Assembly (NCBI GenBank): GCA_024707205.1
Contig: JANQAD010000001.1
Coordinates: 2,445,979-2,509,978 of the forward strand
Direction of reading: 5' to 3'
DNA: 64,000 bases
DNA from: Demequina sp.
GTDB taxonomy: Bacteria > Actinomycetota > Actinomycetes > Actinomycetales > Demequinaceae
Below are positions 1 through 64,000 of the stretch, in pieces. The stretch's first letter is position 1. Each line of letters opens with the position of its first letter. The position numbers were made by a program, and so were the translations under genes. Below the pieces are notes generated by a model. The model searched no databases and was not told the DNA's origin. It saw only the letters and a program-made list of their open reading frames with translations.

Positions 1-3000
1 GGCGCGCCCGCGTGCTTGAGCGAGTTGAGGGGCGAGGCGCCCGTGCCGCCGTCGTGGCCGGAGATGAGCACGACGTCGGACTTGCACTTGGCGACGCCCG
101 CGGCAATGGTGCCGATCCCGACCTCGCTGACGAGCTTGGTGTGGATGCGCGCCTCTGGGTTCGCGTTCTTGAGATCGTGGATGAGTTGCTTGAGGTCCTC
201 GATCGAATAGATGTCGTGGTGCGGCGGAGGCGAGATCAGGCCGACGCCAGGCGTGGAATGGCGCGTGGCCGCTACCCACGGATACACCTTGGTGCCCGGC
301 AGCTGGCCGCCCTCGCCCGGCTTGGCGCCCTGCGCGAGCTTGATCTGCAGGTCCTCCGCGTTGACGAGGTATTCGCTCGTGACGCCGAACCGGCCGGACG
401 CGACCTGCTTGATCGCGCTGCGGCGCTCGGGGTCGTGCAGGCGCTCCGGGGACTCGCCACCCTCACCGGTGTTGGACTTCCCGCCAAGGCGGTTCATCGC
501 GATCGCGAGGGTCTCGTGGGCCTCTTGAGAGATGGAGCCGTAGGACATCGCCCCAGTGGAGAAGCGCTTGACGATGTCGCGGATGTGCTCCACATCCTCG
601 ATCGGGATGGGTCGGCGTTCGGAGTTGAACTCGAGCAGCCCGCGAAGCGTCATCAGGGTGCGCGACTGGTCGTCGATGAGGTCCGTGTACTCCTTGAACA
701 CCTCAAACTGCCTGGTGCGCGTCGCGTGCTGGAGCTTGAACACCGTCTCCGGGTTGAACAGGTGCACTTCGCCGTCGCGTCGCCACTGATACTCGCCACC
801 GGTCGCGAGGCGCTGGTGCGGGGGCCGCTCTCCGCTCAGCGGATAGGCGTCCCGGTGCCGCCTGGCCACCTCTTCGGCGATGACGTCGAGGCCGATCCCG
901 TCGATCTGGCTTGGCGTGCCGGCGAAGTGCTTGTCCACCATGGCGCGGCTCAGGCCGATCGCCTCGAACACCTGGGCTCCGCGATACGACGCGATCGTGG
1001 AGATGCCCATCTTCGACATCACCTTGAGCATGCCCTTGCCGAGCGCCTTGATGAGGTTCTTCACTGCCTTCTGCGCGGTGATGTCACCCAGGTACCCGGT
1101 CTTGGCGAGCTCCTCCACCGTCTCCATGGCGAGGTAAGGGTTCACGGCGGCGGCGCCGTAGCCGATGAGCAGCGAGATGTGGTGCACCTCGCGCACGTCT
1201 CCGGCCTCAACTACGAGCGACACCTTGGTGCGCGAGTGGTTCCGCACAAGGTGGTGGTGCACGGAGCTCAGCAGGAGCAGCGACGGGATGGGCGCGTGCT
1301 CCTGGTCGGAGTCGCGGTCGGAGAGCACGAGGAAGCTCACGCCCTCGTCGATCGCGTCGTCCACCTCGCGGAAGATCTCGGTGAGCCGACGCTCAAGGCC
1401 GGCGCCGCCCTCGTGGACGCGATAGCGGCCCTTGATGGTGCGCGCGGAGAAGATCCCCTTGAGACGCGGGTCGGCGTCGACGTGGATGATCTTGGCGAGC
1501 TCGTCGTTGTCGATCACCGGGAAGTCGAGCACGAGCTTGCGCGCGTGGGTGGGGTCGGATTCGAGCAGGTTCGGCTCGGGCCCGATCGCGCCGGAGATCG
1601 ACGTCACGAGCTCCTCGCGGATCGCGTCGAGCGGCGGGTTCGTCACCTGCGCGAACATCTGCGCGAAGTAGTCGAAGAGCAGCCTCGGGCGCCCGGACAG
1701 CACGGCGACGGGCGTGTCAGAGCCCATCGCGCCGAGCGGCTCGGTTCCGGTCTTGGCCATCGGCGCGAGGAGAACCTTGAGCTCCTCCTCGGTGTATCCA
1801 AAGGTGCGCTGACGGCGGTTCACGGAGTGCATCGAGTGCACGATGTGCTCACGCTCGGGAAGCTCGGCGAGGCGAACCGTGTACTCGGACACCCACTGCC
1901 CGTAAGGCTGTTCCGAGGCCAAGCGGGTCTTGATCTCCTCGTCCTCGATGATGCGGCCGGCCGCCGTGTCGACGAGCAGCATGCGGCCGGGCTGCAGTCG
2001 GCCCTTGCGCACCACGGTGGCGGGGTCGATGTCGAGCACCCCGGCCTCGGAGCTGAGCACCACGAGGCCGTCCGCGGTCACCCAGAAGCGACCGGGACGA
2101 AGCCCGTTGCGGTCAAGCACGGAGCCGATCACGGTGCCGTCGGTGAACGTCAGCGACGCCGGACCGTCCCATGGCTCCATGAGCGAGCCGTGGTACTCGT
2201 AGAACGCCTTGCGCGCGGGGTCCATCTCGTCGTTCTTCTGCCACGCCTCAGGGATCATCATGAGGATCGCGTGCGGAAGCGAGCGTCCACCGAGATGGAG
2301 CAGCTCAAGCACCTCGTCGAACGACGCGGTGTCAGAGGCCGAAGGGGTGCACACCGGCATGAGCTCGGCGAGGTTGCCGAGCAGCTCCGAACGGAGCGTG
2401 CCCTCGCGGGCCTCCATCCAGTTCCGGTTGCCGCGGACCGTGTTGATCTCGCCGTTGTGGGCGATGAGGCGCAGCGGCTGCGCGAGTGGCCACGACGGGA
2501 AGGTGTTGGTCGAGAAGCGCGAGTGGACCAGAGCGAGCTCCGAGGCGAAGCGCTCGTCCTGAAGGTCGAGGAAGACCTGCTCGAGCTGGTAGGTCGTGAG
2601 CATGCCCTTGTAGCTGATCGTCCTCGCCGACAGCGAGGCGAAGAACGGGCCGCCCGCGTTCTCCGAGCGCTTCCGCACCCGGTACACGCGGCGATCGAGG
2701 TCGATCCCGGCAGCGCCGCCCGCGGCCACGAATACCTGGCGGAACACGGGCATCGCGGCGCGCGCGGAGGGACCGAGCGATTCGGGGTCGACCGGAACGT
2801 CACGCCAACCGAGGACACTCACTCCCTCGGAGGCAGCAGCGGACTCGAACCCGGCCACCTGCTCGTCCGCACGGCTCGGCTCCAGGAACGCGATGCCGAC
2901 CGCATAGGTGCCCACAGGGGCAGGTCGAAGTCCACGACGGCGCGCAGGAAAGCGTCGGGAATCTGGGTGAGGATTCCGGCGCCGTCGCCGGTCTCCGTCT

Positions 3001-3178
3001 CTGCGCCAACAGCGCCGCGGTGCTCGAGATTCTTGAGTGCAGTGAGTCCGGCCTCGACGATGTCGCGCCCCGCGGACCCGCGCAAGGTGGCAACGAACGC
3101 CACGCCGCACGAGTCATGCTCGTACGCGGGGTCGTACAGCCCACCTGCATGCAGGTGATCGCGAAGCTCCGCGGCCAT
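1..3178 (-). CDS. gltB: glutamate synthase large subunit (partial, frameshifted)
   Basis: Large subunit of NADPH glutamate synthase, which moves the amide of glutamine to 2-oxoglutarate. The ATG at 3178 opens a short propeptide followed by Cys24 in a DSCGVAF context, the expected N-terminal nucleophile of the class-II amidotransferase domain. Read through the frame break, the glutaminase and central domains follow, then the start of the FMN synthase domain, ending near [11 protein letters not shown] at the window edge. About 1,059 codons of a protein normally near 1,500 are present. The frame breaks at 2917-2920, where a run of four G (plus strand) should be five; downstream of it the expected GWRDVP sequence resumes in another frame. 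A sequencing error is more likely than a pseudogene. A purine-rich ribosome site (AAGGA) precedes the start. It is the last gene of the trp-lgt block in this window. Confidence 0.93.
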
Positions 3179-3326
3179 TACACCGTCCTTCTTCGCCGCG
3201 GGCGTGCGCCAACGGCTCCTTGAGGTTTCGGGGCGCCGTCGACCCGTCGTTCACACGGGTACACAGCGTACCGCGTAGGGGTGGCGGACAAGAATCTCCG
3301 CTGGTTCCACGCGAACGTCGGTGAAC

Positions 3327-4265
3327 TTACCCGTCGTCGCCGGCCCCTGCGGGGGCATCGGCGCTGGGCTCGGCGGGATCACCGCCTGCGTCTGCTGAAG
3401 AGGGATCGCCTCCATTGGCAGGGACCGCCGCGAGTTCGTTGCGCGGCACGTGCACGGACAGCCGCCGCTGCCGTGTCCCCAGCCAGAAGAACACAATAGT
3501 CGACGCAACGAGCGCGACGATAGACACAAACACGTTGAGGCGAATTCCCCAGAAGTAGTGAGCGTCATCGATGCGCACCATCTCGATCCAGAGGCGACCG
3601 GACGTGTACACCACCACGTAGAGCCAGAACACGCGCCCGCCGCGCAGATCGAAGCGCCTGTCGAGGTAGACGATGAGCGCGGCCCCAGCGAGGTTCCAGA
3701 TGAGCTCGTACAGGAACGTGGGGTGGAACGTGTGATACGCGCCGAAGCCCTCAGGACGGAAGGCCGGGTCGACGTACAGTCCCCACGGGAGGTGCGTGGG
3801 ACGCCCGAACAGCTCCTGGTTGAAGTAGTTCCCGAGCCGGCCAATCGCCTGGGCCACGAGCACGGCGGGCGCTGCGGCGTCCATGAAGGTCACGAAGCTC
3901 ACGCCTTGGCGGCGGCAGCCAATGTAGGCACCGAGAGCGCCAAGCGCTACCGCGCCCCAGATCCCGAGCCCGCCGTTCCAGATCTTGAACGCGTCGAGCG
4001 GCCTGCCGCCCGCACCGAAGTACTGGTCTGGCGACGTGATGAGGTGATAGATCCGCCCGCCGATGATGCCGAACGGCACGGCCCAGAACGCAACCGAGCC
4101 CACAACCTCCTTCTGACCGCCCCGCTCAACCCAGCGTCGGGTGGTGTACCAGATGGCGAAGAAGATGCCCGCGAGGATGCACAGCGCGTACATGTGGATG
4201 GTCAGGGGACCAAAAGTGAAGGTGCTCCAGCCCGACGGCGGGGCCGGGATATACGTGTGGGTCAC
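3327..4265 (-). CDS. lgt: prolipoprotein diacylglyceryl transferase
   Basis: Lgt transfers diacylglycerol from phosphatidylglycerol to the lipobox cysteine of prelipoproteins at the cytoplasmic membrane. The 312-residue product has several hydrophobic segments, a GGRIYH segment and the family signature around GRLGNYFNQELFGRPT. The C-terminal tail is hydrophilic and rich in Ala, Asp and Pro, as is common in actinobacterial Lgt. The GTG start at 4265 overlaps the trpA stop as GTGA, so translation is probably coupled. Its substrates within this window would include the lipoproteins at 15356, 45845 and 60770. Confidence 0.96.
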   Translation of the reverse strand: MTHTYIPAPPSGWSTFTFGPLTIHMYALCILAGIFFAIWYTTRRWVERGGQKEVVGSVAFWAVPFGIIGGRIYHLITSPDQYFGAGGRPLDAFKIWNGGLGIWGAVALGALGAYIGCRRQGVSFVTFMDAAAPAVLVAQAIGRLGNYFNQELFGRPTHLPWGLYVDPAFRPEGFGAYHTFHPTFLYELIWNLAGAALIVYLDRRFDLRGGRVFWLYVVVYTSGRLWIEMVRIDDAHYFWGIRLNVFVSIVALVASTIVFFWLGTRQRRLSVHVPRNELAAVPANGGDPSSADAGGDPAEPSADAPAGAGDDG

Positions 4266-5062
4266 CGTGCGCTCCTCACGCCTTGGGCGAGCTCCGCGAC
4301 CTTGGCCCGGAGGGCGTCCAGGGCCGCGGCCTCATCGGGGTTGTCGAGAAGGGTGCGAACAAGCGCGGAGCCGACGATGACGCCGTCGGCATAGGCGCCA
4401 ACTTGCGACGCGTGCTCCCCTGTGGTCACGCCGATCCCCACGCACACGTGCGAGGCACCTGCCGCGCGCGAGTCGCGCACGAGGCGCTCGGCCGCCGTGC
4501 CGATCGTGGCCCGCTCCCCCGTCACGCCCATGACCGCCGTGGCGTAGAGGAAGCCGGTGGTGGCGGCGACCGTGAAGTGAATGCGCTCCTGCGTGGAGCT
4601 TGGGGCAACCAGGAACGTGGTCTCGATCCCGTGCCGCCGCGCGGCGGCAAGCCACTCGTCGGCGTTGTCGGGGGTGAGATCGGGCAGGATCACGCCCGCC
4701 CCGCCTGCTGCCGCCAGGTCGGCGGCGAAGCGCTCGAGACCGTATTGCAGCAGCGGGTTGAAGTAGGACATCACCACGGCGGGTGCTCCCGCATCGACGG
4801 CCGCGCGCACGCCGGCGAAGACGTCCCGAACGCGCACTCCTCGCTGCAGCGCGGCCTCGGCCGCCTCCTGGACCGTGGGACCGTCCATGCTCGGATCTGA
4901 GTACGGCAGGCCAACCTCGACGCCGTCGACTCCCGCCTCGACCATCGCCGCGATCGCTCTGCAAGAGCCGTCGAGGCTCGGGTATCCCACGGGGAGATAT
5001 CCGATGAGCGCCGCGCGCCCCTCCGCCTTGGCGGCGTCGATCGCCGCAATCATGCTCTTCAC
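4262..5062 (-). CDS. trpA: tryptophan synthase alpha subunit
   Basis: Cleaves indole-3-glycerol phosphate to indole and glyceraldehyde 3-phosphate and passes indole to TrpB. The GTG at 5062 is chosen because it overlaps the trpB stop (GTGA) and puts the catalytic residues at Glu49 ([12 protein letters not shown]) and Asp60 (SMDGP), the same numbers as in the Salmonella enzyme. ATG at 5053 is an alternative three codons in. The product is 266 residues, the normal length. It lies between trpB and lgt with 4-base overlaps on both sides. Confidence 0.96.
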
Positions 5063-6261
5063 GCGTCCGCCTCCAGCAGCCCGAACCACCGTGCGGCCTG
5101 CTCCACGTCCTTGTCCCCGCGCCCGGAGAGGCTCACGAGGATCGTCGCGTCCTCCCCCAGCTCGCGACACAGCTTGATCGCCCCGGCGAGTGCGTGCGCG
5201 GACTCGATAGCAGGCAGGATGCCCTCGGTGCGGCTCAGCAGCGCGAACGCGTCCATGGCCTCCGCGTCCGTGACGGGCCAGTACTCCGCGCGGCCGATCG
5301 CCGCGAGCCATGAGTGCTCGGGGCCCACGCCGGGGTAGTCGAGGCCGGCGCTGATCGAGTGCGACTCGGTGATCTGGCCGTCCTCGTCCTGGAGGATGAA
5401 CGAGCGCGAGCCGTGCAGCACCCCTGGGCGCCCGCCGGTGATGGTCGCCGCGTGTCGGCCCGTCTCCACGCCGTCGCCCGCGGCCTCGCAGCCGATCAGC
5501 CGCACGGGGTCATCGAGAAAGGCGTCAAAGATTCCAATCGCGTTGGAGCCGCCGCCCACACACGCAACCACAGCGTCGGGCAGTCCGCCCAAGGCGAGCA
5601 GCTGGGAGCGGGCCTCGGCGCCGATGACGCGCTGAAAGTCGCGAACCATGGCGGGGAACGGGTGCGGGCCCGCCGCCGTGCCGAAGATGTAGTTGGTGCT
5701 GTCGACGTTCGCGACCCAATCGCGGAACGCCTCGTTGATCGCGTCCTTGAGCGTGCGTGAGCCGGAGGTGACGGGAATGACCTCGGCGCCGAGGAGGCGC
5801 ATGCGGGCCACGTTGAGCGCCTGGCGCTTGGTGTCCTCCTCGCCCATATAGATCACGCACTCGAGATCCATGAGGGCGGCCGCGGTGGCGGTGGCGACGC
5901 CGTGCTGCCCGGCTCCCGTCTCCGCGATCACCCGCGACTTCCCGATCCGCTTGGTCAGCAGCGCCTGGCCCAGCACGTTGTTGATCTTGTGCGATCCGGT
6001 GTGATTCAAGTCCTCACGCTTGAGGATGACGCGTGCTCCGCCGGCAGCGCGGGCGAAGCGCGGCACCTCGGTGACGATCGACGGCCGCCCGGTGTAATCG
6101 CGGGCGAGGCGATCGAGCTCCGCCTGGAAGCCGGGGTCTAGGCGCGCCTTGTCGTAGGCGTCTGTGAGCTCGTCGAGGGCCGCGACCAGCGCCTCAGGAA
6201 CGAATCGCCCGCCGAAGTCGCCGAAGAACGGCCCAGGGGCCGCTTGGAGCGAACCCGTCAC
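5059..6261 (-). CDS. trpB: tryptophan synthase beta subunit
   Basis: PLP enzyme that condenses indole with serine to give tryptophan. The 400-residue product contains the PLP lysine (Lys92, in HTGSHKINN), the glycine-rich phosphate loop GGGSNA and the FGGRFVPE N-terminus. The GTG start at 6261 overlaps the trpC stop by four bases, and the stop overlaps the trpA start in the same way. It forms the alpha2-beta2 complex with the neighbouring TrpA. Confidence 0.97.
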
Positions 6262-7082
6262 GGGCGTACCGAGCGCAGCGCGGGGTGGGCGCCCGCCGCG
6301 ACCATCTCGGCAACGGCTTGGCGCGGATTGTCGTCCTTGACGAGCGCCTCGCCAACGAGCACCGCATCCGCGCCCATGCGCGCGTACTCGACCACGTCGT
6401 GGCTGTCGCGGATGCCGGACTCGGCCACGCGCAGGATGCCGTCGGGGATCGTGGGGGCCACCCGCGCGAACGTGTGCCGGTCAACCTCGAGGGTCTTGAG
6501 GTTGCGGGCGTTGACGCCGATGATGCGCGCGCCGGCGTCGGCCGCCCTCAGGGTCTCTTCGGTGTCGTGAACCTCCACGAGTGCGCACATGCCAAGGGAA
6601 TGAACGCGCTCGACGAGGCTCTCGAGGGCCATCTGCTTGAGGGCCGCGACGATGAGCAGCACCATGTCTGCACCGTGGGCGCGAGCCTCCCACACCTGAT
6701 ACGGCGTGACGATGAAGTCCTTGCGCAGGATCGGGATGTCGACCTTCGCACGCACCGCATCGAGGTCGTCGAGGGACCCGTCGAAGCGACGCTCCTCGGT
6801 GAGCACGGAGATGACCGACGCTCCCCCAGCCTCGTACTCGGTTGCCAGTGACGCGGGGTCGCTGATCTCGGCGAGCTCGCCCTTCGACGGGCTCGCGCGC
6901 TTGACCTCGGCGATGACCGCGACCTCGTCACGAGCGAGGATCTGGCGGGCGTCGATTGCGCTGGGGAGCCTCGAGGCGCGCTCCTTGAGCGCATCCATCG
7001 ACGTCAGCTGCTCGCGACGAACTAGATCCTCGCGAACTCCCGCGACGATGCTGTCGAGCACACTGGTCCCCGCCTCTCCCAT
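6258..7082 (-). CDS. trpC: indole-3-glycerol phosphate synthase
   Basis: Closes the indole ring from carboxyphenylaminodeoxyribulose phosphate. The 274-residue TIM-barrel protein shows [19 protein letters not shown] and VAESGI, the characteristic strand-end motifs of the family. There is no fused trpF, as is usual in actinobacteria, where PriA serves both his and trp pathways. A -10 hexamer lies six bases upstream of the ATG, so this gene may begin its own leaderless transcript for trpCBA-lgt(-gltB). Confidence 0.96.
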
Positions 7083-7088
7083 GGCCCT

Positions 7089-7094
7089 ATGGTA
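7089..7094 (-). promoter_or_regulatory. leaderless -10 element of trpC
   Basis: TACCAT fits TAnnnT and ends six bases before the trpC ATG, which places the transcription start on or next to the A of the start codon. No convincing -35 was found. Inference from spacing only. Confidence 0.5.
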
Positions 7095-7145
7095 GCGCCG
7101 CGCGGAGGGGCCTCAGACCGCGGGGCGACCACGGCGTCGGGCCCG

Positions 7146-7571
7146 CTACGGGGCGAGGTACGAGGCGAGGGGACCTACGTTGCGCAGGACCCAGAAAGCG
7201 AGCACAAGGCCGGCAAGTGCCCAGTAGACGGCGGGATGTAGCCGTGGCGGCTGCCAGTTCCGTCCCGCGGCGTTGCCGGCCCACCAGGTCAGCGCGACAA
7301 GCGTGACGGGAATGACGAGCAGGATCGCGAGAGCGTTGAGCGAGATTGCGCCGACGATGTCGCCGTGGAGCAGTTGATGGACGGCTCGAAGGCCGCCGCA
7401 GCCAGGGCAGTAGATTCCCGTGGTCGCGTACAGGAGGCAGGCGGGGAACGCGCCGGATTCGAAAGGATTGCGGACGTACGTGTAGAGAGTCGCCGCACCG
7501 AGCGCGACCGCCGTCGTAACCGGACCCGCTAGGCGAGTGCGGAGCGGAGCGGCGGTCGCGCTCGTGGTCAC
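7146..7571 (-). CDS. DUF2752 membrane protein
   Basis: A 141-residue integral membrane protein with about four hydrophobic segments. The DUF2752 hallmark CPGCGGLRAVHQLLHGD lies in the first half, after a segment containing a further Cys. The function of the family is unknown. The GTG start at 7571 is one base beyond the stop of the DUF4190 gene, so the two are probably co-translated. These small membrane proteins commonly sit between trpE and trpC in actinobacteria without a proven role in tryptophan synthesis. Confidence 0.85.
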   Translation of the reverse strand: MTTSATAAPLRTRLAGPVTTAVALGAATLYTYVRNPFESGAFPACLLYATTGIYCPGCGGLRAVHQLLHGDIVGAISLNALAILLVIPVTLVALTWWAGNAAGRNWQPPRLHPAVYWALAGLVLAFWVLRNVGPLASYLAP

Positions 7572-7572
7572 A

Positions 7573-7917
7573 TCAGCCGCCGAGCGAGGAGAAGGCGCCG
7601 GAGGTGAAGTTGTAGATCAGACCGAGGGTGCCGAGCACCGAGCCGATGATGCCGAGGATGAAGCCGACGTTTCCAAGATTGCCGTTGGTGGCGAGGCCCG
7701 CGGCCGCGGCCTTCTTGGAGTTGTTGCCCAGGATGATCGCCGGGATTCCGGCGAGGATGCCGCAGCACAGGATCGAGACGATGCCAAGAACGAGGGCCCA
7801 AACGCCCAGGTTGTTCTTGCTCGTGTTTCCCTGTGGCCCGTAAGCACCGGGCGGCGGCGGAGGAACCGGCGGAACCGCGGGCGGCGGCGGAGGCGGCGGA
7901 GGCGTCACTTCAGACAT
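7573..7917 (-). CDS. DUF4190 proline-rich membrane protein
   Basis: 114 residues. An N-terminal cytoplasmic stretch of poly-proline (residues 6-24) is followed by a Gly/Asn linker and two hydrophobic hairpin segments (LGVWALVLGIVSILCC and VGFILGIIGSVLGTLGLIY), the layout of DUF4190 proteins. An AAGGGG ribosome site precedes the ATG. The function is not known; proline-rich tails of this kind are often protein-interaction regions, but that is only inference here. Confidence 0.8.
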   Translation of the reverse strand: MSEVTPPPPPPPPAVPPVPPPPPGAYGPQGNTSKNNLGVWALVLGIVSILCCGILAGIPAIILGNNSKKAAAAGLATNGNLGNVGFILGIIGSVLGTLGLIYNFTSGAFSSLGG

Positions 7918-7963
7918 AGGTATTTCCCCTTCGTGAGTCGGCGCCCGGGACGGCGCCGTGGGG

Positions 7964-8200
7964 TTACCTTAGCGGCTGGCCGTGACCGAGCGCGCGAAGA
8001 ACGGCGCCCGCGATGAGGGAAACCACCGCGAGCGCGACCCCGATCCACGTCACGATGTCGCGCTCGAGCATCATGCCAACGCCAATCACGATCGCCGCGA
8101 TGACGAGGCCGGAGTTCAGCACCCAGGCCGCAACGGTCATGCCGTGGTTTGCCGCGGCCGGGTCCGGAAGGTCCTGCGGCTCGAGTTGGACGCTTGACAT
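7964..8200 (-). CDS. HGxxPAAW-family small membrane protein
   Basis: 78 residues with two transmembrane helices. Near the N-terminus, NHGMTVAAW is a variant of the HGxxPAAW motif found in proteins encoded beside trpE in many actinobacteria; the proline is replaced by valine here. It has an AAGGAG ribosome site seven bases before the ATG. The role is unknown. It lies 42 bases after trpE and is probably in the same transcript. Confidence 0.8.
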   Translation of the reverse strand: MSSVQLEPQDLPDPAAANHGMTVAAWVLNSGLVIAAIVIGVGMMLERDIVTWIGVALAVVSLIAGAVLRALGHGQPLR

Positions 8201-8242
8201 GGGGGCTCCTTGTACGAAAATCGGTGACTGCCTGCGGAGATT

Positions 8243-9784
8243 CTAGCGTGGCGAGACGCGCTCGAGACGGGAGGCGACGCGCACGGCTCGAACCATCGCG
8301 GCGGCCTTGTCGCGGGTTTCCTGCGCCTCGCGCTCGGGCACGGAGTCTGCGACGATCCCCGCCCCCGACTGTATGTGCGCGACTCCTTCCCGGATGAGTG
8401 CGGTGCGGATGGTGATCGCGAAGTCCATGTTGCCCGCGAAGTCGAAGTACCCCGCAGCGCCGCCGTAGAACGCGCGCCTGACTGGCTCGATCTCGTCGAT
8501 GAGCGCGATCGCGCGGGCCTTGGGGGCCCCGGAGAGGGTTCCCGCCGGGAACGTCGCGGTGAACGCGTCAACGGCGGTGTGCTGCGGCTCGATCCGACCC
8601 ACCACCGTGGAGCAGATGTGCATGATGTGGCTGTAGCGGTTCACCGCCATGAACTCGGTGACCTCCACCGAGGTGGGCTCGCACACCTTCACGAGGTCGT
8701 TGCGCGCGAGATCGACGAGCATGATGTGCTCGGCGATCTCCTTCGGGTCCTCGATGAGCTCCGCGGCGAGCGCCTTGTCCTCCTCCGGCGTCGCCCCGCG
8801 GGGCCGTGAGCCGGCAATGGGATACGTGCGCATCTGCCCCGCCTGCAGCGCTACGAGAGACTCCGGGCTCGCCCCCACGATCGCGAACTCGCGGCCCTCC
8901 CGATCCTCGATCTGGAAGTAGTACATGTACGGGCTCGGGTTGATGGTGCGCGCCACCCTGTACACGTCCAGCGGATCGCCGTCGAACGGCACGTCGAAGC
9001 GCTGAGAGGGCACCATCTGGAACACCTCGCCGTCGCGAATGGCGCCCTTCGCGAAGTGCACGGCCTCCTCGAACTCCCCCTCGGCACTGCGCGGGTGAAT
9101 GGGCGCCTCTGCACCCTCGGCGAGCACAGAGACGTCCCCGGCGTCGGCGGCTGCGAGCGCGCCCTCCATGGCGTCGACACGCCGGACGGCGTCGTCGTAG
9201 GCCGCATCGATTCCCGTCTCCTGCGCGTCCGCGTTCACCGCGTTCGCTATGAGCCACACGCTGCCGTCGTGATGGTCGATCGCCGCAACGTCGGTCGCCA
9301 GGGCGAGCACAGCGTCGGGCACATCGATGTCCTTCGGCGCCTTCTTGGGCAGCGTGGGCTCCCACTGGCGGATGATGTCCCACCCGATGACGCCGACCAT
9401 GCCGCCCGTAAGCGGCGGGAGGCCCTCAATAGGCTCCGACTGGAGCTCGGCGAGCACGCGGCGAATCGCGTCGAGCGGAGCGCCGTCGCTGAGGCCAACG
9501 GGGACCTCACCCGCCCAGTTGGCGTCGTCTCCATCGATGGTGAGCGTGGCGCGCGAGTGGACCCCAACGAACGACCAGCGCGAGCGAGAGCCATCGGGCT
9601 CCGCAGACTCAAGAATGAACGTCCCCGGCCTGCCGCCTGCGAGCGCTCGGTACACGGCGACGGGGGTCAGCGAGTCCGCGAGCACGCGGCGGACCACAGG
9701 GACCATCCGCCGGTTGGCGCCGAGAGCCACGAACTCATCTCTCGAGGGCCAGGTCTCGCCCCACTCCACCTTCACCGCGCTCAC
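8243..9784 (-). CDS. trpE: anthranilate synthase component I
   Basis: Makes anthranilate from chorismate together with a glutaminase subunit (TrpG), which is not in the window. The GTG start at 9784 overlaps the hisI stop (GTGA) and gives 513 residues. The N-terminal domain has FILESAE, corresponding to the LLES tryptophan-binding site of feedback-inhibited enzymes. The C-terminal chorismate-binding domain shows [16 protein letters not shown] and the [12 protein letters not shown] segment. There is no leader peptide or attenuator directly upstream because hisI abuts it. Confidence 0.96.
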
Positions 9785-10137
9785 GCAGGCACCCCGGAAA
9801 CGGCACCAAGGTCTCCCCCGGCGTCGAAGCACGAGCGGGCGCCGGTGTGGCACGCGGGCCCCGCCTGGTCCACCTTGATGAGCAGCGCGTCACCGTCGCA
9901 GTCGAGGCTCACCGACACGACTCGCTGGACGTTGCCCGACGTGTCGCCCTTGCGCCACAGTTCCTGGCGCGAACGGCTCCAGTAGACGGCCCTGCCGGTG
10001 GTGAGGGTCTGCGCGAGGGCGTCGTCGTTCATCCACGCGACCATCAGCACCTCGCCCGTGTCATGCTGCTGCGCCACGGCGACGACGAGGCCGTCTGGGG
10101 TGCGCTTGAGCCTTGCTGCGATGTCGTTGGCGAGCAT
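9781..10137 (-). CDS. hisI: phosphoribosyl-AMP cyclohydrolase
   Basis: Third step of histidine synthesis: opens the adenine ring of phosphoribosyl-AMP. The 118-residue product has the metal and catalytic motifs [17 protein letters not shown] and the C-terminal [10 protein letters not shown] with its zinc cysteines. The ATG at 10137 is chosen because longer versions add a low-complexity Arg-rich stretch. It has no fused HisE, as usual in actinobacteria. Its stop overlaps the trpE start. Confidence 0.96.
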
Positions 10138-10178
10138 GGCGCTTATCTTTCCACGTGCGCGCGGGCGCCCGTCACGCC

Positions 10179-10913
10179 CTACGGATGCGGCGTGCCCAGA
10201 GCTACGGCCGCCTGCTGCCCGAGCACGGCGAATCCAAGTGAGGCGCCCAGTCGCTGCGAGGGCTCGTTGCCCAGGCGAGAGCGCCACTGGGGCACGAGGC
10301 CTGCGTCGTGCGCCTCGGAGACAGCGACGGCGGACACCAACCGCGCGAAGCCCCGACCGCGCAAAGCAGGATGGGACACCACGCCGACCTGCGCGACGCC
10401 CTCGCCCCACCGTTCGTAGCCCGCAATCGCGGCCACCTGTCCCGAGTCCGTGATCGCGGCCCACCGGTCGGGCATGTCTTCGAGGCCGCCCTCATGCCAC
10501 TCGGCGTCGGACACCGCGTCGCGGAGCTCCTCGACCGCCGCACCGTCGGCGGCTTGGATGCCGTCGCGCGGGGCGCCACCGAAGCCACCGTCACGGAAGG
10601 CGATGCTCGCGGTCCCGATGGGCTCCGGATCGCACCTCACGAGGCGCTCCATGAGCCTCGTCGTGGACAGCAGCTCGTCCGCGGGGAGGCCCGCGATGGC
10701 AGACAGGGCGGGGAAGGGCGCGACCACCACGGTCGCGGCGCGAATCCTCACCGCGACGAGCGCCGGCAGGTCCTCGCGCTGGACGGCGTGAATCCCCGCG
10801 GTGCGCATCGTTGCAGGAGGCACGCCAACCTGCTCGGCCCACGCCGCTACAACGCGAGACCACGCGCCAGGCGACAGGACACCTTCGTCCTCCGAGTGAG
10901 CCACGCTCCCCAT
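10179..10913 (-). CDS. GNAT-family N-acetyltransferase
   Basis: 244 residues. The C-terminal third holds the acetyl-CoA binding motif A ([16 protein letters not shown]) followed by a Leu/Ala-rich helix and a final strand, typical of the Gcn5-related fold. The N-terminal half has no recognisable motif and may be a second, degenerate GNAT-like half. The substrate cannot be inferred. It lies between the ABC exporter genes and hisI in the same direction. Confidence 0.75.
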
Positions 10914-10960
10914 GGTGCCAGCAGGGATGCGGTTACTGCGGGAACCTCGCCCGATTTGTC

Positions 10961-12736
10961 TCAGTCGCGCGTCTGCGACACCCAGGCCGCGTACAGCTCC
11001 GAATAGATGCCGCCGGCATCCACGAGCTCCTTGTGGTTGCCCACCTCGACGAGTTCGCCCTGCTCCATCACGCCGATGAGATCCGCTCGCTCCGCGGTCG
11101 ACAGCCGGTGCGCAATGACGACGGACGTGCGGCCCTGCATGAGCCCCTCGAGCGCGCGCGAGATGCGCACCTCGGTGGCGGGGTCAACTGCACTCGTCGC
11201 CTCGTCGAGGACCAACAGGTCGGGATCGCGAAGGTAGGCGCGCGCGATCGACACGAGCTGCCTCTCCCCCGCGCTGAGCAGCTCGCCGCGCGGTCCCACG
11301 TGCGTGTCGAGACCGTCGGGGAGCGTCGCGAGCCACGACTCGAGACCCAAAGACTCAAATGCCGCAAAGGCGCGGCGCGAGAGGTCGTCGTCGGCAGCGT
11401 CGGGCAGGGCGTACGCAAGGTTGGTGCGGATGGTGCCGTCGAAGAGGAAGCCCTCCTGCGGCACCACGGCGACCGACCGCCGCAACGACGACATCGGCAC
11501 GTCTCGCAGGTCTACACCGCCCACGCTGATCACGCCCTCGTTCGGGTCGATGAACCGCGACATGAGGCGCGCAAGGGTGGTCTTGCCGGAACCCGTCTGC
11601 CCCACGAGGGCGATGCGCTTGCCCGACGGCACGGTCAGGTCGATCCCCTTGAGGACTTCGGGGCCGCCTGGGTAGGTAAGCCGCACACCCTCGATCTTGA
11701 GCTCGCCGTGGCCGTGCGGGATGGGGGTGCCGTCCTCGCCCGGATCGGCGATCGTGACCTTGGCGTCGACGAGCTCGAGTACGCGCCGCCAGCCGACCAT
11801 CGCCCGCTGCAGTTCCGCGAGCATCTCGATGATCCAGTTGAGCGGGCCGGAGAACGTGTATACGAGGAACGGGAACGCGACGACGGTACCCACGGTCATG
11901 TCGCCGTTGAGGGCGAGCGCGGTGCCGCCGATGAGCGCGAGGCCCGTCGCGATCGACTGGGCGAGGACGCCGGACGAGCTGTTCGCGGCCGAGAGCATTG
12001 ATGCGCGGCGCTCCGCCTTGAGGATCTGATCGATCTGCTCCCCGAGCCGCGCCCGCATGCGCTGCTGCACGCCGTAGGAGCGGATGGTGGCGATGCCGAC
12101 CAGCTGCTCCGAGGTCGCGGCGAGCAGGTCGGCCATCATGATGCGGACCCGCTGGTAGGCGCGCCGCACGCGGGGCTGCACCCACAGGAGGGAGGCCACC
12201 GCAGGGATGAACGCGAGAAGCACCAGCAGCGCGAGCTTCCACGAGTAGAAGCACATGACGACGAAGACGATGCCCGATTCGAGGGCGGCGATCAGCATCG
12301 CTGCCCCCGTCCACTGCATGAGGTCGCGCATGGTGTCGACGTCGCCCGTGACGCGGGAGACATAGCGCCCGCGGGCCTCTTCGTTCTGCGTCAGCACAGA
12401 CAGTTCGTGCACCTTGGAGAACGCGTCGACGCGGAGGGTCGCGAGACCGGCCTCCGCAGCCCCGACCATGCGAGTGCGCACTCGCCACGCCACGACGGCA
12501 GAGATCAGCAGCACCACGACGCCCGCGAGTGCGTACTTCACGACGACGGTCGTGTCCACGCCCCCAGGGGCGAGGAGTCCCTTGTCAGTGATGCGCTGCG
12601 TGAGGAACGGCACCGCTGCCTGACCGGCCGCGGCGACGGCGGCGAGGGTGAGCGTGACGCCGAGACCCTTGCGGAACTCCGGGCTGACCTCGAAGCCGCG
12701 GCGGAAGGTCTCTTTGAGGCGGGGCTGGTCGCTCAT
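10961..12736 (-). CDS. ABC exporter half-transporter (catalytic-site Walker B)
   Basis: A 591-residue type-IV ABC half-exporter: six-helix membrane domain in roughly the first 320 residues, then a nucleotide-binding domain with Walker A VGQTGSGKTT, signature LSAGERQ and Walker B LLVLDEATSAVD. The catalytic Glu is present but the signature departs from LSGGQ. With the neighbour at 12733 it forms an asymmetric heterodimer: this Walker B pairs with the partner's canonical signature to give the consensus site. The start overlaps the partner's stop (ATGA). The substrate is unknown; such pairs export drugs, lipids or peptides. Confidence 0.92.
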   Translation of the reverse strand: MSDQPRLKETFRRGFEVSPEFRKGLGVTLTLAAVAAAGQAAVPFLTQRITDKGLLAPGGVDTTVVVKYALAGVVVLLISAVVAWRVRTRMVGAAEAGLATLRVDAFSKVHELSVLTQNEEARGRYVSRVTGDVDTMRDLMQWTGAAMLIAALESGIVFVVMCFYSWKLALLVLLAFIPAVASLLWVQPRVRRAYQRVRIMMADLLAATSEQLVGIATIRSYGVQQRMRARLGEQIDQILKAERRASMLSAANSSSGVLAQSIATGLALIGGTALALNGDMTVGTVVAFPFLVYTFSGPLNWIIEMLAELQRAMVGWRRVLELVDAKVTIADPGEDGTPIPHGHGELKIEGVRLTYPGGPEVLKGIDLTVPSGKRIALVGQTGSGKTTLARLMSRFIDPNEGVISVGGVDLRDVPMSSLRRSVAVVPQEGFLFDGTIRTNLAYALPDAADDDLSRRAFAAFESLGLESWLATLPDGLDTHVGPRGELLSAGERQLVSIARAYLRDPDLLVLDEATSAVDPATEVRISRALEGLMQGRTSVVIAHRLSTAERADLIGVMEQGELVEVGNHKELVDAGGIYSELYAAWVSQTRD

Positions 12737-14589
12737 CCGATGTACCCCGCTTCCTCTTCTGCCTGACGCTTGGTGTCTTCCTCGTAGGCGAGCACGAGCT
12801 CGCGGTAGCCGGGGTCGCGAGCGAGCAGGTCGGCGTGCGGTCCCGCGTCGATGACGCGGCCCTTGTCCACGTGGACCACATGGTCGGCGAGCAGGATCGA
12901 GGCGAGGCGGTAGGCGATGATCAGCACCGTTGGCCCGTTGCCGTCCTTGCTGAGTCCCGTGAGGATCTCGCGCTCCACGCGCGGGTCCACGGCGCTCGTC
13001 GCGTCGTCGAGAACGAGGATGCGCGGGGCGCGAACAAGGGCGCGCGCGAGCGCGAGCCGCTGCCTCTGCCCACCAGAGAGGTTCATGCCGCGCTCGTGGA
13101 GTTCGGCGTCGAGCCCACCGATCTGCTCCACGACGTCCGTGACGTTCGCGCGGCGAAGCGACTCCCAGATCTCCTCGTCCGCGAAGTCCTCGCCGAGTGT
13201 CACGTTGTCGCGCACGGTCCCCGCGAACACGAAGGCCGTCTGGGGCGCGAGCGCCACGTGGGACCCGAGCTCAGCGATCGTAGACAGGTCGATGTCGTCG
13301 AGCGTGATGTTGCCGCTCACCGGTCGAGCGAGCCGCGAGGCGGCGAGCGCGACCGTGGACTTGCCCGATCCCGTGGCGCCCACGAGTGCCGTGACGGTTC
13401 CGGGCTCAAGGTGCAGCGAGACATCACGGAGGATGACCGCGAGGTTCCCCTCGCCGTCGTCGGCTCCGATGTCGGCGCCATCGAAGCTCATGGTTCCCGC
13501 GCCATCGCGCTCCACGGCGACGTAGCCGGGCTCGTCTACCTCTGTCGCGGCCTGCGCGATCTCGCCGACGCGGCGGAAGGCGACGAGGGCGGACGGCATC
13601 TGCCCCAGCACCCAGCCGAGGCCGCGGATCGGCACCGACAGCAAAGTCACGAGGTAGATCGCGGAGACGACGTCGCCGATCGTGACCGCCCCCGCCGCGG
13701 CGCGGTACGCGCCGACGATCATGAGCGCCACCGAGCCAAGCGGCACGACGACGTCCATCATCGGCTCGAACCAGGCGGAGGTGCGGCCCGTGCGCGTGTC
13801 CGCGTCCCTGAGCCCCTTCGCCACAACGGCGAAGCGCGCGTTCTCCTTCTCCTCCGCGCCGAGCGCCTTGACGACGGTGCCGCCCTCGAAGCTCTCGTGC
13901 GCGATCGTCGAGACCTCGGAGCGCAGCGACTGCCCCAAGTCCCAGCGAGGCGTGATCACGCGCTCATAGGCGTAGTTGATGACAAGGATGACCGGGATGA
14001 CGGCCAGCGCGGTGACCGCAAGCCACACGTCCATGGAGAACAGCGCCCAACCGGCGGCGAACATCATCACCACGGACCCCGCGGCGAACGCGAACGGATG
14101 CAGCGTGTTGGTGGCGGTCTCCGAGTCGGACGACATCGCGGACAGCATGCGACCCGGCTGGTTCGCCCTGTGCCACCCGAGGGGAAGAGACGCGAGGGCG
14201 TCGGCAACCACACGGCGGTGACGGGCGCCAACGCCCGCTACGGCATTGCCCTGGAACGCGCGCCGCAGGTACACGAGGATCGCGTTAAGGATGCCGATGA
14301 GCAGGAAGACGCTGCCGGCCATGATGATCGCGGTCATCGGGTCCTGCGTGTACTCGCCCCACACGCCCTGAATCGGCTCGCCGCCTACCCCAGGGATCAC
14401 CACCTCGTCGGTGATGGTTCCCAAGAGGCGGCCGAACACGACCGTGGACAGCGAGAAGATCCCGGCGAAGCTGATGGACAGCGTGAAGCGCAACTTCTCC
14501 GTGCGCAGGGCGTGCATCAGCAGTTGCCCGGCCTTGTTCATGAAGCTGCCGGAGAGCTCGTAGTCGGCAGCCGTGGTCCGTGTGCTCAT
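12733..14589 (-). CDS. ABC exporter half-transporter (degenerate Walker B)
   Basis: A 618-residue ABC half-exporter, partner of the 10961 gene. The membrane domain is followed by Walker [12 protein letters not shown], canonical signature LSGGQRQR and Walker [13 protein letters not shown], in which the catalytic Glu is replaced by Asp. This is the usual sign of the non-hydrolytic site in heterodimeric exporters. The start overlaps the hisF stop (ATGA), so hisF and both ABC genes are probably one operon, although no functional link with histidine synthesis is evident. Confidence 0.92.
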
Positions 14590-15356
14590 CGAACGTCGAT
14601 TCCCGCGGCGCGCATGTGCTCCTTGACCTCGCCGATGGTCAGCGTGCCGAAGTGGAAGACGCTCGCGGCGAGCACTGCGTCCGCGCCGGCCTGGGCGGCC
14701 GCGACGAAGTCCTCCACGCGCCCGGCGCCGCCGGACGCGATGAGCGGCACCTTCACCACGTCGCGCACCTCCTTGATCATCGTCACATCAAAGCCGCCGG
14801 TGGTCCCGTCGGCATCCATCGAGTTGAGCAGGATCTCTCCCGCCCCAAGCTCCTCGCCCCGGCGTGCCCACTCGATCGCATCGATCCCCGTGCCGCGGCG
14901 CCCGCCATGAGTGGTGACCTCATACCCACTGGCCGTGTGCACCCCGTCCCCACAGCGTCGGGCATCTACGGACAGAACCAGCACCTGGCTGCCGAAGCGG
15001 CGGGAGATCTCGGCGATGAGCTCCGGGCGCGCGATGGCCGCGGTGTTCACGCTCACTTTATCCGCGCCGGCGCGCAGCAGCGTGTCGACGTCGTCCGCCG
15101 AGCGCACGCCACCGCCCACCGTAAGCGGCACAAAGACCTGGTCGGCCGTGCGGCGCACCACATCGACCATCGTCTCGCGGCCCGACGCCGAGGCTGAGAC
15201 ATCGAGGAACGTCACCTCATCTGCGCCTTCGGTTCCGTACCGCGCGGCAAGTTCGACGGGGTCGCCGGCATCGCGCAGGTTCGCAAAGTTGACGCCCTTG
15301 ACCACTCGGCCGGCGTCAACATCAAGACAGGGAATGACCCTCACTGCAACGCCCAT
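14586..15356 (-). CDS. hisF: imidazole glycerol phosphate synthase subunit HisF
   Basis: Cyclase subunit that uses ammonia from HisH to make imidazole-glycerol phosphate and AICAR. The 256-residue TIM barrel shows RVIPCLDVD (catalytic Asp12), [14 protein letters not shown] and LSVDARR (second catalytic Asp). The ATG at 15356 overlaps the stop of the FKBP gene (TGATG); an in-frame ATG six codons upstream is less likely. HisH and the remaining his genes are outside the window. Confidence 0.95.
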
Positions 15357-16276
15357 CACTCGACCGGCGTCCATACGTCGAGGATGTCTACGACGAACAC
15401 GAGCGTGCCCTCTTCGGGGTAGCCGAACTGCGGCGGCGCGACAACGAGCACCTGCGATCCGGTGGTCTGGTCGAGAAGCGCCTCATCGAGAGCCGGAATC
15501 AGCTGCCCAGTGCCGAGCTGCGTGGAGAACGGCGCCGTGTCCTCCGGCCACGAGGACGAGTACTCCGTCCCGTCCTTCCAGCGCACGGCCTTGTAGTTGA
15601 CGAGGATGTAGGAGCCGTCCTTGACCTGAAGTCCGTTGCCCTGAATGAGCGTCTCCGACTGAACGGTCGTCGGCTCCTTCAGGTCATCAGGGATGGTGAT
15701 CGTCGGCTCACCCGTGTCCTTGTCGACGGTCACGGTTGGCAGGTCCGTTCGGGGCTCGATCTCGGTGCCGACCGCCCGATCCGACAGCACGTCGACGACG
15801 AGCGCGACCGTTGGCTCCGGTGCGGGAGCGGCGCTCGAGCCTCCCGGAGTCAGCGTGCCCTCCTTGGTGGCGGGCGCGACCACGAGAACGCGCATGCCGA
15901 CGTTGCCGTCGATCAGCAGGTCGTAGAGGTTGTCGCCGAGAACCTCGCGCGCGAGGACGTAGGAGCGCGGGAGCCCATCGAACGTGTTGACGATCTCCGA
16001 GCCGTCGGAGAGCGAGACGCCGTACACGTCGAGCAGCAGCGGCTGGTTGTCGACGAGAGGCGCCCCATCGCCCTCGAACACGACCTTGCCTTGGGGCTCG
16101 GTGAACGTCTTGCCTTCGGGAAGCGTGATCGTGGGCGCGAGTCCGTCCGAGACGCCGATCGAGATCTCGTCGATGTCCGCCGAGGTGTCGCTTGCGGTCG
16201 CGTCTGGGCTCACCTTGGAGCAGGCCGTCAGGGTGAGCAACGCCAAGGCGACGGCCGCGAGGGCACGAGCGCGCAT
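15356..16276 (-). CDS. FKBP-type peptidyl-prolyl isomerase lipoprotein
   Basis: 306 residues with a lipoprotein signal (hydrophobic core, lipobox LTAC, Cys19), so it is anchored on the outside of the membrane. Two FKBP-like domains follow, about residues 75-175 and 205-306; the second shows [22 protein letters not shown] and [10 protein letters not shown], the usual FKBP core. It probably helps fold exported proteins. A GGAAGGGA ribosome site precedes the ATG. It follows pafA by 48 bases, and its stop overlaps hisF. Confidence 0.9.
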
Positions 16277-16324
16277 GAGCGTCCCTTCCAGGGGGTTGGT
16301 GGAGGAGCGTCCAGTATACGGAAA

Positions 16325-17733
16325 TCAGGCTATGGCCAACGACTCGATGAGCTCGTCGACGCGCCCGTCCGCGCTGCGGAACGGGTCCTTGAGGAGCACG
16401 GTTCGCGACTCCTCACCCGTGACTTTGAGATGCACCCAGTCCACGGTGTAATCACGACCGGCACTGCTCGCCGCCTGCACGAACGCGCCGCGCAAATGAG
16501 CCCTGGTCGAGGTCGGCGCCGTGGTGGTCGCACGCTCAATGCGCGAGTCGTCGATCACGCGCTTGACGAGTCCCTGCGACTGAAGGCGGTAGAACAGGCC
16601 GTGCTCCGGGGAGACGTCGTGGAACGCGAGCTCGAGGCGGGCGAGGCGCGGGTCGTCGAGACGGCAGCCGAGTCGCTCCTGGTACCGATTGAGGATCTTG
16701 AGCTTGATCGCCCAGTCGAGCTCAGTGTCGATGAGCGAGAAGTCCTGGTTCCGCACGGCGTCGATCCCCGTTGCCACAGATCCAGGACCCGCTCGACCTC
16801 GTCGGTGACCGCGATGATGCCGCCGAGGTGTCCGCGCACCAAGTCCAGGTACGCCTGCTGGACCTCGACCGCGGTCAAGTGCCCCCCGTCGGCCAACTCA
16901 ACGGTGGCCTTGCCGCCCAGGTCGTGCGCCACATCGCGGATCGCCTGCATCTCGCGCGCCAGGGCCAGTCCCGGCATCCTCACGCGCGCCTCCATGAGCC
17001 GCAGAATCAGGTCCGTTGAGCCCATCTTCAGCAGCGTCGTCGGCTCCGCCATCGTGGAGTCGCCGACGATGACGTGCATGCGGCGGTACAGCTCGGCATT
17101 GGCGTGCGGCTCGTCTCGCGTGTTGATCATGGGGCGAGACCGCGTTGTCGCTGAGCTCATGCCCTCCCACATGTGGTCCGCGCGCGGCGAGAAACTGAAG
17201 TGCGCGCCCTGCGGGGTGCGCGTGACGCAACCGGCGCCCGTCACAATCTGGCGCGTCACCAGGAACGGGAGCAGCTCGCTCGCGAATGCCTTGAAGTCGG
17301 CGCGGCGGCGCACCAGGTAGTTCTCGTGGCAGCCGTAGGAGTTCCCGGCGGAGTCCGTGTTGTTCTTGTAGAGGTGGATGGTGCCCTCAACGCCCACGGC
17401 GCGCAGCCGCTCCTCGCCGCCGGCGACGAGTCTCTGCACGATGCGTTCCCCCGCCTTGTCCAGCGCGATCAGGTCCGTCAGGTTGTCCGCCTCCGCGGTG
17501 GCGTACTCGGGGTGCGCGCCCACGTCGATGTACAGCCGCGAGCCGTTCGTGAGGAACACGTTGGAGGACCGCCCCCATTGCACCACGGAGTGAAAGAGGT
17601 GGCCCGCGACCTCCTCGGGCGTGATGGGTCGCGTGGTGGCGGTGTCGAGGTGGAGCCCGAACTCGGTCTCGAGCCCAAAGATGCGGCGGGCGGGGTCAAC
17701 CTCAAGCGGCGGCGGGACGTCTGGGCTAATCAT
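16325..17733 (-). CDS. pafA: Pup-protein ligase PafA (frameshifted)
   Basis: Ligates the C-terminal Glu of deamidated Pup to lysines of target proteins, using ATP. The first part shows FGLETEFGLH, SRLYIDVGAHPEYATAE and LYKNNTDSAGNSYGCHENY, the conserved glutamine-synthetase-like core. At 16766-16769 a run of four C (plus strand) breaks the frame; adding one base joins VLDLWQRG to IDAVRNQDFSLIDTELDW and restores a 469-residue protein of normal size. The break is probably a sequencing error. The start lies 20 bases downstream of pup, leaving no room for the prcBA genes often found there. Confidence 0.93.
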
Positions 17734-17753
17734 GTGGGCTGCTGCTCACCGGC

Positions 17754-17936
17754 TTACTGTCCGCCCTTCTGCACGAACGAGCGCACAAACTGCTCCGCGT
17801 TGACCTGCAGCGAGCCGTCGATCTCGTCGAGCAAGGCGTCGAGAGCGTCAGTGCTCTGCGCGGGCGCCGCGGGCGGCGGCGCGTCGTCGGGAACGTCGTC
17901 GTCGAAGGAGTCCTGGTTGACGCTTTGCTGAGGCAT
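17754..17936 (-). CDS. pup: prokaryotic ubiquitin-like protein Pup
   Basis: 60-residue intrinsically disordered protein tag. It has the acidic, Asp/Pro-rich first half, the helical segment DALLDEIDGSLQVNAEQFVRSF that binds the Mpa coiled coil, and the C-terminus KGGQ. The terminal Gln means Dop must deamidate it to Glu before ligation. A -10 hexamer six bases upstream, inside the end of dop, suggests its own leaderless transcript, which would allow higher expression than dop. Confidence 0.96.
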   Translation of the reverse strand: MPQQSVNQDSFDDDVPDDAPPPAAPAQSTDALDALLDEIDGSLQVNAEQFVRSFVQKGGQ

Positions 17937-17942
17937 ACGGCC

Positions 17943-17948
17943 ACTCTA
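17943..17948 (-). promoter_or_regulatory. leaderless -10 element of pup
   Basis: TAGAGT (TAnnnT) ends six bases before the pup ATG and overlaps the dop stop codon. The spacing predicts transcription starting on the pup start codon. Confidence 0.5.
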
Positions 17949-19454
17949 CCCGCGCAGCAACTCGTCAAGGAGGGGGTGGCTGCCCGACGCTGGGTCGTCC
18001 AGGTGCACCACCTCAAGATGGCCGTGGGCCTCGTCGCGGTCGAGGACGACGGTCGACCAGCCTGCGGCGTCGACCACGTCCGGGAGCGCGGCGATGACGG
18101 CGCCGCGAAGGTACGCGCGGGTATCGCTCGGGGCGGTGGTCATCGCGGCGGCGACCTCCGCGTCGGTCGCGAGGCGCTCCACCTGACCCGCGGCGGCGAG
18201 CCGAGCGGACAGCCCCGTGCCGAGCTGGCTCCACACGATGTCGCTCGCCACGATGCGTGGGTCGTCCCAGGGAGCGTCCTTGCCGTCCTGACCGTACTTG
18301 GAGCGCATGCGGCCGAGCAGCTGCAGCTTGGCGACCCACTCCACCTCTCGCGCGGTCTCGAAGATGTCCCTGCCGAGCCGCTCAAGCAGCGACTCCCAGC
18401 GCGCGACCACCTGGGCGTCGGTCGCATCCGCGACGTATTCGCGGGCGATCTCGAGCAGCGCCCGCTGAATCTGGAGAGCGGTGGCGAGAGTGCCGTCGGC
18501 CAGTTGCAGCGTCTCGCGGAGCGTGAGGTCACGCGAGACGCGCTGCACGTCGCCGACGGGCTCGGCCAGCACGAGGGCGTCCAGCCGTTCGTCCTCGGCC
18601 TCAATGGCGGTCAGTACCAGGGATGTCGTTCCGAGCTTCATGAAAGTGGCGACGTCGAAGGTGGTGGCGTCGCCGATGATGATGTGGAGGCGGCGCCAGC
18701 GCTTGCGGTCCGAGTGCGGCTCGTCGCGAGAGTTGACGATGGGGCGGCGCAGCGTGGTCTCGAGGCCAACCTCGGCCTCCATGTAGTCGGCTCGCTGGGA
18801 GATCTGGAAGCCCGGCAGCTCACCGCGCATCCCCAGACCCACTCGGCCCGCGCCCGTGTACACCTGGCGCGTCACGAGGTGCGGCGTGAGACGCCGCGCC
18901 AACAGGTCAAAGTCAACATCGCGGCGGATCTGGAAGTTCTCGTGCGTCCCGTAGCTCGCGCCCTTGCCGTCGACGTTGTTCTTGTAGAGGCTCACCTCGG
19001 TGCCCTCCGCGGCCGCGAAGGCCGCAGCGGCCTCGAGCGCGATCGCGTCCCCGGCGCGGTCCCAGACCACGGCGTCGCGCGCGTTGGTGACCTCGGGCCC
19101 GCTGTACTCGGGGTGAGCGTGGTCAACGTAGAAGCGCGAGCCGTTGGTGAGGACGGCGTTGAGGTGCGCCGGGTCCTCCCACGACCCGCGGCGCCGGCGC
19201 AGCGTCACCGCGTTCGCCTCCGCGTTGAACTCGTGGGCGTCGGTCAGCAGCTCCGGGATCACGTGAGTCCTTGGCAGCCTCCGGCCCCGCTGATCCATGA
19301 GCGGATCCTCGCCGCCATAGTCCCAGCGGGTGGTGCGCTCCCCCGCCCACGCGCGGCACCCGCTTACTAGCAGGGATGACAGGAGAATGGGGTTGGCGCG
19401 GGGGTCCGCGGGATCGGTGATGCCGTACTCGGTCTCGAGACCGACAATCCGCAT
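17946..19454 (-). CDS. dop: Pup deamidase/depupylase
   Basis: Deamidates the Pup C-terminal Gln and removes Pup from conjugates. It is a homologue of PafA with RIVGLETEYGI at the start, SRFYVDHAHPEYSGPE, LYKNNVDGKGASYGTHENF and RPIVNSRDEPH. The ATG at 19454 overlaps the mpa stop (TGATG) and gives 502 residues, the family length. The longer open frame upstream is the end of mpa read in another frame. The frame is intact. Confidence 0.96.
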   Translation of the reverse strand: MRIVGLETEYGITDPADPRANPILLSSLLVSGCRAWAGERTTRWDYGGEDPLMDQRGRRLPRTHVIPELLTDAHEFNAEANAVTLRRRRGSWEDPAHLNAVLTNGSRFYVDHAHPEYSGPEVTNARDAVVWDRAGDAIALEAAAAFAAAEGTEVSLYKNNVDGKGASYGTHENFQIRRDVDFDLLARRLTPHLVTRQVYTGAGRVGLGMRGELPGFQISQRADYMEAEVGLETTLRRPIVNSRDEPHSDRKRWRRLHIIIGDATTFDVATFMKLGTTSLVLTAIEAEDERLDALVLAEPVGDVQRVSRDLTLRETLQLADGTLATALQIQRALLEIAREYVADATDAQVVARWESLLERLGRDIFETAREVEWVAKLQLLGRMRSKYGQDGKDAPWDDPRIVASDIVWSQLGTGLSARLAAAGQVERLATDAEVAAAMTTAPSDTRAYLRGAVIAALPDVVDAAGWSTVVLDRDEAHGHLEVVHLDDPASGSHPLLDELLRG

Positions 19455-20863
19455 CAGGCGCCGCCGAGGTTCTTGGCCGCCACCGCCCTCGCCTCGGCGA
19501 GCTCCTGGTCCGCGGCCCACCGCAAGTGATCGGCCTTGATGCCGCGCGACTCACCTGCGACGGCGGCTTTGATGGCTGCGGTCTTCGCGCGGTCGACGAC
19601 GTTGCGCACCAGGGCGCCGGAGACGAAGTGCTTGGCGTCCGGATGGGAGAAGATCTGATCCACGGCGGTGGCGGTGAGCGCGCGCACGGTCGCGACGCGG
19701 TCGCTCCCGTGCCGAGCAAGCTCCTCGCCGTTGAGAGGGAGGTCCGGAGTCAGATAGATCGAGAAGATGTCCGCCGCTCCCGCCGCATCCGGCCGCGCGA
19801 CCTCGATCTTCACGTCAAGGCGGCCCGGCCGCAGGATCGCGGGGTCGATCATGTCCTCGCGGTTGGATGCGCCGATCACGATGACGTTGCCGAGGGCCTC
19901 GACGCCGTCGAGCTCGGTGAGCAGCTGCGGCACGATCGTGGTCTCCATGTCAGAGCTCACCCCTGAGCCGCGGGCGCGGAACAGCGCCTCCATCTCGTCG
20001 AAGAACACGACCACCGGAGCGCCGCTGTGCGCCTTGGCGCGGGCGCGCTCAAAGATGGTGCGGATGTAGCGCTCGGTCTCGCCCACGTACTTGTTGAGCA
20101 GCTCCGGGCCTTTGACGGACAGGAAGTAGCTGCGGTCCGTTCCCACTGCCTCCCCAAGCGAGTGCGCAACGGCCTTCGCGATGAGCGTCTTTCCGCAACC
20201 GGGAGGGCCGTAGAGCAGCAGGCCGCGCGGCGGGCGCAGGTTGTGCTCCTTGTACAGCTCGGGGTGGCGCAGCGGCAGCTCGATGGCGTCGCGGATGCGC
20301 TCGATCTGCGGGCCGAGGCCGCCGATGGAGCGGTAGTCCACGTCCGGCACCTCCTCGAGCAGCAGCGCCTCGACGCCCGTGCGCTCCACTCGCTCGCTCG
20401 CGAGTCCCGTGCGCGGGTCGATGATGACGGTGTCGCCCTCGTGGAGCTTCGCGTGCGCGTTTCCGCCGATGAGCTCCACGACGCGCTCGTCCTCGCCGCG
20501 CGCCACTACGAGCACTCGCGTGTCGTCGATGACCTCGCGAACGATCGCGGCCTGGCCAACGCGCTCGGGATCCGCGACGTCGACGATCACGCTCATGGCG
20601 TTGAGCAGCACCTCGTCGCCGATCTGCGGCTGCTTCTCGAGAGTGGGGAGCACCGCGACGCGCATACGGCGGCCGTTCGCCACCACATCAGCGTGCTTTC
20701 CCGCCCACGCCACGAAGGTCGCGAAGGTCTGCGGTGGGGCCGACGCCTCCGCGAGCTTCTCCTTCATCTCGCCGAGCTGATCGCGAGCGAGGGTGAGGAG
20801 GCGCTGAAGTTCTGAGTTGCGCGCCTCCAGCGACGCGACCCTGCTGTCGTTCTCCACGGTCAT
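19454..20863 (-). CDS. mpa: Mpa/ARC AAA ATPase, C-terminally short
   Basis: Hexameric unfoldase that recognises Pup. An N-terminal coiled coil (about residues 5-42) is followed by OB-fold domains and an AAA module with Walker A GPPGCGKT, Walker B VVFFDEME and sensor GASNRED. The protein ends at residue 469 in AVAAKNLGGA. The conserved tail of proteasome-coupled Mpa, including the final QYL-type docking motif, is absent. The dop start overlaps the stop, so this end is not a local frame error. It may act as a proteasome-independent unfoldase, as proposed for ARC in corynebacteria. The start overlaps the trmI stop (ATGA). Confidence 0.92.
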   Translation of the reverse strand: MTVENDSRVASLEARNSELQRLLTLARDQLGEMKEKLAEASAPPQTFATFVAWAGKHADVVANGRRMRVAVLPTLEKQPQIGDEVLLNAMSVIVDVADPERVGQAAIVREVIDDTRVLVVARGEDERVVELIGGNAHAKLHEGDTVIIDPRTGLASERVERTGVEALLLEEVPDVDYRSIGGLGPQIERIRDAIELPLRHPELYKEHNLRPPRGLLLYGPPGCGKTLIAKAVAHSLGEAVGTDRSYFLSVKGPELLNKYVGETERYIRTIFERARAKAHSGAPVVVFFDEMEALFRARGSGVSSDMETTIVPQLLTELDGVEALGNVIVIGASNREDMIDPAILRPGRLDVKIEVARPDAAGAADIFSIYLTPDLPLNGEELARHGSDRVATVRALTATAVDQIFSHPDAKHFVSGALVRNVVDRAKTAAIKAAVAGESRGIKADHLRWAADQELAEARAVAAKNLGGA

Positions 20864-21819
20864 TCCTCCGTCACGTCCCTTCTCACCTTGCGTATCTTCC
20901 GCTCGCTGATGGCCCTCTCGCCGAGGTCCTCCGGCGTCCATTCCTCGTCTACCGGGTACGCGCCCTTGGCGGGCCGACGGTGGCGCAAGGGGGCCTCGAC
21001 GCCAGGGGCCATTCTCCTCGCCGTGATGAGAAAGCCGGTGTGCCCCTGCATGCGGTGGTCGGGGCGGACGGCGAGTCCCTCGAGGTGCCATGTGCGCAGG
21101 AGCGTCTCCCAGGCGCGCGGCTCGGTGAACTCGCCGTGCTCGCGCAGCTCCTCGGCCACCCTGCTGAGCTGAGTGGCGGTCGCGACGTAGGCGAGGAACA
21201 CGCCGCCCGGAACCAGGGCGTCGGCCGCCGCGTCAATGTTCTCCCAAGGCGCGAGCATGTCCAGGATGATGCGGTCCACACTGTGGGGCTCTAGTTCTGC
21301 CACGCGATCGGCGAAGTCGCCGATCTGCAGCGTCCACGCGGGGTGAGGTCCGCCGAAGTGGTGCTCAACATTCGCGCGGGCGATGTCCGCGAAGTCCTCG
21401 CGGCGCTCTATTGAGATGAGCTCGCCGCCGTCACCAACCGCGCGTAGGAGCGACATCGTGAGCGCGCCGGAGCCGACGCCGGCCTCGACAACGCGCGCTC
21501 CGGGATAGACGTCCGCCATCTGGATGATCTGACCCGCATCCTTGGGGTAGATCACGGCCGCACCCCGCGGCATCGACATCACGAAGTCGTTGAGCAGCGG
21601 GCGAAAGGCCTGGTAGACGGTGCCATTGGTGGACGTCACGACCGAGCCGTCGGGCTGGCCGATGAGGTCGTCATGCTTGAGCGAGCCGCGGTGGGTGTGG
21701 AACGTCTCCCCCGCGTGCAGCAGGACGGTGTGATAGCGCCCTTTGGCGTCGGTCAACTGCACGCGGTCGCCGTTGCGCAGCGGGCCGCGGCGCGCGTCGG
21801 CGCCGGTAGGGGTGGTCAT
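20860..21819 (-). CDS. trmI: tRNA (adenine-58-N1) methyltransferase
   Basis: Methylates A58 in the T-loop of tRNAs with SAM. The N-terminal beta domain is followed by a Rossmann methyltransferase domain with VVEAGVGSGALTM (SAM motif I) and SIERREDF. The product is 319 residues from the ATG at 21819; a TTG three codons upstream is an alternative. TAGACT eight bases before the ATG could be a near-leaderless -10. In actinobacteria this gene regularly precedes mpa, as here. Confidence 0.93.
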   Translation of the reverse strand: MTTPTGADARRGPLRNGDRVQLTDAKGRYHTVLLHAGETFHTHRGSLKHDDLIGQPDGSVVTSTNGTVYQAFRPLLNDFVMSMPRGAAVIYPKDAGQIIQMADVYPGARVVEAGVGSGALTMSLLRAVGDGGELISIERREDFADIARANVEHHFGGPHPAWTLQIGDFADRVAELEPHSVDRIILDMLAPWENIDAAADALVPGGVFLAYVATATQLSRVAEELREHGEFTEPRAWETLLRTWHLEGLAVRPDHRMQGHTGFLITARRMAPGVEAPLRHRRPAKGAYPVDEEWTPEDLGERAISERKIRKVRRDVTEE

Positions 21820-21861
21820 AATGCTCAAGTCTATTGCGCGGGGGTAGGGCCACTTGAGCCG

Positions 21862-22986
21862 CTACTGGAGTGCGGAGAGCACGTCGGCTAGGCGAACGAC
21901 GCCCACAACCTCGTCGCCGTCCATCACCGCCCAGGAGTCCGTGCGCCCGTACCATTCCCGCAGGCGCTCGATGAGCTGTTCGCCCGCGAGGTCCGAAGCT
22001 ACGACGGCCCCGCGGGGAAGCGGGGTCGTGACGGATTGCAGCCCCTCGTGCTGGCGCTGCTGCTCGGGAACCCGGTTCATCGTCTCCATCGTCGCGACGC
22101 CTGCGGGCGCGCCGTCCGCGGCGAGAACGATCGCGAAGCTGGCGTTCCGGGCAGTCGCGGCGTCTCTCGCGGTCCCCACGGTGGCCGTGTACGGCACACC
22201 CGCGGCGGCGAGCATGAGCGTCGCGACACTCGCCGACTCGCGGCGCTCGCTGCTGTCCACCGCCCTGATCGCCGCGCTCGCCGATGGCCAGATGACGCTG
22301 AACAGCAGGAACGCGAAGGCCACATTGACGAGGTTCACGCCCTTGCCTTGAAGCACGGGGTACCCGACCGTGAATATCACAACGACGACCGCGAGCACGC
22401 GGCCGGACCAGCCGGCGACGCGAGTCGCCTTGAGGCGATCGCCGGTCGCGGACCACACCACGGCCTGCAGCACCTTCCCGCCGTCCATGGGGATACCAGG
22501 GAGGACGTTGAAGACGGCGAGCAGCACGTTCGCCCACACGAGCCACTGGACCACCGCCGCGGTGGTGCCGGTGAGAATGCCTGCCTGCAGCGTCGTCCAG
22601 GCTCCCAAGGCGACCACCGCATTGGCGAAGGGGCCAGCGATGGCCGTCACGCCGGAGACCTTGGGGGTCAGATCGCGGCCGTCAAAGCTCGTGACGCCGC
22701 CCCAGAGCGTGAGCTGAATGGTGTTCACCTTGCGCCCGAACGCCCATGCCGCGATCGCGTGTGCCAGCTCGTGGATGAAGACGGATACGAACAGCAGGAC
22801 CGCGAGCAGCATCCCGAGCGAGAACGCGTGTGGCGTGACCTGGCCATCGCTGGAGCCGGAGTAGATGAAGGCGAGGACGAGCAGCATGAGCAGCGTCGAC
22901 GGCTGAATGAGGATCTGCGCGCCCCTGATGGACCCGAGCCGGATGCCGCGGCCAGGAGTAGTCCGCTGCGGGGTTGGGCTCGCCAT
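21862..22986 (-). CDS. M50 site-2 metalloprotease with CBS domains
   Basis: A 374-residue intramembrane zinc protease. HELAH at residues 72-76 supplies the zinc ligands and catalytic Glu, and NVLPGIPMDGG carries the third ligand. Several transmembrane segments fill the first 250 residues. The C-terminal part (about 255-374) looks like a CBS pair, as in the Rv2625c-type S2P group. The ATG at 22986 is chosen because upstream residues are Arg-rich and it has TACGGT seven bases before it. It is divergent from the RecB-like gene. Confidence 0.9.
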   Translation of the reverse strand: MASPTPQRTTPGRGIRLGSIRGAQILIQPSTLLMLLVLAFIYSGSSDGQVTPHAFSLGMLLAVLLFVSVFIHELAHAIAAWAFGRKVNTIQLTLWGGVTSFDGRDLTPKVSGVTAIAGPFANAVVALGAWTTLQAGILTGTTAAVVQWLVWANVLLAVFNVLPGIPMDGGKVLQAVVWSATGDRLKATRVAGWSGRVLAVVVVIFTVGYPVLQGKGVNLVNVAFAFLLFSVIWPSASAAIRAVDSSERRESASVATLMLAAAGVPYTATVGTARDAATARNASFAIVLAADGAPAGVATMETMNRVPEQQRQHEGLQSVTTPLPRGAVVASDLAGEQLIERLREWYGRTDSWAVMDGDEVVGVVRLADVLSALQ

Positions 22987-22993
22987 GTGGATA

Positions 22994-23037
22994 ACCGTAA
23001 CCGTTGGCGGGTCCGTGTCTGCCCACGCTTCTATGGT
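22994..23037. promoter_or_regulatory. divergent leaderless promoters of M50 protease and RecB-like gene
   Basis: On the minus strand TACGGT (22994-22999) ends seven bases before the protease ATG. On the plus strand TATGGT (23032-23037) ends six bases before the RecB-like ATG. Both fit leaderless transcription; no clear -35 was seen. Confidence 0.45.
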
Positions 23038-23043
23038 TGCCCC

Positions 23044-23877
23044 ATGAGCGAACGCGCCCCAGCACTGTCCCCCTCGCGGGCCGGCGACTTCACGCAATGC
23101 CCGCTGTTGTATCGCTATCGCGCGATCGACCGCTTGCCCGAGCCTCCGTCGGCGGCGGCCACGCTCGGAACCCTGGTGCACGCGGTCCTTGAGGACCTCT
23201 TCGAGCTGCCCGCGGAGTCACGAACGGAGTTCGCGGCGATCGAGATGCTGGTGCCGCGCTGGGATCGGATGCTGCAGGAGCGTCCGGAGTATGGCTCACT
23301 TCACCAGTCCGACGCTGCCGAGGCTCAGTGGCTCGGCGACGCCAGGGAGCGCTTGCGTACGTACTTCGAGCTGGAGAACCCTTCGCGGATCGAGCCCGAC
23401 GGCCGCGAGCTGTTGGTCGAGACGCAGCTCGAGGACGGTCCGCTGCTGCGCGGGATCATCGACCGGCTGGACGTGGCCGCCGATGGGTCGATCCGCATCA
23501 TCGACTACAAGTCAGGGCGCTCCCCCGCTCCTGGCTACGGGCAGAAGGAGCGCTTCCAGATGCGCTTCTATTCGCTCGTGGTGGAGCGGCTGATGGAGCG
23601 TCGGCCCGCCTTGGCACGGCTGCTGTTCCTGCGGGACGGCGTACACGTGGACCTGCGGCCGTCGGACGAGGACATCGCGGCCGTGGAGCACGAGATACGG
23701 GAGGTGTGGCGGGCCATCGTGGCTGCCGCCGAACGCGGAGAGTTCCGGCCCAAGAAGTCGAAGCTGTGCGGCTGGTGTTCGTTTCAGGCCATGTGTCCCG
23801 AGTTCGGCGGGACGGTGCCGCCGTTGGATCCCGACGCCGTGGAGGCGGGGGTTGGGGTGCGGCCCACCAGAATATAG
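23044..23877 (+). CDS. RecB-family PD-(D/E)XK exonuclease with Fe-S cysteines
   Basis: 277-residue single-domain nuclease of the RecB/Cas4 type. It begins with the SPSRAGDFTQCPLLYRYR motif, then LGTLVHAVLEDLF, and has the nuclease core IRIIDYKSGR. The C-terminal KLCGWCSFQAMCPEF supplies three cysteines that, with Cys19, probably bind a 4Fe-4S cluster as in AddB and Cas4. No CRISPR array or helicase partner is nearby. The start at 23044 has a -10 hexamer six bases upstream. Confidence 0.88.
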   Translation: MSERAPALSPSRAGDFTQCPLLYRYRAIDRLPEPPSAAATLGTLVHAVLEDLFELPAESRTEFAAIEMLVPRWDRMLQERPEYGSLHQSDAAEAQWLGDARERLRTYFELENPSRIEPDGRELLVETQLEDGPLLRGIIDRLDVAADGSIRIIDYKSGRSPAPGYGQKERFQMRFYSLVVERLMERRPALARLLFLRDGVHVDLRPSDEDIAAVEHEIREVWRAIVAAAERGEFRPKKSKLCGWCSFQAMCPEFGGTVPPLDPDAVEAGVGVRPTRI

Positions 23878-23903
23878 ACATTGGTAGACATGGCGCCTAC
23901 CCT
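23875..23903 (+). promoter_or_regulatory. leaderless promoter of the toxin-antitoxin operon
   Basis: TAGACA (-35, 23875-23880), a 17-base spacer and TACCCT (-10, 23898-23903) lie six bases before the antitoxin ATG. TAGACA is repeated exactly ten bases on, at 23885-23890, possibly as an operator. The -35 overlaps the stop codon of the upstream gene. Confidence 0.55.
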
Positions 23904-23909
23904 GGATAA

Positions 23910-24164
23910 ATGAAGACGATCACGGTGGCTGAGCTGCGACAGAACCCGACCGAGGCCCTTGCCGAGGTCGAGGCCGGAGAGACGTACGTAGTGACGCGGC
24001 ATCGGCGGCCAATCGCTCGCCTGGTGCCGGTTGACCGGTCGCCCTTGGTGGTGATCCCGGCGAGGAACCCCAACGGACCCAGGTTGGCGGACCGGCCCAA
24101 CATGCCTCGCCGCACCTACGCGGAGACCGAGGCGCTCCTGGCCGAGATGAAAGAGGATCGATGA
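23910..24164 (+). CDS. Phd/YefM-type antitoxin
   Basis: 84 residues. The N-terminal MKTITVAELRQNP fold and YVVTRHRRPIARLVP are typical of Phd/YefM DNA-binding antitoxins that pair with PIN toxins; the C-terminal tail would wrap the toxin. It overlaps the toxin gene by four bases (ATGA), the standard antitoxin-first layout. It is probably autoregulatory through the repeats in its promoter. Confidence 0.88.
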   Translation: MKTITVAELRQNPTEALAEVEAGETYVVTRHRRPIARLVPVDRSPLVVIPARNPNGPRLADRPNMPRRTYAETEALLAEMKEDR

Positions 24165-24550
24165 GGTACTACCTGGACACGTCGGTCGCGGTGCACGCGA
24201 TCGACGGTGAGGCCGGTGCCACGCGGTGGTTCGACTCTGCCACGGAGTCCGCGGAAGTAGTCTCCTCGCGCCTGCTGCAAACGGAACTGACCCGCTACCT
24301 GCGGAGGGAGGGCCTGCCGGTGGGTGAGCGAGCCGGAGTGCTCGACAAGACGGGCATGGCCGTGGTGGATGAGAGCGTGCTCGCATTGGCCGAGTCCTTC
24401 ACGCCGCACGTCAAGACCCTTGACGCGATCCATCTCGCGACGGCACTCGCCTTCGGCAGCGACACCGTGATGGTGAGTCACGACGCGAACGTGCTGCGGC
24501 TAGCGGAGGAACTGGGACTGCGGACGCTGGATCCGGTCTCCCGGGCGTAA
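24161..24550 (+). CDS. PIN-domain ribonuclease toxin (VapC type)
   Basis: 129-residue PIN protein. YYLDTSVAVH carries the first active-site Asp, ELTRYLRRE the Glu, and TLDAIHLATALAFGSD the later acidic residues. VapC toxins cleave tRNA or rRNA; the target here is unknown. Translation is coupled to the antitoxin. Confidence 0.9.
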   Translation: MRYYLDTSVAVHAIDGEAGATRWFDSATESAEVVSSRLLQTELTRYLRREGLPVGERAGVLDKTGMAVVDESVLALAESFTPHVKTLDAIHLATALAFGSDTVMVSHDANVLRLAEELGLRTLDPVSRA

Positions 24551-24559
24551 TCCGCCCGG
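24541..24559 (+). terminator. short GC hairpin after the toxin gene
   Basis: CCGGGCG, a 5-base loop and CGCCCGG form a perfect 7-bp stem overlapping the toxin stop codon. There is no U-tract, so termination is only possible, not established. Confidence 0.35.
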
Positions 24560-24583
24560 TCGGGGCGTGCCAGAGTGGTCCTC

Positions 24584-25675
24584 ATGAGTGCAACGACGCC
24601 CTTCAGCTATCTCATCGTCGGCTACGGCTGGCGAGCACCCTTCTTCCTCAAGCCCGCGCGCGAGTTCCCTGGCACGTTCCGCGTCGCCGGCGTAGTCGCC
24701 CGGCGCGAGGAGGCCCGCGACGACGCCGCGCGCACGTGGGGCGTGCCCACATTCGCCACGCTCGACGACGCGCTCACCGCGGAGCGCCCGGACTTCGTCA
24801 TCGTCTCGGTCAGCTGGGACGCCGCCCCTGGCATCGTCCGCGACCTCGCCGCCCGCGGCATCCCCACGCTGTGCGAAACGCCGCCCGCCCCGAACCAAGC
24901 CGAACTGGAGCGTCTATGGGACGACGTGGGAGAAACGGGCCTGGTACAGGTGGCAGAGCAGTACCCGCTCTACCCCGGCCACCTCGCGCGCAGGGCGGTG
25001 ATCGACTCGGGCGCGATCGGCACCGTCAACGAGGCCGAGGTGTCCTCGACGCACATGTATCACGCAATGGGGATCATCCGGCAGATGCTCGGCGTGGGCT
25101 TTGAGGGCGCCGAGATCCGCGCGATTGCAGACACGCACGACCTCGCGACTCCCATGACGCACGCGGGTTGGGCCGCGGACGCCGCGCCCTCCCCCGCGAA
25201 GACCGTCCGCGCGCTCATCCGCTTCGAGGGCGGCAAGGTCGCCACCTACGACTTCACCGACAACCAGTGGTGGAACCCGCTGCGCCAGGACCGCATCGCG
25301 CTGCGCGGCTCGCTCGGCGAGATCGTGGACCTGCGCGTCACCCAACTCACTGGCGCTCGCACGTTCGTGACGTCCCACCTGGAACGGCGGCACACGGGGA
25401 TCGAGCTCAACCTCGAGGGCAACGACCTGGACCACATCTCGTGGGGATCCCAGGTGGTCTACGACAACGCGTGGCAGGGCGCGCGCTTCTCTGATGATGA
25501 AGTCGCCGTCTCGAGCCTCCTTTCGCAGGTGGGCGCCTGGGCACGGTCCGACGCTCCCCCGCCCTATCCCCTGGCGCAGGGTTCGCAGGACTGGGCTTTA
25601 GCGCTCGGGATTGAGGCAGCGGCCGAATCGGGCGAGACCGTGCTGGTTGGCCGGCAGCCGTGGGCGGGCCAGTGA
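24584..25675 (+). CDS. Gfo/Idh/MocA-family oxidoreductase
   Basis: 363 residues. The N-terminal Rossmann fold begins YLIVGYGWRAPFF, a GxGxR variant of the NAD(P)-binding loop, and the catalytic-side EQYPLYPGHLARR replaces the usual EKP. The substrate is probably a sugar or sugar-like compound but cannot be named. ATG 24584 is chosen over an in-frame GTG nine bases upstream. The stop overlaps the start of the aldo/keto reductase (GTGA), suggesting a two-gene dehydrogenase operon. Confidence 0.85.
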   Translation: MSATTPFSYLIVGYGWRAPFFLKPAREFPGTFRVAGVVARREEARDDAARTWGVPTFATLDDALTAERPDFVIVSVSWDAAPGIVRDLAARGIPTLCETPPAPNQAELERLWDDVGETGLVQVAEQYPLYPGHLARRAVIDSGAIGTVNEAEVSSTHMYHAMGIIRQMLGVGFEGAEIRAIADTHDLATPMTHAGWAADAAPSPAKTVRALIRFEGGKVATYDFTDNQWWNPLRQDRIALRGSLGEIVDLRVTQLTGARTFVTSHLERRHTGIELNLEGNDLDHISWGSQVVYDNAWQGARFSDDEVAVSSLLSQVGAWARSDAPPPYPLAQGSQDWALALGIEAAAESGETVLVGRQPWAGQ

Positions 25676-26628
25676 ACGGCGTCTCCGCGTTCGATCGCCG
25701 GGTGTTGGGTGCGACCGGGCTCGAGGTCACGGCCGTGTGCATCGGCGGTGGGCCGCTCGGGTCGATGCCGGGCGCCTTCGACTACGACACGCCTGCAGAG
25801 CGAGGCGTCGCCACGGCCGTTGCCGTCCTTACCAGCCAGTTCGGCTTCCTCGACACCTCCGCCGGCTACAACGAGGGCGAGTCCGAGCGGCGCATTGGCG
25901 AGGCGCTGCGGCGCGTGGGAGGGCTGCCCGCCTCGATCGTGCTCGCCACCAAGGTGGACCCCGACTTCGTCACCGGCGAGTTCGATGGCGCGGCGGTGCG
26001 GCGATCCTTTGAGGGCTCGCTCGAGAGGCTGGGCGTGGACCGGGTGGATCTGCTGCACTTCCACGATCCCGAGCGGATCGCTTTCGACGACGCGATGGCG
26101 CCGGGCGGGGCCGTCGCCGAGCTGGCGCGCATCCGGGATGAGGGCCTGGCCGGCCACCTCGGCGTGGCGGGCGGACCGGCCTCGCTCATGGCGCGCTATC
26201 TGGACATCGAGGTGTTTGAGGTCCTCCTCACGCATAACCGCTGGACCCTCGCGGATCGCAGCGCCGACGCCGTCATCACCCAAGCGCACGGCTCCGGCTA
26301 TGGGGTGATCAACGCGGCGCCGTTTGGCGGCGGCGTGCTGGCCCGCGGCTGGGACGCGGTGCGCGGCTACTGCTATGGGCCAACGAACCAGGCAACAGAG
26401 GAGGCGATCAAGGCTGTGGAGTTGATTTGCGCGGAGGTGGGTATCCCCTTGGGTGCCGCCGCCCTGCAGTTCTCGACCAGAGACCCACGAATCGACTCGA
26501 CCATCGTGGGCGTCTCCCGCCCCGAGCGACTCGCGCAGATCGAGGCGTGGGCCGCGTTGGACATCCCCGGCGACGTGTGGGAGGCCCTTGAGGCGGCGTC
26601 GGGCAGGGACGCCGGGCTAACGAACTGA
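25672..26628 (+). CDS. aldo/keto reductase (aldose dehydrogenase-like)
   Basis: 318 residues, (beta/alpha)8 fold. Catalytic residues are visible: Asp and Tyr in DTSAGYNEGESE, Lys in LATKVDPD and His in LLHFHDPE. The N-terminal RRVLGATGLEVTAVCIGG resembles D-threo-aldose 1-dehydrogenases. The GTG start overlaps the Gfo/Idh stop, so the two may act on the same sugar. Confidence 0.87.
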   Translation: MNGVSAFDRRVLGATGLEVTAVCIGGGPLGSMPGAFDYDTPAERGVATAVAVLTSQFGFLDTSAGYNEGESERRIGEALRRVGGLPASIVLATKVDPDFVTGEFDGAAVRRSFEGSLERLGVDRVDLLHFHDPERIAFDDAMAPGGAVAELARIRDEGLAGHLGVAGGPASLMARYLDIEVFEVLLTHNRWTLADRSADAVITQAHGSGYGVINAAPFGGGVLARGWDAVRGYCYGPTNQATEEAIKAVELICAEVGIPLGAAALQFSTRDPRIDSTIVGVSRPERLAQIEAWAALDIPGDVWEALEAASGRDAGLTN

Positions 26629-26636
26629 CCCTCCCG

Positions 26637-26781
26637 CCGGTTTAGGCAGCTCAGTCCTGCTCATGGTGCGAAATGGCCGGCGTCTAGGCACTCCAGTCCG
26701 GGGCTCCGGACTCCAATAGGACTGGCGTGCCTAGATCGCACGCACGCGGCCCGCAAATCAGGACTGAGCTGCCTAAACGGA
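26637..26781. repeat. nested inverted repeat between convergent genes
   Basis: The outer arms, GTTTAGGCAGCTCAGTCCTG (26640-26659) and its exact complement (26759-26778), enclose inner arms TCTAGGCACTCCAGTCC (26683-26699) and a 17-base complement with one mismatch (26719-26735). In the centre AGTCCGG-GGCT-CCGGACT forms a 7-bp hairpin. The outer and inner arms resemble each other. It fills the gap between a plus and a minus gene, so it could be a bidirectional terminator or a small palindromic element. Confidence 0.7.
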
Positions 26782-26783
26782 AA

Positions 26784-27458
26784 TCAGCCCAGGCGGTCGA
26801 TGACGTGGCCCGCCGCGATGTCACGGACATCCTCGACGGTGAGGCCCGCGAGCGTCGCAACTCGGCTCAGCCCATCGCGTGCCTCGATCGGAATGAGGCG
26901 CTCCACCCCAACGGTCCGCGCCCCTGAGGCCAGCGCCGACGCGACGCCCGCGATGGAATCCTCGAACGCCACACACTGCGTGATGTCCACCCCCAGGCGC
27001 TTCGCGGCCACGAGGTAAGCCTCGGGATCTGGCTTTCCCTTGCTGACCTCATCCCCCGTCACCACCACCGCGAACGCCTCCGGCACCCTCGCGAGCAACG
27101 CGTCAGCCAATTGGCGGTATGACATGGTGACGAGCGCACACGGGATGCCCGCCGCGAGCACCGCGTTGAGCAGATCGAAGGCGTCCTGCTGCCAGGGCGC
27201 CCGCTCGCGCACTTGCATCGTCACGCGATTGATGAGGTAGGCGATGATGTCGTCGAGCGGCATGAGGACGCCGCGTTCGCGCAGCACCTTCGCGGATGAT
27301 TCGAGGGAGTTTCCCACGAGCTGCAGTCCGTCTTCGTGCGTCCAGGCAACGCCGAACTTGGCGCACAGCTCGGTCTCGGCGGCGATCCAGTACGGCTCGG
27401 AGTCAATGAGCGTGCCGTCCATGTCCCACAGCACGGCGGCCGGCACGTGAGTATTCAT
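26784..27458 (-). CDS. HAD-superfamily phosphatase (beta-phosphoglucomutase-like)
   Basis: 224 residues. Motif I is LWDMDGTLIDSE, motif II VTMSYR, motif III KGKPDPEAY and motif IV AFEDSIAG, a complete HAD subfamily IA set with the helical cap of the GPH/PGMB group. It is probably a soluble phosphatase or phosphomutase of a small sugar phosphate. The ATG at 27458 has TAGACT eight bases upstream. A much longer in-frame extension crosses the divergent hydrolase gene and is not real. Confidence 0.88.
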   Translation of the reverse strand: MNTHVPAAVLWDMDGTLIDSEPYWIAAETELCAKFGVAWTHEDGLQLVGNSLESSAKVLRERGVLMPLDDIIAYLINRVTMQVRERAPWQQDAFDLLNAVLAAGIPCALVTMSYRQLADALLARVPEAFAVVVTGDEVSKGKPDPEAYLVAAKRLGVDITQCVAFEDSIAGVASALASGARTVGVERLIPIEARDGLSRVATLAGLTVEDVRDIAAGHVIDRLG

Positions 27459-27527
27459 AGGGGTCCAGTCTAGGTGGGACCACCCGCCCAGCATTGCGTC
27501 GCATTTCCGCGATATACAGGGGGTGTC

Positions 27528-28310
27528 ATGAACGCCACTCCCGCCACGGACCTCGTCATTCACCGCTTCGGCACGCCCGGCGCGCCGGTTGCCGTGCTGC
27601 TCCACGGACTCACGGAAGCCGGGACCACGTGGCCGGACCTGGTGGCGCGGTGGGGCGATCGCTGGGAACTGCTTGGAGTGGATCTGCGGGGCCACGGCGA
27701 GTCTCCGCGCTTCACCGCCGGGGAGCTCACGCACGCGCCGGAGGTGATGCACGCTGACGCCGTTCACGTCCTTGATCTGCAGGCCTCGCCCGTGGTGCTC
27801 ATGGGGCACTCGCTCGGCGGTCTCGTTGCGCTCTGGGCCGCCCTGGATAGGCCCGACGCTGTGCGGGCTCTCGTACTTGAGGATCCCGCGCAGCCGGTTG
27901 CGGGCCGTGTCCCCTACCCCGAGTTCGTGAGATCCAATGAGGAGTTCCTCGACGAGATGACCGACCCGGCGAGGCGAGTGGCGAAGGTGGCTGCGATGCA
28001 CCTCGAGACGCGCTGGAGCGAAGCGGAAATCGACGCGTGGGCAGCGTGCAAACCCCTCGTCGACCGCAACTACGTGCGGGAGGGCCTCTACTTCGACGAC
28101 TCCGAATGGGAGTCGCACTTTGCGGCCCTCGCGGTCCCCACGCTCGTGGTGGTGCCGCCGACCAGCCCGATGGCGCCAGACATGCGCCGCGTGCGGAACC
28201 CTTCGGTGCGCAAGGTGGTGGTGCCGCGCTCGGGCCACTGCGTCCGCCGCGACCAGCCGGACCGCTTTTTCGGCGCCGTCGAGGAGTTTCTGGGTGGCGT
28301 GCCGGTCTAG
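27528..28310 (+). CDS. alpha/beta hydrolase
   Basis: 260 residues. The oxyanion motif LLHGLTEAG, the nucleophile elbow MGHSLGG and the C-terminal RSGHCVRRD (catalytic His) show an intact hydrolase triad. The substrate is unknown. The ATG at 27528 is preceded by a GGGGGTG ribosome site. The next gene (PAC2) starts ten bases after the stop. Confidence 0.85.
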   Translation: MNATPATDLVIHRFGTPGAPVAVLLHGLTEAGTTWPDLVARWGDRWELLGVDLRGHGESPRFTAGELTHAPEVMHADAVHVLDLQASPVVLMGHSLGGLVALWAALDRPDAVRALVLEDPAQPVAGRVPYPEFVRSNEEFLDEMTDPARRVAKVAAMHLETRWSEAEIDAWAACKPLVDRNYVREGLYFDDSEWESHFAALAVPTLVVVPPTSPMAPDMRRVRNPSVRKVVVPRSGHCVRRDQPDRFFGAVEEFLGGVPV

Positions 28311-28313
28311 GCT
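28308..28313 (+). promoter_or_regulatory. leaderless -10 element of the PAC2 gene
   Basis: TAGGCT ends six bases before the PAC2 ATG and overlaps the stop codon of the hydrolase gene. Confidence 0.45.
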
Positions 28314-28319
28314 GGATGG

Positions 28320-29177
28320 ATGGAGTTCGACCCGGACAACGTCCCCATCCCGGAGACCGAGACGCTCGTCATCGCGGCGTTCGAGGGCTGGAACGACGCG
28401 GGCAATGCCGCCTCCGCGGCGGTGGACCATCTGATCGACGTGCTGCGCGCCAAGGAGCACGCCACGCTGGATCCCGAGGACTACCACGACTTCCAGGTCA
28501 ATCGCCCCGTGGCCTCCCGCGACGTGCACGGCGATCGCATCCTCACGTGGCCCGGCACCGTCATCTACACGGCCACGTGGCGCGGCGAGAAGACGCGAAA
28601 GATCATCCTCGTTCGCGGCATCGAGCCGTCAATGCGCTGGCGACAGTTCAGCACCGAGGTGCTCGACCACGTGCGCCAGTTGGGCGGCACGTCCCTGCTG
28701 ACGCTCGGCGCGCTGCTCGTCGACTCGCCGCACACCCGGCCGCTTCCCGTGTTCCTCACCTCAGAGGACGCCGACGCTCGTGCCCGGCTCGATCTTGACC
28801 GCTCCGATTACGACGGGCCCACAGGGATCGTGGGCGTGCTGGGCCACGACGCTCAGCACCGCGGCCTGACCACGTACTCGCTGTGGGTGGGCATCCCCCA
28901 CTACATCGCGCATCCGCCGAGCCCGATGGGAACGGTGCAGCTGCTCGGGCAGATCGAGCTGCTCCTGCGCGAGGAGCTCGAATACGGTGGCCTCGCCGAC
29001 GACGCGGAGGCGTGGGAGAACGGTGCCGACGAGCTCATGGATGAGGACGAGGAGATCGCGGCCCACGTGGCGCAGCTCGAGTCCATGGTGGACGAGGCCT
29101 CGTTGCCCGAGGCCTCCGGCGACGCCATCGCCGCCGAGTTCGAGAAGTACCTGCGCCGCCGGGACTTCGGCAAGTAG
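28320..29177 (+). CDS. PAC2-family protein
   Basis: 285 residues of the PAC2 (proteasome assembly chaperone 2) family: VIAAFEGWNDAGNAASAAV at the start, RQFSTEVLDHVRQLG and GLTTYSLWVGIPHYI. The C-terminal 60 residues are acidic and probably helical. Eukaryotic PAC2 assists proteasome assembly, but the role of the bacterial family is unproven, and no core proteasome gene is in this window. Confidence 0.88.
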   Translation: MEFDPDNVPIPETETLVIAAFEGWNDAGNAASAAVDHLIDVLRAKEHATLDPEDYHDFQVNRPVASRDVHGDRILTWPGTVIYTATWRGEKTRKIILVRGIEPSMRWRQFSTEVLDHVRQLGGTSLLTLGALLVDSPHTRPLPVFLTSEDADARARLDLDRSDYDGPTGIVGVLGHDAQHRGLTTYSLWVGIPHYIAHPPSPMGTVQLLGQIELLLREELEYGGLADDAEAWENGADELMDEDEEIAAHVAQLESMVDEASLPEASGDAIAAEFEKYLRRRDFGK

Positions 29178-29184
29178 CCGAACG

Positions 29185-30045
29185 TTAGGTCGCGCTGATG
29201 GTGCCCGTCGCCAACAGCGCCACGATCACGAGCGCGAACACGATCCGGTAGATCACGAACGGCATGAACGAGCGGTGCGTCACGAACCTCAGGAACCAGG
29301 CGATCACCGCGAGGCCCACGAAGAACGCGACCACCGCGGCGATGAGCGTGGCCGCCAACCCGGGTGCGCCGGGCGCCTGAAGCGAGTCCCACTCGGTCGC
29401 CAGCTCAAAGAGCCCCGAGCCGAGCACAGCCGGAATCGCCAGCAGGAACGAGTACCGCGCCGCGGCCTCGCGGGTGAGTCCCAGGAACAGCCCGCCGGAG
29501 ATGGTGCCTCCCGAGCGGGAGACGCCGGGGATCAGCGCTAGCGCCTGCCAGAATCCCAAGGTCACTGCCTCGCCGCTCTTGAGGGACGCGAGCTCGCGCT
29601 TCTTGGCGCCGACACGGTCGGCCCACGCCAGCACCAGGCCGAACACCACCAGCACCACGGCCGTGAGGTAGAGGTTCCGGAACGCCGTCTCGATCACGCC
29701 CTTGAGCAGCACCCCCAGAATGACCACGGGAAGCGAACCAATCACGATGTACCAGGCCAAACGAGCGTCGGCCCGGTGCGCGCCAAAGCGCGAGCGAGCG
29801 TCGGACCCGTCGCGACCGATCAAGGCGAGCCACCACGCGGAGATGAGCCGCGCGATGTCGTGGCGGAAATACAAGAGCACCGCGAGCTCGGTGCCGATCT
29901 GAATGATCGCGGTGAACGCCGCGCCCGGGTCCGCGCCGTGCGGCAACAGCGCGCCCACCACCCGGATGTGGGCGCTGGAGGAGATGGGCAGGAACTCGGT
30001 GAGGCCCTGAACGAGGCCAAGAATGATTGCTTCCCACGGCGACAT
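29185..30045 (-). CDS. uppP: undecaprenyl-diphosphatase (BacA type)
   Basis: Membrane phosphatase that recycles undecaprenyl pyrophosphate for cell-wall synthesis. The 286-residue product has the catalytic motifs [10 protein letters not shown] near the start and [10 protein letters not shown] in the middle, plus about eight hydrophobic segments. The ATG at 30045 gives the usual N-terminus; TAGCCT seven bases upstream (30053-30058) suggests a leaderless message. Confidence 0.95.
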
Positions 30046-30110
30046 GCGAGCAAGGCTAACGCCCGCGAGTCGCTGCGACCGGCACCGCGCCAGCAGGTAG
30101 CGTCGCGTCC

Positions 30111-31073
30111 ATGCAGGTGCGGCGCGTCGGGACAACGGGCTTGGAGGTCTCGGCACTTGCGTTGGGAACGATGACGTGGAGCCGTGACACCGACGCCGAC
30201 GAGGCCGGCGAGCAGCTGGACCTCTTCCTCGACTCTGGCGGCACTCTCATCGACACGGCGGCCTCGTATGCCGACGGCGGTGCCGAGTCCCTGCTCGGCG
30301 ACCTCCTTGGTGGCTCGATAGCCCGCGCCGACGTGCAGATCGTCACGAAGGCCGGGATCCGCCGCACCGCGCAGGGCGGGATCATCGACTCGTCGCGCGA
30401 CACTCTTCTCGACACGCTGGATGCGAGCCTGGGACGTCTCGGCACGGACCACGTTGACCTGTTCCTCGTCCACGTCTTCGACCCCCAGACCCCGCTAGAC
30501 GAGACGCTGCACGCCCTCGAGATCGCGGTGAACTCGGGCCGCGCCAGGTACATCGGCGTGAGCAACTTTCCCGCTTGGGCCACGGCCGCGATGGCCGCGC
30601 GGGCCACCGGCAGGCCCGCGCTTGCCGCCGCCGAGGTCGAATACTCGCTGCTTCAGCGCGGCATCGAGCGGGAGCTGGTCCCCGCGACCGAGGCGCTTGG
30701 GCTCGGAATCCTCGCCTGGTCCCCCCTTGGCCGTGGCGTGCTCACCGGGAAGTACCGCGCCTCCATCCCCGCGGACAGCCGCGCCGCGAGTGATCATCTC
30801 GCCGGGTTCGTGGAGCCCTACCTCTCGGACAGGGCCGGCGTCGTCGTCGATGCCGTGGCGACCGCGGCCGAGGGCCTCGGCGTCTCGCCGCTCGAGGTCG
30901 CGCTCGGGTGGGTGCTCGCGCAGGACCACATCGCCTCGGCCATTGTTGGGGCGCGGACCGCGGCCCAGCTCACCGCGAGCCTCGCCGCCGCCGACAACGA
31001 CCTGCCCCACGCGATCGTCGCGGCGCTGAGTGAGGTGACCGAACCTCACGCCGGATACCCGGAGCGTCGGTAG
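30111..31073 (+). CDS. aldo/keto reductase
   Basis: 320 residues. The active site is visible as [12 protein letters not shown] (Asp, Tyr), IVTKAG (Lys) and LFLVHVFD (His), with the C-terminal [10 protein letters not shown] cofactor loop. The N-terminal [19 protein letters not shown] is typical of AKR11/12-like NADPH oxidoreductases. TAGCGT (30098-30103) ends seven bases before the ATG. The substrate is unknown; it is divergent from uppP. Confidence 0.88.
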
Positions 31074-31131
31074 TGCGGGCGCGTGCGTCCCTCCTTGAGG
31101 CGGCAAGCGCGCGCGGCTGTGGCTTGGCTCC

Positions 31132-31461
31132 CTACGACCTGAGGTCAAACTCCTCGATGTCGTCGTCCAACTCGTCGTCGTCCTCGACGGCGTGCGGGTC
31201 CAACTCTTCGTCGTCCCCCTCGGGGTCGCCGTCGGCCGCCGCGTCGTCCTCGAACTCGTCGTCCTCGTCGAGGATCATCGGAAGCCCCTCGGCGTACTCG
31301 ACGTCGAGGGCATCCTCGTACCGATCAAAGGCCTCGGCGAGCGCCTCGTACGCGTCATCGACCATCGCGTCCTCGGGGGACCGCCGGTTCTCGATCGCGT
31401 CCAGGTGCCTCTCCAACGCCGCGGTCAACAGCAGCAAAGCCTCGCGTGCATTCGCGCTCAT
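31132..31461 (-). CDS. acidic hypothetical protein
   Basis: 109 residues from the ATG at 31461. The first half is a helical segment (NAREALLLLTAALERHLDAI) and the second half is almost entirely Asp/Glu, giving a strongly acidic tail. No enzyme motif is seen, and I do not recognise its function. TACCGT (31469-31474) ends seven bases before the ATG. It is divergent from the DUF5703 gene, and the two promoters share about 40 bases. Confidence 0.7.
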   Translation of the reverse strand: MSANAREALLLLTAALERHLDAIENRRSPEDAMVDDAYEALAEAFDRYEDALDVEYAEGLPMILDEDDEFEDDAAADGDPEGDDEELDPHAVEDDDELDDDIEEFDLRS

Positions 31462-31503
31462 AACAATGACGGTACCTGCCACTACGCTGAAATGGGAGGG
31501 TTG

Positions 31504-31758
31504 ATGGAAAACTCACGCCAGCCAAAGGGCCACGTCGTGTCTCCGGTGAGGGACCGTCGGGCGTCCGCCACACGCTTCGAATGGCGAGTGGTGGACATAC
31601 CCGCGGACGTCTCGCGCGCCGACGCCAGGGCCATGCTCACCGACCACGCCGAGTTCGGCGCGTGGGAGTTGACGCGCAGCGTCCTGTTCGCTGGGGGCGC
31701 CCGACGGGTGTGGTTGCGCAGGCGGACCATGCGGGTTGTGCGCACGGACGCTGCGTAG
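31504..31758 (+). CDS. DUF5703 family protein
   Basis: 84 residues. FEWRVVDIPADVSRADARAMLTDHAEFGAWELTR followed by RRVWLRRRTMRV at the basic C-terminus matches the actinobacterial DUF5703 family, whose function is unknown (the stretch runs to the end of the protein). The ATG at 31504 is chosen over 31492 because GGGAGG lies just upstream of it. TACGCT at 31483-31488 is a likely -10. Confidence 0.8.
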   Translation: MENSRQPKGHVVSPVRDRRASATRFEWRVVDIPADVSRADARAMLTDHAEFGAWELTRSVLFAGGARRVWLRRRTMRVVRTDAA

Positions 31759-31771
31759 TTGCTCTGCTGGC

Positions 31772-33070
31772 TCAGCAGTCCCTGAGGAAGGACTCGAGCA
31801 CGCGGGTGCCGAAGGTCAGGGAGTCGATGGGGACGCGCTCATCGATGCCGTGGAACAGCTTCGAGAACTCGAGCTCCTTCGGCAGGCGCAGGGGCGCGAA
31901 GCCATAACCTGTTATTCCTAGCCCCGCGAGGTGCTTGTTGTCGGTGCCGCCCATGAGCGAGTACGGCAGCACCACGGCCTCGGGGTCGTCGAGCTGGATG
32001 GCCGCAATCATGCGGTCTACCAGGTCGGACTCGAAGGGCGCCTCGATGTACGGCTCGGTGATGTACTGCTCCACCTTGACGTTGGTGCCCGCGAGTTCCT
32101 CGACCTTGCGGAGCACAAGCTCCTCCTGACCCGCGAGGAACCTGGTGTCGACGAAGCCCGTCGCGGTGTCCGGGATGACGTTGGTCTTGTAGCCGGCGTC
32201 CATCATCGTGGGGTTGGAGGTGTTGCGGATCGAGGCGTCGACCATGGCGCCGATAGAGCCCAGCTGACCGATGATCGCCTGGAGGGTCGCGGGGTCCGTC
32301 GCGTACTCAACCCCCAGGATCTGGGCCGTTCCGCGCAGCAGCCGCTCCACCGTCGGGCTGATCTCGATGGGCCATTCATGGGTGCCGATACGTGCCAAGG
32401 CGCCCGCGAGGTGAGTGACGGCGTTGTCCTCGTGCACGAGCGAGCCGTGGCCCTGGCGGCCGGTGCCGACGAGGCGCAGCCACTGGATGCCCTTCTCGGC
32501 CGTCTGAACGAGGTAGACGCGCTTGCCCCGCACGTCGATGGAGAAGCCGCCGACCTCGGAGATCGCCTCCGACGCGCCGTGGAAGTCGTCCGGGTGGTTC
32601 TGGACCAGCCACTTGGCTCCCCGCGCGCCACCGTGCTCCTCGTCGGCGAAGAACGCGAGCACGATGTCACGCGCGGGCTTCTTCCCCGCCTTGATGAGCC
32701 GGCCTGCGGCCGCGAGGTACATCGCGTCGATGCCCTTCATGTCCACGGCACCCCGGCCCCAGATCATGCCGTCCTTGATCTCGGCCCCGAACGGGTCCAC
32801 GGACCAGTCCTCCTTGAACGCGGGCACCACGTCCAGGTGGCCGTGGACCACGAGCGGCGGGCGCGTTCGGTCCTCGCCCTCCCACAGCGCGGTGAGGCTG
32901 GTGCGGCGGGGCTCGCTCTCCCGCAGGACCGGGTTGAGCCCAAGGTCACTGAGGTAGGTGGCGACGTACTCGGCGACGTCCCGCTCGCCTGGGCCGTCGA
33001 CGTCCCCGTAGTTGGAGGAGTCGATGCGGATGAGGTCCTGGGCAAGCTCGATGACGTCCGTTTCAGGCAT
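31772..33070 (-). CDS. M20-family metallopeptidase
   Basis: 432-residue zinc hydrolase of the ArgE/DapE/CPG2 group. Metal ligands are seen in VVHGHLDVVP, GRGAVDMKG and ADEEHGGARG, with the dimerisation domain between about residues 190 and 310. It probably acts as a dipeptidase or deacylase; the substrate cannot be assigned. TAGCCT (33077-33082) ends six bases before the ATG, so the mRNA is probably leaderless. Confidence 0.9.
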   Translation of the reverse strand: MPETDVIELAQDLIRIDSSNYGDVDGPGERDVAEYVATYLSDLGLNPVLRESEPRRTSLTALWEGEDRTRPPLVVHGHLDVVPAFKEDWSVDPFGAEIKDGMIWGRGAVDMKGIDAMYLAAAGRLIKAGKKPARDIVLAFFADEEHGGARGAKWLVQNHPDDFHGASEAISEVGGFSIDVRGKRVYLVQTAEKGIQWLRLVGTGRQGHGSLVHEDNAVTHLAGALARIGTHEWPIEISPTVERLLRGTAQILGVEYATDPATLQAIIGQLGSIGAMVDASIRNTSNPTMMDAGYKTNVIPDTATGFVDTRFLAGQEELVLRKVEELAGTNVKVEQYITEPYIEAPFESDLVDRMIAAIQLDDPEAVVLPYSLMGGTDNKHLAGLGITGYGFAPLRLPKELEFSKLFHGIDERVPIDSLTFGTRVLESFLRDC

Positions 33071-33092
33071 GCCGCCAGGCTACCCGGGGTGA

Positions 33093-34496
33093 CTACATCG
33101 CCATGAATCCGTTGGAGATCACGACCGCGAGCACCGCGAGCCCGCCGATCGCGAAGAAATACACGATGCGCCGGTACCCCGCCTTCCACGCGGCGACGCA
33201 GATGCACGCGATCGCCCCCGGGATGAGGGCCAGCCCGTAGCGGCCCGTGACATTGGGGAAGTACTGGGGAACCGCCGTGTTCAGGTACGCCTGAACCTGC
33301 ACGATCGTGGGATAGATGAAGACCCCCGCAAGCACCATCCAGCCAAGAGAGCGGCGGGCGGGCTCCTTCGCGCACGCGACGATCACGGAGAAGACCGCGC
33401 CGATGACGATGATGTTGAGCAGCCGCGTCCACGCGAGCATCAGCGCCACGTCAAGCGGCGGTTGCAGGTAGTACTCCGAGGCGAGATTGATCCCGCTGAA
33501 CGCCGTCTCGAGCCATTCGGACCCGGGCAGGCCGGTAACGTCCCTCGTATTCAGGCCAACTAGGGGGTTGGTCCAGTACGGGTCTCCCCTCCCCCCTTGC
33601 AACAGCTGCCACAGGCCGTAGGGCACGAGCACCGCGAGCGCGATTGCGAAGGGCGCCACGAGGTCCGCCCGGTGGAATCGCCGGACCCGCAGGTCGCGCA
33701 CGAGCCGGAACACGATGAGCAGGGCGATCGCGATGAACGGCACCGCGGTGATTGTCTTGGTGAGTCCGGCGAGAGCCGTCAGTACGGCGGGCAGCATCCA
33801 GCCGCGATAGTCCTCCACGAAGAGCTTGGCCGCGAGCCACACGGCTGCGGCCCCGAAGATGGCCGCAGCGGCGTCGGGGTTCACCGTGGTGGACGCGTGC
33901 AGAATGCGCGGGAACGCGGGGAGCAGCAGCGGCGCGATGACCGCCGCCGCGGGGTCGATGCGCCAACGCCTCAGCGCCACGTAGAGCATGAACATGCCGC
34001 CGGCGAGCCAGCCGATGCCCATGAGGCGCGCGGCACTGACGAAGTCGATGCCGGGGAAGATCGCGTCGACGGCGCGCGCGGGGAGGCCCACCACGGCGTA
34101 GTACAGCGGCGGGTGCGCGAAGTTATAGTTCTGGCCGTCGTAAGGGAAGGCCCAGGCGCCCTCACCCGAGCCGCAGTCGGGCAGCTCATAGCCCTCCTGG
34201 CCAACACACGCCCAGTGGTCGAGGATGGGCTGCGCGATCGCAGAACCCGCTCGCGGCAGCTGGAAGTGCGCCACCTGCCACGCGTAATCCGCGTGAGTCG
34301 GCTCGTCGATGCGGCTCAGGGCCTTGCCGGGGCCGAACACCACCGGAATCACGATCGCCGACGCCACGATCACGTAAATGACGGCGATGACGATGCGGGA
34401 ACGAGGTGTGTCGTGGAACTTCGCGATCCACTCTTCTGTCGCATGAATCCACCGTGACGGCGCGAACCTGCTCGGCTCTGCGGTGGAGACGGACAC
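33093..34496 (-). CDS. multi-pass membrane glycosyltransferase-like protein
   Basis: 467 residues with about ten transmembrane helices. An acidic pair in the first extracytoplasmic loop (RIDEPTHADYAW) followed by a Cys-containing loop (WACVGQEGYELPDC) resembles GT-C/DUF2142-type enzymes that use polyprenyl-linked sugars. The specific sugar and acceptor are unknown. The GTG start is preceded by GGGAGAG. It lies 22 bases upstream of the M20 gene in the same direction. Confidence 0.7.
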   Translation of the reverse strand: MSVSTAEPSRFAPSRWIHATEEWIAKFHDTPRSRIVIAVIYVIVASAIVIPVVFGPGKALSRIDEPTHADYAWQVAHFQLPRAGSAIAQPILDHWACVGQEGYELPDCGSGEGAWAFPYDGQNYNFAHPPLYYAVVGLPARAVDAIFPGIDFVSAARLMGIGWLAGGMFMLYVALRRWRIDPAAAVIAPLLLPAFPRILHASTTVNPDAAAAIFGAAAVWLAAKLFVEDYRGWMLPAVLTALAGLTKTITAVPFIAIALLIVFRLVRDLRVRRFHRADLVAPFAIALAVLVPYGLWQLLQGGRGDPYWTNPLVGLNTRDVTGLPGSEWLETAFSGINLASEYYLQPPLDVALMLAWTRLLNIIVIGAVFSVIVACAKEPARRSLGWMVLAGVFIYPTIVQVQAYLNTAVPQYFPNVTGRYGLALIPGAIACICVAAWKAGYRRIVYFFAIGGLAVLAVVISNGFMAM

Positions 34497-34583
34497 GGGC
34501 TCTCCCTGGAGCTATGCGCACAATGGCGCCGCGTTCAAAACCCGACGTGATGAGGTGCGGCACGGGGGCCGCCGCGTACGTCG

Positions 34584-34667
34584 TGTCCGGAGGGGGACTT
34601 GAACCCCCACGCCCGTTAAGGGCACTAGCACCTCAAGCTAGCGCGTCTGCCATTCCGCCACCCGGAC
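34584..34667 (-). tRNA. tRNA-Leu (anticodon GAG)
   Basis: 84-nt class II tRNA. The acceptor stem GTCCGGG pairs with TCCGGAC (one G-U pair), discriminator A. The anticodon loop TTGAGGT on the stem GCTAGC/GCTAG gives anticodon GAG, which reads CUC and CUU. The long variable arm TGCCCTTAACGGGCG and T-loop GTTCAAG are present. CCA is not encoded. Confidence 0.95.
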
Positions 34668-35057
34668 GAGGTGAACCAGGGCCCGCTGGGGCGCCCTAGC
34701 GCGAAGGAAATGTTAGCACGGGCCGCGCGGCCTCCTAAGCCAGCCACAGCGTCGGGCCGCGGTGGCGCCACCCCCGTTTGGCTCCGCACGGTACGTGTGA
34801 CGCGAGTGGCGCGTGTGACGAAGCGGTGTGAGCGGGGACGCGCGCCGCCGGTCCCACCCGTCACTGCTTCCGTGCGGAGCCCACGGGGCCGGCGGAGCCC
34901 ACGGGGCCGGTGGGGCCCGCGGGGCCGACGCTATGGCCACCGCCGCAGGGCCGTCGCCTTGCGCGGGACCCAAGTCCCCCGTCGGACGTGCTGGGCGTCA
35001 CTAGCGTCACTAGAGGTCCCCCTGACCTGCGACGTCGGTGTCGCCCCGGAGCATCCC
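34668..35057. other. 390-base gap with short repeats, no gene
   Basis: I see no supported coding sequence. The left part holds copies of GTGACG/GTGTGACG (34795-34820), the middle an 18-bp tandem repeat, and the right part two CGTCACTAG copies. The promoter of the 35058 gene must lie here, but no clear -10/-35 pair was found. Confidence 0.5.
34874..34927. repeat. 18-bp tandem repeat, three units
   Basis: GCGGAGCCCACGGGGCCG occurs exactly twice (34874-34891, 34892-34909), then once with changes (34910-34927). Read on the minus strand in one frame it would encode Gly-Pro-X triplets, but only in a very short open frame. Confidence 0.85.
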
Positions 35058-35834
35058 ATGCCTACGCACTTGTACCTTTCGCTGATTCCGGAGGCCCTGA
35101 TCGCCTCCATGCTCGAGCCCGAGGACTTTGGGCTGTACTACGCCATCGGGTCCGCGAAGCGCTCTCGGGGCCAGGCGGTGTACTTCTCGCTCGACCGCGA
35201 CAAACTGCCCGTTGGCGCGTTCCCGCTCGCCGAGATCGACGCGAAGTGCGTGCCGCACCCGGACGGGCGGCCCAAGACATCGGTGTACGCCTCCATCTAT
35301 CGCGTCCTCGAGCGCGTGCCGCGCGAGGCGCTCAAGGCGCTGCACCTGGCCACCGACGACGGGCGCGTGCTCACGATCAAGGCCTCGCCCTTCATCCCGG
35401 ACGGCGAGAAGAGGAATCACCTCTACCAGGAGTTCTGCCCCGTTGGCCCCAGGGTCGTGTCCCGGCTGAATCCCGCGGAGTTCGCGTCCTTCATCACCGA
35501 CGTCACGCAGCCCATCAACGTGCCCCGCATCGTGTTCGCGGAGCTGACTCTCGGCAACCTGAAGAACGACCCCAACCATCAGGACATCGACAACCTGCCG
35601 TATCCCAACATCGGGCACCTGCGGGACTGCCTGCACCACCTCGATGCGGGCGGCTCCCCCACCAAGACCGTGCTGCGCCAGATGACGGGCGAGGTGCTGT
35701 TCCGCACCATCCGCAACGGGTTCTTCGTTGGCGATCCCGCCGGAATCACGGCGTTCTACCTGCCCACTCGCGACGAGCTGGAGCGGGAGCACCTCGCCTG
35801 GTGGCGCTCGGCCCAGTCCACCTTCGGCCACTGA
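35058..35834 (+). CDS. conserved-looking protein of unknown function
   Basis: 258 residues; I do not recognise the family. It is soluble, with no signal peptide or membrane helix, and has normal high-GC codon use. Segments that look structured include LYYAIGSAKRSRGQAVYFSLD, PIINV-like PINVPRIVFAEL and MTGEVLFRTIRNGFF. The ATG at 35058 follows a CGGAG ribosome site. hppA starts 16 bases after the stop, so the two are probably co-transcribed. Upstream in-frame sequence is low-complexity Arg-rich and not included. Confidence 0.75.
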   Translation: MPTHLYLSLIPEALIASMLEPEDFGLYYAIGSAKRSRGQAVYFSLDRDKLPVGAFPLAEIDAKCVPHPDGRPKTSVYASIYRVLERVPREALKALHLATDDGRVLTIKASPFIPDGEKRNHLYQEFCPVGPRVVSRLNPAEFASFITDVTQPINVPRIVFAELTLGNLKNDPNHQDIDNLPYPNIGHLRDCLHHLDAGGSPTKTVLRQMTGEVLFRTIRNGFFVGDPAGITAFYLPTRDELEREHLAWWRSAQSTFGH

Positions 35835-35850
35835 GAGAGGTCCTTGACAC

Positions 35851-38070
<2,220 letters not shown>

Positions 38071-38074
38071 GCGT

Positions 38075-38137
38075 CTTGCCTGCCCGACGCCGCGGCCGGG
38101 TTCGGCGCCCACCTGGCCCCAGCGTCGGGCAAAGGCA
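38075..38137. terminator. GC hairpin after hppA
   Basis: TGCCCGACGC (38081-38090) pairs exactly with GCGTCGGGCA (38122-38131); the flanking GCC and GGC extend the stem. The loop is long and itself GC-rich. It lies directly after the hppA stop. Confidence 0.55.
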
Positions 38138-38211
38138 GGGACCACGTGAACGAACGTCCCTGTGGAGCGTGAATTCTCAGGCTCCACAGGGACGTTCGCG
38201 CGTTCAGTCCC
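38138..38211. terminator. 18-bp perfect hairpin, probable bidirectional terminator
   Basis: CGAACGTCCCTGTGGAGC (38151-38168), a 12-base AT-richer loop and its exact complement (38181-38198) form the stem. TGAA/TTCA and GGGAC/GTCCC add outer pairs. It lies between convergent hppA and the small membrane protein gene. There is no U-tract, as is common in actinobacteria. Confidence 0.7.
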
Positions 38212-38226
38212 TCTAGTTGCCGAGCG

Positions 38227-38373
38227 TCAACTCAGGATGCTGACGCCTCCCGGGCCCACGAGCAGGCCGAGCACGATCAGTACGACGCCCCACAGGACGT
38301 CCTTCTGCACGATCCGCACGATCCCGGCGATAACGAGAATCACGGCCGCAATGAACAAAATAGTGGTCCACAT
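38227..38373 (-). CDS. GPGG-motif small membrane protein
   Basis: 48 residues: an N-terminal helix (MWTTILFIAAVILVIAGI), a polar turn (VRIVQKD), a second helix and the terminal GPGGVSIL motif. It matches the small actinobacterial proteins named after this motif; the function is unknown. CAAGGGAG upstream of the ATG is a good ribosome site. Upstream in-frame codons overlap ligD and are not included. Confidence 0.8.
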   Translation of the reverse strand: MWTTILFIAAVILVIAGIVRIVQKDVLWGVVLIVLGLLVGPGGVSILS

Positions 38374-38438
38374 GGTGGCTCCCTTGTTCGATCTGGTCTT
38401 GCTTCTGTCGTTAGGGGCAACCGCCGCGGGTCGTGGGA

Positions 38439-39320
38439 CTATTCCCCGCCCATGAGCGCGAGCAGCGGGCAGGGACGCTGTTTCAGCAGGTAAATGGCCT
38501 GTTCGGAAGTTTTCTGTGAGAGCCCGCTCTGGAGCTCTTCCCACGTCTGCGGGCACGCGACAGTTGGCCTCAGCCGCCCCCTAAGCGAGTAGGGGGTGAC
38601 GGTGGTCTTCGCGGCCCTGTTCTGGCTCCAGTCGATGAGGATCCGACCCGCCCGCACGGCCTTACGGATGTTCGTGACGACCAGGTCCGGGCGCTCCTCT
38701 TCGAGAGCGGACGCGAGCGCGTGGCCGTACTCGGTGATGGTGTCCGAGTCGCGCTTGCCGTCGAGCGCGCCGTACAGGTGAATGCCCTTGGACCCGCTCG
38801 GCACCGGGACGGTCTCGATGTGGTCGTCGCGGAGGCGATCTCGAAGCAGCACCGCGAGTTCCACGAGCTGCTCGGCGGTGGCACCCTCACCAGGGTCCAG
38901 GTCAAAGACGATCCGGTCCGGGTTCCGCCTCGCCCCGCGCGGGCCAAAGCGCCATTGCGGCACGTGAAACTCGAGCGCGTTGTGCTGCACGTAGAACGCG
39001 AGCACCGCGGGCGAGTCGATGAGCGGGTAGGCGTTGGTGTGGTCGTCGTGCTCGATCGTGTGCGTGTGAATCCAATCGGGGGCGTCGTTGTCGATGTCCT
39101 TGTGAAAGAACACCTTGCCGGGCTTCTCTGCCGTCCCGACGCCGTCCATCCAGCGCTTTCGCGTCACCGGCCGGTCTTTGGCGAGCGGGATGAGGGCCGA
39201 CGCCACGGCCAGGTAGTAGTCGAGCACGCCCTGCTTGGTGAGGCCGGTTGAGGGATACATGACCTTGTCCGGGTGCGTGAAGCGCACGTCGCGGCCGTCA
39301 ACCTTCACCGAGTCCGTCAT
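38439..39320 (-). CDS. stand-alone LigD polymerase/primase domain
   Basis: 293 residues of the archaeo-eukaryotic primase fold used in bacterial non-homologous end joining. FTHPDKVMYPSTGLTK at the start, FDLDPG with the paired metal-binding Asp, SGSKGIHLYGAL and NRAAKTTVTPYSLR are all family motifs. No ligase or phosphoesterase domain is fused, and no ku gene is in the window. It sits 26 bases downstream of dnaE2 and could be part of the same DNA-damage transcript. Confidence 0.88.
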   Translation of the reverse strand: MTDSVKVDGRDVRFTHPDKVMYPSTGLTKQGVLDYYLAVASALIPLAKDRPVTRKRWMDGVGTAEKPGKVFFHKDIDNDAPDWIHTHTIEHDDHTNAYPLIDSPAVLAFYVQHNALEFHVPQWRFGPRGARRNPDRIVFDLDPGEGATAEQLVELAVLLRDRLRDDHIETVPVPSGSKGIHLYGALDGKRDSDTITEYGHALASALEEERPDLVVTNIRKAVRAGRILIDWSQNRAAKTTVTPYSLRGRLRPTVACPQTWEELQSGLSQKTSEQAIYLLKQRPCPLLALMGGE

Positions 39321-39346
39321 CCACCCATCGTGCGCCCCAATAGGCC

Positions 39347-42300
39347 CTAGCGGAAGTCGCGGCTCTTGCTCGGCACCTTGAGGCTGAGCGGCGCGATGTG
39401 CTCGGCGACCAGGTTGGTCGCGCCGTCCGCGCGCTCGATCATGCCGCGAATGACGAGCGCCGGGGAACGCCTGGCGACCGCCTGGTACCGCTTCCACACG
39501 GTCTGCGAGCAGATGACGTTGAGGAAGCCCGTCTCGTCCTCAAGCGACAGGAACGTCACGCCCTTGGCGGTGCCTGGGCGCTGGCGGTGGGTGACGACTC
39601 CCGCGACTCTCACGCGACGATCCGACTCGTGCGCGATCACGTCGCCCACGCGCAGCACGCCATTCGCGTCGAGCCCCTCGCGCACGAACACCGTGGGGTA
39701 CACATCCGCCGAAACCCCCGACGCCCACACATCAGCCACAGCCATCTCCACATCCGTCATACCTGGTAGTTGCGGGGCTTCCACCCCGGTGACGACGCCG
39801 GGCAGGGTGTCCGGCCCCTCTTGCGACAGCACGCCCGACGCCCACAGGGCTTCTCGCCTCGTCACGCCTAGGCTCTCGAGGGCTCCGGCGGTGGCGAGGG
39901 TCTCCCATTGCGCGGTGCTCAGTTTCACGCGGCGGGCCATGTCGAGGAGCGAGGCGAATGGGCCGGCGGTGCGGGCATCCACAATGGCCTGCGCCACCTC
40001 CGTCCCTATCCCCCGGACCGACGCCAGCCCCATCCGCACAGCGAGGGTGCGATCCACGTTGACCAACCCGGCCATGTCCTGGCGCACCTCCCCGGGAATC
40101 TCAAACGGCGACTCGAGCCGCTCGACCACCGCCAAAGCCTCCGAGCGCGAAACGCACGGCCGCAGGATGACCTGGCCATGGCGTCGGGCATCCGCGGCGA
40201 GCGACTGCGGCGAGTAGAAGCCCATGGGCTGCGCGGCCAAAAGCCCCGCGTAGAAGGCCGCGGGCTTGTGGACCTTGAGCCAACTGGAGGCGTAGACGAG
40301 GTACGCGAAGCTGAACGAGTGGGACTCGGGGAAGCCGAAGTCGCTGAAGGCCTTGAGCTTGTCGAAGATCTGGTGGGCAACGTCCGCGGTGATACCGCGC
40401 TCGTTTGCGCCCACCATGAAGCGCGCGCGGAGGGCCTCCATGCGCTCGGGGCTGCGCTTGGAGCCCATCGCTCTTCTGAGTTGATCGGCCAGCGCGCCGT
40501 CGAAGCCCGCACAATCCATCGCCATCTGCATGAGCTGCTCCTGGAACAGCGGGACGCCCAGGGTCTTGCTCAGGGACTTTTCCAGCAGCGGATGCAAGTA
40601 GGTGATCTCCTCGCGACCCCGCGCGCGATTGATGTACGGGTGCACCGAGCCGCCCTGGATGGGACCGGGGCGGATGAGCGCAACCTCAACGACGATGTCG
40701 TAGAACTTTCGTGGCCTCAGTCGCGGGAGCGTGGCCATCTGCGCACGGGACTCCACCTGGAACACGCCCACGGTGTCCGCGGCGCACAGGAGGTCGTAGA
40801 CGGCCTGGTCCTCTTGCGGGAGGTCGTGGAGGCCGAGCACGGTGCCTCCCGATTGCTCCCCCTCGGTCTCGCGGATGTACCGGAACGCGTATTTCAGGGC
40901 CGAGAGCATGCCAAGGCCAAGGAGGTCGAACTTCACGAGGCCCGCGTCCGCGCAGTCGTCCTTGTCCCACTGCAGCACGGTGCGGCCGGGCATGCGCGCC
41001 CACTCCACGGGGCATACGTCGATGACGGGGCGGTCACACAGCACCATGCCGCCGGGGTGGATGCCCAGGTGTCTCGGGAGGCGCATGAGGCGATCTGCCA
41101 GGTCCAATACCGGTTCCGGGATGTGGTCCAGATCCTGCGCCGGAGGAGGGTCCGGCCACATCGCGTCACGCTGCTGGGCCGCCCACTGCTCTTGCGCCTC
41201 CACCGGCACCCTGAGCGCGCTCCAGCGGTCTATCGACGTTGACCACGCGTCTTGCTGCCCGACGCCGTAGCCCAGTGCCCTTGCCGCGTCACGTACCGCC
41301 GAGCGGGGTCGGTATTGGATGACGTTGGCCACCATTGCGGCATTGATGCGCCCATGGCGGGCGAAGACGTGCTGGATGACCTCCTCGCGGCGGTCGGACT
41401 CGATGTCGACATCGATGTCTGGTGGGCCGTCGCGCTCGGGGGCGAGGAAGCGCTCGAAGAGCAGGCCATGCGTCACGGCGTCGACCGCGGTGACTCCCAG
41501 TGCGTAGCAGACGGCGGAGTTGGCGGCGCTCCCCCGTCCCTGGCAGAGGATGTCGGACTTGCGGCAGAACGCGACGATGTCGTTGACGATGAGGAAGTAG
41601 CCGGGAAAGTCCAGGGCCTCGATGACGGCGAGCTCGTGCTCGATCTGCTTCCATGCGCCCTTGACGCGTTCCCTGTCTGGGGGCCCATAGCGCTCTCTTG
41701 CGCCGCGGTAGGTCAGCTCCCGCAGCCACGTCGCCTCGGTGTGCCCCTCCGGGACGGGGTAGGGCGGGAGCTTGGGGGCGACGAGGGAGAGGTCGAAGGC
41801 GCATTCGGCGCCGAGCCTTGCCGCCGTGGTCACCGCCTGCGGGTGGCGGCGGTGCCGGTACATCATCTCCCCCGCGCTGCGGAGGTGTTGGCCTGGACTG
41901 CCGGGCAACCAGCCGTCCATGTCGTCGAGACTCGAGCGCGACCTTATGGCAGACAATGCCCCTGCTAGATCGGCGTCACGGGGGTTCGCGTAGTGGGCGT
42001 TCGTGGTGGCCACGAGTGGCAGCTGGGCGTCGAAGGCCAAATCAGCCAGGGCGTCGGCCACCTCCGAATCAAAAGGCGAGCCGCTGTCTGTGATCTCCAC
42101 CGCCACGTTGTCGCGCCCAAACAGGGCCACGAGTTTGTCTAGTTCTGAGCGGGCGGCGACCATCCCGTCGGCCGTGACGGGTGGGCCGCCGAGGACGCCG
42201 CCGCCTAAGGCACGGCGAACGGAGCCTTTGCGACAACCTGTGAGGATGAGGAACTCGCCGCCGCCGGCCTCCGCGAGCCCCTCGAGCGTGTAGTGCGAGC

Positions 42301-42676
42301 GGCCCTTCTCGCCGGTGGCGAGGTGTGCCAGGCCGATCGCGCGGCTGAGGCGCGCGTAGCCGGCGGCGCCGCGTGCGAGCACCACCAGGTGCTGTGCGCG
42401 GGGGTCGGGAGCCTCGGTGGGGGCGTCGAGGATCGGCCGCCCGCGATTGTCGCTAAGGGCGAGGCTGAGCTCGGAGCCGAACACGGTTGGCAGGCCGATG
42501 GAGCGTGCCGCCTGGGCGAATCTGACAACCCCGTACAACCCGTCGTGGTCGGTGATGGCGAGCGCACTGAGCCCCAAACGGCCTGCTTCCGCCGCCATCT
42601 CCTCCGGCTGGCTGGCCCCGTCGAGGAAGCTGAAGGCCGTGTGCGAGTGCAGCTCGGCGTAGTCGATGACCTCCAT
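39347..42676 (-). CDS. dnaE2: error-prone DNA polymerase III alpha DnaE2
   Basis: Translesion C-family polymerase acting with ImuA and ImuB. From the ATG at 42676 it has 1,109 residues: PHP domain (EVIDYAELHSHTAFSFLDG), polymerase palm with PDIDVDIESDRR, helix-hairpin-helix region and a C-terminal OB fold (VRVAGVVTHRQRPG). An upstream ATG at 42703 abuts the LexA box; 42676 is preferred because the family N-terminus begins there and it overlaps the stop of a leaderless mini-frame (TGATG). The frame is intact. Confidence 0.95.
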   Translation of the reverse strand: MEVIDYAELHSHTAFSFLDGASQPEEMAAEAGRLGLSALAITDHDGLYGVVRFAQAARSIGLPTVFGSELSLALSDNRGRPILDAPTEAPDPRAQHLVVLARGAAGYARLSRAIGLAHLATGEKGRSHYTLEGLAEAGGGEFLILTGCRKGSVRRALGGGVLGGPPVTADGMVAARSELDKLVALFGRDNVAVEITDSGSPFDSEVADALADLAFDAQLPLVATTNAHYANPRDADLAGALSAIRSRSSLDDMDGWLPGSPGQHLRSAGEMMYRHRRHPQAVTTAARLGAECAFDLSLVAPKLPPYPVPEGHTEATWLRELTYRGARERYGPPDRERVKGAWKQIEHELAVIEALDFPGYFLIVNDIVAFCRKSDILCQGRGSAANSAVCYALGVTAVDAVTHGLLFERFLAPERDGPPDIDVDIESDRREEVIQHVFARHGRINAAMVANVIQYRPRSAVRDAARALGYGVGQQDAWSTSIDRWSALRVPVEAQEQWAAQQRDAMWPDPPPAQDLDHIPEPVLDLADRLMRLPRHLGIHPGGMVLCDRPVIDVCPVEWARMPGRTVLQWDKDDCADAGLVKFDLLGLGMLSALKYAFRYIRETEGEQSGGTVLGLHDLPQEDQAVYDLLCAADTVGVFQVESRAQMATLPRLRPRKFYDIVVEVALIRPGPIQGGSVHPYINRARGREEITYLHPLLEKSLSKTLGVPLFQEQLMQMAMDCAGFDGALADQLRRAMGSKRSPERMEALRARFMVGANERGITADVAHQIFDKLKAFSDFGFPESHSFSFAYLVYASSWLKVHKPAAFYAGLLAAQPMGFYSPQSLAADARRHGQVILRPCVSRSEALAVVERLESPFEIPGEVRQDMAGLVNVDRTLAVRMGLASVRGIGTEVAQAIVDARTAGPFASLLDMARRVKLSTAQWETLATAGALESLGVTRREALWASGVLSQEGPDTLPGVVTGVEAPQLPGMTDVEMAVADVWASGVSADVYPTVFVREGLDANGVLRVGDVIAHESDRRVRVAGVVTHRQRPGTAKGVTFLSLEDETGFLNVICSQTVWKRYQAVARRSPALVIRGMIERADGATNLVAEHIAPLSLKVPSKSRDFR

Positions 42677-42711
42677 CAGCGCGCCACCAGCGATCCCATC
42701 CATTCGAACAT
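42676..42711 (-). other. possible leaderless upstream mini-ORF of dnaE2
   Basis: The LexA box contains an ATG (42709-42711) seven bases after the CATAAT -10. It would encode MFEWMGSLVAR and stop at TGA 42676-42678, which overlaps the dnaE2 ATG. A leaderless ribosome could reinitiate on dnaE2. This is inference from layout; there is no evidence of a functional peptide. Confidence 0.4.
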
Positions 42712-42740
42712 ATGTTCGATTATGGCACTTGCACGTGACA
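42704..42740 (-). promoter_or_regulatory. SOS promoter of dnaE2 (LexA box, extended -10, TGTCA element)
   Basis: The perfect palindrome TCGAACATATGTTCGA (42704-42719) is a consensus actinobacterial LexA site. It overlaps the -10 CATAAT (42719-42724), which is preceded by TGC as an extended -10. TGTCAC (42735-42740) begins 16 bases upstream of the -10, the spacing known for the mycobacterial RecA-independent (PafBC) damage promoter TGTCRgtg-N8-TAnnnT. Confidence 0.88.
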
Positions 42741-42798
42741 CCTGCGACTGCGCGAAGTCTGCGAGCCATCGAACCTCGGATCGGCAAAGATAGAACGC

Positions 42799-43326
42799 AT
42801 GGCGGCCTTTGACGAAGATGCAATCTTCACCCACCCCCTCGACTTCGAGTTGGCGGGTGGGCCAACGCTGTTCTGGCGTGCGGAGGTCTTGGAAGCCGCA
42901 ATTTCATGGCTTGGCGACAACGGCTACGACGTCGTCTCACTCGTCGCAGCCGAATGGGGTGAGCCGGCGCAGATGCACCGAGATCTGGCGCACGCCCTCA
43001 GTTTCCCTGCGTACTACGGCAACAACCTCGACGCTCTCAACGACTGCATGTTCGGTGTCGCGTGTGGGGAATATGGCATAGGAGCCGAGGCGGCCGGACT
43101 CGCACTAGTCCTAAGGAACTTCGATGGGTTCGTGCGGGACGACAGAGCCACCGCGCACCTAGCGCTTGAGATCTTCGCAGGTCAAGCGGCGTTCGCCATG
43201 CGTTTCGGTCGGAGAATTCTGATCTTGCTGCAATCCGACGACCCGAACCTGGTCCTAGATCCAGTCGGTGCGATCACACCGCGTTGGAACGGACGCGAGT
43301 GGCTCGACACTTCCAGAGAGCTGTAA
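42799..43326 (+). CDS. barstar-family protein
   Basis: 175 residues. FPAYYGNNLDALNDCM in the first half is the barstar (RNase inhibitor) hallmark; VLRNFDGFVRDD corresponds to the next strand and helix. It is longer than classical barstar (about 90 residues), with an N-terminal extension. No barnase-like RNase gene is adjacent. GC content and codon use are lower than in dnaE2, consistent with acquisition. It is divergent from dnaE2 and could share its LexA site. Confidence 0.8.
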   Translation: MAAFDEDAIFTHPLDFELAGGPTLFWRAEVLEAAISWLGDNGYDVVSLVAAEWGEPAQMHRDLAHALSFPAYYGNNLDALNDCMFGVACGEYGIGAEAAGLALVLRNFDGFVRDDRATAHLALEIFAGQAAFAMRFGRRILILLQSDDPNLVLDPVGAITPRWNGREWLDTSREL

Positions 43327-43366
43327 CTGAGAGAAGTTCACCGGGGTGCCGTTCCTGCGGATTCGC

Positions 43367-43777
43367 TCAACCGTCCGTCCAGGGGTTCATGACGGCAATC
43401 CCAGCGCCCTCAAAGTGCTTGACGTTGCGCGTTGCAAGCGCGTGGCCACCCGTTGCCGCTATCGCAGCGATCTGGACGTCGAGCGAGCCGGAATTCATCC
43501 CCGCCGCCTCTAGTGCGGCGCGGATCGTGGCGAATGCGAAGGCTTCCAGCTCCCCGAAAGACAGCACAGGAATGCCCGCGAGGCCCGCGTCGAGAACTGC
43601 TGTGAGCGCCCGCTTGCGTACGCCCTCGGGCAGCCTCGCGACTCCATAGCGCAGCTCCGCGACCGTGATCGCGGTTGTGGCGACCTCGGCACTGTGTTGC
43701 GCAAACCACGAGGTCACCGCCTCATCAGGCTCGGTGCGCATCGTCTCGCTGAGAACGTTGGTGTCAAGGATGATCAC
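43367..43777 (-). CDS. FitB/VapC-type PIN toxin
   Basis: 136-residue PIN nuclease. MIILDTNVLSE carries the first Asp, TVAELRYGV the Glu, SLDVQIAAIAATGGHALATRN the last acidic residues. The TNVLSE and TRNVKHF segments are typical of the FitB group. The GTG start is two bases after the antitoxin stop. Confidence 0.88.
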   Translation of the reverse strand: MIILDTNVLSETMRTEPDEAVTSWFAQHSAEVATTAITVAELRYGVARLPEGVRKRALTAVLDAGLAGIPVLSFGELEAFAFATIRAALEAAGMNSGSLDVQIAAIAATGGHALATRNVKHFEGAGIAVMNPWTDG

Positions 43778-43779
43778 GG

Positions 43780-44022
43780 TCAGTCGAACTCAACCGGTTG
43801 GGTCACCTCGCGTGCCGGAATCTCGAGCTCAACGCCACCCAGTGCGCGGATCTCAGCCATCGCATCGAGCCACCGTTGACCGGCATTGGCACCCTGGGAC
43901 GCGACGGCATCTTGAAGAATCTCCCTCACCTCAGCCTCCATGGAGCGGTCATGCCGGGCCGCGCGCTCCTTGAGCGCGCGCCTGGTCTCCTCGGGCAGAT
44001 TGCGAATCGTCAGTGTGGCCAT
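43780..44022 (-). CDS. FitA-type ribbon-helix-helix antitoxin
   Basis: 80 residues. MATLTIRNLPEETRRALKERA followed by a helix ending in EAEVREIL is the FitA Arc-like fold; the C-terminal part binds the toxin. A GGAGG ribosome site lies upstream of the ATG, and a perfect 16-bp palindrome upstream of that is the likely autoregulatory operator. The frame continues upstream into imuB only because stop codons are absent. Confidence 0.85.
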   Translation of the reverse strand: MATLTIRNLPEETRRALKERAARHDRSMEAEVREILQDAVASQGANAGQRWLDAMAEIRALGGVELEIPAREVTQPVEFD

Positions 44023-44038
44023 GGCTTGCCTCCTGACA

Positions 44039-44054
44039 GCAATGCTAGCATTGC
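44039..44054. promoter_or_regulatory. operator palindrome of the fitAB-type operon
   Basis: GCAATGCTAGCATTGC is a perfect 16-bp palindrome 17 bases upstream of the antitoxin ATG. On the minus strand it forms GCTAGCAAT-GCTAGCATT direct repeats with TAGCAT usable as -10. It is probably bound by the RHH antitoxin. Confidence 0.65.
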
Positions 44055-44077
44055 TAGCGCGCATCCGTTCGGTCTTG

Positions 44078-45749
44078 CTAGTCATACACCGCCTCGAGCA
44101 TCCACTGCCCGCCCTTGAAGGCCACGAGTACCGCTCGATCGCCGAGCGACACCTGCAGGTACGCCCCCTGGACGCGTCGCCGCTCCACCACCGCTGCGCA
44201 ATGGGCCACGGCCCCGCCCACGCCTCCACGGGCCGCGGCCGGTCCCACACCGGCGCCTTCACTTGCCCCACATGGCCCGACGCTGGGTGCCGGTTCGCGG
44301 CGCGCGCTCGCTCGTCGTTGGGGTCGGCTTCGAGGCGCACCCACGTTGGCGGCGCGCTGATCGCGAGGCGGCGGTCGACGGTCACGGGGGTGCCGCCCGC
44401 GTCGAGCACCTCAACGGGGGCAGGGGTGGCGAGCACGGTCGCGGGCGCCGGATCCGGAATGCCCCCTGGCCAAGGATGAGCGAGCGGCCGGGACTCGGCC
44501 GCCTCTTGACCCCAAGGCAACGCCAATACCCGCTCTCGCGGAGATCGGCCGCCTTGCTCGCGAACGGCGAGCACACCGTCGGGCCCGAGCAGACCCTGGA
44601 CGCGCTCAAGCGTGCGCTGCGCGCGCGAGTCCGCGCCGGAGACGCCGCCCCACAAATAGGACTGCTCGGATCCCAAAGGCACCACGTCCTCCGCGACCAC
44701 GCCCAGACTCGTCAGCCCCGAGCGCTCCGGGCCCTCCGAGGTGCCGCTCAGCCAGCCCTCGAGCTGCCAGCGGACGCGGTCGGCCATGTGGTTGGCGAAG
44801 GCGCCCGCCCTTGCCCCAACGTCAGTGCGCCACACCCGCTCCAGTTGCTGACCGCGCTCCGTACCAGCGACGATGCGCACCTTGCCGCAGCGCATGCCGG
44901 CATCGAGCAGGGCGGCATCCAACCGCTCGGCGAGCAGGCGTGCCACGGGGACGAGCTGCTCGGAATTCTGGGCGGGCTCTTCGAAGACGTACTCGACCGC
45001 GATGTCCTCCTCCGCGCGGCGCAGCACGGGGGTGCGACATCCTCGCCGCGAGCGACGCGATGCGCCCACGCGCCAACCGGCCCAAAGCGCGCGAGGACGT
45101 CGGGGAACGGCAGCGCCGTGAATGCGCCGAGCGTCTCGATGCCGAGCCGCGTGAGCACGGAAACCAGGTCCTCCACCGCCTCGCGCTTGGTGCGCTCCAT
45201 CGCCGCGAGGGCGAGCGTGCCGATGGGGTGTGGCGCGAGGAACGCCGCCGACTCCCCCGCTGGGATGAGCACAGACGCCCTGGCCGCGAGCACCGCCGCG
45301 AGCAGGCCGTCGGCCGCTCCTACTGAGCTTTCGCAGCCGGCGAGCTCCGCGACCGCGCTGACGAGCGCCTCGGCGAGCGCCTCCTCAGAGCCGTGGAAAC
45401 GTGCCGCGCCGTCCGCGGGGATCATGAGCATGCCCGGCCGCGAGATCTCGACGCCCGCGACCACGTCCTCGGCGGCGGCCGCGACGGCCTCGAAGGCACG
45501 GGCGTCGCGGACCTCGTCGTACGGGAGGATCGTGATGTCGGGGCATGCGCGCTGCGCGAGGCGCTTGCGCTGGCCGCGCCTGACCCCGGCGGCACGGGCG
45601 GACGCCGAGACCGCGACCATGCCGCGGCCGTAGAGCACCGCGGCGGGCGCGCTGGGGCTCAGCCCGGCCTCCGCGGCCGCGGCGACGACGGGCCAGTCGG
45701 GCACCCACAGCACGGCGCGGCGGGTGGTGGCGACCACGGGGGTGGTCAT
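44078..45749 (-). CDS. imuB: ImuB, Y-family-like mutasome protein (two frameshifts)
   Basis: Non-catalytic Y-family polymerase that links DnaE2 to the sliding clamp. The N-terminal part (VLWVPDWPVVAAAAEAGL) lacks the polymerase acidic residues, as usual for ImuB; the C-terminus has QRWWSGD and ends KGGQWMLEAVYD. The frame breaks at 45028-45032 (five G, six expected) and again at 44164-44168 (five C, six expected), both on the plus strand. Correcting both gives one 557-residue protein of normal length. ATG 45749 follows GGGAG. The breaks are probably sequencing errors. Confidence 0.88.
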
Positions 45750-45784
45750 GGCGCGCTCCCTGCCGCGCGTCACTGCCGAGCCGT

Positions 45785-45821
45785 TCGAACATGTGTTCGA
45801 TTATGGCATTGGCCAGTGACA
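45785..45821 (-). promoter_or_regulatory. SOS promoter of imuB
   Basis: LexA box TCGAACATGTGTTCGA (45785-45800, one central change from the other two boxes), -10 CATAAT (45800-45805) with upstream TGC, and TGTCAC (45816-45821) 16 bases before the -10. The layout is identical to the dnaE2 and imuA promoters. The imuB start is about 35 bases downstream, with a normal leader. Confidence 0.88.
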
Positions 45822-45844
45822 TCGACCAGTCCTACGTGAAGTGA

Positions 45845-46453
45845 CTACCCAATCGGATCACACGTCTGATAGTTCGGATCGCTGGCATGAGCCTCCCAAT
45901 CCTCCATCGAGAGGTTGTTCAACTCCGTGCCAGTCATATCAGCGTCGATCTGGTATCCGTGTTCCTTTAGGCAGGCTCGCACTTCGGGGGTGTCCCACTG
46001 GTTGTTGTAAGCATCGACCACGGTGGGCTGGTCGGCGAACGCAGCGCTGGCCCAGTTGTCAAAGCGCATGGAACAGTCGTCCATGACCTCGTTGGCCGTC
46101 TTGTCACTCATGCCATCCGGCTGAACCGAGAGGTAGTAGGGGATCCGCAGACCTGAACCCGGCACAACTTCACGCGGGTCCTTGTCCATCACCGTGAATC
46201 CTGCATCCCTCAGGCATTGCTTGGTGAGTTCGGCCAGCTCATTGAGGTCCTCGAACGTCACCTCTCCGCGATCACGCGCACGCTCGAGCACCTCAATCTG
46301 TTGCTCGTCGGCTCCGTTTGCCTGTGCGGCTTCGACGTACTTGGCGATAGACATGCCGCCTGTTGATGAACTCGGTTGCGGCCCATCCGCACCACAGCCA
46401 GCAAGAACGATCAGTGATGCTGCAGCCAAAGTGCCTAGCGCGCGTCTAGACAC
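45845..46453 (-). CDS. lipoprotein of unknown function
   Basis: 202 residues from the GTG at 46453. The signal RRALGTLAAASLIVLAGC ends in a lipobox, so it should be anchored to the outer face of the membrane. The mature part is rich in acidic residues and has three or four cysteines (KQCLRDAGF, DDCSMRFD, RACLKEHGY, YQTCDPIG), suggesting extracellular disulfides. I do not recognise it. The start overlaps the end of the small secreted-protein gene upstream, and base composition is lower in GC than the flanks. Confidence 0.75.
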   Translation of the reverse strand: MSRRALGTLAAASLIVLAGCGADGPQPSSSTGGMSIAKYVEAAQANGADEQQIEVLERARDRGEVTFEDLNELAELTKQCLRDAGFTVMDKDPREVVPGSGLRIPYYLSVQPDGMSDKTANEVMDDCSMRFDNWASAAFADQPTVVDAYNNQWDTPEVRACLKEHGYQIDADMTGTELNNLSMEDWEAHASDPNYQTCDPIG

Positions 46454-46829
46454 TGAGGATCTTGGAGGTCGGATTCCCAAGGAAGTCCCAGTAGTGCTTC
46501 GACTGAGAGAGCGTCGCCGACACTTGGTGCAACTTGACGCCGGACGTAGTGCCGAAGTTCTCGGGGGAGTCCCATGCATAGACACTCCCGCCCACGTAGA
46601 TCCTCGACGAGATCTTGACGACTCCGCATGAGCCGTTGGACGCGGTCTTCGCCGTGGAATGATTGGGGCCGTCGTTCACGTTGCTGATTGGACGGTCAGT
46701 TCCGTTGCAGTCGATCGTCCCAGAACCTGCACTCGCGGGGCCCGCAACGAATGCAACCCCCAACAATGCAATAACGACGACACTTCCGGCCTTCCGACCG
46801 AACCCCATCGGGCGAACGTTTGCTCGCAT
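46446..46829 (-). CDS. small secreted protein of unknown function
   Basis: 127 residues with a Sec signal peptide (basic start, VVVIALLGVAFVAGPASA, cleavage after the Ala near residue 34). The mature 93 residues have two cysteines (TIDCNG, GSCGVV), beta-rich pattern and a C-terminal HYWDFLG. AGAGAGG upstream of the ATG is the ribosome site. It precedes and overlaps the lipoprotein gene, so the pair may work together at the cell surface, for example as a secreted factor with its membrane partner; that is inference. Confidence 0.7.
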   Translation of the reverse strand: MRANVRPMGFGRKAGSVVVIALLGVAFVAGPASAGSGTIDCNGTDRPISNVNDGPNHSTAKTASNGSCGVVKISSRIYVGGSVYAWDSPENFGTTSGVKLHQVSATLSQSKHYWDFLGNPTSKILSV

Positions 46830-47008
46830 GTCAGTTACCTCTCTCTCGTGTTCATGCCCCCCCCCTCAGAGAGGCCTTGCCCGAACCCGTGATTGGGCTC
46901 GTCTCTGCACCGTACCGCCGATCCGGCCCCGGCGCATGCTGAGACTGAAGCTAGTCAGATTTGCGGCTTGCGCCCATCCGGTGGCCGGATTTAGGTACGG
47001 CCTCATGG

Positions 47009-47110
47009 TCATCGGAGAAGTGCGCGAGCCGCCGCGATGATCTCATCAATCGTGAGCCCAAGCTCCGGATTCGCCCTGAGCTCGGCCACCCGGCGCTCGA
47101 CCTCTGCCTG
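47009..47110 (-). pseudogene. detached C-terminal module after an in-frame amber stop
   Basis: Directly after the TAG ending the 47111 gene, the same frame stays open for 33 codons, QAEVERRVAELRANPELG then LTIDEIIAAARALLR, ending in TGA. The neighbouring RHH protein ends with an almost identical stretch (QAEVERRVAELKANPELG). The 47111 gene was probably longer and has been cut by a nonsense change, or the module was duplicated. Confidence 0.65.
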
Positions 47111-47395
47111 CTACTCGACAGTGGGTACTGCGATTCCTGCATACCGCTGCCGCACGGCCTCTCCTGAGGTGCCGATGGCCTCTCCAAGCTCGCGCCATGA
47201 CAGCCCGGCCTCGCGCCCCTTGGAGATCGCGTCCGCCAAATCTTTCTCAGCCTGCGCGCGACGGAACGCCGCGAGTTTGACGACCATCAGGGGTGGCATA
47301 GGGGCGTCGAAGTCCTCGGGATTCGGCTCGTAGGCTTCGAACGCATCCGCGAGCGAGTCCGCGTTCGCGATGAGATCTTCAAGCGAGCGAGGCAT
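47111..47395 (-). CDS. small HTH-like protein (truncated by amber stop)
   Basis: 94 residues. An acidic N-terminal helix (SLEDLIANADSLADAFEAY) is followed by a long helix and SWRELGEAIGTSGEAVRQRYA, which has the spacing of a helix-turn-helix that could bind DNA. The family is not identified. A strong promoter with a palindromic operator lies directly upstream, so autoregulation is likely. The in-frame stop separates it from a C-terminal module shared with its neighbour. Confidence 0.7.
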   Translation of the reverse strand: MPRSLEDLIANADSLADAFEAYEPNPEDFDAPMPPLMVVKLAAFRRAQAEKDLADAISKGREAGLSWRELGEAIGTSGEAVRQRYAGIAVPTVE

Positions 47396-47401
47396 GCTGC
47401 C

Positions 47402-47432
47402 ATTCTAGGCTGGCGACAAGTTAACTTGTCAA
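47402..47432 (-). promoter_or_regulatory. leaderless promoter with palindromic operator
   Basis: TTGACA (47427-47432), 19 bases, TAGAAT (47402-47407) and six bases to the ATG form a near-consensus promoter. The perfect 16-bp palindrome GACAAGTTAACTTGTC (47415-47430) covers the -35 and spacer, so a bound repressor would block RNA polymerase. Confidence 0.75.
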
Positions 47433-47842
47433 AGCGGTTCGGTCCGATCCGAGAGCATCGAGTGCGTCTCGCTCTGGGTCGGAAGCTTGCGAGCCGCTGC
47501 GATCGCCTCGTCTATCGTCATCCCCAGTTCAGGATTCGCCTTGAGTTCGGCCACCCGACGCTCAACCTCGGCCTGCTGTTCAGGGGTGGGAGCTGCGAGC
47601 GCGTCGCGAATCACCTCGGAACGCGTTCTCCCCTCGCGTTCCGCTCGCGCATCGAGCACCGCAAGTTCCTCTGCGGTGAGGCGCAGCGTGACCACCGTCG
47701 ACGGCTCGTTTCCGCGACCCGGGCGGCCACGGCCGCGCTTCTTCAGTGCCGCAACGTCGTATCCGGCCTCAGCCTCGTCGGCCCAGGCCGCAATCTGCTC
47801 GTCGGTGACAGGTGCCCCGCTGATGCCCTCGCGCTCGTCCAT
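47429..47842 (-). CDS. ribbon-helix-helix (CopG-like) regulator/antitoxin
   Basis: 137 residues from the ATG at 47842. The central STVVTLRLTAEELAVLDARAE and RTRSEVIRDAL form an RHH DNA-binding unit, preceded by a basic KKRGRGRPGRGN linker. The C-terminal tail QAEVERRVAELKANPELGMT may be the partner-binding end of an antitoxin, but no recognisable toxin is adjacent. An imperfect palindrome overlaps the -10. It lies 47 bases downstream of imuA. Confidence 0.8.
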   Translation of the reverse strand: MDEREGISGAPVTDEQIAAWADEAEAGYDVAALKKRGRGRPGRGNEPSTVVTLRLTAEELAVLDARAEREGRTRSEVIRDALAAPTPEQQAEVERRVAELKANPELGMTIDEAIAAARKLPTQSETHSMLSDRTEPL

Positions 47843-47848
47843 GCCTTT

Positions 47849-47867
47849 AATGTAATACGATATTGCA
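47849..47867 (-). promoter_or_regulatory. leaderless -10 and operator of the RHH gene
   Basis: TACATT (47849-47854) ends six bases before the ATG. TGTAATACGATATTGCA (47851-47867) is a palindrome with one mismatched pair in the arms, AT-rich against the background, and overlaps the -10. Confidence 0.6.
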
Positions 47868-47889
47868 ACCGCTTCTAGTCCCTGCCGCG

Positions 47890-48582
47890 TCACGCCGCCC
47901 CCTCCAAGCTTGCCTGCCCGACGCTGGCTCGGCTTTCGCTCCGCAGCATCACGTCGGCGTCAAGCACCAGGGCGACGCGCCGGGGCTGGCCTCCCGCGCG
48001 GGAGGTCACCTCCACGAGCAGATCCCGAGCGCGCAGTCGGCCGTCACCCGCGCCGAGCCCTCGCCAGGCGGACTCGACAACGGCCAAGTTCACGTGTGCC
48101 CCATCCCACGGGCCGGCACTGATGAGAACAGCTCCCCGCTCTCGCGCGCGAGCAGCCAACCGCCGCCGATCCGCGTCGTTGAGCGCGAGCCGCGGTCCCA
48201 GCACCACCACCTCCATGCCGTCGACGCACGCGCCCGCAACGGCCGGTGCCTGCGCCCCCGGATGCGGAACCAGCGCGAGCCGCGCGAGCTCGATCCCCCT
48301 GCGCGCGGCCGCGACCACGCCAACGCTCGGCATCCCGATCATCGCAGTCCACGAGCCCTCGCGAGACGCCTCCGCCACCAGCGCGAGCACCAGGGACGTC
48401 GAACCCTGCACCGCGACCACCTGGCCGCGACGGAGGCCGGTGGGCAGAGCGTCGGACAGTGCGGGGGCAAGGGGAAGCGTTGGCGCGTCCCAACACTCCC
48501 TACTAGTACCAACCCGCGTCTGCACGGCGGCGAGCGCCGCCCTGGCCTTCTCGAGGCGCGCGGACTGAAGAGTGGCGTCCAT
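47890..48582 (-). CDS. imuA: ImuA, RecA-like mutasome protein
   Basis: RecA-fold accessory protein of the ImuA-ImuB-DnaE2 translesion system. 230 residues from the ATG at 48582, chosen because GGGAGG precedes it; ATGs at 48597 and 48594 abut the LexA box. It has LPTGLRRGQVVAVQG in place of a proper Walker A, then VGVVAAARRGIELARLALVP and VVVLGPR. The family is divergent, and identification rests on these segments plus the SOS box and synteny. Confidence 0.82.
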   Translation of the reverse strand: MDATLQSARLEKARAALAAVQTRVGTSRECWDAPTLPLAPALSDALPTGLRRGQVVAVQGSTSLVLALVAEASREGSWTAMIGMPSVGVVAAARRGIELARLALVPHPGAQAPAVAGACVDGMEVVVLGPRLALNDADRRRLAARARERGAVLISAGPWDGAHVNLAVVESAWRGLGAGDGRLRARDLLVEVTSRAGGQPRRVALVLDADVMLRSESRASVGQASLEGAA

Positions 48583-48597
48583 GACCCCTCCCATCAT

Positions 48598-48634
48598 TCG
48601 AACATATGTTCGATTATGGCACCTGGGTGTGACA
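48598..48634 (-). promoter_or_regulatory. SOS promoter of imuA
   Basis: LexA box TCGAACATATGTTCGA (48598-48613), -10 CATAAT (48613-48618) with TGC upstream, and TGTCAC (48629-48634) 16 bases before the -10. The core from the TGC through the LexA box matches the dnaE2 promoter exactly. Confidence 0.88.
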
Positions 48635-48820
48635 TGCGCGAGCCCGAGGCCAGCGCCCCTGCTCGGGCCGCGGTTCTGAACCGGATCTGGCTGGTTTCAG
48701 CGCAACATCAGGCCAGAAACACCTCGAATCCGGCTCAGGGCTGCGGGGGAAGGTGGGGCCGCTGGGGAAGGTCGCAGTTGCAGAGGTGCCGCCGGGTGCC
48801 GGTGCTACGCTGACCCCCAG

Positions 48821-48838
48821 AATGTAAGCGCGTACATT
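48821..48838. promoter_or_regulatory. possible LacI-family operator upstream of the amylase gene
   Basis: AATGTAAGCGCGTACATT is an 18-bp palindrome with one mismatched pair and a CG-rich centre, like LacI/MalR-type operators. It ends 22 bases before the GTG of the glycoside hydrolase. It suggests glucan- or maltose-responsive control, but no LacI-family gene is nearby. Confidence 0.55.
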
Positions 48839-48860
48839 CACCTGCAAAGACGGAGGAACG

Positions 48861-51605
48861 GTGACGACCGAAGCACGGCCCACTCATCGGCGAACGGCCG
48901 CATGGATCGCCGCCGGCGTGATCGCCCTCGGCGCCGCAGGCATCGCGGCCGGCGTCCTCGCGACCAGCGCCGACGCAAGCCCCCACGCCGTGGCCCCAAC
49001 CCGAGCAGACGGCACCACCGACAACTCCTTCTACTTCGTCATGACCGACCGCTTCAACGACGGCGACCCCTCCAACAACGACGGCGGCCTCGGCAGCGAT
49101 CCCCAAGTCAGTGGCTACGACCCCACCAACTCGGGCTATTACCAGGGCGGGGACCTCAAGGGCCTCGAGGACAAGCTCGACTACATCCAGGGCCTTGGCG
49201 TCAACGCCATCTGGGTCACTCCCCCGTTCACCAACAAGGCCGTGCAGGCGGAGGACCAGTCCGCCGGCTACCACGGCTACTGGATCACGGACTTCGAGAA
49301 CATCGACCCTCACCTCGGCGGCAACCAAGCGATGCAGGACCTCATCGGCGCAGCCCACGACCGCGGCCTCAAGGTCTACTTCGACATCATCACCAACCAC
49401 ACCGCGGACGTCATCGGCTACGACGGCGGCGACCGGATGCCCTACATCAGCACGGACGCCTCGCCCTACAAGGACGGCGAAGGCAACGCCTTCAGCCCCA
49501 GCAACATCGCGGGGTCCGACGCTTTCCCCACCTTGAGCGCCGACACCTCCTTCCCCTACACGCCGGTGCTCGCACAAGGCGAGGAGACAGCCAAGAACCC
49601 GTCCTGGCTCAACGACGTGACGATGTACCACAACCGCGGAAACACCACCTATACCGGGGAAGACGCCCTCTTCGGCGACTTCTCCGGCCTCGACGACCTC
49701 TTCACGGAGAACCCGGCTGTGGTCAAGGGCATGACGGACATCTACGAGGGCTGGATCAAGGACTTCGACGTTGACGGCTTCCGCATCGACACCATGCGGC
49801 ACGTGAACGACGAGTTCTGGCAGAGCTTTGGCCCGGACGTGTTGAGCTTCGCCCACGACCAGGGCAAGAAGGACTTCTTCATGTTCGGCGAGGTCTATGA
49901 CACCTCTCGCGCCAAGACCAGCCACTTCACCACCACGGCGGACCAGCAGGCCGTGCTCGACTTCCCCTTCCAGGACGCGACGCGCGCCTTCGCGTCCCGC
50001 GGCAACTCGGGCGAAAAGCTCGCGGACTTCTACGCGGATGACGACTGGTACACCGACGCCGACTCCAACGCCTACGAGCTGCCCACCTTCCTCGGCAACC
50101 ACGACATGGGCCGCTTCGGCGGCTTCCTCCAGGCGGACAACGCCACCGCAAACGCGGACACGCTGCTCAGCAAGTACGAACTCGCCAACGACCTCATGTA
50201 CCTCACCCGCGGCAACCCGATCGTCTACTACGGCGACGAGCAGGGCCTTACCGGCGATGGCGGCGACCGCGCGGCGCGCCAGGTCATGTTCGGCACGCAG
50301 ATCCCCGAGTACACGGATGACGTCCTGATCGGCTCCATCGCCACGCCCGCGCAGCCGGTCTTCGACACGTCACAGCCGCTCTACACACAGATCGCCGCCC
50401 TCAACAAGCTGCGCGCCGACTACCCCGCGCTCGCCACCGGCGCCCAGATCACGCGCTACGCGGACGCGAACGTCTTCGCATTCAGCCGCTTCGACCGCGA
50501 CGAGCGCCGCGAGTTCGTGGTCGCGCTCAACAACTCCTCGGACGCACAGACCGTCACCATCCCCACCTGGGGCGGAACGTTCGCCGCCGTCTACGGCGAC
50601 GTCGGTGACAGCGCTCTCGCGGGCACCGACAGCAGCGTGACCGTGACAGTTCCCTCCTACGGCGCCGTGGTGCTCCGGGCCGACGCTACCCTCCCTGGCA
50701 CGGACGCTCCCCAGATCTCGCTAGAGAAGACGCAGGTGCCGGCCGACGACCAGGGTCGCCTTCAGGTCACGGCCGACGTCACGGCCGAGTCGTACGCAGA
50801 GGTCAGCTTCTGGCGCCAGGCCACCAACCCAGACGGCACCGACGGCGAGTGGACCTACATCGGCACCGACGACAACGCCCCCTACCGCGTCTTCGACAAC
50901 GTGAGCGGCATCGCCCCTGGCACGGACGTGCACTACGTGGCCGTGGCGTCGGACGGAAAAGGCCACGACACGAAGAGCGAGGCCATCGATGCAACGGTTC
51001 CCGCGCCGTCGGTCACCCTCGTGACGCCCGCCCCGGGCGACCTGCTCGGAGACACGCCGCTGGTGGCCGCCGAAGTGTGGCCGGACCGCGAGGGAACCAC
51101 CGTCGAGATCCAGCGCAAACTCCCCGGAGGCGACTGGGAGAAGGTGGGCACCGACGACACGGCGCCCACGTACGCCGCCACGGACGATCTCACGAGCGTC
51201 GCCCCCGGCCAGGACGTCCAGTACCGCGCGGTCGCGACGCAGGGCGACATGACCGTGGAGTCCGCGATCTTCGCAGGCAAGTCGGGCGCCGCCGCGCAGC
51301 CTGCCGAGGTCTCGCTGCCGGGCACGGTGAACTCCGTGATGGGCTGCGGCGAGGACTGGGCGCCGTGGTGCGACCAGGCGCAGCTGACGCTCGACGACGC
51401 CACCAACCTGTGGTCGATCACGGTGGATCTGCCCGCCGGAGACTACGAGTACAAGATCGCGATCAACCGCTCGTGGGACGAGAACTACGGTGCGGGCGGA
51501 CTCAAGGACGGGCCCAACATCCCGCTCGCGCTCACCAAGGACTCGACCGTGACGTTCACCTACGACAACACCACCCACCTGGTCACGGAGACAGGAGCGG
51601 GCTAG
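48861..51605 (+). CDS. secreted GH13 alpha-amylase-family enzyme
   Basis: 914 residues. An N-terminal hydrophobic signal (about 12-38) is followed by a GH13 barrel (about 50-470) with nucleophile Asp310 (GFRIDTMRH), acid/base Glu344 (FMFGEVYD) and Asp415 (FLGNHDMGR). A C-terminal amylase beta domain, two fibronectin-like repeats (about 620-800) and a final domain with WCDQAQLTLDD and AGDYEYKIAIN like the X25 modules of pullulanases complete it. It should degrade starch-type glucans outside the cell. GTG is preceded by GGAGG. Its stop shares CTAG with the convergent gene. Confidence 0.9.
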   Translation: MTTEARPTHRRTAAWIAAGVIALGAAGIAAGVLATSADASPHAVAPTRADGTTDNSFYFVMTDRFNDGDPSNNDGGLGSDPQVSGYDPTNSGYYQGGDLKGLEDKLDYIQGLGVNAIWVTPPFTNKAVQAEDQSAGYHGYWITDFENIDPHLGGNQAMQDLIGAAHDRGLKVYFDIITNHTADVIGYDGGDRMPYISTDASPYKDGEGNAFSPSNIAGSDAFPTLSADTSFPYTPVLAQGEETAKNPSWLNDVTMYHNRGNTTYTGEDALFGDFSGLDDLFTENPAVVKGMTDIYEGWIKDFDVDGFRIDTMRHVNDEFWQSFGPDVLSFAHDQGKKDFFMFGEVYDTSRAKTSHFTTTADQQAVLDFPFQDATRAFASRGNSGEKLADFYADDDWYTDADSNAYELPTFLGNHDMGRFGGFLQADNATANADTLLSKYELANDLMYLTRGNPIVYYGDEQGLTGDGGDRAARQVMFGTQIPEYTDDVLIGSIATPAQPVFDTSQPLYTQIAALNKLRADYPALATGAQITRYADANVFAFSRFDRDERREFVVALNNSSDAQTVTIPTWGGTFAAVYGDVGDSALAGTDSSVTVTVPSYGAVVLRADATLPGTDAPQISLEKTQVPADDQGRLQVTADVTAESYAEVSFWRQATNPDGTDGEWTYIGTDDNAPYRVFDNVSGIAPGTDVHYVAVASDGKGHDTKSEAIDATVPAPSVTLVTPAPGDLLGDTPLVAAEVWPDREGTTVEIQRKLPGGDWEKVGTDDTAPTYAATDDLTSVAPGQDVQYRAVATQGDMTVESAIFAGKSGAAAQPAEVSLPGTVNSVMGCGEDWAPWCDQAQLTLDDATNLWSITVDLPAGDYEYKIAINRSWDENYGAGGLKDGPNIPLALTKDSTVTFTYDNTTHLVTETGAG

Positions 51606-52381
51606 CGGTCGCGTAGCTCCCACATCGCCACCGCGGACGCCGCGGCAACGTTGAGCGAGTCCACGCCCCCGCGCATGGGGATGGTGACGGTGGCGTCCAC
51701 ATGATTGAGCGCGCGGCTGGTGAGCCCGTCGCCCTCGGTTCCCAGCACCAGCGCCACACGCTCATGGCCCGACGCCGCGAAGACATCGAGCGGAACGGCA
51801 CCCTCTTCCAAGGCAAGGCCCGCGACGACAAACCCCAGCTCCCGGAGCTCATCCAAGGCGCCGGGCCACGTCTCAGCCCGCGTCCACGGCACCTGGAATA
51901 CGGTGCCCATCGACACCTTGACCGAGCGACGGTAGAGCGGGTCCGCGCATTCGGGAGAGACCACCACGGCGTCGGCCCCAAGGCCGGCGGCGGAGCGGAA
52001 GATCGCGCCAACGTTCGTGTGATCCACGATCCCCTCGAGCACCACCACGAGCCTCGCAGAGGCGACCAGGGCACCCAAAGGGGGCAAGACGGGGCGGTGC
52101 ATCGCCGCCAACGCGCCGCGGTGGACGGCAAACCCCGTAATGGCCTCGAGCTCGGAGTCGGAGCGAACGAGCACCGGTGTACCGAGAGGAAGCAACGGCG
52201 ACACCGAATCGACCCACTTCGGCGAGCACAGCACGGACCGCGGCACGTGCCCAGCCGCCACGGCGCGCGCGATGACCTTGGCGCCCTCCGCCATGTACAG
52301 GCCGCGCTCGGCCTCGAGCGATCGCCGCAGCGCGACGTCGGTCAGGCCGCGATAGTCCGCGAGAAGAGCCTCTTCACTCAC
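51602..52381 (-). CDS. SpoU-family RNA 2'-O-methyltransferase
   Basis: 259 residues: an N-terminal substrate-binding domain, then the SPOUT knot with LEGIVDHTNVGAIFRSAAGLGADAV motif 1 region, LGTEGDGL and IPMRGGVDSLNVAAA as motifs 2 and 3 (listed separately along the protein). It methylates a ribose in rRNA or tRNA; the target is not decidable. GTG 52381 is chosen because GGAAG lies five bases upstream; a TTG four codons earlier is possible. Confidence 0.9.
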   Translation of the reverse strand: MSEEALLADYRGLTDVALRRSLEAERGLYMAEGAKVIARAVAAGHVPRSVLCSPKWVDSVSPLLPLGTPVLVRSDSELEAITGFAVHRGALAAMHRPVLPPLGALVASARLVVVLEGIVDHTNVGAIFRSAAGLGADAVVVSPECADPLYRRSVKVSMGTVFQVPWTRAETWPGALDELRELGFVVAGLALEEGAVPLDVFAASGHERVALVLGTEGDGLTSRALNHVDATVTIPMRGGVDSLNVAAASAVAMWELRDR

Positions 52382-52410
52382 GATGACTTCCAAGGGTCTG
52401 AGTGAAAGAC

Positions 52411-52457
52411 GTGACGCGTGTGACGGCCGCTCTCGCGAACGGCGTCACACGCGTCAC
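52411..52457. terminator. 15-bp hairpin between SPFH and SpoU genes
   Basis: GTGACGCGTGTGACG (52411-52425) and its exact complement (52443-52457) form a stem extended by CCG/CGG towards the loop. It lies between the SPFH stop and the SpoU start, both on the minus strand, and probably ends the nfeD-SPFH message. Confidence 0.65.
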
Positions 52458-52489
52458 ATTGGTCACTGTGACCCTTGTCTGTCGACCGC

Positions 52490-53578
52490 TCACGCGGGCG
52501 GGGCTTGGCCCTTCTCCGCCTCGGGGTCGAACGGCTTGCCGGAACCGGTGCCGTGCGACTCGGCATCCGCGGTCACGCCCTCCGCGAGACGACGCGCCTC
52601 TTCGAGCGCCTTGCGCGGGTCCTCGAGCGCGGAGGTCAGTGCCGACTTTCGCTTCGAGGCAGCCCCAGGGTCGCGCTTGAGCGGCTCGGCACCGTCCTCG
52701 TAGCCGAACCCGGCTGCAACCGCCTTGAGCGCGCCCGTGAACTCGGTGGGCACGAACCAGATCTTGTTGGAGTCCGTCTTGGCGATCTCCGGAAGCATCT
52801 GCAGGTACTGGTACGCGAGCAGCTTGGAGTCCGCGTCACCCTCGTGGATGGCGTCAAACACCTGCAGGATCGCGCGCGCCTCGCCCTCCGCGCGCAGAAT
52901 CTTGGACTGGGCCTCGCCCTCCGCATTGAGGATCGCGGACTGCTTGTTGCCCTCTGCGGTGAGGATCGCGGACTGCTTGACGCCCTCGGCGTTGAGGATC
53001 GCCGCGCGACGGTCGCGCTCGGCGCGCATCTGCTTCTCCATCGAGTCCTTGATAGAGGCTGGCGGCTCGATCGCCTTGAGCTCCACGCGGTTCACGCGAA
53101 TCCCCCACTTGCCCGTGGCCTCGTCAAGCACGCCACGCAACTGACCGTTGATCTGGTCGCGGCTCGTGAGCGTCTGCTCCAGGTCCATGGTGCCGACGAT
53201 GTTGCGGAGCGTAGTCGTCGTGAGCTGCTCCACACCGGTGATGTAGTTGGCGATCTCGTAGACGGCCGCCTTGGGGTCCGTCACCTGGAAGTAGATGACG
53301 GAGTCGATGTCCACCACGAGGTTGTCGGACGTGATGACGGACTGCGGCGGGAACGAGTAGACCAACTCACGCAGGTCCACCTTGTGGCGCACCTTGTCGA
53401 AGAACGGGATCAGGAAGTGCAGGCCGGCGTCGAGCGTGCGGCTGTACCTTCCGAGCCGCTCCACCAGATACGCCTGCGTTTGGCGCACCACCACGATCGC
53501 CTTGGCGATTGCCACGATCACGAAGATCGCGAAGAACAGAACGACGAAGACCCACAGCCAGTCGGTGACGTCAGTCAT
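52490..53578 (-). CDS. SPFH/stomatin-like membrane protein
   Basis: 362 residues. One N-terminal membrane anchor (WLWVFVVLFFAIFVIVAIA) is followed by the SPFH domain (VERLGRYSRTLDAGLHFLIPF, LDEATGKWGIRVNRVEL) and a long coiled coil with three repeats of the type AILNAEGVKQSAIL. The C-terminal tail is Pro/Lys rich. It probably assembles membrane microdomains. GAGGGG precedes the ATG. The NfeD partner lies three bases upstream. Confidence 0.92.
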   Translation of the reverse strand: MTDVTDWLWVFVVLFFAIFVIVAIAKAIVVVRQTQAYLVERLGRYSRTLDAGLHFLIPFFDKVRHKVDLRELVYSFPPQSVITSDNLVVDIDSVIYFQVTDPKAAVYEIANYITGVEQLTTTTLRNIVGTMDLEQTLTSRDQINGQLRGVLDEATGKWGIRVNRVELKAIEPPASIKDSMEKQMRAERDRRAAILNAEGVKQSAILTAEGNKQSAILNAEGEAQSKILRAEGEARAILQVFDAIHEGDADSKLLAYQYLQMLPEIAKTDSNKIWFVPTEFTGALKAVAAGFGYEDGAEPLKRDPGAASKRKSALTSALEDPRKALEEARRLAEGVTADAESHGTGSGKPFDPEAEKGQAPPA

Positions 53579-53581
53579 GAG

Positions 53582-54034
53582 TTACCCCTCCTCACTTACA
53601 TGTGCCGACGGCACGTCTGCGGGCTCCACGATTGCCATGGCCCCCTTGATCTCTACAACGGTCGCGTACGCGTCCGCGGCCACGGCGCCCTCGCGAGTGC
53701 GAGCGGTCCAGACCTCCCCGTTGAGCTTCACGCGACCGGTGCGCGTGGTCACCTCGTCAAGAGCGACGGCCGTGCGGCCAACGAGGGCCGCGGTACCCGT
53801 GGACATCGCGCCGGTCTTGAAGTGCCGCATCAGCGCCGGGCGCAGCACGAACAGCAGCAGCGCGGACGCGATCGCGAACGTCGCGATCGACGCCCACAGC
53901 GGGAAACCGAGCAGCGACACTACTCCGGCCGCGAGCGCGCCGCCGGCAAGCATCGCGAACGTCAGGTCGAGGGTGAAGATCTCCGCGATCCCCAGCAGCA
54001 TCGCCCCGATGAACCACCACAGCGATGGATTCAT
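53582..54034 (-). CDS. NfeD-like membrane protein
   Basis: 150 residues. Three transmembrane helices (WWFIGAMLLGIAEIF and following) are followed by a C-terminal OB-fold domain (LVGRTAVALDEV, GRVKLNGEVWTARTREG). Short NfeD proteins pair with SPFH proteins, as here. GGAGG precedes the ATG, and TAGGTT upstream could be the -10. Confidence 0.9.
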   Translation of the reverse strand: MNPSLWWFIGAMLLGIAEIFTLDLTFAMLAGGALAAGVVSLLGFPLWASIATFAIASALLLFVLRPALMRHFKTGAMSTGTAALVGRTAVALDEVTTRTGRVKLNGEVWTARTREGAVAADAYATVVEIKGAMAIVEPADVPSAHVSEEG

Positions 54035-54055
54035 GACTGCCTCCTTACCCCTAAC

Positions 54056-54841
54056 CTATCCTGCGCGTCGGGCGGTGTAGCGCCCACCGTCGGACAGCAG
54101 CTCCACCGGCATGGAATACGTAGTCGAGAGGTTCTCCGCCGTGAGCGTCTCCGCGAGCGGGCCAGCCGCCACAACCTCGCCGCCGCGCATCAGCAGGACG
54201 TGCGTGAAGCCCACGGGGATCTCCTCAACATGGTGGGTTACCAGGATGATCGCGGGAGAGCGCCGATCACCGGCGAGTTCCGTGAGCGCCGCGAGCAGTT
54301 CCTCGCGGCCGGCAAGGTCCAGGCCTGCGGCGGGTTCGTCGAGGAGCAGGAGCTCCGGGTCCGCCATGAGCGCGCGCGCGATCTGCACTCGCTTGCGCTC
54401 CCCCTCGCTGAGCGTCCAGAACTCGCGCTCCGCGAAGTCCGCCATGCCGAACGCGAGCAGCAGCGCCGCCGCCCGCTGCTCGTCAGGCTCCTCATACTCC
54501 TCGCGCCAGCGCCCAGTGATGCCGTGCGCGGCGGTCATCACCACGTCGCGCACCTTCTCCTCTGGCGGAATCCGGTCCGCTAGCGCCGCGCTGGAAAGAC
54601 CCACGCGAATGCGCAGCTCCTGCGTGTCCGCCTCGCCAAGCACCTCGCCAAGAACGCGCGCCACGCCGGCCGTGGGGTGCGAGCGGGCACCTGCGATCGA
54701 GATGAGCGAGGTCTTCCCAGCGCCGTTCGGTCCGAGGACCACCCAGCGGTCCGCGCCATCGACGTGAAGGTCGACTCCGCGCAGGATCTCGTTGCCGTCC
54801 CTGCTGAGCGCCACGCCTTCGAACGCCAGCACCTCAGTCAT
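54056..54841 (-). CDS. ABC transporter ATP-binding protein (orphan)
   Basis: 261 residues: Walker A LGPNGAGKTS, signature LSEGERKRVQIARAL, Walker B LLLLDEPAAGLD and H-loop VTHHVEEI. No permease is encoded beside it, so it may act with distant subunits or in a non-transport role. TAGGCT (54848-54853) ends six bases before the ATG, overlapping the glgA stop. Confidence 0.88.
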   Translation of the reverse strand: MTEVLAFEGVALSRDGNEILRGVDLHVDGADRWVVLGPNGAGKTSLISIAGARSHPTAGVARVLGEVLGEADTQELRIRVGLSSAALADRIPPEEKVRDVVMTAAHGITGRWREEYEEPDEQRAAALLLAFGMADFAEREFWTLSEGERKRVQIARALMADPELLLLDEPAAGLDLAGREELLAALTELAGDRRSPAIILVTHHVEEIPVGFTHVLLMRGGEVVAAGPLAETLTAENLSTTYSMPVELLSDGGRYTARRAG

Positions 54842-54850
54842 ACGGCGAGC

Positions 54851-56052
54851 CTATCGAAGAATGGACTGGTAAAGGCCCAGCGTACGCTCGCCGATGGCAC
54901 CCCACGAGAAGTGCTCGCTGGCCCTTGCTCGCCCTGCGGCTCCCATGCCCGACGCTCGCTCGCCATCGAGCGCGACAGTCGCCAGGGCGGTGGCCAGGTC
55001 GGCGACGAACCGGTCTGGGTTGAGAGGGGTTCCCGTGCCGTCCGTGAGTTGCTCCAGCGGCACCAGCAGGCCGGTCTCGCCGTCGACGACGACCTCGGGG
55101 ATGCCGCCGGTCGCGGAGGCCACTACCGGCAGGCCAACGGCCATCGCCTCGAGGTTGACGATGCCGAGCGGCTCGTAGATCGAGGGGCAGACGAACACGG
55201 TGCACGCATCCAGCACCGCGATGAGCTCCGGCCGGGGAAGCATCTTCTCGATCCAGATGACGCCATCCCTGTGCTCCTGCAGCCGCGCCACGGCCTCGGA
55301 GACCTCCCTGGCGATCTCCTGCGTGTCCGGCGCGCCCGCACACAGCACCACCTGGATCTCGGGCGGCAACTGCTCCACCGCCCGCAAGAAGTACGGAAGG
55401 CCCTTCTGCCTGGTAATTCGCCCAACGAAGACCACGGCAGGGCGAGAACGATCGATTCCCCACTCGGCGACCACAGCGTCGGCCCGTGCGCGGTCCTCAT
55501 CAGAGACCGGCGGGGCCCATGACGCGACGTCGATGCCGTTGTGGATCACGTGGACGCGGGCCGGATCCACCGCCGGGTACGCGCGCAGCACGTCGGCGCG
55601 CATTCCGGCGCTGACGGCGATGATCGCGTCCGCGGCCTCGTACGCGGTCTTCTCGATCCAGCTGGAGACGCGGTACCCGCCGCCCAGCTGCTCGGCCTTC
55701 CACGGGCGCAGCGGCTCAAGCGAGTGGGCGCTCAGCACATGCGGCATCCCATAGAGCGTCTTGGCGAGGTGCCCCGCCATGTTCGCGTACCAGGTGTGCG
55801 AGTGCACCAGGTCCGCCCCCTGCAGTCATGCGCCATGGGCAGGTTGTGCGCGAGCACGTCGAGAGACGCGTCGCCAACGCCCCCACCGAGCGCCTCATAG
55901 CCCGTCACCCCGGGCTCGTCCCTTGGACCGTCGAAGGCGCGGACGCGCACGTCGATGTGACCCCGCAGCACGGCGGCGAGCTCGGTCACGTGGACGCCGG
56001 CGCCGCCATAGATGTGGGGCGGATACTCCCTGGTCAGAAGGTCTACTCGCAT
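54851..56052 (-). CDS. glgA: glycogen/alpha-glucan synthase GlgA (frameshifted)
   Basis: GT4 enzyme of the actinobacterial GlgA/GlgM type, using ADP-glucose from GlgC. The N-terminus [20 protein letters not shown] and, after the break, [21 protein letters not shown] and the C-terminal [18 protein letters not shown] are diagnostic. The break is at 55816-55820 (five C on the plus strand, six expected); restoring one base gives 400 residues, the normal length. It is probably a sequencing error. TAGCGT (56060-56065) ends seven bases before the ATG. It is divergent from glgC. Confidence 0.92.
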
Positions 56053-56059
56053 GTCCCCA

Positions 56060-56118
56060 ACGCTAGTCCTGTCAACACGCTCCGGGGCCCGCCACAGGTC
56101 CCTCCCGCCGCCTATGCT
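56060..56118. promoter_or_regulatory. divergent leaderless promoters of glgA and glgC
   Basis: The minus-strand TAGCGT (56060-56065) sits seven bases before the glgA ATG, and the plus-strand TATGCT (56113-56118) six bases before the glgC ATG. TTGACA on the minus strand (56070-56075) is too close to act with TAGCGT. Confidence 0.5.
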
Positions 56119-56124
56119 GGGGAC

Positions 56125-57366
56125 ATGTCAGCGCCAAAGGTCCTCGCCATCGTCCTCGCAGGGGGTGAGGGCAAGCGCCTGATGCCGCTCACGGCAGCCC
56201 GCGCCAAGCCCGCGGTGCCCTTCGGCGGCACCTACCGCCTCGTCGACTTCGCGGTGAGCAACGTCATCAACTCGCGGTACCTCCACGTGATCGTGCTCAC
56301 CCAGTACAAGTCGCACTCGCTCGACCGGCACATCGCGCGCACGTGGCGCCTGTCGCCGCTGCTCGGCAACTACGTGGCGCCGGTGCCTGCGCAGCAGCGC
56401 CGCGGTCCCCACTGGTACCTGGGCAGCGCCGACGCGATCTACCAGTGCGCGAACATCTTCGAGGACGAGCGGCCGGACATCGTGGTGATCGTCGGTGCCG
56501 ACCACGTGTACCGGATGGACTTCTCGCAGATGGTGGACGCGCACCAGGCTTCAGGGGCCGCCTTCTCGATCGCGGGCATTCGCCAGCCCATCTCGCTGGC
56601 GCCCGAACTTGGCGTCATCGACATCGATCCCGAGGACCCGAGCCGCGTGCGCGCCTTCCTGGAGAAGCCGCGAGACCCGGCGGGCCTCGCCGACAGCCCC
56701 GGCGAGGTGCTCGCGTCGATGGGCAACTACGTCGCGGACGCGGACGCCCTCATGGAGGCGCTCGCCAAGGACGCCGACCGCGTCGGCTCCAAGCACGACA
56801 TGGGCGGCGACATCGTCCCGTACTTCGTGGAGCGCGGCGAGTGCGGCTTCTACGACTTCCGCCACAACGACGTCCCAGGGTCCACGGATCGCGACCGCAA
56901 CTACTGGCGCGACGTGGGAACCCTCGACTCCTACTTCGAGGCGCATCAGGACCTGATCGCGGTCTCGCCCGTGTTCAACGTCTACAACCACGAGTGGCCC
57001 ATGCATCAGGGGCTCATCACCGCTCCGCCGGCCAAGTTCATCCACTCCGAGGAGGGGCGCCTTGGCCACGCCGCGGACTCGATCGTGTCGCCCGGCGTGA
57101 TCGTCTCCGGCGCCACCGTCACGGGTTCCGTCCTCTCTCCCGGCGTGCGGCTTCACTCCTGGTCAACCGTGAGCGACTCCGTGCTCCTCGATGGCGTCGT
57201 GGTAAACCGGCACGCGCAGATCCACCGCGCCATCGTCGACAAGAACGTCATCGTCGAGGAGGGAGCGCGCATCGGCATCGACCGCGAGTGGGACCTGCAA
57301 CGAGGCTTCACCGTGACCGAGTCGGGCATCACCGTCGTTGCCAAGGGCACCGTGGTTTCTTCATGA
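56125..57366 (+). CDS. glgC: glucose-1-phosphate adenylyltransferase
   Basis: Makes ADP-glucose for glycogen and maltosyl glucan synthesis. The 413-residue product has the nucleotide-binding start [36 protein letters not shown], the sugar-phosphate FLEKPRDP and a left-handed beta-helix C-terminus. The stop overlaps the serB start (ATGA). It supplies the divergently transcribed GlgA. Confidence 0.96.
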
Positions 57367-57992
57367 CCCGCCTCCTGGTGATGGACGTCGATTCCACCCT
57401 CATCACCGCAGAGGTCATCGAACTCATCGCCGAACGTGCGGGCACTCGCGCCGAGGTGGCCCGGATCACCGAGGCGGCAATGCGCGGAGAGTTGGATTTC
57501 GCCGCGTCCCTCAAGGAGCGCGTCGCGACGCTCGCAGGGGTTCCAGGGACGGTGTTTCAGGAGGTCCTCGCGGAGGTCGAGTTCACGCCCGGCGCCGTCG
57601 AGCTCGTCGACGCCGCGCAAGGCGCCGGGTGGACGGTGGCGCTCGTGTCCGGCGGTTTCGCGGAGATCGTCGGCCCCCTCGCGCAGACCCTGGGGATCAC
57701 GCTGTTCCGGGCCAATCGCCTCGAGGTGGCCGACGGCCGTCTCACCGGCCGCACGGTGGGTCCCGTGATCGACCGCGAGGCGAAGGAGCTCGCGCTGCGA
57801 GAGTTCGCCGCGGATCTCGGAGTCGCGCTGCAGGACACGGTGGCGATCGGGGACGGCGCGAACGACCTCGCGATGATGGCGACCGCCGGCCTCGGGATCG
57901 CGTTCAACGCCAAGCCCGTGGTCCAGGCTCAGGCGGACGTCGCCATCACCGAGCCGCGCCTCGACGCCGCGCTGCCTTACCTGGGGCTGTAG
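57363..57992 (+). CDS. serB: phosphoserine phosphatase SerB
   Basis: 209-residue HAD phosphatase giving serine from phosphoserine. [17 protein letters not shown] carries the nucleophile Asp, ALVSGGF the motif II Ser and [13 protein letters not shown] motif IV. The substrate-cap [16 protein letters not shown] matches SerB. There is no ACT domain. The start overlaps glgC, so expression is coupled. Confidence 0.93.
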
Positions 57993-58012
57993 CGACCACC
58001 TCTTTTTGCTGC

Positions 58013-58099
58013 TGGTGGATTCTGCCTGCTGTTTGGCCGCTCGGTCTCCAGATGGTGGATCCCACCCGGTTCTGACCCTTATTCAGGCGGTATCCACCA
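58013..58099. terminator. imperfect palindrome between convergent genes
   Basis: TGGTGGATTCTGCCTG (58013-58028) pairs with CAGGCGGTATCCACCA (58084-58099), two mismatches in 16. A third copy of the TGGTGGAT word (58053-58060) lies inside and forms a GGTGG/CCACC mini-hairpin. It is a candidate bidirectional terminator for serB and the 58124 gene. Confidence 0.5.
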
Positions 58100-58123
58100 T
58101 TAGGGCGTCTTCGTGGTTTGGCG

Positions 58124-58576
58124 TTATGCGGGCCAGTGCACGTCCACCGCGAATCCTGCCGCTCGCATCGCCTCGATGAGGGCGAGCGTCTCGCGCTGCC
58201 AGCGGCCCCGCATCTCGGCGGGCGTGCCGTCGCCGCCTAGGCGCAGCGCCTCCGCCATTCCCCTGGCCACCTTCGCATTGCCCGACGCTGTTGGCTCCTT
58301 GCGTACCCACGTCCCCGTGTCCACGTCGAACGCCTCGCCGTAGAGCCCCGACTCTGGATCCCACAGGTGCTCTCTGTGCATGCGGTACTGCATGTCGGCG
58401 GGGGCGAAGTCGCTGGTAGACACCAAGAAGGGCACCACCTCGGCGATCGCGTCCGCCCACACCTCACCCTCGTGGCCCGGGTAGTACAGCACGCCGCTGT
58501 CGTGACGCGGCGCCCACCTCAGCAGCTGCCAGCGGTGCTCCTCGCGAGGGTCCTCGGGTGCGTCAGAAGTGGGCAT
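58124..58576 (-). CDS. hypothetical protein
   Basis: 150 residues with no signal peptide or membrane segment. Trp and His are frequent (HRWQLLRWAPRHD, YRMHREHLWDPESGLYGEAFD). The WDPESGLYG and SGNAKVARGMAEAL segments faintly recall six-hairpin glycosidases, but the protein is far too short for one, so I assign no function. It overlaps sixA by 14 bases and is probably co-translated. Confidence 0.7.
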   Translation of the reverse strand: MPTSDAPEDPREEHRWQLLRWAPRHDSGVLYYPGHEGEVWADAIAEVVPFLVSTSDFAPADMQYRMHREHLWDPESGLYGEAFDVDTGTWVRKEPTASGNAKVARGMAEALRLGGDGTPAEMRGRWQRETLALIEAMRAAGFAVDVHWPA

Positions 58577-59072
58577 GCGATGAGCAGATGGCCGTCAGCA
58601 CGGCGCCGTGCTGCGTAAGCCCGGAGAGCGCGCCCTCGAAGTCGAGCAGCGCCGCAGTCCCCGTGGGAAGACCCTGAGCGATCCGCTGAAGCGCCTTCGT
58701 GTTGGATCCCGGTCCCGCGAGCCACGCCGCCGCGGCGGAGATCGTCGGCTCGTGCCCAACGACGGCTATGGCGCCCTCGTCGTGGACATCGCGAAGCAGG
58801 CCGATGAGGCCCCCAACGTGAGTCTCGTATAGGGCGGGCTCGGTGGAGGCCGCAGCGGCGGGGAACGTCGGCTGCATGAGCCGCCAGGTCTGCTGGGTGC
58901 GCACCGCGCTCGACACAAGCGCGCGCGAGATCTCAACCCCGGCGTCGGCCAGAGTCACCGCGAGTGCCTGTGCGGAGGTGCGGCCCTCGAGGGTGAGCGC
59001 CCGGTCGTGATCGTCCAGGCCGGGACGAGGCGCCTCGGCCTTCGCGTGACGCACGAGCACCAGGCGAGTCAT
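58563..59072 (-). CDS. SixA-type histidine phosphatase
   Basis: 169 residues of the phosphoglycerate-mutase-like branch. LVRHAKAE carries the nucleophile His in the RHxK form typical of SixA; SSAVRTQQTW and VVGHEPTIS complete the phosphate pocket. It may dephosphorylate phosphohistidine or small phosphates. ATG 59072 lies four bases after the fabI stop. Confidence 0.88.
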   Translation of the reverse strand: MTRLVLVRHAKAEAPRPGLDDHDRALTLEGRTSAQALAVTLADAGVEISRALVSSAVRTQQTWRLMQPTFPAAAASTEPALYETHVGGLIGLLRDVHDEGAIAVVGHEPTISAAAAWLAGPGSNTKALQRIAQGLPTGTAALLDFEGALSGLTQHGAVLTAICSSHAHF

Positions 59073-59076
59073 GCGC

Positions 59077-59844
59077 TCAAGCGCCCATCGCGTGCACGCC
59101 GCCATCGACGTGAATCATCTCGCCGGTCGTTGCGGGGAACCAGTCGCTGAGCAGCGCGGTCACCGCGCGAGCCGCCGGCTCGGTGTCATCCGAGTCCCAG
59201 CCGAGCGGGGCGCGCGCATCCCAGTTTCCCTCCATCTGATCGAAGCCGGGGATGTGCTTGGCCGCGGTCGTCTTGAGCGGACCGGCGGAGACGACGTTGC
59301 AGCGCACGCCGTGGGGTCCCAGATCGCGAGCGAGGTAGCGGTTCACGGACTCGAACGCCGCCTTCGCGACGCCCATCCAGTCGTAGACGGGCCACGCGTA
59401 GCGCGCGTCGAAGGTGAGGCCCACGATCGAGCCCCCGCTCGACATGAGGGGCAGCGCAGCCTCGGCGAGCGCCTTGAGCGAGTACGCGGAGATGTTCAGC
59501 GCGACCGCGACGTCCTCCCACTGGCCAGCCATGAAGTTGCCGCCCATGACCGACTGCGGGGCGAAGCCGATCGAGTGCACCACGCCGTCGAGGTGCGGGA
59601 CGTGCTCGCGGACCGAGTCCGCGAGCGTCGCGAGCTGCTCAGGGTTGGTGACATCGAGCTCGACAACCAGCGCCTCCTGCGGAAGGCGACGGCCCATGGA
59701 CTGCGTGACCTTCAGCGTGCGACCAACGCCTGTGAGCACCACTTTGGCGCCCTCCTGCTGGCACAGCTTCGCCACGTCGAACGCGATCGAGGCCTCGGTG
59801 AGCACGCCGGTGACCAGAATGTTCTTGCCTTCAAGAATGCCCAT
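59077..59844 (-). CDS. fabI: enoyl-ACP reductase (FabI/InhA type)
   Basis: Last reductive step of fatty-acid elongation, NADH-dependent. The 255-residue SDR protein has the FabI N-terminus GKNILVTGVLTEASIAF, SIGFAP in the substrate loop and Tyr/Lys in YDWMGVAKAA (Y-x6-K). GAGGAAAC upstream of the ATG is a strong ribosome site. It follows fabG by 50 bases, the same order as mabA-inhA in mycobacteria. Confidence 0.94.
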   Translation of the reverse strand: MGILEGKNILVTGVLTEASIAFDVAKLCQQEGAKVVLTGVGRTLKVTQSMGRRLPQEALVVELDVTNPEQLATLADSVREHVPHLDGVVHSIGFAPQSVMGGNFMAGQWEDVAVALNISAYSLKALAEAALPLMSSGGSIVGLTFDARYAWPVYDWMGVAKAAFESVNRYLARDLGPHGVRCNVVSAGPLKTTAAKHIPGFDQMEGNWDARAPLGWDSDDTEPAARAVTALLSDWFPATTGEMIHVDGGVHAMGA

Positions 59845-59894
59845 AGTTTCCTCCTGTGAGTGAGCGTAGTGCCGCGGCGCAGCCGTGGTCTTTG

Positions 59895-60599
59895 TCAGTG
59901 GCCCATGCCGAGGCCACCGTCAACGGGGATCACGGCCCCGCTGACGTAACCGGCTGCGTCAGACGCAAGAAAGAGAGCAGCTGCCGCAACGTCGTCAACC
60001 GAGCCGAAGCGTCGGGCAGGAATGTTGGCCTTGTACTGCGCAACCAGGTCATCGCCGAGTTCCGCGGTCATCGCGGTCTCGATGAAGCCGGGCGCGATCA
60101 CGTTCGCAGTGATCCCGCGCGAGCCGACCTCGCGCGTGATGGACCGCGCCATCCCGACGAGTGCGGCCTTCGATGCGGAGTAGTTGACCTGGCCGGGGTT
60201 GCCGAGCAGCCCGACAACGGAGCCGATCATCACGATGCGACCGTACTTCTCGCGCATCATCGAGTTCACCGCGCGCCGCACGGTGCGGAACGTGCCCGTG
60301 AGGTTGACGTTGATGACGTCCTCGAAGTCCTCGTCACTCATGCGCATGAGCAGGCCGTCCTTGGTGATGCCGGCGTTCGCGATCAGCACCCGGACGCGGC
60401 CGTGCCGTGCCTCGAGCTCGTCGAAGGCGGCGTTGACGGAGTCCGAGTCCGAGATGTCGCCGATCGCGCCGTCCACGCCCTCCGGAAGGTTTCCTCCGCG
60501 GTAGATCGTCGTGACGGTGTCGCCCGCGGCGACGAAGGTTTCCGCGATCGCCCTGCCGATGCCGCGAGTGGCGCCCGTGACCAGCACGTGTCGTGTCAT
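59895..60599 (-). CDS. fabG: 3-oxoacyl-ACP reductase FabG
   Basis: NADPH-dependent beta-ketoacyl-ACP reductase. The 234-residue SDR has VLVTGATRGIGRAIA, NAGITKDGLLMRM, Tyr/Lys in YSASKAAL and the C-terminal VIPVDGGLGMGH. ATG 60599 is chosen; TACCGT (60607-60612) ends seven bases upstream, so the message is probably leaderless. It is the first gene of fabG-fabI-sixA-58124. Confidence 0.94.
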   Translation of the reverse strand: MTRHVLVTGATRGIGRAIAETFVAAGDTVTTIYRGGNLPEGVDGAIGDISDSDSVNAAFDELEARHGRVRVLIANAGITKDGLLMRMSDEDFEDVINVNLTGTFRTVRRAVNSMMREKYGRIVMIGSVVGLLGNPGQVNYSASKAALVGMARSITREVGSRGITANVIAPGFIETAMTAELGDDLVAQYKANIPARRFGSVDDVAAAALFLASDAAGYVSGAVIPVDGGLGMGH

Positions 60600-60656
60600 G
60601 CTGGCAACGGTAGCCGAGCGCGCGCACGGCACACGAATCAACGCACGGCAGAGCGT

Positions 60657-60669
60657 TATCGAAGCGATA
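60657..60669. promoter_or_regulatory. small palindrome upstream of fabG
   Basis: TATCG-AAG-CGATA lies 57 bases upstream of the fabG start in the divergent region with the lipoprotein gene. It could be an operator, but a 5-bp arm can arise by chance. Confidence 0.25.
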
Positions 60670-60769
60670 CGATTTTCGGGGCCTAGGTACCCGTAACCCC
60701 TGCCACAATGTTGATAGTGTGCGCAGGACAGTTCGGCAGATGCGCAATGACGCGAACAAGGGAGTACGC

Positions 60770-61705
60770 ATGACCATCGAGGACGCTGTGTCAGTCAAGG
60801 GGGCGCGCAAGCGCATTTCAAGGACGCTCGGCTTTGGACTCGTCGCCGGCGTCGCAGCCCTCACCCTCGCAGGCTGTGGTTCGGGCGACACCTTCATCGA
60901 CGGTTGGTGGGACAACGGCGACCCGGTGCTGGTGCCGTCAAAGTCGAGCCTGTTCGACGCGGACGGCCAGCCGATGTGCAACGCGCCCACAGCCTTCGGC
61001 ACCCTCGAGACCCGTGCCCGCTCGTACTCAGAGACCGGTGGCGTAGTCAACGCCTTCCTCTTCGAGATCGCGAATCCTGAGACGGACCCCGCCACCGCGA
61101 GCACCGCGAAGGAGCGAAACAGGCTCGAGGTGCTCCAGAAGAGCCCCGAGGCGATGTGGCAGCTGACGTTCCCGGCGTTCGACAAGGAACACGGCATCAA
61201 GACGCCGGAGGACATGCGCGCCGTCAAGACGGAACTGCAGGAGCACATGCCCGATCTCCTCACGGAGGGCGGCGTCACCGCATACGTCAAGGTTGACGAC
61301 CAGTGGATCGAGGGGCCGCAGGGCCACTTCTCTGTTCGCCGCGCGGACGATCCAGAGAGCTACATCAAGGACAACAAGATCAACACCACGTTCAGCGGCC
61401 TCACGAACACCTACTGGGTGGCGCAGAAGGACGATGGCACCGAGTACCTCCTCGTTCGCAACAAGGAGACGGGCGTGGGCACCCTCATGCGTCACGGCGC
61501 GGACGACATCATCCTCGACTCCGCGACCGAGTCCTTCACGCGCTACAACGTTGAGAACGAGTCCACCGGAAACAACCCGGACCTCTCGCTCACCATCGTG
61601 AACGACCAGTGCCTTCCCATCGACGGCAAGCAGGTCTCGCGCTACTGGGTGTACGACTACGAGCTCCTCGACGGCACCGAGCAGCAGCCGAACGTCATCA
61701 AGTAG
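60770..61705 (+). CDS. lipoprotein of unknown function
   Basis: 311 residues from the ATG at 60770, which follows GGGAG. The N-terminal cytoplasmic part is basic, then LGFGLVAGVAALTLAGC ends in a lipobox, so the mature protein sits outside the membrane. It contains WWDNGDPVLVP, an acidic helical middle and NDQCLPIDG near the end. The family is not recognised. It lies upstream of SURF1 and could be linked to respiratory-complex assembly, but nothing in the sequence shows this. Confidence 0.75.
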   Translation: MTIEDAVSVKGARKRISRTLGFGLVAGVAALTLAGCGSGDTFIDGWWDNGDPVLVPSKSSLFDADGQPMCNAPTAFGTLETRARSYSETGGVVNAFLFEIANPETDPATASTAKERNRLEVLQKSPEAMWQLTFPAFDKEHGIKTPEDMRAVKTELQEHMPDLLTEGGVTAYVKVDDQWIEGPQGHFSVRRADDPESYIKDNKINTTFSGLTNTYWVAQKDDGTEYLLVRNKETGVGTLMRHGADDIILDSATESFTRYNVENESTGNNPDLSLTIVNDQCLPIDGKQVSRYWVYDYELLDGTEQQPNVIK

Positions 61706-61732
61706 GCCCCTCGCCCCCGTTAGCATCGTGGG

Positions 61733-62512
61733 GTGTCGTCCTCGACGCGGGTGAACCGCGCGCTCACCGTCGCTGGCATCGTCGCGCTCGCGCTCGCCGT
61801 GAGCGTCGCCGCGGTATTCCTCGGGCGCTGGCAGTGGCACCGCCACGAGGGACGCGCGGAGCAGATCGCGGCTTTCGAGGCCGGCCAGGCGTCCGCCCCG
61901 GCTCCCCTTGGCGACGTTCTGCCCGACGGCACGGTCACCTTCCCAGATGACGCTCGCTGGCGCACGGCGACGGTTTCCGGCTCGTTCGACGCCGGCAGCC
62001 TCACGTGGCTGCGCAACCGACCTGTCAACGGCTCCCCCGCGACGCACGCGCTCGCATGGTTCATCACGGACGATGACCGCGCGCTCCTCGTCGACGCCGG
62101 TTGGGTCGAGGCGGAGGCCTCCCAGAAGCCCTCACTGCCCACCGAGCACCTTGAGCTCACCGTGACGCTGCGGCCCGCGGAGGACGACAACGGGACGCCA
62201 GGGACTCGCATCACCCCTGATCAGATGCCGGAGGCTCCCGCCACGGAGGTGCCAGGCTACGGGGTGCTCGCCACGGCATGCCAGGACCCGTGCGGAGCGC
62301 TGCCCGGCCTAGCGATCACTCCGCTGCCGGAGCTCAGCCTTGGCCCCCACCTCGCGTATACCGTGCAGTGGTACATGCTCGCGGTGGCGGCGCCCATCGT
62401 CGCGGTGCTGTGGATTCGAAGAGAACTGCTGGGAGAACAGGCGACGCCGGCGGTCACCAAGCCCAAGCGTCGGGCAGGCCTCAGTGACGAGGACATCGAG
62501 GACGCTCTCTAG
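61733..62512 (+). CDS. SURF1 family cytochrome-oxidase assembly protein
   Basis: 259 residues with an N-terminal membrane helix ending LGRWQWHRHEGRAEQI, a soluble domain with DARWRTATVSGSFD and LLVDAGWVE, and a C-terminal helix YTVQWYMLAVAAPIVAVLW: the SURF1 layout. It assists heme a insertion in cytochrome c oxidase. The GTG start has TAGCAT (61720-61725) seven bases upstream. The stop shares CTAG with the convergent ABC-F gene. Confidence 0.92.
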   Translation: MSSSTRVNRALTVAGIVALALAVSVAAVFLGRWQWHRHEGRAEQIAAFEAGQASAPAPLGDVLPDGTVTFPDDARWRTATVSGSFDAGSLTWLRNRPVNGSPATHALAWFITDDDRALLVDAGWVEAEASQKPSLPTEHLELTVTLRPAEDDNGTPGTRITPDQMPEAPATEVPGYGVLATACQDPCGALPGLAITPLPELSLGPHLAYTVQWYMLAVAAPIVAVLWIRRELLGEQATPAVTKPKRRAGLSDEDIEDAL

Positions 62513-64000
62513 GCGAGCGTCACCAGATCAAGGTAGGACGGGTTCCACAGGTCCTCAACAGCGTCGGGCAGCAGCAGCACGCGCTCCGGCTCCAGGGCCT
62601 CGACGGCACCCTCGTCGTGGGTCACCAGCACCACCGCGCCCTCATAGGTGCGCAGCGCCCGCAGGATCTCCTCTCGCGAGGCGGGGTCGAGGTTGTTCGT
62701 AGGCTCGTCGAGCAGCAGGACGTTCGCCTGGCTGACAACGAGCGTGGCGAGGGCCAGCCGAGTCTTCTCCCCACCGGAGAGCACTCGCGCCGGCTTGTAC
62801 GCGTCATCCCCCGCGAACAGGAACGAGCCGAGCACCGAGCGCACGGCCGTGTCGTCGAGATCGGGCGCCGCGTGGCGGAGGTTCTCGAGCACCGTGGCGT
62901 CGAGGTCCAGCGTGTCGTGCTCCTGCGCGTAGTAGCCAAGCTTGAGTCCGTGACCGGGCTCGACCTCTCCCGTGTCAGGGTCCTCAACGCCGCCGAGAAG
63001 CCTCAGGAGGGTCGTCTTGCCCGCGCCGTTGAGGCCAAGGACCACAACGCGGGAGCCACGATCGATCGCGAGGTCCACGTCGGTGAACACCTCAAGCGAC
63101 CCATAGGACTTTGACAGCTCGCTCGCCCGCAGCGGCGTCTTGCCGCACGACGCTGGGGTTGGGAAGCGCAAGTGCGCCACCTTGTCCTTCACGCGCTCCT
63201 GCTCCACGCCCGCAAGCATCTTCTCCGCGCGCTTCATCATGTTCTGGGCGGCTACCGCCTTGGTCGCCTTGGCGCGCATCTTCTCGGCCTGCGCATTGAG
63301 CGCCGCGGCCTTCTTCTCCGCGTTGTCACGTTCGCGGCGGCGCCTGCGCTCATCCGCCTCGCGCTGCTTGAGGTACAGATCCCAACCCATCGCGTACTGG
63401 TCGATCTCCCCCCTGTTGGCGTCCAGATGGAAGACCTTATTGACAACCGTGCGCACCAGGTCGACGTCGTGGGAGATCACGATGAGGCCGCCCGAGTAGG
63501 CACTGAGGAACTGGCGCAGCCACACGATCGAGTCGGCGTCGAGGTGGTTGGTCGGCTCGTCGAGGAGTAGCGTCTGAGCGTCGCTGAAGAGGATGCGCGC
63601 CAGTTCCACGCGCCGTCGCTGGCCGCCTGAGAGGGTTCCGATGGGCTGGTGCAGCACGCGGTCATCAAGCCCGAGGTTCGCGGCGATGCGGGACGCATCC
63701 GCCTCCGCGGCGTAGCCCCCTGCCGCACGGAAGCGCTCCTCGAGCCGCGGGTAGCGCTCCATGGCCTTGTCCCTGACCGCCTCGTCCTCGCTCGCCATGT
63801 CGTGCTCTGCCTGGCGCATCTTCGCCGCGACCGTCGCGAGATCCCTGACCTCGAGGATGCGCTCCATGGCGAGCTGCTCCAGGTCACCGGTCCGCGGGTC
63901 CTGTGGCAGGTAGCCGATAGTACCTTTGCGGGCGATGTGGCCCGATGTGGGCTGGGCTTCGCCCGCCAGCACCTTGGTCAGAGTGGTCTTCCCCGCGCCA
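62509..64000 (-). CDS. ABC-F family ATPase (partial, N-terminus beyond window)
   Basis: Two nucleotide-binding domains in one chain without membrane segments. The window edge cuts within the first Walker A (only GAGKTTLTKVL is seen). Signature LSGGQRRRVELARIL and LLLDEPTNHLD, then a charged linker (about 60 residues of Lys/Glu/Arg), Walker A LNGAGKTT, signature LSGGEKTRLALA and LLLDEPTNNLD follow. It probably acts on the ribosome as a translation factor or antibiotic-protection protein; the subtype is undecided. Confidence 0.92.
   Translation of the reverse strand, partial: GAGKTTLTKVLAGEAQPTSGHIARKGTIGYLPQDPRTGDLEQLAMERILEVRDLATVAAKMRQAEHDMASEDEAVRDKAMERYPRLEERFRAAGGYAAEADASRIAANLGLDDRVLHQPIGTLSGGQRRRVELARILFSDAQTLLLDEPTNHLDADSIVWLRQFLSAYSGGLIVISHDVDLVRTVVNKVFHLDANRGEIDQYAMGWDLYLKQREADERRRRRERDNAEKKAAALNAQAEKMRAKATKAVAAQNMMKRAEKMLAGVEQERVKDKVAHLRFPTPASCGKTPLRASELSKSYGSLEVFTDVDLAIDRGSRVVVLGLNGAGKTTLLRLLGGVEDPDTGEVEPGHGLKLGYYAQEHDTLDLDATVLENLRHAAPDLDDTAVRSVLGSFLFAGDDAYKPARVLSGGEKTRLALATLVVSQANVLLLDEPTNNLDPASREEILRALRTYEGAVVLVTHDEGAVEALEPERVLLLPDAVEDLWNPSYLDLVTLA

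Follow-up and report, generated by a model that had tools for sequence, protein, structure and literature searches.

The window, that is the whole stretch of 64,000 nucleotides of Demequina DNA that was analysed, carries on its minus strand the genes imuA', imuB and dnaE2, each with a LexA box upstream (Table 1). DnaE2 is identified by the NCBIfam model NF004225 (1406.8 bits); its frame is open across 1109 codons and, read from the ATG at 42676, its N-terminus is similar in length to those of Demequina orthologues. The genes are those of the imuA'-imuB-dnaE2 mutasome operon, whereas their arrangement is not: they stand apart, with a composite promoter each, while elsewhere the dnaE2 start overlaps the imuB stop, as it does in 28 of the 34 loci compared (33 Demequina loci and the window). 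Among these, only the window and L010 have a box immediately upstream of dnaE2; from the imuA' box, dnaE2 lies 5894 nt away in the window and 4113 nt away in L010, as against ~2440 nt in L007 and L013. What splits the usual operon in the window is a barstar-family gene and a FitAB-type toxin-antitoxin pair; the interval between imuB and dnaE2 (42799-44040) holds the barstar-family gene on the plus strand, a PIN-domain protein and a FitA-like antitoxin. The imuB gene, otherwise well conserved and intact in relatives, is split between two frames near 45025 (45021-45030, minus strand), which may be either real or an assembly error; when the window's genes were set against five Demequina loci, no other gene was clearly split.

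Table 1. Mutasome genes of the window and their promoter elements
Feature	Position	Strand	Remarks
PafBC (RecA-NDp) type element TGTCAC	42735..42740	-	exactly 10 nt upstream of the -10 element
-10 element CATAAT	42719..42724	-	final T is the first base of the LexA box
LexA (SOS) box TCGAACATATGTTCGA, palindromic	42704..42719	-	perfect match
Predicted transcription start, A of the in-box ATG	42711..42711	-	predicted from the -10 spacing and the in-box starts of relatives
11-codon frame MFEWMGSLVAR and stop TGA	42676..42711	-	read base by base
dnaE2 (MEVIDYAELH...), from the ATG overlapping the mini-ORF stop	39347..42676	-	
Alternative in-frame dnaE2 ATG	42701..42703	-	8 nt from the predicted RNA 5' end
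imuA' LexA box	48598..48613	-	TGTCAC 48634-48629, CATAAT 48618-48613; in-box ATG opens MFE and a stop
imuA'	47890..48597	-	NF058630, 168.3 bits
imuB LexA box	45785..45800	-	TGTCAC 45821-45816, CATAAT 45805-45800; in-box ATG out of frame with imuB
imuB, frame interrupted near 45025	44167..45773	-	first part matches Pfam IMS, 52.5 bits

All three promoters follow one plan: TGTCAC, 10 nt, CATAAT and the LexA box. The LexA box is beyond chance: with up to three mismatches the pattern is matched three times in the window against 0.06 expected, and the exact TCGAAC-N4-GTTCGA occurs at six sites in the genome, a single contig of 2.54 Mb, where the reversed-pattern control gives none. The promoter of dnaE2, an SOS gene, thus has the near-perfect TCGAAC-N4-GTTCGA by which members of the LexA regulon are recognized. 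The upstream half resembles the actinobacterial PafBC/RecA-NDp promoters, in which TGTC(G/A)(G/C) stands 10 nt before the -10 and among which some genes are reported to carry a PafBC motif together with an SOS box (PMC8151990, PMC8223512); the M. tuberculosis motif is given there as TGTCGG/TGTCAG/TGTCAC-10N-TA-3N-T (PMC8151990). TGTC(G/A)(G/C) at this spacing is present at all three window promoters; their CATAAT has C for T at the first base of TA-3N-T and fits the other fixed bases. This exchange is general in a set of 34 promoters (32 of imuA', the window's included, with those of dnaE2 and imuB of the window), 33 of which have C or G as first base of the -10. In 31 of the 34, the distance from TGTC to the -10 is exactly 10 nt; L039 misses the spacing because it entered the set by its second box. 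The first base of the -10 and the fusion of a LexA box to the same -10 distinguish these promoters from the published ones, and binding of PafBC to them is predicted. The activator is present in the genome, which encodes PafC (HTH_PafC, 93.3 bits; PDB PafC, E 3.1e-15) and has two adjacent WYL matches. In this genome record, pafB and pafC (L333, 116-2001) appear frame-broken; the gene that follows them we take to be tatC. At the level of sequence, joint control of the mutasome by PafBC and LexA is suggested for Demequina. We also considered whether the imuA' promoter had recently been copied to dnaE2 as a long duplication and rejected this, as the flanks beyond TGTCAC and the TGCCATAAT-box stretch differ by eye.

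The dnaE2 box has an ATG (42711-42709, minus strand) separated from CATAAT by 7 nt (42718-42712). It opens the codons ATG TTC GAA TGG ATG GGA TCG CTG GTG GCG CGC TGA (42711-42676), and the stop overlaps the dnaE2 ATG (42676) in TGATG; reading base by base confirms both the 11-codon frame seven bases after CATAAT and the stop-start overlap of the original prediction. The ATG as such is not beyond chance, because it is dictated by the ATAT core of the LexA palindrome. Its A lies 10.5 bp from the centre of the -10, and for mapped M. tuberculosis starts the -10 centre is reported 7-12 bp upstream (PMC3898074). Since the -10 is fixed by a second element and its spacing, the 5' end of the RNA most likely falls on the in-box ATG or two bases upstream. 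An error of the assembly, a small indel between box and gene that masks an in-box start of DnaE2 such as the related families have, might be suspected, given that imuB is frame-broken and the pafB and pafC frames look broken; since dnaE2 is intact over its long frame and imuB is the sole clear split, an indel in the 27 nt between box and gene is unlikely, and we would give this explanation very little credit.

An RNA that starts at the in-box ATG could be loaded by a 70S ribosome without a ribosome site. At the dnaE2 ATG at 42676, the best anti-SD duplex reaches -4.9 kcal/mol, a value that 29.6% of random window positions reach or exceed. The median of 38 comparator dnaE2 starts is -8.2, with one weaker than the window and one equal to it, the comparators having been scored by the best of nearby in-frame starts, which favours them over the window; the weak ribosome site first noted at dnaE2 is borne out. 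All duplex energies are computed with an assumed anti-SD sequence. Absent from the original prediction is an ATG at 42703, which is in frame with dnaE2 and would add 9 residues to DnaE2, the protein then beginning MDGIA. As the first in-frame ATG past the predicted RNA start, with no stop before dnaE2, it could be the true start behind an 8-nt leader, the in-box ATG competing with it or being ignored. We consider this unlikely, as the codon has no ribosome site (0.1 kcal/mol), lies away from the RNA 5' end and would make a protein whose N-terminus agrees less well in length with the orthologues than that from 42676; nor is a good -10 seen by eye for an RNA beginning at 42703.

The predicted leader was also considered as an attenuator, in which the mini-ORF would act as a regulatory leader peptide, responding to translation or to a metabolite and governing a terminator. 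Its position, a short ORF at the predicted 5' end, would suit this role, but the first 60 nt of the RNA have no notable structure (z = +1.37; 186 of 200 shuffled sequences are at least as stable), and no stable hairpin or terminator follows the leader ORF within them. The mini-ORF moreover runs straight into dnaE2, and its peptide is not conserved, so that such a mechanism is highly improbable. A function of the peptide itself was likewise rejected: the mini-ORF peptides share only MFE, MFD or MYD, which the operator dictates.

The case for a start inside the operator draws on relatives. The comparison loci first gathered numbered 35, all Demequina or Demequinaceae; for dnaE2, 213 5' ends were merged to 177 distinct ones and only the best box of each was kept. 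A LexA box is present in 34 of the 177, and in 25 of these it is in register, the -10 (NANNNT; TANNNT in 22) sharing its T with the box. The in-box codon of these 25 is ATG in 23, GTG in one and CTG in one, and in 15 of them an in-box ATG or GTG is in frame with DnaE2; among the nine out-of-register boxes, none of four in-box ATGs is. From the in-box codon to the conserved ELH, 13 of the 15 in-frame cases contain no other ATG, GTG or TTG. Four of the 15 (L074, L110, L174, L323) also have no start codon upstream in the open frame, and in nine, further start codons of this frame precede both the box and the predicted RNA start. The ATG is found on the coding strand only in 18 in-register boxes, on the other strand only in one and on both in five, although these rows are related and not independent. 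In families f13 and f3, which belong to the same order, DnaE2 read from the in-box ATG begins MFDYAEL, MFASGYAEL, MFEGYAEL, MYDQGPRYAEL, MFDRYFEL etc. The same holds for ImuA' in Demequina L010 (with GTG), L012 and L017, where the in-box codon is in frame and no other start precedes the conserved segment, and apparently for L322 from outside Demequina, whose ImuA' is identified by resemblance only.

An in-box start throughout the class was rejected, since in family f22 the -10 follows the box and GTG or ATG comes 6-7 nt later. The loci concerned (L147, L149, L158, L159, L167, L168) have TANNNT just after the SOS box; f22, presumably mycobacteria to judge from the DnaE2 N-terminus, looks to have a leaderless dnaE2 as well, with the box upstream of the start. 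A further 60 regions were examined at class level; 48 of them contain the dnaE2 motif, and seven of these have a box (up to two mismatches).

The Demequina imuA' boxes do not keep the ATG, and selection on the in-box ATG everywhere was rejected on that ground. The core is ATAT in 18 of the 34 promoters and ATAC in six, where ACG replaces ATG. By a hand tally of the listed cores, the 32 imuA' rows have ATG on the coding strand only in three and on the other strand only in eight; the missing lean to the coding strand is what a dispensable codon would give. A start with some ribosome site was read by eye in 26 of 31 imuA' rows, a table that left out L008 (whose element is CGTC) and loci without imuA'. 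These observations favour a more modest view of the dnaE2 promoter, in which the ATG is a mere palindrome centre, the mini-ORF is hardly used, and DnaE2 starts at 42676 behind a short leader by its weak ribosome site. The operator-dictated likeness of the peptides, the featureless RNA fold and a chance rate of 8-10% for stop-start overlap agree with it. On the other side, relatives seem to need the in-box codon as their DnaE2 start, a 5' AUG is enough for leaderless initiation in mycobacteria (PMC4633059), and the ribosome site on which DnaE2 would then depend is weak. We judge this view to be rather improbable, yet the most serious of the alternatives.

Whether the mini-ORF is coupled to dnaE2 is a separate matter from the leaderless start. 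In-register in-box ATGs out of frame with DnaE2 number nine, and in seven of them (L175, L177, L183, L193, L195, L314 and the window) the short frame, of 7 to 19 codons, ends in a stop that overlaps the dnaE2 start. The overlap is ATGA in L175, L177 and L183, GTGA in L193, L195 and L314, and TGATG in the window only, so that the window's own arrangement is that of a single genome and differs from the RTGA of the other cases. In simulated out-of-frame random sequence such overlaps arise at a rate of 8-10%, offsets divisible by 3 having been excluded although L010 is such a case; the rate is not small because RTGA arises wherever the start codon is followed by A and the short frame has not stopped before. 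The overlap survey by locus took 24 chosen loci. On a tree of 23 rows (L200 left out), the coupled state must have changed at least three times to satisfy the well-supported branches, perhaps as one gain and two losses, and genus g189 of family f3 contains both states, L194 and L315 being in frame and L193, L195 and L314 coupled. L010, nearest to the window in the tree, has the stop, 3 nt and then ATG, that is no overlap, with a strong ribosome site (-12.1); L312 is uncoupled, and its box is followed by a second -10. The mini-ORF itself contains a strong ribosome site in L175, L177, L195 and L314 (-8.1 to -10.3), and the sites of L183 (-5.8) and L193 (-6.6) are also better than the window's; with better sites in all six other coupled cases, the overlap there may be incidental. 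In-box codons may also open long frames in the wrong register: the ATG of the imuB box (45792) starts an ORF of ~135 codons across imuB (45385-45792, minus strand), and the frames opened by the in-box codons of L007, L014, L018 and L031 likewise continue beyond the imuA' start without matching its frame. Such reading would be costly if 5' initiation is strong, and the imuB in-box frame offers a natural test of the strength of 5' AUG initiation. Of the leaderless mini-ORF coupled to dnaE2 that had been predicted, the leaderless start is well supported by comparison, through a -10 fixed by TGTC and the in-frame in-box codons of relatives; the coupling is suggested by its recurrence and by the changes of state, and is weakened by the better ribosome sites elsewhere and the wrong frame at imuB.

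Two of the closest known systems are mycobacterial. In mycobacteria, leaderless translation depends on an RTG at the 5' end of the RNA, which is also enough for it, and small ORFs that are leaderless and coupled are over-represented (Shell et al. 2015, PMC4633059). As in the window, an RTG at the RNA start begins a short frame that ends in a stop overlapping the following start, and in an example given in that paper the linkage is conserved and the peptide is not. The 11 codons of the mini-ORF, counted from an ATG at the predicted RNA start, lie within the 5-50 codons of this class. Its RTGA overlap, in contrast, is replaced by TGATG in the window and is found in the six other coupled loci; furthermore, the RNA starts of the class are mapped and the parts of the paper available describe no repressor site, whereas the start in the window is predicted and lies inside a LexA operator. 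M. tuberculosis lexA is likewise an SOS gene whose start codon coincides with the transcription start, as concluded from frameshift mutagenesis (Smollett et al. 2009, PMC2897130); its start codon, however, begins a real protein and is not placed inside the SOS box in the available portion of that report. Leaderless coupled small ORFs are hence already known, and what appears to be new here is the fusion with a LexA operator; a literature search restricted to open-licence papers turned up none that describes a start codon lying within a LexA box.

These features could operate together in the following manner: PafBC would recruit RNA polymerase via TGTCAC and the CATAAT -10, and LexA would cover a 16-bp stretch in which the -10 ends and in which the transcription start and the ATG lie. 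Upon cleavage of LexA, the RNA would begin at the in-box ATG or within 2 nt of it, and the 5' AUG may take up a 70S ribosome with no ribosome site being needed. Among related families, the in-box start often lies in the frame of DnaE2 itself; in the window, the 11-codon leader cistron would release the ribosome on the dnaE2 start codon. The split of the operon would have removed the imuB/dnaE2 stop-start junction and the mini-ORF would restore one, so that much of DnaE2 translation would come from stop-start coupling at the mini-ORF instead of from the overlap with imuB. We favour this composite damage switch as a whole with modest confidence: a leaderless start inside the LexA operator is well supported by the sequence comparisons, and reinitiation or coupling into dnaE2 is plausible. 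The geometry, the conserved spacing, the relatives' in-box codons in frame and the recurring stop-start overlap are observed; we infer the exact RNA 5' end, leaderless translation at this site, reinitiation and its share, and the binding of LexA and PafBC.

A wider reading, tentative and somewhat doubtful, is that a single 16-bp element serves, in part of the order, as SOS operator, as RNA start and as start codon of the polymerase. LexA would fix the codon yet leave the frame beyond it free, so that small indels could switch dnaE2 between direct leaderless and coupled translation, a gain control for mutagenesis that would evolve without touching repression. If true, release of the repressor and ribosome loading of the error-prone polymerase would be set by the same 16 bp, and mutations in the operator core would therefore have to be judged for both LexA binding and translation. 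Families with the in-box codon in frame with DnaE2 constitute a natural experiment, and gene prediction that favours ribosome sites may put in-box starts in the wrong place.

Additional LexA half-sites lying 12 bp on create overlapping boxes in 11 of 35 composite promoters, the 11 being imuA' promoters (L007, L011, L013, L015, L018, L019, L026, L028, L031, L036, L037), possibly as an array for cooperative LexA binding. Finally, L003, from the window's own genome, has in minus orientation a LexA box followed by TAGCAT, 6 nt and GTG; the gene behind this box, which we take to be uvrA, is probably leaderless in the arrangement of f22.
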